From a virus: a stretch of 28,261 nucleotides of DNA. Shown one piece after another: positions 1 to 28,261 of the stretch (position 1 is the first letter of the stretch; each line of letters opens with the position of its first letter). A program made the position numbers and the translations under genes. The stretch is taken from the IMG/VR virus record IMGVR_UViG_3300049483_000179, positions 1 to 28,261 of that record. One strand, given 5' to 3'. Below the pieces are notes generated by a model. That model saw only the letters and a program-made list of their open reading frames with translations. It was not told where the DNA came from and did no database searches.

Positions 1-1
1 C

Positions 2-1726
2 GGACGCTGGCGTACCAGCCGCACACCGTTCCTGCGCGAGATCATGGACTGCCTGAGTGCGCAGTCGCGCGTTACCGACGTCGTGGTGATGAAGTCCAGT
101 CAGGTCGGGGTGAGCGAGGCCACGGTGAACTGGCTCGGCTACATCATGGACCACGCTCCGGCGCCGACCATGGTCCTGATGCCGACCCTCGAACTGCGCG
201 ACGCGTGGAAGGCGCAGAAGCTCAACCCGCTGCTTACCGACACGCCCGTGATCCGGGATCTGCTGGGAGGAATTCGCAGCCGCGACGCCGCAAACCGGCA
301 GGACATGATCGACTTTGCCGGCGGCGTCGGCGTGCTGTTCCTCGCCGGCGGGAACTCGGTCAACAGCTATCGGCAGAAATCGGTGCAGTACCTGGTGATG
401 GACGACCTCGACTCGTTCCCGGTGGAAGTAGGGGACGAGGGCGACGTGATCATGCTCGGCCGGGCGCGGACCAAGAGCTTCCCGGTCAAGGCCAAGCGGC
501 TGCTCATCAGCACGCCGACCATCAAGGGCGAGTCGCTGATCGAGCGCGAATGGCTCAAGAGCGACATGCGCCGCTATAACGTGCCCTGCCCGCACTGCGG
601 CGAGCTGCAGCACCTGGTGTGGGGAAATCTCAAGTTCAGCGAGCATGCCGAGCAGGCCTGGTACGTCTGCCGGGAATGCGGCGCAGAAATCTACGAGCAT
701 CACAAGCCCGCCCTGCTCGCACATGGCCTGTGGATACCAGAGCATTCGCAGCGCACCATCCGCGGCTACCACATCAGCGCCCTATATGCGCCCATCGGAT
801 TGGGCCCGAGCTGGCGCGACCTCGCGATGGAGTGGAGGCACGCGATCAAGTCCCCGGTCACGCTCAAGACCTTCGTCCAGATCCAGCTCGGCGAGACCTG
901 GGAGGAGCAGGGCGACAGTATCGAAACGGTCGGTCTGCTCGCCCGTCTGGAGGAGTACCCGGAGAATTTGCCGCGTCTGGCGCGCACCTTCGGCTGCGAC
1001 GTGCAAAAAGACCGAATCGAGCTGACCGTCATCGACTGGGGCGCAGGCGAGGAGGCATGGGTGCAGGATCACATCATCCTGCCGGGCGATACGGCACGGC
1101 CGGAAGTCTGGGAGAGCCTGGCGCAGGAACTCGACGACCTATCGCCGGACGCCGGCGCGATCGACAGCGGCTACAACACATCGATGGTCTATGCCTTCGT
1201 CGAGCGTCGCCGCTGGTGCTGGGCGACCAAGGGCATGCCGGGCCCAGGGCGCCCTTTGGTGGAGGACGAGAAGACGCGCCGCGCCCGCCTGCGCAAGCGG
1301 AGGCAGCGCAAGATCAGCCCGGAGCCGATCGGTGTGGACCAGGGCAAGGCGTTGCTCTTCGGGCGGGTCAAGATCCAGCGGCCAGGTCCCGGATACGTTC
1401 ATTTTCCGCGCGATCCGTCCTTCGATGACGAGTACTTCGCACAACTCGCCGCGGAAAAGCTCGTCACCCGCATGCGCGGCACCCGTCCGGTAGCCGAATG
1501 GGTGCAGACCCGGGCGCGCAACGAGGCCTTGGACTGCTTTGTCCTGGCAATGGCCGCGCTGCGGCTGTCGGCCATCGATCTGGCAAAGCGAGCGGTGCGG
1601 ACGTCTGCGACTGGATCAGCGGATGCGGAAAAGCCGGAAGCGCCCGAAAAACAGACACCGGAATGGCTAAAAAAACCCAATTTCCCGCATAAATCGGGCG
1701 GATTCGTGGGCAGGTATCGCGGATGA
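2..1726 (+). CDS. Phage terminase large subunit, lambda gpA type (5'-partial)
   Basis: Packaging motor: ATPase that pumps DNA into the prohead plus a nuclease that cuts concatemers. The frame is open to the window edge and the residues before the first ATG (44) read GRWRTSRTPFLREI, which fits the gpA family, so the true start lies upstream. Counting from the ATG at 44: Walker A-like KSSQVGVSE at 17-25, Walker B-like YLVMDDLD at 116-123, coupling motif STPTI at 156-160, a zinc-ribbon-like pair CPHC/CREC at 182-185 and 209-212, and nuclease acidic residues D319 (GCDVQKDR), D374 (DSGYNT) and D497 (NEALDCF). All the expected catalytic elements are present. The stop overlaps the next start as ATGA. 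The small terminase subunit is not in the window. Confidence 0.95.
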   Translation, partial: GRWRTSRTPFLREIMDCLSAQSRVTDVVVMKSSQVGVSEATVNWLGYIMDHAPAPTMVLMPTLELRDAWKAQKLNPLLTDTPVIRDLLGGIRSRDAANRQDMIDFAGGVGVLFLAGGNSVNSYRQKSVQYLVMDDLDSFPVEVGDEGDVIMLGRARTKSFPVKAKRLLISTPTIKGESLIEREWLKSDMRRYNVPCPHCGELQHLVWGNLKFSEHAEQAWYVCRECGAEIYEHHKPALLAHGLWIPEHSQRTIRGYHISALYAPIGLGPSWRDLAMEWRHAIKSPVTLKTFVQIQLGETWEEQGDSIETVGLLARLEEYPENLPRLARTFGCDVQKDRIELTVIDWGAGEEAWVQDHIILPGDTARPEVWESLAQELDDLSPDAGAIDSGYNTSMVYAFVERRRWCWATKGMPGPGRPLVEDEKTRRARLRKRRQRKISPEPIGVDQGKALLFGRVKIQRPGPGYVHFPRDPSFDDEYFAQLAAEKLVTRMRGTRPVAEWVQTRARNEALDCFVLAMAALRLSAIDLAKRAVRTSATGSADAEKPEAPEKQTPEWLKKPNFPHKSGGFVGRYRG

Positions 1727-1974
1727 CTAAGGAGTCCACTTTGAGCGAGCTTTTCGACTACCTGCAGCAGATCGTGTTCGAGGTCGAGAGCGGCCGGATG
1801 ACGGGCGAGGAAGCGGGACGACGCTTCGTCACGGACTGGGGCGGGGTTCGGGTGCGCGGCTATATCCCGGCGCGTCATCCGCAGGAGCGGATCGAGGAAC
1901 GAACACAAATCGAAGCGCTCAAGGCGCGCGGCATTCCGGAGCGCACGGCGCGGTTGAAGGTGAGGGGGAAATGA
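1723..1974 (+). CDS. Small hypothetical protein after terminase
   Basis: 83 residues, start coupled to the terminase stop by ATGA. Highly charged and probably all-helical: an acidic N-terminal half (EVESGRMTGEEAGRRF) and a basic C-terminal end (IEALKARGIPERTARLKVRGK). The C-terminal piece could be read as a helix-turn-helix-like segment, but this is weak. No signal peptide or membrane segment. I do not recognise the family. Position between terminase and the connector/portal genes suggests a packaging or head role only by context. Confidence 0.75.
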   Translation: MTKESTLSELFDYLQQIVFEVESGRMTGEEAGRRFVTDWGGVRVRGYIPARHPQERIEERTQIEALKARGIPERTARLKVRGK

Positions 1975-2042
1975 GTTTAAACGTGGCCTGGCCCGGCAAG
2001 GCGGGCAAGGCGAGGCGCGGTGCGGCTCGACACGGCAAGGGT

Positions 2043-2103
2043 GAAACGGCGGCTACGGCCGCCGTTTCCATTCGGACCTGCCGTTTTGGGGGCAAAAACG
2101 GCA
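2043..2103 (+). promoter_or_regulatory. Tandem hairpins with interchangeable arms
   Basis: Lies in the 156-base gap between two late genes. Hairpin 1: arm GAAACGGCGGC 2043-2053, loop TACG 2054-2057, arm GCCGCCGTTTC 2058-2068; 11 perfect pairs closed by C-G on a UACG loop, a member of the very stable UNCG tetraloop class. Hairpin 2: arm TGCCGTTTT 2079-2087, seven-base loop, arm AAAACGGCA 2095-2103; 9 perfect pairs. The words AAACGGC and GCCGTTT occur in both hairpins, so arms 1-3 and 2-4 could also pair. No U-tract follows either hairpin, so a simple intrinsic terminator is not supported. RNA processing, attenuation or an end-protecting role are all possible. Confidence 0.6.
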
Positions 2104-2130
2104 AGCTGAGGCGCGCATGATCGCACCACC

Positions 2131-2679
2131 ATGTCCGATGTCCCGACTGTCGAACCTACCTCCCTTCGCGCCGGCGACACCTGGTCATGGTCGCGCGCGC
2201 TGTCGGACTATCCGGCACCGACCTGGGTGCTCAGCTACGCGCTACTGAACTCCACCTCGAAAATTTCCATCACCGCCGCGGCGGACGGGGCGGACCACCT
2301 GGTCAGCGTCCTCGCTGCCACCTCCTCCGGATACGCCGCCGGCGTCTATTCCGCCGTCGGGCGCGTCGCCTCCGGCGCCGAGTCCCACACCGTCTGGTCC
2401 GGCGCCATCGAGGTATTGCCGAATCTCGCAGCGGCCACGACCTACGATGACCGATCCCACGCCCGCAAAGTGCTGGAGGCGATCGAGGCCGTTCTGCAGA
2501 ACCGCGCCACGAACGATCAGCAGGAAGTGGCGATCGCAGACCGGCAGATCAAGAAGATTCCCCTTGCGGACCTGCTGAAGTTCCGCACCAGCTACAAGCT
2601 CGAAGTCGCCGCCGAGGAAGCCGCCGCTCAGCTGGCCTCCGGCGTCGGCGGACGCGGCCGCATTCTGGCGCGCCTATGA
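2131..2679 (+). CDS. Putative head-tail connector protein (gpW-like position)
   Basis: 182 residues. Residues 1-100 look beta-rich (WSWSRALSDYPAPTWVLSYAL, then alternating short strands), with a helical, charged C-terminal half from about 108 (SHARKVLEAIEAVLQNR ... KKIPLADLLKFRTSYKLEV) that resembles the small helical gpW-type connectors. It sits directly before the portal and its stop overlaps the portal start as ATGA (2676-2679). No good Shine-Dalgarno precedes the ATG; the upstream gap carries the two hairpins. A head-tail joining role is inferred from position and the C-terminal half; the beta-rich N-terminal domain is not part of classical lambda gpW. Confidence 0.7.
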   Translation: MSDVPTVEPTSLRAGDTWSWSRALSDYPAPTWVLSYALLNSTSKISITAAADGADHLVSVLAATSSGYAAGVYSAVGRVASGAESHTVWSGAIEVLPNLAAATTYDDRSHARKVLEAIEAVLQNRATNDQQEVAIADRQIKKIPLADLLKFRTSYKLEVAAEEAAAQLASGVGGRGRILARL

Positions 2680-4187
2680 AGCTGATCCCGGCGTTCCTCT
2701 CCAAGCTGTTCGGGGCCCCGGCTAGACGGCGTAACGCTGGGTTTCCGGCGGCGCAGATCAGTCGCCTCACCAACTCCTGGACCACGGACCCGAGCAGCAT
2801 CAACAAGTGGCTGCGGCATGACCTGCGCACGCTGCGGGCGCGCTCCCGGCAGCTCGCCCGCGCGGACGGCTATGCAAGCAAGTTCCTGCACTCCTGCGTG
2901 GCGAACATCGCCGGCGCAAATCCGTTCGCGCTGCAGGCGAAGATCACCCGTCCCCGAGGTAGCCTGGACACCGCCGCCAATCGGCAGGTCGAAGCCCTGT
3001 GGGCGCGATGGGCGCGCAAGGGCAATTGCGATGTCAGCGGCACCCTGAGCCTGGCCGAGATCCACCGCATGCTGGCGCGCAGCCTGGCACGCGACGGGGA
3101 GGCGCTGGTGCGCCTGGTCAAGGGCCGCGGCGACTCCGTTGGTCTGCGCCTCCAGGTGCTGGACGTGGACCGCCTGGACGAGGAAAAGAACGAGTTTTCC
3201 GCCAACGGAACGGCGATCAAGATGGGCGTCGAAGTCGATAGCCTGGGCCAGCCGCTCGCCTATCACATCCTGAAGACCGTTCCGGGAGAGATCGGCTACT
3301 GGGGGCAGTCGGGAGTGAAGGAATACAGCCGCGTCCCGGCCGACGAGATCCTGCACCTGTTCATCCCGCAGTACCCGGAGCAAGTGCGCGGCATGCCGTG
3401 GATGCACTCGGCATTGCTGCGACTACATCAGCTCTCCGGATTCGAGGAAGCCGCGGTCGTAGCTGCCCGCGTCGGAGCCTCGAAGATGGGTTTTTACACC
3501 TCTCCCGACGGCATGCCAGCCTCGGGCGTGGTGGACGGTACCGATGCGAAGGGCCGCTTTCTGCAGGACGCCGAGCCGGGCGCGTTCGACGTGCTGCCGG
3601 AAGGCTACAAGCTGGAGACCTTCAACCCGCAATTCCCGGACGCTGCCGTGGAGCCGTTCATCCGCGCCAGCCTGCGCGGTATCGCCGCTGCGGTCGGGGT
3701 GGCGTACCACTCGCTGGCGAACGATCCGAGCAACGTCAATTACAGCACCGCCCGCGTTGCACTCCTCGAAGAGCGGGACATGTGGTCCGCGGTGCAGCAG
3801 TGGTACACCGAGGCCTTCTGCGCGCCGCTGTTCGATGCCTGGAAGACCGCCGCGGTAAGCGGGGGGCAGCTCGGCCCGGAATGGCTCACCCAGGAGCGCT
3901 TCGAGTCGATCCGCTGGCAGTGCAAAACCTGGGATTGGGTCGACCCGCTGAAGGACATCCAGGCCGAGATCGAGGCGCTCAACAACGGGCTCACCAGCCG
4001 CACCCGCATCGCCGCCAAGGGTGGCGAGGACATCGAGGAAATCCTCGACGAGCTCGCGGCCGAGCAGGATCTGATTTCCGAGAAGGGCCTGCAGTTCGGC
4101 GAAAAACCAGCATCGCCGACGCCGGAACCGCCCAAACCAGACAAAGAGGACACCGAGAATGACCGATCGCTCCGCGCAGTCGCGTAA
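2676..4187 (+). CDS. Phage portal protein, lambda gpB family
   Basis: 503 residues, the usual size for the lambda-type portal. The protein forms the dodecameric ring at one capsid vertex through which DNA enters and to which the tail attaches. Family-like segments: the N-terminal arginine-rich stretch with LRARSRQLARADGYASKFL, the core ARSLARDGEALVRLVKGR around 130-150, the RGMPWMHSALLRLHQL segment near 240 and the C-terminal QCKTWDWVDPLKDIQAEIEAL near 410-430, which is typical of this family. It overlaps the upstream gene by ATGA and the downstream protease-capsid gene by 29 bases. The C-terminus is a P/E-rich tail. Confidence 0.95.
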   Translation: MKLIPAFLSKLFGAPARRRNAGFPAAQISRLTNSWTTDPSSINKWLRHDLRTLRARSRQLARADGYASKFLHSCVANIAGANPFALQAKITRPRGSLDTAANRQVEALWARWARKGNCDVSGTLSLAEIHRMLARSLARDGEALVRLVKGRGDSVGLRLQVLDVDRLDEEKNEFSANGTAIKMGVEVDSLGQPLAYHILKTVPGEIGYWGQSGVKEYSRVPADEILHLFIPQYPEQVRGMPWMHSALLRLHQLSGFEEAAVVAARVGASKMGFYTSPDGMPASGVVDGTDAKGRFLQDAEPGAFDVLPEGYKLETFNPQFPDAAVEPFIRASLRGIAAAVGVAYHSLANDPSNVNYSTARVALLEERDMWSAVQQWYTEAFCAPLFDAWKTAAVSGGQLGPEWLTQERFESIRWQCKTWDWVDPLKDIQAEIEALNNGLTSRTRIAAKGGEDIEEILDELAAEQDLISEKGLQFGEKPASPTPEPPKPDKEDTENDRSLRAVA

Positions 4188-6243
4188 GGCCGAGATCCCC
4201 ATTCAGGGCCGCCTGGCGTCCCTGAACAGTGTCGACGTCAAGGCGCGCACGGCGGATCTGGTGTGGAGCACCGGCGCCGCTGTGGAGCGCATGGACTGGT
4301 GGACGGGCGAGCGCTACATCGAGGAACTCTCCCTCGATCCGAAGCATGTGGATATGACGCGGCTGGCTTCCGGTGCGCCGCTGCTCAACACCCACAACCG
4401 CTATGACCTGAACGACGTGATCGGCGTGGTCGAGAGCGCGGCCCTGCTCAAATCCGAAGCCCGCGCCACCGTGCGTTTCAGCGCCCGCGCCGATGTCGAT
4501 CCGATCTTCAAGGACGTGCAGGACGGCATCCTGCGCAATGTCAGCGTCGGCTACGTGGTGCGCAAGTACGAGATCACGCGCAAGAAAGGCGAAATCGACC
4601 GCTGGCGCGCTGTGGACTGGCAACCCATGGAGCTGTCCCTGGTGCCGATCGGCGCCGATCCCCATGCCGGGGTGCGCAGCGAATCCGGATCAACCGCTAC
4701 ACAACGCACGTTCCCGTGCGAATTCATCACCGCGAGCACTGCGGGAGTTTCACGAAAGGAGCAGAGGATGGACCAGGAAAACACCGGCGGAAGCTCCGCC
4801 ACCGAGGCTCCGCAGCCCACCGCGGTGCGTGACTATCTGGCAAACGAAAACGCGATCCGCGATCAGACCCGGCGCGAGATGGCGAAGCGCAACCAGGACA
4901 TCCGCGCGCTGGGCAAGAAGTTCGCCCGCTACGGCGGAACGGACCTGGCGGAGCGCGCCATCGACGACCCGAACATGACGTTCGACTCGTTCCGCGAGCA
5001 GGTGCTCTCGCTCGCCGAGCAGCGCCAGACGCAAGCCGACGCCATCAGCCAGGTGCCCGCAGACCCCGCCAGCATCGGCGCGCCGCAGTCGCGCATGCCC
5101 TACGGCATGAGCCCGCGCGAGATGGTCCATGGCAGCAACCTGCAGGCCTTCCGCGGCATCGGCAAGCTGTTCAAGAAGGACGACGTCGAGATCGCCTACC
5201 GCGCCGGCATGTGGGCGCGCGCGGTGATCTTCGGCGACCCCCACGCGCACCGCTGGTGCCGTGATGCTGGCGTCCAAGTGGTGCAGGGTGGCATGGAACT
5301 GATCGGCAGCCAGCAGCGCACCATGACCGAGTCCATCTTCACCTCCGCCGGCTGGCTGGTGCCGGTCGAGATGGAATCCGCGATCATCGCCAACCGCGAG
5401 CAGTACGGCGTGGCGCGGCGCATCTGCAACGTGATCCCAATGGGCAGCGCGACCCTGACGATCCCGCGCGTGACCTCCGACATTACCGCGTATTTCGTGG
5501 GAGAGGGCACCAGCGGGACCGCCTCGGATTCCGCCGGCGACCAGGTGCAGTTGAACCTGAAGGACCTGATGGCCTACACCAAGATCGGCAAATCGACCGC
5601 GATGGACGCGGTCGTCCCGCTCGCCGAGATGGTCGCGCGCGAACAGGCGCGCGCCTTCGCCATCAAGGAAGATGCCTGCCTGATCCTGGGCGACGGCACC
5701 TCGGCCTATGGCGGCATGCAGGGTATCGTGACCCTGCTCGAAACAGCCGCCTATGCCGGAGGCCGGGCCGCTGCCGCCACCAACCACGACACGTTCCCAG
5801 AGGTCGATGCGTCGGACGTGGCATCCCTGATCGGCAAGCTGCCGGTCTATGCCCGGGCCGGTGCGCGCTTCGTCGCTTCCGGCGTGGCCGAGGCCCTGGT
5901 GTTCGGCCGCCTCAAGCTCACCGCCGGCGGCCAGGACACGCAGAGCCTGCAGGGCGGCGTGCTCGAGCAGTCGTATGCCGGATTCCCGGTTTCCGTGGCG
6001 CACAACATGCCCGCAGGCGCGGCGACCGACTACTCCACCAAGGTGATGATGCTCCTGGGGAACTTCCAGCTTGGCGTGGCCTTCGGTTCCGGCTCCGGCA
6101 TGATGCTGACAGTCGATCCCTACACGCTGGCGGACCAGAACCTCACCCGGGTGATAACGACCGAGCGCATCGACATCGTGTCGCATGGCGTGAACAAGTC
6201 CACGACCGTGGCCGGTCCGATCGTCGCGCTGTACGGCGACTGA
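4159..6243 (+). CDS. Prohead protease / HK97-type major capsid protein fusion
   Basis: 694 residues in one uninterrupted frame. Residues 1-185 are an HK97-type prohead protease (peptidase S78-like): His79 in LLNTHNRYDL and Ser129 in LRNVSVGYVV are the likely catalytic pair, and ELSLVPIGADP (159-169) is the family C-terminal signature. Residues 204-310 are polar, helical and scaffold-like (delta-domain type), and about 385-694 are the HK97-fold capsid protein (SAGWLVPVEMES, YGVARRICNVIPMGS, AIKEDACLILGDG). In most related phages protease and capsid are separate genes, although such fusions are known. A strong internal start exists at 4768 (separate entry), so a 491-residue capsid precursor may also be made. 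Confidence 0.93.
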   Translation: MTDRSAQSRKAEIPIQGRLASLNSVDVKARTADLVWSTGAAVERMDWWTGERYIEELSLDPKHVDMTRLASGAPLLNTHNRYDLNDVIGVVESAALLKSEARATVRFSARADVDPIFKDVQDGILRNVSVGYVVRKYEITRKKGEIDRWRAVDWQPMELSLVPIGADPHAGVRSESGSTATQRTFPCEFITASTAGVSRKEQRMDQENTGGSSATEAPQPTAVRDYLANENAIRDQTRREMAKRNQDIRALGKKFARYGGTDLAERAIDDPNMTFDSFREQVLSLAEQRQTQADAISQVPADPASIGAPQSRMPYGMSPREMVHGSNLQAFRGIGKLFKKDDVEIAYRAGMWARAVIFGDPHAHRWCRDAGVQVVQGGMELIGSQQRTMTESIFTSAGWLVPVEMESAIIANREQYGVARRICNVIPMGSATLTIPRVTSDITAYFVGEGTSGTASDSAGDQVQLNLKDLMAYTKIGKSTAMDAVVPLAEMVAREQARAFAIKEDACLILGDGTSAYGGMQGIVTLLETAAYAGGRAAAATNHDTFPEVDASDVASLIGKLPVYARAGARFVASGVAEALVFGRLKLTAGGQDTQSLQGGVLEQSYAGFPVSVAHNMPAGAATDYSTKVMMLLGNFQLGVAFGSGSGMMLTVDPYTLADQNLTRVITTERIDIVSHGVNKSTTVAGPIVALYGD
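4754..4770 (+). promoter_or_regulatory. Internal ribosome binding site and start for capsid domain
   Basis: GAAAGGAG at 4754-4761 lies six bases before an in-frame ATG at 4768, exactly at the junction between the protease and the scaffold/capsid domains (Met204, then DQENTGGSS). Spacing and strength are better than those of most starts in this operon. It would give a separate capsid precursor of 491 residues in addition to the 694-residue fusion. Use of this site is inferred. Confidence 0.6.
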
Positions 6244-6281
6244 TCGCTCATCAACGCGGAATAGAGAGAAAGGATCGAACC

Positions 6282-6698
6282 ATGCAACTCGACCGTGCAG
6301 TCTCGAAGCTGCTCCTGAGCGGCTCCACGCAATCCGATCAAAGCCATACGGCTGTGATCGACACCCTGGGTTATGACAGCGTGCAGATCGGCCTCGCCGA
6401 GTCCACCGTGGCAGCGACCAACGGATTCATCACGCTGAAAATCGGCGAGGGCGACACGACGAGCGCCTTTACCGACGTCGCCACCGCGCTGCATTCGGCC
6501 GCGCAGGCCGCGACGAATACCAGCGTGGCGAACTCCTACAACATCAACGTCGATACGCGTAACCGCAAGCGCTATCTGCTGCTGACGGCGACGCCATTCA
6601 CCACCAAGACGCTGACCTCCTGGGTCACGCTCGGCAATGCGGAGATCGGCCCGCAGTCGGCCGACAACTCCGGCGTGCGCGCGATCTCCAGTTTCTGA
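6282..6698 (+). CDS. Small head protein, possible capsid decoration protein
   Basis: 138 residues with a good ribosome binding site (GAAAGGA before the ATG). Predicted beta-rich with no signal peptide: LGYDSVQIGLAE, NGFITLKIGEGD, NRKRYLLLTATPF, LTSWVTLGNAEIGP. Small beta proteins immediately downstream of the capsid gene often decorate or stabilise the capsid; that role is inferred from position. The C-terminus overlaps the following start by one base (TGATG). Confidence 0.8.
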   Translation: MQLDRAVSKLLLSGSTQSDQSHTAVIDTLGYDSVQIGLAESTVAATNGFITLKIGEGDTTSAFTDVATALHSAAQAATNTSVANSYNINVDTRNRKRYLLLTATPFTTKTLTSWVTLGNAEIGPQSADNSGVRAISSF

Positions 6699-7888
6699 TG
6701 AAGCGCGACGACGTCGTAGCCTACTTTACACCGGACCTCCTGCGCCTGAACCTGGGCGCGGGCGGTGCCTCGCTGGAAGGCTACGACAACACCTACGACC
6801 TGAAGCACGGCAAGACGGCCTACCCGCTGGACTTGCCGGACGCCTGCGCCGACGAGATCCGTGCCTCTCACATCTTCGAGCACTTCTCGCACCGCCAGGC
6901 GGCGCAGGTGCTGGCGGATTGGGTGCGCGTGCTCAAGCCGGGCGGTCTGCTCAAGCTCGCCGTGCCGGACTTCGAGTACATCTGCCGCGGCTACCTGGCC
7001 GGACGTGCCGAACCGTGGGTCGGCTATACCTGCGGCGGTCATGTGGACGCCAACGACGTGCACCTGGCGCAATACGACCATGCCAGCCTTGGGCAGATCA
7101 TGCGCGAGGCCGGTATTGTCGGCGTCCACAAGTGGCAAGGAGAGGGCGACTGCTCGGCGCTGCCGGTGTCGCTCAACCTGGCAGGATGGAAGCGTCCGGC
7201 GGCGTGGCCTAAGACCGTGGCGGTGATGTCCGTGCCGCGCCTGGGCTTCATGGACAATTTCTTCAGCTCCGTCGACATGATCGCCCGCCTGCGCATCCCG
7301 CTGCGCAAGGTGACGGGCGCCTTCTGGGGACAGTGCCTCACGCGCTCCATCGAAGATGCCATCGCCGACGGTGCCGAGTGGGTGCTGACGATGGACTACG
7401 ACAGCGTGTTCGCCTCGGACACGGTCGAGTCGCTGCTCGCCACCGCCATGGCCCATTCCGAAGCGGACGCCGTGGTCCCGCTGCAGATGGGCCGCCGCTC
7501 GCAGCACCCGCTGTTGACCATCGTCGGCGAAGACGGGCAGAACCTTGGCGCGATCGACCGCGCCGTCATGGACCGGACTCTGGTTCCCATCAAGACGGGG
7601 CACTTTGGACTGACGCTGCTGCGCACGGCGCGCTTCGCCAGCCTGCCCAAGCCCTGGTTCGTCGGCGTCCCCGATGAGGAAGGGCGTTGGGGCGCGGGCC
7701 GCATTGACGACGATATTCACTTCTGGCGCAACTGGCGCGCGGCGGGGTTCAACGTCCACTGTGCGCCGCGCTGCGTCATCGGCCACGCCGAGCTGCAAGT
7801 CATCTGGCCTTCCCAGAACCTGGAACCGCTCTATCAGTACGCAAGCGAATTCTGGGAAGAGGGCGAGCCGCGGGGGACCTGGCAGTGA
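6698..7888 (+). CDS. Methyltransferase-glycosyltransferase fusion protein
   Basis: 396 residues, two enzyme-like domains. Residues 1-165: class I SAM-dependent methyltransferase, with the SAM-binding LNLGAG at 17-22, HIFEHF at 58-63 and WVRVLKPGGLLKLAVPDF at 75-92. Residues 172-385: GT-A-type glycosyltransferase-like, with a DYD metal/nucleotide-sugar motif at 233-235 in AEWVLTMDYDSVF, GHFGLTLLRT at 301-310, an acidic IDDDIHFW at 337-343 and a candidate metal-binding His363 (IGHAE). It lies between the decoration-like gene and the head-tail joining genes, with one-base and GTGA overlaps, so it is made with virion proteins. Substrate unknown; virion protein or host surface glycan modification are both possible. 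Confidence 0.85.
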   Translation: MKRDDVVAYFTPDLLRLNLGAGGASLEGYDNTYDLKHGKTAYPLDLPDACADEIRASHIFEHFSHRQAAQVLADWVRVLKPGGLLKLAVPDFEYICRGYLAGRAEPWVGYTCGGHVDANDVHLAQYDHASLGQIMREAGIVGVHKWQGEGDCSALPVSLNLAGWKRPAAWPKTVAVMSVPRLGFMDNFFSSVDMIARLRIPLRKVTGAFWGQCLTRSIEDAIADGAEWVLTMDYDSVFASDTVESLLATAMAHSEADAVVPLQMGRRSQHPLLTIVGEDGQNLGAIDRAVMDRTLVPIKTGHFGLTLLRTARFASLPKPWFVGVPDEEGRWGAGRIDDDIHFWRNWRAAGFNVHCAPRCVIGHAELQVIWPSQNLEPLYQYASEFWEEGEPRGTWQ

Positions 7889-8079
7889 GCGGACCCCTGC
7901 CCAAGTACCGCGTTGTCGTCGCCTTCGACCGCCATCGCGTCGACGACGTGATCGAGCCGACCGGGCTGATGCGCGATCGCTTGCTGCGCCTCGGGTTCGT
8001 CGCGCTGGTGGAACCGGAGCAGCCCGTCCGCGCTTTCGTTCCGCAGCGCATCACGCGCAGGGGCGTGCCCCATGCTTGA
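7885..8079 (+). CDS. Small hypothetical protein in head-tail region
   Basis: 64 residues, GTG start overlapping the previous stop (GTGA). Contains KYRVVVAFDRHRVDDVIEPTGLMRDRLLRLGFV and a basic C-terminus, no membrane segment or signal peptide. The stop overlaps the next start by eight bases. Unrecognised; position suggests a connector or accessory head-completion role. Confidence 0.7.
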   Translation: MSGPLPKYRVVVAFDRHRVDDVIEPTGLMRDRLLRLGFVALVEPEQPVRAFVPQRITRRGVPHA

Positions 8080-8365
8080 CGCCGCCACCCTCGCCGCCGA
8101 TGCCGCGACTGCCATCGAGGAACTGGCATCGCATAGGGCGGTAATCAACGGCGCCGCGCGAATCCCGGTGATCTTCGATGCGCGCTATGTCCATGCGCTG
8201 GACGTGGGTACGGTCGGACCGGCGATCCGCGTCGCAGCATCCGATTGGCCGGACCCGGCGCAGGGTGACGTAGTCGATATCGACGGGATCAACGCGCGCT
8301 ACACGGTGGCCAATCCGGAGACGGACGGCACCGGAACGATTCTCATCCGCCTGCATAAACAGTGA
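8072..8365 (+). CDS. Head-tail joining protein, lambda FII-like
   Basis: 97 residues. An N-terminal helix with A/E-rich sequence is followed by a compact beta domain: RIPVIFDARY, VGTVGPAIRVAASDWPDPAQGDVVDIDGINARYTV and a final strand GTILIRLHKQ. The pattern of a short strand, a xxRxxxSDxPxxxxGDxxxIxGxxYxV segment and a closing strand is that of the FII/head-tail joining family, which binds the connector and receives the tail. It sits after the head genes and before the tail genes, as expected. Confidence 0.82.
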   Translation: MLDAATLAADAATAIEELASHRAVINGAARIPVIFDARYVHALDVGTVGPAIRVAASDWPDPAQGDVVDIDGINARYTVANPETDGTGTILIRLHKQ

Positions 8366-8382
8366 AATGATCGGAGCATAAC

Positions 8383-8973
8383 ATGCTTGTCGACGCCCGA
8401 GTAAACGCAATGCTGGACACGGAGATCGCCGGCACGACGAAGATGTCGCTGCATACGGCCTACTCCGCGACCGGAACCAACGAGGTAACGGGCGGCAGCT
8501 ACGCCAAGCAGACGCCGACCTGGAACGCCGCCTCGGCGCGGTCGAAGTCCATCTCGGCCAACGTCTCGTTTTCTGTTCCTTCCGGAACATCGGTGCGCTG
8601 GGTAGGGCTGTGGGCGACCGACGGCACAACGTTCAAGGGCATGTTCCCGAACGGCGGAACCGAGTTCCCGTTCCAGATCGATTTGACCAACAACCGCGTC
8701 TATTCCGAGGCGCATGGCCTGGCGAACGACAACAAGGTCGTCTTCACCGGAACCACACTCCCGACGGGAGTGACGGCCGGAACGGAATACTGGGTCGTGG
8801 GCGTAACCGCCGCGGACCCGGATTACTTTCAGGTGTCCTCGACTCAGGGCGGCGGAGCCATCGACCTGACGGGCAGCTACCCGTCGCAGGATGCCCGCGG
8901 CGCGAAGCTGGTGACGGAGACCTTCGGCGCCGATGGCACCTTTCAGGTTACATCCTTCTCAGTTGGGTTCTGA
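8383..8973 (+). CDS. Virion structural protein, fibre-like
   Basis: 196 residues with a GGAG site seven bases before the ATG. Residues 20-90 hold a motif seen in many phage structural/fibre proteins: MSLHTAYSATGTNEVTGGSYAKQ, then a beta-rich RSKSISANVSFSVPSGTSVRWVGLW. Residues 105-170 hold a second small beta module, VYSEAHGLANDNKVVFTG through TEYWVVGVTAADPDYFQVSS, also common in phage tail and fibre proteins. No catalytic residues seen. First gene of the unusual block between the connector and the tail terminator. Confidence 0.78.
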   Translation: MLVDARVNAMLDTEIAGTTKMSLHTAYSATGTNEVTGGSYAKQTPTWNAASARSKSISANVSFSVPSGTSVRWVGLWATDGTTFKGMFPNGGTEFPFQIDLTNNRVYSEAHGLANDNKVVFTGTTLPTGVTAGTEYWVVGVTAADPDYFQVSSTQGGGAIDLTGSYPSQDARGAKLVTETFGADGTFQVTSFSVGF

Positions 8974-8975
8974 CC

Positions 8976-9419
8976 ATGCGCGCACTGATCCTACAAATAG
9001 GCAAACCGGGCTTTTTGGCGGCCTCCCTCGTCTTCCTTTTCTGCATGGTGATATTTTCTGCGCAGAACGCCCGCGCCCAGAATGTGCAGACGGCAGAATG
9101 CTCCGGAGGATGCGATTTCGCGGCCGACATCGCGCCCGCGCCGTCGCCCGCTGCGGCATCCTGCATTTTGGTTGGCTGGGGCGGTGCGCCGCTTTCCAAG
9201 CCGGTCGTAGCCGGCACCGCGACGACCATCCCCGCGCCGAAGCCGGCGCTGACGTGCTGGTGGCCGAAGGTGGTTGTCGCGCCCGGTTCGTATTCCGTCA
9301 CCGCCATCGCAGTGGACGCTGCGGGAAAGCAGTCGCAGGCCTCGCTCCCTTTATCGCTCACTGTCTCCGCGGTGCCGCTTGGCGCTCCGGGGGCACCAAG
9401 GATCGTCCCCGCGCCGTGA
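8976..9419 (+). CDS. Exported Ig/Fn3-like protein with signal peptide
   Basis: 147 residues, start two bases after the previous stop. N-terminus is a classical signal sequence: basic start, hydrophobic core 12-28 (GFLAASLVFLFCMVIFS) and a signal peptidase I-type site ARA before Q35. The mature part has four cysteines (42, 46, 63, 94), enough for two disulphides, and a beta-rich Fn3-like segment VAPGSYSVTAIAVDAAGKQS at 101-120, followed by a proline-rich end. An exported, probably disulphide-bonded protein within a run of virion genes is unexpected. A periplasmic or surface role such as superinfection exclusion is possible but not shown. Confidence 0.8.
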   Translation: MRALILQIGKPGFLAASLVFLFCMVIFSAQNARAQNVQTAECSGGCDFAADIAPAPSPAAASCILVGWGGAPLSKPVVAGTATTIPAPKPALTCWWPKVVVAPGSYSVTAIAVDAAGKQSQASLPLSLTVSAVPLGAPGAPRIVPAP

Positions 9420-9444
9420 TGTGCTGGATATTCGAGAGGTCGTG

Positions 9445-9660
9445 ATGGACTACCTCAGCTTCCTGGACGACCTGACCTTCCCCTGGCGCCAGCTTGACGA
9501 TACCGTCGGCGACCTGGTTCCGGCGCAGCGCAATGCCATGTTCGACTGGCTCGCCGCCCACGGCATTCCATCGGACTGGATCACCGTCGCCACCACCGTC
9601 CGCCAGGTGCGGCAGTTCGTCGCCGAGCGCAGTCTGAAAACCACCAGTGATCGCCCGTGA
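9445..9660 (+). CDS. Small hypothetical protein
   Basis: 71 residues, ATG at 9445 with GAGAGGT upstream (a GTG one codon earlier is an alternative). Aromatic and helical: MDYLSFLDDLTFPWRQLDD, then MFDWLAAHGIPSDWITVATTVRQVRQFVAERS. No membrane segment. The stop overlaps the next start as GTGA. Unrecognised. Confidence 0.7.
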   Translation: MDYLSFLDDLTFPWRQLDDTVGDLVPAQRNAMFDWLAAHGIPSDWITVATTVRQVRQFVAERSLKTTSDRP

Positions 9661-10346
9661 GTCACAGCTTCGGTGCCTCGGCGCGTCTGCCGGCAACGGC
9701 GACGACGACCAACGCCAACCCTGCGACCTTCACCATCAACTGCCCGGCCGGCACCACGGTGCTGTGGCTCGGAATCGTCGCCGGCGGCACGACAGCGCGG
9801 TCCGGCGGTGCGCCGACGTACGACGGCGTCGCCATGACGGCCGGCCGTGCGAAAACCAACGCCGGAGGTACACCGGAGGAATGTGCCGAGACATGGTACA
9901 TGCTGCGCCCGCCAACTGGCAGCGCCTATACGATCAGTGTGCCGAACAGCGGAACGCTGGCTATGACGCTGATCGCAGCCTGCGCTTCGGCAGCATCGGG
10001 AAATACCAGCGTGCAGGCCAATGCCGCCGTTGGCACGGGCGGAAACAGTACCAACCCGAGCACGACCGGTCCAACAGGGACGGCCGGGGACATCGAATTC
10101 TCGATTGTCGGCAATGGCGCTACCACGTGGAACCCGACCGGGCGCAGCGGCACGCAGCTCTACGACTGGGATGCCGGATCGTGGGGCGTCGGGGCGCAGT
10201 ACCGCGTATCGGCGGGCACCAGTGGCAGCACGCATTCGTGGACGTTTGCCACGTCGGAGGACTGGGTGATCGCGGTCGATCGATTCAAAGAACAGGCGAT
10301 CGTCGCCCCGACCGTGACGACGCAGGCGGTCACCGATATTGCATGA
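9657..10346 (+). CDS. Virion-associated beta-sandwich protein
   Basis: 229 residues, GTG start in a GTGA overlap. Glycine/threonine-rich and beta-rich throughout; no charged helices, no signal peptide. It begins SHSFGASARLPATATTTNANPATFTI and has repeated strands such as TVLWLGIVAGGTT, YTISVPNSGTLAMTLIAA, GDIEFSIVGNGATTW and WTFATSEDWVIAVDRFKEQ, in keeping with a phage jelly-roll or lectin-like appendage protein. It ends in APTVTTQAVTDIA, the usual first strand of an Fn3-like phage module, then stops, as if that module had been cut off. Function inferred from composition and neighbours only. Confidence 0.75.
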   Translation: MSHSFGASARLPATATTTNANPATFTINCPAGTTVLWLGIVAGGTTARSGGAPTYDGVAMTAGRAKTNAGGTPEECAETWYMLRPPTGSAYTISVPNSGTLAMTLIAACASAASGNTSVQANAAVGTGGNSTNPSTTGPTGTAGDIEFSIVGNGATTWNPTGRSGTQLYDWDAGSWGVGAQYRVSAGTSGSTHSWTFATSEDWVIAVDRFKEQAIVAPTVTTQAVTDIA

Positions 10347-10358
10347 GGATGCACTGAC

Positions 10359-10640
10359 ATGGCTACCCTGAGTACGACAGATCGGCAGCGCGTGTGGCGG
10401 GCACTGCAGCGCTACTGGAGCCGCGTCGCGGAATCCTGCGCGTTGACCAAGTCTGACCTGCAGGCGGCTGTCAACGCGGCAGACGACTGGACGGACGCCA
10501 ACGCATCGTCATTCAATACCGCGCTTCCGGCTGCAGCACGCACCGCTCTCACGACCGAACAGAAAGCCCTTCTGCTGGCAATCGTGGCGCTGATGCGACG
10601 TTCGCCCGAACTCGCGGCGCGCATCGGGGAGACGGACTGA
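10359..10640 (+). CDS. Small helical phage protein
   Basis: 93 residues, all-helical in appearance: DRQRVWRALQRYWSRVAESCALTKSDLQAAVNAADDWTDANASSFNTAL, then TEQKALLLAIVALMRR. A similar pattern is common in phage tail/fibre regions of proteobacterial phages, but I know no function. GAGG precedes the ATG. Next start follows the stop by one base. Confidence 0.75.
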   Translation: MATLSTTDRQRVWRALQRYWSRVAESCALTKSDLQAAVNAADDWTDANASSFNTALPAAARTALTTEQKALLLAIVALMRRSPELAARIGETD

Positions 10641-10641
10641 C

Positions 10642-11130
10642 ATGACGACAACCCGCGCAGTCCTGACGCCACAGTCGGCGGAGTTTCCGACGACCAATTT
10701 CCCCGCGCTGCTCGCGGTCAATACGCGGCCAGTGCTCGCGTTCGACGCGACGACTTCGGAGACGTGCTACTGGACGCTTGTCGCGCCGCAGGGGTTCACG
10801 GGCACGATGACTGCGGTCATCAGCTACATGATGGCATCGGCCACGTCGGGAGGCGTGGCATTCGACGTTGCCGTCGAGGCGATTACCAGCGCCGATGCCA
10901 CAGACCTGGACGCTGCTAGCAGTTTCGATACGGTCAATGGGGGCACGGATGCCGCAGTACCCGGCACGGCCGGCTACATGGAACAGGTCAGCATCACGCT
11001 CACCAACCAGGACTCGGCAGCGGCAGCCGATTACCTGCGCATCAGTCTCGCCCGGGACGTTGCCGATGGGGCGGACACGGCGACCGGCGACTGCTACGTG
11101 TTGGCCGTCGAACTGAGGGATGCGGCCTAG
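10642..11130 (+). CDS. Virion structural beta-sandwich protein
   Basis: 162 residues. Beta-rich: CYWTLVAPQGFTGTMTAVISYMMAS, VAFDVAVEAITSADATDLD, GYMEQVSITLTNQDS, DYLRISLARDV, GDCYVLAVELRDAA. This resembles a jelly-roll module that recurs in phage tail-fibre regions; it has no catalytic motif. The stop (TAG) directly abuts the next ATG. Probable appendage or decoration protein by context. Confidence 0.75.
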   Translation: MTTTRAVLTPQSAEFPTTNFPALLAVNTRPVLAFDATTSETCYWTLVAPQGFTGTMTAVISYMMASATSGGVAFDVAVEAITSADATDLDAASSFDTVNGGTDAAVPGTAGYMEQVSITLTNQDSAAAADYLRISLARDVADGADTATGDCYVLAVELRDAA

Positions 11131-13080
11131 ATGTCCCTGCACGTCGGCGGAGGTTCTGGCGACTACCTGAAAATCTCGGGTGCTCCGTCATTTTCCGGCG
11201 GGCTTTCCGTTTGTGCGTGGATCTATCAGGACTCAGGAAACCAATATCAGCCGCTGATCGCGGTCAATACCACGCCCGGACATATCGGCGTCATTGTTGT
11301 CGGACAGGACAATGCCAACACAGAGGGAGGGGCGACAGAGTACAACGGCTCGACCGCTGTTGCGGCTTATCTTCCGAGCTATACGCAACAGACGGGGCGC
11401 TGGCAGTTTTGGGCCGTGACGAGGCAGAACAATGCTACGAACGGCCTCAAATGCTATATGTACGACCCGACTGCCGGGGCTTGGAAAACTTCCCAGGCCA
11501 ACTCCTATGACCTGAGCGCATATTCCCCGGACATCAAGGCCGGTTTCGATGACTGGGGCGACTCTTCGGCGCAAAGAATCGCAGCGTTAAAGGTCTGGTC
11601 GTCGGTACTGACACAGGCCGAAGTAGAACAGGAAATGGCAAGTTTCCTGCCTCACAAGACCGCAAATCTGTGGTCGTTCGTTCCATCGGTCGGAAGCACT
11701 CTCGCGGCTGCCTATCTGGACTTCTCGGGTAATTCGCATCCGTTAGCTGCCGGCGCCGGGACACCGACCATCTCTGACGGACCTCCTGTTCCGTGGGGTG
11801 CGCCGCTTCTGGTTTTCGGCAAAGGTCCAGCGGCTGGCACCCATACCGCGACCGGCAACGGTACCGTTACGGCGGACGGCGGCGCGACGGTCACGGAGCG
11901 CGGAGTCTGCGCCAATACGACCGGCACGCCCACCACAAGCGATCTGAAATTTGCAGCGGCCGGCGGTGGGACGGGCGCCTTCACGGCCGCGATGACCGGG
12001 CTGAATTCCTCGACGCACTATTACGTGCGCGCCTATGCGATCAACAGCGCCGGGACTGGGTACGGTTCGGTCGTTGAGTTCGATTCGGCCTCGGACGCGA
12101 TAAGCGGATCGGCAATCGGAAAGGTTTCCGCCAGAGGCGCGGTAGCCTTCACACGGACCGCTACCGCCAGCGCAGTCGGAAAGCTGGCGGCGCGCTCGGC
12201 ATCGGTTGCGGCGAAGACGGTTGCCTATACCGCCATCGGCAGGCTCGGCTTGCGCGGTACGGACGTCGGTGTGAAAACCGTACTGGGCGCGGCTGCCGGC
12301 AGGTCCGGAATCCACGGCGCCACCGCCGGAGAGATCGGCGCCGAGTCGCATACCGGCAGTTCGGTGGCGACGCTCGCCGCCCGCGCTTCCGCGCTGGCCG
12401 CCAAAACCGTCTCCAATGTCTCCGCCGGAACGTTGGCTGCCCGCGCCGCTGATGTCGCGCAGAAAGTTGCAGTCGCTTCGGCTTCCGGCCGGATCGCCGC
12501 TCGCGGCGCATCGGCGGCCGTCAAAGTCGCCGCCGCAACCGCAGCCGGGCGCATTGCCGTATCGGCCGCGACGCTCGGCACCGGGGCCGAGATCCGCACC
12601 GGAGGATCGGTCGCGCGCCTGGCCGCCCGCGGCGCGGCAGTGTGCGCCAAGGTGGCGGCAGGGACGACGATGGCGACCGTCGCTTCCCGCGCTTCCTGCG
12701 CTTTCGCCAAGACGGCGTCCGCAAGCGCTTCGGGCCGCCTTTCCGCCCGCGGATCGGCACAGTTTGCCCGCAGCGTCACGGCCGGCAGCGCGGCGCGCGT
12801 CTCTGTCTGGGCCTTCTCGGGCGGAGCGAAAACGGTTTCTTTCGGCGCCGCCGGACGGATATCTGTGGCAGGCGCCTGCCGTGGGTCCGCGCTCCTCCCC
12901 GAAGAGGGGCTAGATTCCCATCCATCCGCTACGTCCATGGCAACGGCGCGCGTGCGCACCCAGGACGCCGATGAGAGGGCGCGCAGCGCTGATGCGTCCC
13001 GCGTCCGTACCCGGATCGCCAGTGAGAGAGTGCGTAGCGCCACCGCCGCGGCGCGCGTCCGAACGAGCATCCTGCAATGA
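11131..13080 (+). CDS. LamG/Fn3-like fibre protein with 20-residue repeats
   Basis: 649 residues. Residues 1-205: concanavalin/LamG-like domain (LSVCAWIYQDSGNQYQPLIAV, GRWQFWAVTR, AALKVWSSVLTQAEVEQEMASF), probably carbohydrate binding. Residues 238-318: Fn3-like phage module (TATGNGTVTADGGATVTERGV to STHYYVRAYAINSAGTGYG) lacking its usual first strand. Residues 328-585: thirteen degenerate repeats of the type A-x-G-[KR]-[LIV]-x-A-R-x-A with a 20-residue period, in groups of 4, 4 and 5. Residues 604-649: a basic repeat with RVRT at 607, 624 and 642. The stop overlaps the next start as ATGA. Likely an elongated stalk with an N-terminal lectin head. Confidence 0.85.
   Translation: MSLHVGGGSGDYLKISGAPSFSGGLSVCAWIYQDSGNQYQPLIAVNTTPGHIGVIVVGQDNANTEGGATEYNGSTAVAAYLPSYTQQTGRWQFWAVTRQNNATNGLKCYMYDPTAGAWKTSQANSYDLSAYSPDIKAGFDDWGDSSAQRIAALKVWSSVLTQAEVEQEMASFLPHKTANLWSFVPSVGSTLAAAYLDFSGNSHPLAAGAGTPTISDGPPVPWGAPLLVFGKGPAAGTHTATGNGTVTADGGATVTERGVCANTTGTPTTSDLKFAAAGGGTGAFTAAMTGLNSSTHYYVRAYAINSAGTGYGSVVEFDSASDAISGSAIGKVSARGAVAFTRTATASAVGKLAARSASVAAKTVAYTAIGRLGLRGTDVGVKTVLGAAAGRSGIHGATAGEIGAESHTGSSVATLAARASALAAKTVSNVSAGTLAARAADVAQKVAVASASGRIAARGASAAVKVAAATAAGRIAVSAATLGTGAEIRTGGSVARLAARGAAVCAKVAAGTTMATVASRASCAFAKTASASASGRLSARGSAQFARSVTAGSAARVSVWAFSGGAKTVSFGAAGRISVAGACRGSALLPEEGLDSHPSATSMATARVRTQDADERARSADASRVRTRIASERVRSATAAARVRTSILQ
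12112..12885 (+). repeat. Thirteen coding repeats of 60 bases (20 residues)
   Basis: Repeat cores (K/R of the GK/GR position, or its equivalent) lie at residues 331, 351, 371, 391, 414, 434, 454, 474, 496, 516, 536, 556 and 576 of the 649-residue protein. Spacing is exactly 20 except 23 and 22 at the two group boundaries. Those boundaries carry a related linker, GAESHTGSSVATLAAR and GAEIRTGGSVARLAAR, 82 residues apart, so there is also a higher-order period of about 82. DNA identity between copies is low, so it is an old protein-level repeat, not a recent tandem duplication. Confidence 0.8.
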
Positions 13081-13388
13081 CAGAAGAATATTCGCCGAAG
13101 CGCCCGGACGAGACAGAAGCCTTCGCCGCCGACTTCGCGCGGCTGCTGACGACGGGCGAGACCTTGTCGACGGCAGCCTGCAAGGTTGTGCTTGCTTCCG
13201 ATCCGACGGAAGCGGACATCGGCACAATGAAATCCGGCATTGCCGTCGTCGCCGGAACGCGCACGGTGCAGAAAATAACCGGCGGCACGGACGGCACGCT
13301 CTACACTGTCATATTCACGGCGACGACGAGCTTGGGACAAACCCTCGTAGAGTCGCGCGACCTGCGCGTAAGGCGGGATCAGACATGA
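13077..13388 (+). CDS. Small beta-rich phage structural protein
   Basis: 103 residues, ATGA overlaps on both sides. Pattern: FAADFARLLTTGETLSTAACKVVLASD, GIAVVAGTRTVQKITGGTDGTLYTVIFTATTSLGQTLVESRDLRV. This Ig-like small protein (ending in a T-x-T-x-S-x-G-Q-x-L strand pair) is a recognisable companion of neck and tail genes in phages, though without a firm function. It is the last gene before the tail terminator. Confidence 0.78.
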   Translation: MTEEYSPKRPDETEAFAADFARLLTTGETLSTAACKVVLASDPTEADIGTMKSGIAVVAGTRTVQKITGGTDGTLYTVIFTATTSLGQTLVESRDLRVRRDQT

Positions 13389-13846
13389 GCCACGTCCGCG
13401 CCCAGATCGCCTCGGCCCTCGCTCTGACCCTGACCGGCCTGACGACCAGCGGCACCCGCGTGCATGTCGCGCGCGAACTGCCGCTCAGCCAGTCCGCTCT
13501 GCCGGCGCTGCTGGTCTATGCCGACGAGGAAACCGTGGAGCCGATGCGCACCGCCAATGCCTGGCCGCAGACCCTGCGGCGCCAGCTCTCCGTGCGCATC
13601 GATTGCGTGGCGGAAGACACGGGCGATCTCGAAACCACGCTGGCTACCATGCTCGCCGAGGTGGAAAGCGCGCTCAATGCCAGCTTCGCCGCGGTGAGCT
13701 GTAACAACCTGATCCCGGATGGCCTGGTCCTGTCCGAAGTGAGCGTGGAGCGCGACGCCGAGGGCGAGCGCACCATCGGGCGGCTCTCCTGCCGCTGGGT
13801 CGGACCCTACTACACCGCAGCCAACGCACCGGAGACCGCACTATGA
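13385..13846 (+). CDS. Tail terminator protein, lambda gpU-like
   Basis: 153 residues from the ATG at 13385, which overlaps the previous stop (ATGA); the frame is open further upstream but no better start exists. Order of elements is that of tail terminators: N-terminal helix HVRAQIASALALTLTGL, strand TRVHVARELPLSQSALPALLVYADEETVEP, RRQLSVRIDCVAE, helix DLETTLATMLAEVESALNAS, then strands DGLVLSEVSVERDAEGERTIGRLSCRWVGPYYT. Such proteins cap the tail tube and form the head-tail interface. Followed by a 54-residue gene and the tail tube gene. Confidence 0.82.
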   Translation: MSHVRAQIASALALTLTGLTTSGTRVHVARELPLSQSALPALLVYADEETVEPMRTANAWPQTLRRQLSVRIDCVAEDTGDLETTLATMLAEVESALNASFAAVSCNNLIPDGLVLSEVSVERDAEGERTIGRLSCRWVGPYYTAANAPETAL

Positions 13847-14007
13847 CAACCGAAACCGCAACCGTGCCTCAGAGCTCGCCCGACGAATTCCATGGCGTCG
13901 GCGGCGCCTATGTGATCGGCGAAGACGGCGTGCGCCGCCCGGCGCCCCCGCCCGAACCGCAACCCGAACAACCCGCAGCGCCCGCCGAAGAGGAGCCGCA
14001 ACCATGA
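13843..14007 (+). CDS. 54-residue proline/glutamate-rich protein
   Basis: Complete short gene with ATGA overlaps at both ends (13843-13846 and 14004-14007), which strongly supports translation. The N-terminal half holds DEFHGVGGAYVIGEDGVRRP; the C-terminal half is an unstructured run of P, E, Q and A. Small proteins with a DEFHGxGGxY core next to the tail tube gene occur in other phages; function unknown. Possibly a tail tube-associated or assembly protein. Confidence 0.75.
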   Translation: MTTETATVPQSSPDEFHGVGGAYVIGEDGVRRPAPPPEPQPEQPAAPAEEEPQP

Positions 14008-15170
14008 GTCTGCTGAACCGCAAGCGCACCATCCTCGCCAAGATCCAGCCCACGCCGGGGCAGGATTCCGTCCCGACCGGCGCGGCGAACGCGATCCTCG
14101 TGCGCAATCTCGACATCGCGCCGCTCAATTCGGTGAACGTCTCCCGCGATCTGGTGCGCGCCTATTACGGCAACAGCGACCAGCTCGCCGCCTCCGTCTC
14201 GGTCGGCTGCAGCTTCGAGGTCGAATTGGCCGGCAGCGGATCGGCGGGCACCACGGCCCCCGCCTGGGGCGCTCTGCTGCGCGGCTGCGCCTTCTCGGAG
14301 ACGGCGCTCGCCGCGGCGCAGACCGGAACGCTGGTGACGCCGTTCACAAGCACCACGGCCAAACTCGCGGCAGGCGCATCCGCCGTCGATGACACCTACA
14401 ACGGCATGATCATCACGACGACCGGCGGGACGGGTAGCGGCCAGACCCGCGTCATCACGGACTACGTCGGCAGTTCCAAGGTGGCGACCGTCGATTATGC
14501 GTGGGGCGTGACGCCGGACGCGACGACGACCTACAGCGTCGAGGCCTGCCACGTCTACCGCCCCGTATCGACCGGTTTCGAGGCGCTCTCGATCTACTAC
14601 AACATCGATGGCGTGCAGCACAACCTCACCGACGTTCGCGGAAACGTATCCGCCGAAGTGGCTGCCGATGGCATCCCGGTGCTGCGTTTTCAGATGGTCG
14701 GCCTGTACGTGGCTCCCGCCGATGTGGCGGTTCCGACGACCACACTCACGGCCTGGCAGCAGCCGCTGCCGGTGACCAAGCTCAACACCGTCCCTTCCCT
14801 GCACGGCGTGGCCACGGTGATGCAATCCGTGGCGATCGACGCCGGCAACTCCGTCGTGTTCCGCTCGCTGCCGGGAATGGCGCTCGAATCGGTGCTCATC
14901 ACCGATCGCAAGTCCTCCGGCTCCGTCGCGATCGAGGCGACGACGGTGGCGACGAAAAACTGGTGGGCGAGCATCAAGGCGAACACCTTGGGCACGCTGG
15001 CGGTGCGCCACGGCACCACGGCCGGAAACCGCGTCGTGCTCTCCTCGCCCACGGCGCAGCTCACGAATCCGTCCTACCAGGATTCGGACGGCGTGGCGAT
15101 GATGCAGTCCGGCCTGGTGTTGATCCCGACCAGCGCCGGAAATGACGAACTTTTGATCTGCGCCGCCTGA
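14004..15170 (+). CDS. Major tail (tube) protein
   Basis: 388 residues. Typical tail tube architecture: N-terminal MSLLNRKRTILAKIQPTPGQDSVPTGAANAILVRNLDIAPLN, then SFEVELAGSGSAGTTAPAWGALLRGCAFSETA, which is the signature region of siphoviral tube proteins, an inserted beta module near 110-190 (DTYNGMIITTTGGTGSGQTRVITDYVG), and YYNIDGVQHNLTDVRGNVS with LRFQMVGLY. Longer than lambda gpV because of the C-terminal domain (about 250-388), which may project from the tube. Lies between terminator and chaperone genes, as expected. Confidence 0.9.
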   Translation: MSLLNRKRTILAKIQPTPGQDSVPTGAANAILVRNLDIAPLNSVNVSRDLVRAYYGNSDQLAASVSVGCSFEVELAGSGSAGTTAPAWGALLRGCAFSETALAAAQTGTLVTPFTSTTAKLAAGASAVDDTYNGMIITTTGGTGSGQTRVITDYVGSSKVATVDYAWGVTPDATTTYSVEACHVYRPVSTGFEALSIYYNIDGVQHNLTDVRGNVSAEVAADGIPVLRFQMVGLYVAPADVAVPTTTLTAWQQPLPVTKLNTVPSLHGVATVMQSVAIDAGNSVVFRSLPGMALESVLITDRKSSGSVAIEATTVATKNWWASIKANTLGTLAVRHGTTAGNRVVLSSPTAQLTNPSYQDSDGVAMMQSGLVLIPTSAGNDELLICAA

Positions 15171-15172
15171 CC

Positions 15173-15502
15173 ATGTTCAAACTCTCAGTCAGCCCGACCT
15201 ACACCGCCCGCGTCGTCGTCGATCTTCCGGGCGGTGGCTCCGCATCGTTCGACGCAAAATTCAAGCGACTTTCGCAGTCCGACCTGGACGCGATGATGAA
15301 GCGCGTCCAGGCGGAAGAGATCGACGACGAAGCCATCGTCGATGCCGTTCTGCTGGGATGGGATGGCGTCGAAGATGCCGACGGCACGCCGCTTTCCTTC
15401 AACGAGGAAAACAAGGCGCGGGTGCTCGATGTCGTTCCGGTACGCGGCACCGTGGTGCGTGCGTTCTTCGAGTCGCTGGCGAAGGCGAAGGCAAAAAACT
15501 AA
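15173..15502 (+). CDS. Tail assembly chaperone G
   Basis: 109 residues, zero-frame product. Contains YTARVVVDLPGGGSASFDAKFKRLSQSDLDAMMKRV, a common pattern in tail assembly chaperones (a strand pair followed by an acidic helical domain), then LLGWDGVEDADGTPLSFNEENKARVLDVVPVRGTVVRAFFES. It lies between the tube and tape-measure genes. The stop codon TAA at 15500-15502 directly follows the slippery heptamer at 15493-15499. Works with the frameshifted GT product to prepare the tape measure for tube polymerisation. Confidence 0.88.
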   Translation: MFKLSVSPTYTARVVVDLPGGGSASFDAKFKRLSQSDLDAMMKRVQAEEIDDEAIVDAVLLGWDGVEDADGTPLSFNEENKARVLDVVPVRGTVVRAFFESLAKAKAKN

Positions 15503-15858
15503 CGGACGCCGCCCGCGCCTGGGCGGCAGGGCCGAAGTCGGGCGCGGAGGCGAAGGACGATCTCGCCGTCTTCGGCGTCGCGCCGGAGGCGGCGCAGGAA
15601 TGGGCGGACAGCGAGGAAGACGACGCGTGCGAAGTCTGGCCGGACAACTGGGAAACGGTGAATGCGTTCTGCACCATGGGAACGCAGTGGCGCATCGCCG
15701 CCGGGATGCGCGGGCTGGTATGGCTCGGCCTGGACTACGCCGCGGTGCCGACCGTACTGCGCATGCTGCGGAGTCCACGCGTGGACTGGCCGGCCCTCTT
15801 CGACGGGCTGCGCATCATGGAAAGCGCCGCGGCGCGGGAACTGAACCGGAAAAAGTGA
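15173..15858 (+). CDS. Tail assembly chaperone GT, made by -1 frameshift
   Basis: Join of 15173-15499 with 15499-15858, 228 residues. After slipping on A-AAA-AAC the ribosome reads CTA ACG GAC, giving LTDAARAWAAG. The extension (DUF1799-like) contains CEVWPDNWETVNAFCTMGTQWRIAAGMRG, LVWLGLDYAAVPTVLRML and DWPALFDGLRIMESAAARELN, typical of T-domains in related phages. There is no plausible independent start with a ribosome site for the second frame. As in lambda gpG/gpGT, the minor extended product is expected to bind tail subunits. Confidence 0.85.
15493..15499 (+). other. Programmed -1 frameshift site A-AAA-AAC
   Basis: Zero-frame codons are GCA AAA AAC TAA, so the heptamer AAAAAAC at 15493-15499 is in the correct phase for tandem slippage to AAA AAA, and the zero-frame stop follows at once. 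This is the strongest type of bacterial -1 site. A downstream stimulatory stem is not obvious to the eye; the following 40 bases are very GC-rich. Confidence 0.88.
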
Positions 15859-15864
15859 GCCGCC

Positions 15865-18738
15865 ATGGCGAATGATGCCAAGATCATCCTGACTGCGCTG
15901 GACCAGACCGGTGGCGCGTTCTCGTCTGCGTCGAAGAATCTCGGGCTGCTGAAATCGAACACCGACGCGGTCGCAGCCGGCCTGCGCTCGCTCACCGGGC
16001 TGCTTTCTGTCGGCGTCCTGGCCGGATTTGCCAAGGGCGTGATCAGCAACGCCGCCGCCCTCGACGACATGGCCGAGGCGACCGGCGCCAGCGTCGAGGG
16101 ACTCTCCAAGCTGCAGCAGGTGGCGCGCGTCTCTGGCATCGAGATGAGCACCGTCGAAACCACAATCTTGCGCGTCAACAAGTCGCTTGCCGCTTCGGAC
16201 GAGGAAACGAAGGGAGCGGCGGAGGCGTGGAAGGCGCTGGGCTTGTCGGTGGCGGAGATGAAGAAGCTCGCCCCGGAGGACCAGGTCCAGACGCTGGCGC
16301 GCGAGCTGGCGAAGTACGCCGACGGTCAGAACAAGACCGCCATCGGGCAGGCGATCCTTTCGAAGCAATGGAAAGAGGCCGCGCCGCTGCTCAAGGATCT
16401 GGCGGAGGCTGGGACGCTGAACGCGCAGGTTACAGCGGAGCAGGCGGCGCAGGCAGAGAAGCTCGAAAAGGACTGGAACAAGCTGACCCTGTCGGCACAG
16501 AACTACCTGCAGGAAGGCATCCTGTCCATGGTGGCCGGATACACGCGCCTGATTGACAAGGTCAAGGAACTCGGTCTGGTGCAGGGCACGGTCGCTGCCT
16601 TCGGCAAAGACCTGGTGCCGAGCGGGGCGAGCATCCCGCAATTGCAAGCGCGGGCGGAAAAGCTGCAGCACGACATCGACATCGCGAAGACCGACAAGGA
16701 AGTCGAACAACTCGGCATGGAACTGGGCGCGGTGCAGGTGCGCCTCGGCGAGCTGTTGCGGGCGCAGCAAAAGGGCGCCTTGCCCCAGGCCCCCGCCCTT
16801 CCCATGGCGGGCTCTTCCGCAGCGGTCGAAGAAGATACAACGAAGAAGCGCGCCGCCGCACTGACCAAGCGCGAAAAGTTCGACAAGAAGATTGCGCAGG
16901 AATGGATGGACGAAGTCATCGCCGACGGAGAAGAAGCCGCGCGCGAGTGGCTGGTGAAGTACGAGGCGGGCCTATCGCAGGAGACCGCCAAGGCGTTGGC
17001 TCGGTTGGAGGAAGTCGCCGCCGGCCGGCAGATGGACCAGCTCATGAGCGAGGGCGAGGAAGCCCAGCGCGAATGGGTGGAAGCCGAGAACAAGCGCCGC
17101 TCCGAGGCCATGTTCCAGGCCAATCAGGACGCGGCGAAGAAGAGCGCGGACGAGTGGAAGCGGCAGAGTGAGAGCATCGGCGATTCGCTCACCGACGCCC
17201 TGCTGCGTGGGTTCGAGTCGGGCAAGGATTTCGCGGACAACTTCGTCGAGTCGCTGAAGAACATGTTCAGCACCCTGATCCTGCGCCCGATCATCCAGCC
17301 CATCGCGCAGTCCGCCTCGGGCGCGGTGCTCGGGGCGCTCGGCATGGGCAGCGCGAGCGCCGCCGGAGTGGGCGGGGGCGGCACGGGCGATGTGCTCGGG
17401 ATGATCGGAAATGCCACCTCGGCGCTGAGCGGCGGCGCTGGAATGGCGTACATGGGGTCCCTGATCGGCGGGCAGTTCGGCGCAGGGCTGGCGTTCGGGA
17501 GCACCGGCGTTGCCGGCGCCGCTGCGGGTGTCGGTGCCATGGCCGGCGCAGGATCGGCGGCTGGCACAGCAGGTGCCGCCCTCGGCCTGATTGGAGCGGC
17601 CGCTCCCTACATCGCCGCGGCCATCGCGCTGTACGCAGCAATCTCCGAGCGTGGCGGCGGACCCAAGACCGAGATGCGCGGAGGTGCACAACTATTTGAG
17701 ACGCCAGGCCGGTACGCCAGCAACGCCGGGTTGGACAGCCTCGTCGAGGCGCTGAAGAAGGACTACGCCGCGATGGCCACCGCATTCGGCGGCACCGCCA
17801 AGGCGAATATCGAGGCGATGCTCCGCGTCGCGCTCGATCCCCAGGGAGACGCGCCGAACCAGATGATGGCGGGGCTCGCCGGAGGCGCCGCGTACCGCGT
17901 CTATCAGGAGACCGGCCGCGGCCAGGAAGAAGCACAGCAATGGTTCTCGGAGCAGTTGCCGCGCATGCTGGTGGCGAGCCTGAAAGCTACCGACCTGAAT
18001 GACGTGGTCGATCAGATCTTCGCCGGCATCGATCCCGCTACCGCCTCGGCCGAACAGCTCACCGTAGCGCTCAACGCAGCGCAGCAGGCTATGGCGGAAA
18101 TGGCGAAGGTCGCAGAGGAAACGGCGCAGGCCACGCAAAAGGTGTTGCGCGACCTGCTCGCAGCCGCCCACGAGCAGATGGTGAGCTGGGCGCAGGCCGC
18201 ACGCAGCGTCATCGGCACCCGCATCGACCTTGCCGGTGGCGAACTGAGCGCCCTTGACCCGCAGGAAAAGCTTTCGCTCGCCGCACAGGGATTCACCGAC
18301 ATCAGCCGCCGCGCCGCCCTGGGCGATAGGAGCGCCTTCGAGGGCCTCGGGCAGTCCGCCACCGACTACCTGGGCGCCGCCCGCGGCTATTACGCCAGCG
18401 GGCCGGGCTACGCATCGATCTACGAGGAGGTGCAGGGCGCGTTGGAGAAGGCCCAGAACCTCGCCGTGCGCCAGGTCAATCTGTCCGGTTCGTTCAACGA
18501 CCTGATCACCGAGACGAAAACCGGCAACGCGGCCAACGAGGCCGGCATCCAGACGATGATCCTGCAGTTGAAGCAGATCAACGCGCGCCTCGCGGCGATC
18601 GAATCCGGCGGAGATCTGGCCGCTTCCGCACCCGGCAGCGCGGGCGGGTCCGCCGGATACCCGGCGTGGACGCCTCCTGCGGCCCAATCCCCCGGCGCGT
18701 TGCCGCGGGCGCTACGCGTCTTTTCGCTGATGCGATGA
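15865..18738 (+). CDS. Tail tape measure protein
   Basis: 957 residues; sets tail length and is ejected ahead of DNA. Starts with KIILTALDQTGGAFSSASKNLGLLKSNTDAVAAGL, a usual tape-measure opening, then a hydrophobic region LLSVGVLAGFAKGVISNA (47-64), long coiled-coil helices (about 65-480), DNFVESLKNMFSTLILRPIIQPIAQ near 455-480 (lambda gpH C-terminal-like), a Gly/Ala-rich hydrophobic stretch about 485-600, and a C-terminal domain with DLAGGELSALDPQEKLSLAAQ. At the usual 0.15 nm per residue this would give a tail near 140 nm. No peptidase or lysozyme motif seen. Confidence 0.93.
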   Translation: MANDAKIILTALDQTGGAFSSASKNLGLLKSNTDAVAAGLRSLTGLLSVGVLAGFAKGVISNAAALDDMAEATGASVEGLSKLQQVARVSGIEMSTVETTILRVNKSLAASDEETKGAAEAWKALGLSVAEMKKLAPEDQVQTLARELAKYADGQNKTAIGQAILSKQWKEAAPLLKDLAEAGTLNAQVTAEQAAQAEKLEKDWNKLTLSAQNYLQEGILSMVAGYTRLIDKVKELGLVQGTVAAFGKDLVPSGASIPQLQARAEKLQHDIDIAKTDKEVEQLGMELGAVQVRLGELLRAQQKGALPQAPALPMAGSSAAVEEDTTKKRAAALTKREKFDKKIAQEWMDEVIADGEEAAREWLVKYEAGLSQETAKALARLEEVAAGRQMDQLMSEGEEAQREWVEAENKRRSEAMFQANQDAAKKSADEWKRQSESIGDSLTDALLRGFESGKDFADNFVESLKNMFSTLILRPIIQPIAQSASGAVLGALGMGSASAAGVGGGGTGDVLGMIGNATSALSGGAGMAYMGSLIGGQFGAGLAFGSTGVAGAAAGVGAMAGAGSAAGTAGAALGLIGAAAPYIAAAIALYAAISERGGGPKTEMRGGAQLFETPGRYASNAGLDSLVEALKKDYAAMATAFGGTAKANIEAMLRVALDPQGDAPNQMMAGLAGGAAYRVYQETGRGQEEAQQWFSEQLPRMLVASLKATDLNDVVDQIFAGIDPATASAEQLTVALNAAQQAMAEMAKVAEETAQATQKVLRDLLAAAHEQMVSWAQAARSVIGTRIDLAGGELSALDPQEKLSLAAQGFTDISRRAALGDRSAFEGLGQSATDYLGAARGYYASGPGYASIYEEVQGALEKAQNLAVRQVNLSGSFNDLITETKTGNAANEAGIQTMILQLKQINARLAAIESGGDLAASAPGSAGGSAGYPAWTPPAAQSPGALPRALRVFSLMR

Positions 18739-18754
18739 TGCGGATACGCCTCCC

Positions 18755-21625
18755 ATGACCACCTGGTGGTTCGACCTCGACGCCGGCGCTGACGCCAACC
18801 CAGGCACCGAAGAGTCCCCGAAGAAAAATCCGAACTCGGTCACGTTCTCCGCCTATGACGTAGTCAAGCTACGCCGCGGCACGTTCAACACCGCGCCGTC
18901 CGGAACCTCCGCCATCGATCTGAGCGCAGGCGGAATCGTGGTCGAGGCGTATGGCCTGGGCGCCGTGCCGAAAATTCTCGGATCGCAAGTCTCGCGCGGG
19001 ATCACCGTCAACAACGTCGCCGGCTGCAGCATCAAGGATCTGTGGATCGACGACGTCTCGGGTCTCTCGGCAACGCGCTACGGCGTGGTCGTGACGACGG
19101 CCGGATCGAGCGAGACGGTTTCCTCCGACACGACGCTCGAGCGTGTCAAGGTGACCAACGTCCTGACCAACGCCGTCACCGGCTGCAACGGAATCATGAT
19201 GTGGGGCGACGGCAACACCGTACTCGAATGCGAGGTCGATACGGTTGGCACGGACTGCTTCTGGTTCAAGTGCCGCAACTTGACCGCCGGCCGGAACATC
19301 GCGCGCAATCCTGCCCAGGACGATGATGTCGTTACCCCAGGCGGAGATTGCTACCAGTTCTCCGGCACCGGATTCGACTACACGAATCTGCACTTTTTCG
19401 ACAACTTCGGCGACCACAGCAACACGGACAACACCAAAAACTGTTTCATCACCATCGGCGTTATTGGCACGGGCATCATCATCGAGGGAAACACGTTCCT
19501 GGCCAACAACGCAGCCGGACAGGTCAACGTGTATATCGACCTGCCCGCAGGATCGATCGTTCGCAACAATCGGATCATCGGCGGGGATTACGGCCTCTAC
19601 CTCGTGAACGCGGGTGGAAACATCGTCTACGGCAACCGGGTCGAGAACGCCAACTACGGCATCCGCCTGGCCTCCTCTGCCCGCGGGCAGAAGGTGTGGC
19701 ACAATGTCATCAAGTCCTGCGGCACCGGCTTCTATGGATCTGCTGACGATGCCACGACGGAACTGAAAAACACCGTCCTGAAGGACAACACCACCGGCCT
19801 GCTCCGCCATATCCACATGGTGGAGGACAACAACGACTTTTTCGGAAACGGCACCGACGCGACCTACACCGGCGGCGCCGGTTCGCTCGGCGCCCATTCC
19901 ATCACCGCCGACCCGCTGCTCGATGACGCCGACTATCCGGCCCAGAATTCGCCGCTCATGGGCGCCGGGGTCGATGTCGGCATCACCGCCGGCGCCGACG
20001 GCTATCCGTTCTCCTCGCCGCCGCCCGTCGGCGCCTACCAGTGGCATGCCGCCGTGGGGGCCGCCACCCAGTCCGCCGCCAACATCGTGCTGCGCGGGGA
20101 ACCGCTCTACCTGGTGGAGATGACGGCCGCGGTGGATGCCGCCGGCAACACCACCGTGCTACGTGCCACGACCGCACGCAATTACGCGACCGAGCCGGAC
20201 GACTCGCCGGCAAACACGCCCTACCTCACGCGCGTCAAGACCGCCGGCCTGCTGCGTCGCGACATCGCCGCTCCGGGCCGCATCGCCGGGGCGAATCAAG
20301 TCGGCTACGGTCTGGTCGACCTTGTCAATCCGGACGGCGGGCTGGACGCCTGGGTGGACTACGGTTTCGACGGGCGCGACATCACAATTCGCTACGGCCG
20401 CGAGGGCGACCGCTACCGCGATTTTCTGACGATCCTGCGCGGAACGATGGACCAGCCGCAGGCCTCGGTCGTGGCGTTTCAGCTGCGCGTGCGCGACCGC
20501 CTGGGCGAGCTGGACAAGCCGTTGCTCACGACGAAATACGCCGGAACCAACAGCCTTCCCGACGGGCTGGAAGGCGTCGAGGACATCGAAGGCCGCGTCA
20601 AGCCCCGGCTGTACGGCAGCGCACTGAACTTCACCCCGGCGCTGGTCAACACCTCGCGCCTGATCTATCAAATCTCCGACGCGGCCATCGCCTCGGCAAC
20701 GGTCTATGACCAGGGTGTCACGCTCACGGCCGGCGCTATCTACACCAGCCAGTCCGACATGGAGACCAACGCGCCTACCGCAGGGCAGGTGCGCGTGTGG
20801 CCGGCAGGCGGCTATTTCCGCCTGGGGTCCAGCCCGGCCGGGCAGATCACCTGCGACGCGAGCCAGGGCGCCGCCGTAGCGAACCGCACGCCGGCCCAGT
20901 TGTCGAGTCAGATCGCGCAGGCCGCGGGGATCGCCGCCGCCGACATCAGCAGCGCCGACGTCTCCGCACTGGATACCGCTGCGGGCTACGAATGCGGGCT
21001 GTGGCTCCAGGAAGAGAGCAGCGCAATGGATGCGATCAGCGCGCTCATGCAGTCGATCGGCGCGTGGTTCGGATTCGACCGGCTGGGCGTCCTGCGCATG
21101 GGGCGCCTGACCGCGCCCGGGACGGCGGTTTTCACATTGCAACCCTACCAAATCATCACCCTCGACCGCCGCGCTTCCGACGACGGGGGCGCCGGCCTGC
21201 CGGCGTGGCAAGTAACGCTCAACTACGCACGCAACTACACCGTGCAGCGCGATGCCGACCTGGCCGGATCGGTCTCCGCGACCCGCCGCCAGTTCGTCCG
21301 TGAGGCGGTGCGCAGCGTCTCCGCAGCGGACACCGCGATCAAAAACAAGCACCGCCTGGCCGCGGACGAGAAATTCGAGACCGAGCTGGTTTCGCGCACC
21401 AACGCCGCGGCCGAGGCCGCGCGCCGCCTGGCGCTCATCAAGGTGGAGCGGGCCATGTACGTGGTACGTGCCCGCGTGAGCGAATCGCTGATTACCGCCG
21501 CGGACCTGGGCGTGAGCTGCGCCGTGAATGTGAGCCGCTTCGCCCTCGCATCCAAAACCCTGCGCATCGTCGGCCTGCAGCACGACTCGCTGCGCGGTTC
21601 GATCAGCCTGACTCTGTGGGGATGA
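18755..21625 (+). CDS. Beta-helix / baseplate hub fusion protein
   Basis: 956 residues. Residues 1-432 look like a right-handed parallel beta-helix: opening WWFDLDAGADANPGTEESPKKN, repeated short strands ending in N or G (GNTVLECEVDTVG, GIIIEGNTFLANNA, GSIVRNNRIIGGDYGLYLVN, GNIVYGNRVENANYGIRL) and closing ITADPLLDDADYPAQNSPLMGAGVD...VGAYQW, a typical end of such domains. Residues 444-956 are a separate phage baseplate/tip domain: LYLVEMTAAVDAAGNTTVLRATTARNY, GYGLVDLVNPDGGLDAWVDYGFDGR, GTMDQPQASVVAFQLRVRDRLGELDKPL. The tip domain follows the tape measure as expected; the N-terminal beta-helix is an added module, possibly a polysaccharide-binding or -cleaving spike. Confidence 0.85.
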   Translation: MTTWWFDLDAGADANPGTEESPKKNPNSVTFSAYDVVKLRRGTFNTAPSGTSAIDLSAGGIVVEAYGLGAVPKILGSQVSRGITVNNVAGCSIKDLWIDDVSGLSATRYGVVVTTAGSSETVSSDTTLERVKVTNVLTNAVTGCNGIMMWGDGNTVLECEVDTVGTDCFWFKCRNLTAGRNIARNPAQDDDVVTPGGDCYQFSGTGFDYTNLHFFDNFGDHSNTDNTKNCFITIGVIGTGIIIEGNTFLANNAAGQVNVYIDLPAGSIVRNNRIIGGDYGLYLVNAGGNIVYGNRVENANYGIRLASSARGQKVWHNVIKSCGTGFYGSADDATTELKNTVLKDNTTGLLRHIHMVEDNNDFFGNGTDATYTGGAGSLGAHSITADPLLDDADYPAQNSPLMGAGVDVGITAGADGYPFSSPPPVGAYQWHAAVGAATQSAANIVLRGEPLYLVEMTAAVDAAGNTTVLRATTARNYATEPDDSPANTPYLTRVKTAGLLRRDIAAPGRIAGANQVGYGLVDLVNPDGGLDAWVDYGFDGRDITIRYGREGDRYRDFLTILRGTMDQPQASVVAFQLRVRDRLGELDKPLLTTKYAGTNSLPDGLEGVEDIEGRVKPRLYGSALNFTPALVNTSRLIYQISDAAIASATVYDQGVTLTAGAIYTSQSDMETNAPTAGQVRVWPAGGYFRLGSSPAGQITCDASQGAAVANRTPAQLSSQIAQAAGIAAADISSADVSALDTAAGYECGLWLQEESSAMDAISALMQSIGAWFGFDRLGVLRMGRLTAPGTAVFTLQPYQIITLDRRASDDGGAGLPAWQVTLNYARNYTVQRDADLAGSVSATRRQFVREAVRSVSAADTAIKNKHRLAADEKFETELVSRTNAAAEAARRLALIKVERAMYVVRARVSESLITAADLGVSCAVNVSRFALASKTLRIVGLQHDSLRGSISLTLWG

Positions 21626-21626
21626 C

Positions 21627-22487
21627 ATGAGTTCGTGCCTCTTCGCGTTTCCCAACCTGGCCGATGCGGCCGCTGTGTCCGGCGGCGACTGGAACGCTGC
21701 CATGCCGCTCGCCAACGTGTTGGACCCGGTGATCGGAAACCGCGCCCGGACCATCAACGACGCTCTCGCTAGCACCCAGTTCGACATCGACCTGGGCACC
21801 AACCGCGGCGTGCGCGTCGTGGCGCTGGCCGGACACAACTTCTCCAGCGCTGCCGTCTTCCGCATCCGCGCCAGCACCGTGGCTGGAGATTTCTCCGCCC
21901 CGCTACACGATTCCGGATGGACCGGAGTGTGGGCTGGGACGTACCTGTCTGGATCGGTGCCGTGGGAGTCCCCGCTGTTCTGGACCGCCGTGCAGACCAT
22001 GACCGGCCTGGACGGCGGACAGCCGACCTTGATTCATTTGCTGGCCGAGGAGACCGGCGCCCGCTATTGGCGCATCGAAATCAACGATCAGTCCAATTCC
22101 GATGGCTACGTTGAGATCGGCCGCCTCTTCCTCGGCAGTGCGTTCCAGCCGGCCGCGAATTTCAATTGGGGCGAATCCATCGGATACGCCGACGATTCGA
22201 CCATCGATACCGCGTGGAGCGGCGCGGAGTACTACGACCGGCGCACCGTGCGCCGTGTGGCGACGCTCCAATTCGACTGGCTGACGGATGCCGAGGCCCT
22301 GGAGCGCGTGCTGGACATGCAGCGCCTGCAGGGCGTGACGCGCGAGATCCTGTTCGTCTGGGACCCGGGCGATACCGTCTATTTCTCGCGCCGTTCGTTC
22401 CTCGCACGCGCCGAGACGCTTTCGCCGATCGAAAATGTTCGCCTGAACACCCACGGCACAGCCATCCGGCTGCGCGAATTGATCTAG
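21627..22487 (+). CDS. Baseplate / tail tip protein
   Basis: 286 residues, beginning one base after the preceding stop. Beta-sandwich (discoidin/galactose-binding-like) core: TQFDIDLGTNRGVRVVALAGHNFSSAAVFRIRAS, GARYWRIEINDQSNSDGYVEIGRLFLGS. C-terminal part: RRVATLQFDWLTDAEALERVLDMQRLQG, EILFVWDPGDTVYFSRRSFLAR, typical of small baseplate proteins in siphoviruses. Its place between the hub fusion and the fibre suggests it anchors the fibre. Confidence 0.82.
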   Translation: MSSCLFAFPNLADAAAVSGGDWNAAMPLANVLDPVIGNRARTINDALASTQFDIDLGTNRGVRVVALAGHNFSSAAVFRIRASTVAGDFSAPLHDSGWTGVWAGTYLSGSVPWESPLFWTAVQTMTGLDGGQPTLIHLLAEETGARYWRIEINDQSNSDGYVEIGRLFLGSAFQPAANFNWGESIGYADDSTIDTAWSGAEYYDRRTVRRVATLQFDWLTDAEALERVLDMQRLQGVTREILFVWDPGDTVYFSRRSFLARAETLSPIENVRLNTHGTAIRLRELI

Positions 22488-22496
22488 GAGCATTGC

Positions 22497-23618
22497 ATGA
22501 GCAGCGTGACATTCCCGGTTGATCTGGGTGGGGACGGCAACACCTACACCGACGATTCCGATCCCTCCACGGGGCTGGCCAACGGCGGCCATCAGACCCG
22601 TTTCGTCCCCTGTCTCGCCGGTGCCGTGGCGATGGCCGAATCCGCGGCGGACTCGGCAAACAAATCGTATCGGCGCAACGTGCTGAACAATTCGTCGTTC
22701 GAGGTCTGGAACGACGCCACCGGCGCGACGAGCTGCACCGCTGCAGCGAAAACCGCCGCCGCGGAGTGTTGGTATGTGCAGCCGACCGGCGCCGCCGTCA
22801 CGCGGGCGCGCAGCGCCACGGTGCGCACCGGAGCGATGGCCCGCTACTCTATCGAGCTGGTAGGCGCAAGCAGCGTAACCAATGTCCTGCTAGGCCAGCG
22901 CCTCGAAGCGGCCGACATCCCAAAGCTGGCGCGCGAAGTCACGTTCCAGGCCTACGTGTACAACGGTTCCGGAGCTGCGTTTCAGCCCTCCCTGCTGATC
23001 GGCACACCAGCCGCGACGAACGATTTTACGACCGTCACAAATCGCCTCACGCAGACGCTGCAAAGCTGCGCCAACGCGGCATGGACGCTCGTGTCGCACA
23101 CCGTAGATATCTCGGCCTACACGAATCTTGCCAACGGCCTTCAGGTCGAATTGCAGATCCCGAGCGGCAGCCTGGTGTCCGGCGACACCGTGCGTGTCAT
23201 GGAGCCGATGCTGTGCCCTGGCGCGGTCACGAGCACTTTCGATTTCGAACCGGTCTCCGAGACCGAGGCGCGTTGCGAACGCTTTTTCGAGAAGAGTTTT
23301 TTGAAAGGGACGGCGCCGGCGCAGAACGTCGGAGTCGACACGGGCGAGTTTCGATTTGTCGCCATTACCGCAGGCGCGACCGTGCAGCGCGGATTTTTCT
23401 ACTTTCGCACTCGGAAATTCGTGGCGCCCACGGTAACAGGATACAACCCGGCCGCCGCAAATGCGCAGGTGCGGGACGCCAGTGCAAACGTCGACTGTTC
23501 CAGTACCTCTGTCGTAGCTACCGAGGTCGGATTCAAAATTGGAACGACTGGAAACGCCTCAACCGCCATCGGCAACGCCCTGGCTCTCCACTGGACTGCG
23601 AACGCGAGGCTATTCTGA
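22497..23618 (+). CDS. Tail fibre protein
   Basis: 373 residues with TAGGAG before the ATG. N-terminal attachment region FPVDLGGDGNTYTDDSDPSTGLANGGHQTRFVPCLAG is common in tail-fibre proteins of related phages. Residues 61-250 form a carbohydrate-binding-like beta-sandwich (NVLNNSSFEVWNDATG, RYSIELVGASSVTNV, EVTFQAYVYNGSG, WTLVSHTVDISAY, LQVELQIPSGSLVSGDTVRVMEPMLCPG). Residues about 255-373 start with ARCERFFEKSF, the common opening of a C-terminal receptor-binding knob. Expected to recognise the host surface. Overlaps the next start by one base. Confidence 0.88.
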   Translation: MSSVTFPVDLGGDGNTYTDDSDPSTGLANGGHQTRFVPCLAGAVAMAESAADSANKSYRRNVLNNSSFEVWNDATGATSCTAAAKTAAAECWYVQPTGAAVTRARSATVRTGAMARYSIELVGASSVTNVLLGQRLEAADIPKLAREVTFQAYVYNGSGAAFQPSLLIGTPAATNDFTTVTNRLTQTLQSCANAAWTLVSHTVDISAYTNLANGLQVELQIPSGSLVSGDTVRVMEPMLCPGAVTSTFDFEPVSETEARCERFFEKSFLKGTAPAQNVGVDTGEFRFVAITAGATVQRGFFYFRTRKFVAPTVTGYNPAAANAQVRDASANVDCSSTSVVATEVGFKIGTTGNASTAIGNALALHWTANARLF

Positions 23619-23950
23619 TGGCCTACAAGCTCACGTTGCAAGCGATGGTCATCCGGCTCTCGGATGGAGCCGCAATCCCGGAAAACCCGATGAACTGTGC
23701 CTGGCAGCAGTACCTCGCCTGGTGCGCCGCCGGCAACACGCCGACGCCGGCCGACCCGCCGCCGCCCCCGTCGCAGGACGAATTGGACGCCGCGGCCGCG
23801 CGCGAGTATGCCAAGCTTGTCGCCTTGCGCGGCATGACCCCGGCCCAGGTCGTCGCGTGGGTATCGGCCAACGTCACCAACCTCGCCCAGGCGCAGGATG
23901 CGATCGCCACCCTCGGGGTGGCGGTGTCGGTGCTTTCGCGCAGACTGTAG
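23618..23950 (+). CDS. Small fibre-associated protein
   Basis: 110 residues from the ATG at 23618, which overlaps the fibre stop (TGATG). Contains VIRLSDGAAIPENPMNCAWQQYLAWCAAGNTPTPADPPPPP, the xxYLxWxAAGNTPxPAD pattern found in small proteins or domains after phage tail fibres, then a helical DELDAAAAREYAKLVALRG and a predicted helix TNLAQAQDAIATLGVAVSVLSRRL. Possibly a fibre assembly or capping protein; not proven. Confidence 0.8.
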   Translation: MAYKLTLQAMVIRLSDGAAIPENPMNCAWQQYLAWCAAGNTPTPADPPPPPSQDELDAAAAREYAKLVALRGMTPAQVVAWVSANVTNLAQAQDAIATLGVAVSVLSRRL

Positions 23951-23954
23951 GCTG

Positions 23955-24464
23955 ATGTATCACACCTGGCGCCGCGCGGACGGCACCTACTACGACAGCG
24001 CGGAAGCGGAACGGGAGGACGACGAACCGCTCCCTCTGCGGCCGTCCGAGATCCACGAGTGGACCGGACGGCGCTGGACCTGGACCGGCAAGACCATCTC
24101 GCACTCGACCCCGCGCGACGACGACTGCTCGCCCATCAGCCCGGAGCGAATGCGCGACGTGCTGAGCCTCCTGCACGAGACGATCGCCGTGCAGGACTAC
24201 CAGGGCCGCACGCTCGAAGCGCTGCGCGTCGACAACGCCCGGGTGAATGCCGAGATGTCCGAGCACCTGCGTGACGCGAAGCCCTTGATGGAGGCGCTCA
24301 GCGATCTGCAGAAGCTGGCGCGCATCTCCTCCCTCGTCGGGCGCGTTCTGGTGCGCCTGTGGCGCGTGATGGTGTGGTCCGTGGCGATCGGCGGCGCGCT
24401 GTGGGCGCTGCTGCACGGCGACGTGTCCGCGCTCAAGAGGGCGCTGTCGGTGATGGCGTCGTGA
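23955..24464 (+). CDS. Coiled-coil membrane protein, lysis-region candidate
   Basis: 169 residues. The N-terminal third is polar and aromatic (YHTWRRADGTYYDSAEAEREDDEP, IHEWTGRRWTWTGK); 62-125 is a predicted coiled coil (MRDVLSLLHETIAVQDYQGRTLEALRVDNARVNAEM); 131-153 is one membrane segment (VLVRLWRVMVWSVAIGGALWALL), with a short basic tail. The family is unknown to me. It opens the run of small genes after the fibre, where lysis genes commonly lie, but one membrane segment on a coiled coil could also be a holin regulator or an anchor. Confidence 0.72.
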   Translation: MYHTWRRADGTYYDSAEAEREDDEPLPLRPSEIHEWTGRRWTWTGKTISHSTPRDDDCSPISPERMRDVLSLLHETIAVQDYQGRTLEALRVDNARVNAEMSEHLRDAKPLMEALSDLQKLARISSLVGRVLVRLWRVMVWSVAIGGALWALLHGDVSALKRALSVMAS

Positions 24465-24637
24465 AGTGCTCCCACGGCATCGACCTCGACCGCCCGTGTC
24501 AGGCCTGCACGGACGAAGCGCTTGCGCGCATCGAGCAGGAAATCCATGGAGAACAGGAACATGGAACTGGCGACCTGGTTGTATCTGATCGTGATGGTGG
24601 CGGCAGTGGCGATCGGGATCTGGTTCGCGATGCGTGA
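24461..24637 (+). CDS. 58-residue zinc-knuckle-like protein
   Basis: Starts at GTG in a GTGA overlap. Reads CSHGIDLDRPCQAC at 3-16 (C3, H5, C13, C16), a pattern of small phage zinc-binding proteins, followed by a helix TDEALARIEQEIHGEQ. The last 28 residues (HGTGDLVVSDRDGGGSGDRDLVRDA) are low-complexity and lie in the frame overlapping the 31-residue membrane protein gene (24546-24641), so they may be only carried along. Confidence 0.6.
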   Translation: MKCSHGIDLDRPCQACTDEALARIEQEIHGEQEHGTGDLVVSDRDGGGSGDRDLVRDA

Positions 24638-24641
24638 GTGA
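24546..24641 (+). CDS. 31-residue single-pass membrane protein, nested
   Basis: ATG at 24546, preceded by AGGAAA, in a different frame from the 58-residue gene which it overlaps for nearly all of its length. The product MENRNMELATWLYLIVMVA and on to WFAMRE is a short polar start, one strong membrane segment (9-28) and a charged end. Its stop overlaps the next ATG (TGATG at 24639-24643). Too short to judge by homology; supported by the hydrophobic design, the ribosome site and the stop/start coupling. Confidence 0.5.
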   Translation: MENRNMELATWLYLIVMVAAVAIGIWFAMRE

Positions 24642-24835
24642 TGGGGGAATCGGGCGTGTTCGACTGGTCCTGCATCGAGCTGGCGGCGCGCGGCGACTAC
24701 ACCGGCACGCTGGCGGAGTGGCCGTTCCTGGCCGCAGCGCTCGCCCGCCGCGGCTACCTGCTATCGCTCGGAACGCCGGCGCAGGAAATCATCGCGCTCT
24801 GCCGGCAGTTGATCGATGAGGAGTGCCGGGCGTGA
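24641..24835 (+). CDS. Small hypothetical phage protein
   Basis: 64 residues from ATG 24641 (a GTG one codon upstream is possible). Contains FDWSCIELAARGDYTGTLAEWPFLAAALARRGYLLSLGTPAQEIIALCRQLIDEE, apparently helical, soluble. The stop overlaps the next GTG start. Not recognised. Confidence 0.65.
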   Translation: MGESGVFDWSCIELAARGDYTGTLAEWPFLAAALARRGYLLSLGTPAQEIIALCRQLIDEECRA

Positions 24836-25035
24836 GCCTGACGCGCCTGTTCGACACGCTGCACGAGCACCTGGGCCGCGTGCCGATCTCAGAGGAGGAC
24901 CGGCACTTCTACCTGGCCTGGCTGCAGGACGAGATCAAAGAGGAGCGCGATATGTGGCAATGGATCGCGGCGGGTGCGTTCGTCGTCGGTGTGCTGGCCG
25001 GTTTCGGTTTGGCCGCGATCATATTCCACCCATGA
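24832..25035 (+). CDS. Small C-terminally anchored membrane protein
   Basis: 67 residues from GTG 24832: GAGGAG (24817-24822) lies nine bases upstream and GTGA overlaps the previous stop; a GTG at 24823 abuts that site and is worse. Residues 1-42 are polar and helical (TRLFDTLHEHLGRVPISEEDRHFYLAWLQDEIKEERDM); 43-65 is a membrane segment (WIAAGAFVVGVLAGFGLAAIIF). No positively charged C-terminal tail as in many holins. Candidate holin or membrane accessory. Coupled to the next gene by ATGA. Confidence 0.7.
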   Translation: MSLTRLFDTLHEHLGRVPISEEDRHFYLAWLQDEIKEERDMWQWIAAGAFVVGVLAGFGLAAIIFHP

Positions 25036-25223
25036 CCCGTACCGCCCATCCATCGACCTGCCTCGGCTGCCGGCACGACGTGCGCATCGAGCACAACTGG
25101 GTGGGGCCCGAGATCGCCGCCATCAGCGGATGGTGCGGACGCGGGTACACCTGGGGAAACGGTTGCCCGCAATACGCCGAGCCGGCCCCGAATCCTGCCC
25201 GCCAGCGCGTTTGCAAGGAGTAG
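25032..25223 (+). CDS. Cysteine-rich small protein
   Basis: 63 residues, ATG in an ATGA overlap (25032-25035). Five cysteines (10, 13, 35, 45, 61): TCLGCRHDVRIEHNW, GWCGRGYTWGNGCPQY, VCKE. The CxxC plus later cysteines suggest a small zinc-binding fold. Unknown function. Confidence 0.7.
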   Translation: MTRTAHPSTCLGCRHDVRIEHNWVGPEIAAISGWCGRGYTWGNGCPQYAEPAPNPARQRVCKE

Positions 25224-25236
25224 GCAAGGGGTAGAT

Positions 25237-25458
25237 ATGGGATCGACCGCAGAAAGGCCAGGAGCGCACGATTTGAGCCCAGACGCGATCCAGCAGGTGA
25301 TGGCGGTCGGTGCGGACAAGCCGCCGCTGGAAGAATCGCCGGGCGGCCACGCCCTGGGTGAGGCGCTGGCGGAGTTGGACCGCCTCAGCGCGGACCTGCT
25401 GCGCCTGGAGGAGCGGGCGCAGCGTATCCGAGTTCTGCTGCGGAATCTGACGGCGTAG
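25237..25458 (+). CDS. Small helical protein at the end of the late operon
   Basis: 73 residues with AAGGGGT before the ATG. Polar, acidic N-terminal half; C-terminal coiled coil ALGEALAELDRLSADLLRLEERAQRIRVLLRNL. Its last 74 bases overlap the convergent gene on the other strand (25385-25678). Last recognisable plus-strand gene of the window. Function unknown. Confidence 0.65.
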   Translation: MGSTAERPGAHDLSPDAIQQVMAVGADKPPLEESPGGHALGEALAELDRLSADLLRLEERAQRIRVLLRNLTA

Positions 25459-25678
25459 GGCGGTATGCGATATGGAGTTCATCCTTTACCGACTGCGGAA
25501 GGCTGGAAACAAGCACATCTTCGTAGGCTTCCACGAGCGTCTTGCCCTGCATGCGAAGGACTTGGTACAGGCCCCACTGTGTTTTCCAGATATCGCTTTT
25601 CTTGCCGCATTTGAAGCACTGCAGGACCTGCTCGTCTGTCTTCGGGACTTGCGTCATAGGATCAAACGACTCGCTCAT
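25385..25678 (-). CDS. Small hypothetical protein with CxxC motif
   Basis: 97 residues, last gene of the minus operon. Shine-Dalgarno AAGGAA lies six bases before its ATG. Has C21-x2-C24 in LQCFKCGKKSDIWKTQWGLYQVLRMQGKTLVEAYEDVLVSSLPQSVKDELHIAYRP: one zinc-knuckle half and helices. The C-terminal 24 residues (PAPPG-type, low complexity) lie in the overlap with the convergent late gene. A palindrome stands between it and the preceding gene. Confidence 0.7.
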   Translation of the reverse strand: MSESFDPMTQVPKTDEQVLQCFKCGKKSDIWKTQWGLYQVLRMQGKTLVEAYEDVLVSSLPQSVKDELHIAYRPTPSDSAAELGYAAPAPPGAAGPR

Positions 25679-25696
25679 TGTGTTTCCTTAAGGTGG

Positions 25697-25708
25697 TGAA
25701 CCGGTTCA
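25697..25708. promoter_or_regulatory. 12-base perfect palindrome, candidate operator
   Basis: TGAACCGGTTCA, perfect over 12 bases, lies 19 bases upstream of the start of the 97-residue minus-strand gene, in an 81-base gap. A near copy, TGAACCGTTTGA, occurs at 25783-25794 (10 of 12 match) inside the preceding gene. A -35-like TTGACG is on the minus strand at 25757-25752, but no convincing -10 follows. Operator role is inference. Confidence 0.35.
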
Positions 25709-25759
25709 AAACCCGCGCTCTGCACTCTGGAGAAAATGACGCCCAACCCGCCGTCAATC

Positions 25760-25900
25760 TTAACCGAATTCGCGCAGATCTTTGAACCGTTTGACTTCGC
25801 GCGCGAAGACGGTCTTATCCGCGATGATCCTACAGGTGTCGTCCATGTCGACGGCATTGGGCGGGGCGACGAGACCTGGGTAGGGGCGAGGGTACGTCAT
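25760..25900 (-). CDS. 46-residue hypothetical protein
   Basis: Starts with ATG at 25900 overlapping the stop of the upstream gene (ATGA). Sequence begins MTYPRPYPGLVAPPNAVDMD, then TCRIIADKTVFAREVKRFKDLREFG, i.e. a basic helical C-terminus. A TTG at 25960 is possible but would make a long overlap. No ribosome site; coupling explains translation. Unknown function. Confidence 0.55.
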   Translation of the reverse strand: MTYPRPYPGLVAPPNAVDMDDTCRIIADKTVFAREVKRFKDLREFG

Positions 25901-26256
25901 ACGAATGCGATCGGCGGCAGTGGATAGAGTACATGGTGCGCTCGCCACCAGTGGAGACAATAGGGATGGTTGTTCACGTAGGGCACGGAACCGTTGCGAC
26001 CGATTCCAAACTGGACGGGAATCTCATCAGGTTCGAAGAATTTTTCCCTGATCCACGCCATTTCATCCCATGTCGGGCAGCGACTGCAGGTGCTCACGCT
26101 GACGTGATCCCATCCGCCTCCATTGCTCGCTATGACCTTCAATTTCAGCGCTGACAACTGATTTGGATTGGGGAGAATGAAATAGCCGTTGAACGCGTCT
26201 CCAATTTCCCCGTATAAGCGCACGCGGTAGCGATCAAAATGAATGAGGCTGCGCAT
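25897..26256 (-). CDS. DUF7694-like phage protein
   Basis: 119 residues. Shows a motif set common in small phage proteins: GGGWDHVSVS at 46-55, CPTWDEMAWIREKFF at 60-74 and YVNNHPYCLHWWR at 93-105. This matches the pattern I associate with DUF7694. The conserved W, D, H and E residues suggest a binding or catalytic site, but no activity is known to me. Its ATG directly follows the stop of the upstream gene (TAAATG). Confidence 0.75.
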   Translation of the reverse strand: MRSLIHFDRYRVRLYGEIGDAFNGYFILPNPNQLSALKLKVIASNGGGWDHVSVSTCSRCPTWDEMAWIREKFFEPDEIPVQFGIGRNGSVPYVNNHPYCLHWWRAHHVLYPLPPIAFV

Positions 26257-26451
26257 TTAAATGCGCATCCAACCGGCGCCGTCGAGGACGGGCCGCTTAG
26301 TCTGACGCATCTCGCGCCAGTCCGCACGCACGACCGGCCGTCCGTCCGGGCGGATCCAGTGCTCGCCCCCCATGCGCCGCAGCGCCCGCACCTGCGCCGA
26401 GGGGCGGAGGTAGCCGGTGAGTTCGAGGAGTTGGTCGGAGGTCAGGAGCAT
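26257..26451 (-). CDS. DUF4224-like phage protein
   Basis: 64 residues from ATG 26451; the frame also has a GTG at 26478, nine residues earlier. I choose the ATG because the family typically begins MxLTxxxLxELTGxxRPSAQ. Seen here: MLLTSDQLLELTGYLRPSAQVRALRRMGGEHWIRPDGRPVVRADWREM. This is the pattern of the DUF4224 domain found in phages and prophages. Function unknown; small basic protein, possibly nucleic-acid binding. Confidence 0.75.
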   Translation of the reverse strand: MLLTSDQLLELTGYLRPSAQVRALRRMGGEHWIRPDGRPVVRADWREMRQTKRPVLDGAGWMRI

Positions 26452-26464
26452 CGCGATTTGTGCG

Positions 26465-26647
26465 TCATCGCAGCGCACTCACGGCTTGAGCAATCGCCGC
26501 CTGATACTCCTCCTCGGTCGGCCTATCCACTTCCTGCTCCGCGTCCATCGCTTGGCACACTTCGTATAGACGACGCAGGGCGGCGCGGAGTACAGCCGGA
26601 TCGTCGCAGTCTCGCGCGTCGGCGTTATCCGGGCGGTCGGTGCTCAT
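26465..26647 (-). CDS. Small acidic hypothetical protein
   Basis: 60 residues from ATG 26647, which overlaps the stop of the ParB-like gene (ATGA). Acidic N-terminus STDRPDNADARDCDDP, then helical VLRAALRRLYEVCQAMDAEQEVDRPTEEEYQAAIAQAVSALR. No membrane segment. A longer version starting upstream is possible but the coupled start is better. Function unknown. Confidence 0.65.
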   Translation of the reverse strand: MSTDRPDNADARDCDDPAVLRAALRRLYEVCQAMDAEQEVDRPTEEEYQAAIAQAVSALR

Positions 26648-27522
26648 GTCGATTCGAGATCCTGAAGTGCTTTCGTAATGCACTTTTCTACGCTTTGAAT
26701 TCGGTGTGTTCGGTTCATGCTTACCGATTTCAAAAGCACAGACCGCACCAGTTCGACGGCAGAAGATAGGTTGTAATCGGAGATCTGAATTTTGCTGACA
26801 TCACTTCGTGATTTGTCGAAAACACGCAAACCTCTCGCCAGGACTTCCCGCGTGCTAACCCCAGTGTTGGATTTTCGGCTATCTACCTGACGCACGAGAG
26901 CATGTGCGGATTTAGTCATCGATTCGAAGTCCAGTAGACAAAGGGACCTGTATTGCTGTAGCACAAAATCTGCCGATCCGCCCTTCATGATCGTTATGCA
27001 GGCAGCCAAACGCATAGGTGCACTGGCATAATATTTGGTCCGCGACCCACAGAACTCTAGTAACCCACGGGCGGCGTCACGGAGCCCGGCATCGATAATT
27101 GGTTTCATCTGGTCCGGTGTCGGCATTGTTACTCCAAGCGCATATGCGCACCCGAGCCGCAGAACTTCCGCAACGCCCCGTGATTCGACCAGTCTATCGC
27201 CGTACGTGCGCAATAAGCCGGTATCAGTTACTTCATACGCATCCGTTCGCAACCCGAACACAACGACTGATCGAATACAAACGCCCGACTGAACGCATGC
27301 GTTAAGCCGGTGATGTGCATCAAGCAGATGACCGCTCGTATTGAAACCTATCCCCTGGCTTGTGACGCGCCATTCTCCACGCTTCATCGCCGCCGCGAGC
27401 AAGTCCACGTACCATTTTCGCAGACGGCGATTCCCCACACTTGTCGATAGCATGTCCGCGGCCAAAACTGGACTTATCTCCATCACGGAGGCAACTGGTA
27501 GCGACTTTGCGAATTGCGTCAT
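26644..27522 (-). CDS. ParB-like / DGQHR-type phage protein
   Basis: 292 residues with a strong GGGAGGT ribosome site upstream. N-terminal part: EISPVLAADMLSTSVGNRRLRKWYVDLLAAAMKRGEWRVTSQGIGF, then GHLLDAHHRLNACVQSG at 64-80, corresponding to the DGQHRL motif of ParB/sulfiredoxin-like folds with Ala-His in place of Gly-Gln, and YEVTDTGLLRTYGDRLVESRG. The rest is helical. This type is common in phages; role uncertain (DNA binding, nuclease or modification related). Less GC-rich than the structural genes. Confidence 0.72.
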   Translation of the reverse strand: MTQFAKSLPVASVMEISPVLAADMLSTSVGNRRLRKWYVDLLAAAMKRGEWRVTSQGIGFNTSGHLLDAHHRLNACVQSGVCIRSVVVFGLRTDAYEVTDTGLLRTYGDRLVESRGVAEVLRLGCAYALGVTMPTPDQMKPIIDAGLRDAARGLLEFCGSRTKYYASAPMRLAACITIMKGGSADFVLQQYRSLCLLDFESMTKSAHALVRQVDSRKSNTGVSTREVLARGLRVFDKSRSDVSKIQISDYNLSSAVELVRSVLLKSVSMNRTHRIQSVEKCITKALQDLEST

Positions 27523-27523
27523 C

Positions 27524-27721
27524 TCAACCTCCCATCCTCACCCAGTTGGCGCGGCGCTCCAGCATGGCGAGTTCCATGCGCGCCTGCTCGGCTTTGTCGT
27601 CGTGATGCCGGACGCCTTGCTCTGCCTCCCGGCGCACTTCGCGACAGTATTCCGCCGCACCGATGGACCGGCGCAGCTTGTGCTCCAACAACAAGCGCCG
27701 GAAGTGGTAGCCGATGCTCAT
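27524..27721 (-). CDS. Small basic helical protein
   Basis: 65 residues, ATG at 27721 overlapping the previous stop (ATGA); stop just before the ParB-like gene. Composition: strongly basic and helical (HFRRLLLEHKLRRSIGAAEYCREVRREAEQG, ARMELAMLERRANWVRMGG). No motif recognised. Confidence 0.65.
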   Translation of the reverse strand: MSIGYHFRRLLLEHKLRRSIGAAEYCREVRREAEQGVRHHDDKAEQARMELAMLERRANWVRMGG

Positions 27722-27939
27722 CTGACCTCCGTGGCGCAGCGCCGGAGGGAAAATTTCGGGTACTTCATGAAGTAGCGCATCTCATAAAAATCATTCGTGT
27801 CCGGAGAGATGTTTTCGCGAGTTGCGTCATAGGCTGTGAGCTTCCCGCGCGTCTTCGGCCTGCACAGAAAGCCCTCCAGAGCGCACTGCCAGTCGTCCCC
27901 GCGCGCTTTCACGGCCGCCACGATTCCGAGCGTGCTCAT
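27718..27939 (-). CDS. Small hypothetical protein
   Basis: 73 residues, ATG at 27939 overlapping the previous stop (ATGA). Sequence: STLGIVAAVKARGDDWQCALEGFLCRPKTRGKLTAYDATRENISPDTNDFYEM, then a basic aromatic end RYFMKYPKFSLRRCATEVR. Two cysteines near residues 19 and 26. Unknown. Confidence 0.65.
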   Translation of the reverse strand: MSTLGIVAAVKARGDDWQCALEGFLCRPKTRGKLTAYDATRENISPDTNDFYEMRYFMKYPKFSLRRCATEVR

Positions 27940-28261
27940 GTCACCGCTCCCGCAAGATCGCTTACCCAGGCGGTGCGGTCGGTCGCCTCGTAGGCGTCGA
28001 TGGCAGCCTGGCCGGCGTGATCCGCGCCGCCCTCGAAGCGCCGCAGCTTGCGGCGCAAAGCGAGGTACAGATCCAGGGTGCGGTCGAGTGCTGCGAACTG
28101 GGCCTCATCGGCGGACATCTGCGCCTCCATGGTGACGGCCGTCGCTTCGGACAGTGCGCAGAGAAGCAAGCAGAGTTCCGCGCGGGTGAGCGTGACCTGG
28201 TGCGCCTTTGGCGGCGGGGCTGCCGGCCATTCGCGCGGGGTTGGGACTTTGCCGATTATAT
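27936..28261 (-). CDS. Small hypothetical protein (5'-partial)
   Basis: The reading frame stays open to the window edge: IIGKVPTPREWPAAPPPKAHQVTL precedes the internal TTG at 28169. The part seen includes LTRAELCLLLCALSEATAVTMEAQMSADEAQFAALDRTLDLYLALRRKLRRFEGG, two helices that look coding and well beyond chance. I therefore treat it as a truncated gene starting outside the window; the TTG start is less likely. Function unknown. Confidence 0.6.
   Translation of the reverse strand, partial: IIGKVPTPREWPAAPPPKAHQVTLTRAELCLLLCALSEATAVTMEAQMSADEAQFAALDRTLDLYLALRRKLRRFEGGADHAGQAAIDAYEATDRTAWVSDLAGAVT

Follow-up and report, generated by a model that had tools for sequence, protein, structure and literature searches.

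In the head module of the viral DNA analysed here, a complete IMG/VR record of 28,261 bases (the window), a single gene joins a predicted SAM-dependent methyltransferase (MT) to a predicted glycosyltransferase (GT). The encoded enzyme, MT-GT, fairly likely glycosylates a protein of the virion surface, with the decoration-like protein or the capsid as the likeliest substrate, and methylates the glycan; the virus shell is probably coated by it with methyl-capped sugars. The gene order in the window is terminase, head-tail joining, portal, protease-capsid fusion, decoration-like protein, MT-GT, a small open reading frame (ORF), attachment protein and then tail genes, within which the following features concern the enzyme and its surroundings.

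4159..6243, + strand: major capsid protein (MCP) with N-terminal protease region, 694 aa, the alternative acceptor (Pfam Phage_capsid, 2.9e-30; phrog_4523, major head and protease protein, 2.1e-75)
6282..6698, + strand: decoration-like protein, 138 aa, beta-sandwich, 26% Ser+Thr, the proposed acceptor (phrog_5707, unknown function; AF2 model pLDDT 78.7, eight strands)
6698..7888, + strand: MT-GT fusion gene, ORF of 396 aa (AF2 model pLDDT 93.2, pTM 0.87)
6737..7192, + strand: class I SAM-dependent MT domain, residues ~14-165 (Pfam Methyltransf_11, phrog_6636, Foldseek)
7214..7870, + strand: GT-A, GT2-like glycosyltransferase domain, residues ~173-391 (Pfam of relatives, Foldseek)
7885..8079, + strand: 64-aa ORF overlapping the MT-GT stop codon (ORF call)
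8072..8365, + strand: head-tail attachment protein, end of the head module (Pfam Phage_attach, 4.7e-13; phrog_82, head closure Hc1)

The first-pass annotation had described a two-domain MT and GT enzyme with LNLGAG and DYD motifs, lying between a decoration-like gene and the head-tail joining gene and coupled to both by stop/start overlaps. The ORF is as described, with LNLGAG at residues 17-22 and DYD at residues 233-235, and the overlaps are real on each side. Upstream, where the decoration-like gene adjoins, its TGA (6696-6698) shares one base with the MT-GT ATG (6698-6700); downstream, a GTG at 7885-7887 overlaps the MT-GT stop codon (7886-7888). This GTG, however, starts the 64-aa ORF, which is the actual downstream partner, and the gene taken for the joining gene lies one gene further on, where the Phage_attach gene overlaps the 64-aa ORF and not MT-GT. 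The one-base upstream overlap is not kept in relatives, in which the usual gap is ~3-140 bp, while the gene order is kept. Similar small ORFs occur downstream of the GT in many relatives according to an iterated profile, which may have drifted. A chance or artefactual ORF was considered for MT-GT and is ruled out by family-wide conservation (84 complete MT-GT fusions) together with the AF2 model.

The MT domain, whose limits are approximate and were taken from alignment, contains motif I (LNLGAG, residues 17-22), ASHIFEH (56-62) and VPD (89-91). The protein matches Methyltransf_11 over the Pfam gathering score (4.2e-5) and the methyltransferase family phrog_6636 (2.7e-6), Methyltransf_23 is matched by 60 of 79 aligned relatives (best 5.8e-9), and Foldseek against the PDB returns the class I MTs 1vlm, 3e23 and CysG for this half. 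With its Rossmann-like fold and glycine-rich motif I, the MT half belongs to the Methyltransf_11/23/25 clan, and SAM binding and methyl transfer are predicted from sequence and model. Among the 84 complete fusions, conservation is 100% at G20, 96% at G22, 99% at both E61 and H62, and 100% at P90.

The GT half carries DYD (residues 233-235), IDDDIHFW (336-343) and GH (362-363). Taken alone, the GT half of the window's protein has no Pfam match over threshold, and among the 79 aligned relatives Glyco_trans_2_3 is found in 36 (best 1.3e-7) and Glycos_transf_2 in 23. Structural comparison with the PDB by Foldseek aligns this half with STIV A197 (target-normalised TM-score 0.61), B4GALNT1 and polypeptide GalNAc-transferases; the fold matches of both halves, with polypeptide GalNAc-transferases among them, count in favour of the proposed virion-glycan role. 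The half has a GT-A fold of GT2-like type with a DxD motif, and sugar transfer from a nucleotide donor is predicted. In the 84 complete fusions D233 and D235 are conserved at 99%, D339 at 99% and H363 at 98-100%, and the two aspartates of the DxD metal motif are kept at 99-100% in members with or without an MT. Because the catalytic positions of both halves are 98-100% conserved in the full fusions, neither active site is decaying in them. The earlier impression that both motif sets are intact is borne out by this conservation, the Pfam scans of relatives and the fold matches, and the proposed structure prediction gave a model in which a class I MT and a GT-A fold are each recovered.

The tie to virion genes is stronger than had been claimed, as the block of MCP, decoration-like gene and (MT-)GT is kept across highly diverged phages. 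The earlier reading, sugar addition combined with methylation on a virion protein or a surface glycan, is supported in part. An MCP is present in 102 of the 103 relatives with at least 2.5 kb upstream of the GT, and MCP and decoration-like gene together in 99; with at least 0.7 kb upstream, the decoration-like gene precedes the GT in 122 of 128. In the reverse search, starting from the decoration-like protein, an MT/GT gene lies downstream in 65 of 73 classified loci, mostly within ~100-300 bp, while connector genes come directly next in the remaining eight; the forward and reverse searches have some contigs in common and both include near-identical contigs, so that the samples behind these counts are not independent. 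The MCP has a median pairwise identity of 32%, the decoration-like protein 28% and the GT 40%. Divergence of the GT tracks that of the decoration-like protein (Spearman 0.70) more than that of the MCP (0.40), the pairwise identities not being independent points. Tail modules downstream of the GT differ between relatives and, given the diversity of the MCPs, the pairing of decoration-like protein and GT outlasts deep divergence. As side observations on the capsid genes, the product of 4159-6243 is a protease-capsid fusion with a sub-threshold Peptidase_S78 match, and one relative (L117) has a second HK97-type major capsid gene at 4333-5397 (NCBIfam major_cap_HK97, 4.5e-38) between its decoration-like gene and MT-GT.

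The same neighbourhood bears on whether the GT modifies a tail or fibre protein and not a capsid-surface protein. Mycobacteriophages have both tail tube and capsid glycosylated (PMC12619734), and the window holds a fibre-like gene at 22497-23618 (phrog_4492), but what is conserved beside the enzyme gene is the MCP and the decoration-like gene rather than any tail gene, and the variable downstream tail modules also make a tail acceptor distinctly improbable.

Because of this linkage, the decoration-like protein is favoured as the acceptor. It is small, beta-rich and encoded directly after the MCP, as decoration proteins are, and it has the highest Ser+Thr content of 13 proteins counted in the window. 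The decoration role is inferred from its size, fold and position, and capsid binding is putative; the protein has no sequence relative in the PDB, its fold matches there are generic beta-sandwiches, and in BFVD they are uncharacterised phage proteins. A clade of phages that keep the decoration-like gene but lack a GT altogether (46 loci, reduced to 13 when redundancy is removed) indicates that the decoration-like protein does not need the enzyme. Between the two sets, the strand after KRYL (~6573-6620; in the window KRYLLLTATPFTTKT) often reads [S/T]P.TTQ in GT-linked copies and ATAGDGSAG in GT-less copies. This loop was considered as evidence for the acceptor and set aside as a lead, since in a tree of 94 non-redundant decoration-like proteins the GT-less set forms one clade, which amounts to 1-3 independent comparisons and confounds the difference with ancestry. 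A separate observation is a 553-aa protein in L005 (3061-4722): its N-terminal domain is decoration-like, a long extension is attached to it, and its gene lies next to another decoration-like gene of the ordinary kind and to a GT whose MT has decayed.

In the proposed mechanism, MT-GT would be soluble and located in the cytoplasm, would be expressed along with the head genes and would have two activities, both directed at a glycan. Its C-terminal GT-A domain, with metal bound at the DxD motif, would take sugar from a nucleotide donor and attach it either directly to a protein of the virion surface or to an initial sugar that this protein already bears, the Ser/Thr-rich decoration-like protein next door being the likeliest acceptor and the major capsid protein the second. 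The N-terminal MT would then O-methylate the added sugar using SAM, capping or masking the glycan. The benefit could be altered adsorption, particle stability, or protection from binding by host or environmental factors.

The family comprises at least 472 relatives in IMG/VR, found by protein and profile scans of viral contigs; a search of viral contigs with the MT alone gave no matches. It is nearly absent from isolated phages, where the matches are weak and confined to the MT, and in FoX2, S-LBS1 and MQ-4, isolated phages whose MCP is related, the packaging-portal-MCP backbone is shared but no GT is annotated after the MCP. Genome contigs yielded three GT-only copies on contigs of planctomycete metagenome-assembled genomes (MAGs) and one MT-only match, the clearest relatives among prokaryote genomes being the GT-only copies in two Planctomycetota MAGs.

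Architectures range from the complete MT-GT to a GT alone (255-256 aa), with intermediates in which the GT is joined to an MT that lacks motif I (L005, L006, L007, L010, L012, L027 and others). In L006, L007, L010 and L027 the second half of the MT is still in frame with the GT, as if a structural role remained. Other loci have the GT fused to a different MT (Methyltransf_9; L185), the MT joined to another MT while the GT is encoded separately (L202, L205), or a 640-aa protein with MT, FkbM-like and GT parts (L120, 804-2723); in L120 a second MT-GT gene (3660-4877) also lies 1 kb downstream of the large fusion. In a tree built from 115 GT domains, at least five changes in full-fusion status are required on well-supported branches, although MT-loss counts are slightly overestimated, since among the rows labelled as having none L007 has a decayed MT below threshold and L043 is truncated by the contig end. 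The window's protein belongs to a well-supported group whose six members are all full fusions. The GT is the constant part of the family, while the MT has been swapped, split, decayed or lost, and its loss or decay in several lineages indicates that methylation is not essential.

In an alternative reading, the MT would methylate the virion protein itself (at lysine, glutamate or a terminus) and the GT would act independently, with fusion only ensuring co-expression. In its favour, some lineages retain the GT without the MT, and the MT has no assigned substrate. Its partner MTs in the family, however, are of small-molecule or sugar kinds (FkbM-like, Methyltransf_9), and its cellular homologues form part of large proteins in which GT1, GT4 or GT2 domains are also present, and methylation of protein has accordingly a very low probability next to methylation of the added sugar.

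Further evidence comes from genes inserted between the decoration-like gene and the GT, with more than 150 bp of inserted sequence at some 26 loci. By Pfam these include GDP-mannose 4,6-dehydratases (L092, L106, L107, L110, L114), sulfotransferases (L096, L126, L129, L168), cytidylyltransferase-like proteins (L096, L126, L179) and an MT (L121), with FkbM-like MTs in L083 and L146 falling just short of the Pfam cut-off; a second GT is present in L142. The inserted genes are predicted to encode glycan-building and glycan-capping activities, and from the GDP-mannose 4,6-dehydratases of relatives a GDP-deoxyhexose would be the predicted donor. The sulfotransferases and the sugar dehydratase are better explained by glycan tailoring than by modification of the phage DNA to hypermodified bases, which is extremely unlikely as the role of the enzyme: phage GTs that glycosylate DNA are known (cited in PMC12619734), but MT-GT is placed beside capsid genes in a late head module, and the part of the window that was annotated shows no recognisable gene for base synthesis.

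The GDP-mannose dehydratases and sulfotransferases could also serve host-surface glycans. The enzyme might then merely sit in a late operon and modify an O-antigen, capsule or lipid-linked intermediate of the host, for example to block superinfection or change serotype. Cell-surface polysaccharide loci commonly hold sets of GT, MT and GDP-mannose dehydratase, serotype-converting phage GTs are established, and the cellular MT homologues occur in GT-containing multidomain proteins. Serotype-conversion genes, on the other hand, usually lie near the attachment site of temperate phages, whereas the gene described here is tied to MCP and decoration-like genes of the late head module in nearly every relative, in whichever direction the search is run, and neither a membrane anchor nor a flippase or lipid-carrier partner was observed beside MT-GT. 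A host glycan is for these reasons a rather unlikely target.

Extending the virion-glycosylation reading to the whole family, the block may represent a widespread capsid-glycan cassette of mostly uncultured phages, in which one conserved GT adds sugar to the decoration-like protein and fast-exchanged partners (fused or separate MTs of at least three kinds, a sulfotransferase, GDP-mannose 4,6-dehydratase and a nucleotidylyltransferase) vary the glycan chemistry between phages, diversifying their surfaces. This broader proposal is tentative, its likelihood falling somewhat short of even. Virion glycosylation is known in a handful of mycobacteriophages; the family points to enzymatic coating of the head as a common trait of uncultured phages of freshwater and soil and of those associated with planctomycetes, and to methylation, sulfation and the synthesis of deoxy-sugars as components of the process. 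In addition, the pair of decoration-like and enzyme genes, together with the natural series that runs from a full MT through a decayed one to loss of the MT and to absence of the GT, can be used for testing the function of virion glycans.

The closest architectural parallel is the chlorovirus PBCV-1 system of A064R, a GT-GT-methyltransferase, and A061L. A064R is likewise a viral case of a DxD GT-A domain and a SAM methyltransferase fused in one protein. It builds the capsid-protein glycan's terminal rhamnose and 2-O-methylates it (PMC9614988), thus acting on the glycan of the virus's own major capsid protein, and a counterpart role is what we infer for the phage MT-GT. The two differ in that A064R has three domains with the MT at the C-terminus, the reverse of the phage order with its N-terminal MT, and in that it belongs to a eukaryotic algal virus, acts on N-glycans with a UDP-rhamnose donor and is not encoded beside a capsid gene as in the phages here. 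The likeness is one of architecture, GT-A and MT in one polypeptide, which by itself does not imply a shared family; the A064R-D1 structure was not among the matches of the family profile to PDB sequences.

Among phages, Corndog encodes an O-methyltransferase and GTs between portal and protease (gp35-gp38), which have been proposed to modify the capsid (PMC4351075), and virion proteins of Che8, Corndog and Myrna are reported as glycosylated (PMC12363180). The Corndog set and Che8 gp108-gp110 resemble the present system as phage GTs located in the head module or acting for it, accompanied in Corndog by an O-methyltransferase, but they are separate, unfused genes, and the Che8 set lies near the genome end (PMC4351075; PMC12363180). 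The family profile showed no significant similarity to Che8 gp108, gp109 or gp110 by hhalign, a weak test in which each target was a single sequence.

Bacterial polysaccharide-assembly proteins with TPR, GT and MT domains (L312, L314, L316, L317) have a homologous MT (up to 1.3e-30 over the MT part) joined to GTs. They differ in being chromosomal, 500-2700 aa long and equipped with GT1/GT4- or GT2-type partners, and the phage GT domain was not found in them. STIV A197 (PDB 2c0n), a GT-A protein of an archaeal virus, is the best GT-A match by target-normalised TM-score and of similar size, but has 11% identity, no MT domain and another virus lineage. Virus-encoded virion glycosylation is already known, while the fused architecture, the linkage to a decoration-like gene and the modular partners appear undescribed, a literature search having found no description of a phage MT-GT fusion.

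Scans of the window for tRNA genes and Rfam families gave no match. Elsewhere in the window, the ORF after the attachment gene (8383-8973) matches the head family phrog_240 at its N-terminus, and its residues 102-166 match the tail-fibre families phrog_9370 and phrog_7765. Further downstream, two ORFs strongly match families of unknown function: 18755-21625 (956 aa) matches phrog_8917 (4e-105), and 21627-22487 (286 aa) matches phrog_8610 (9e-51).
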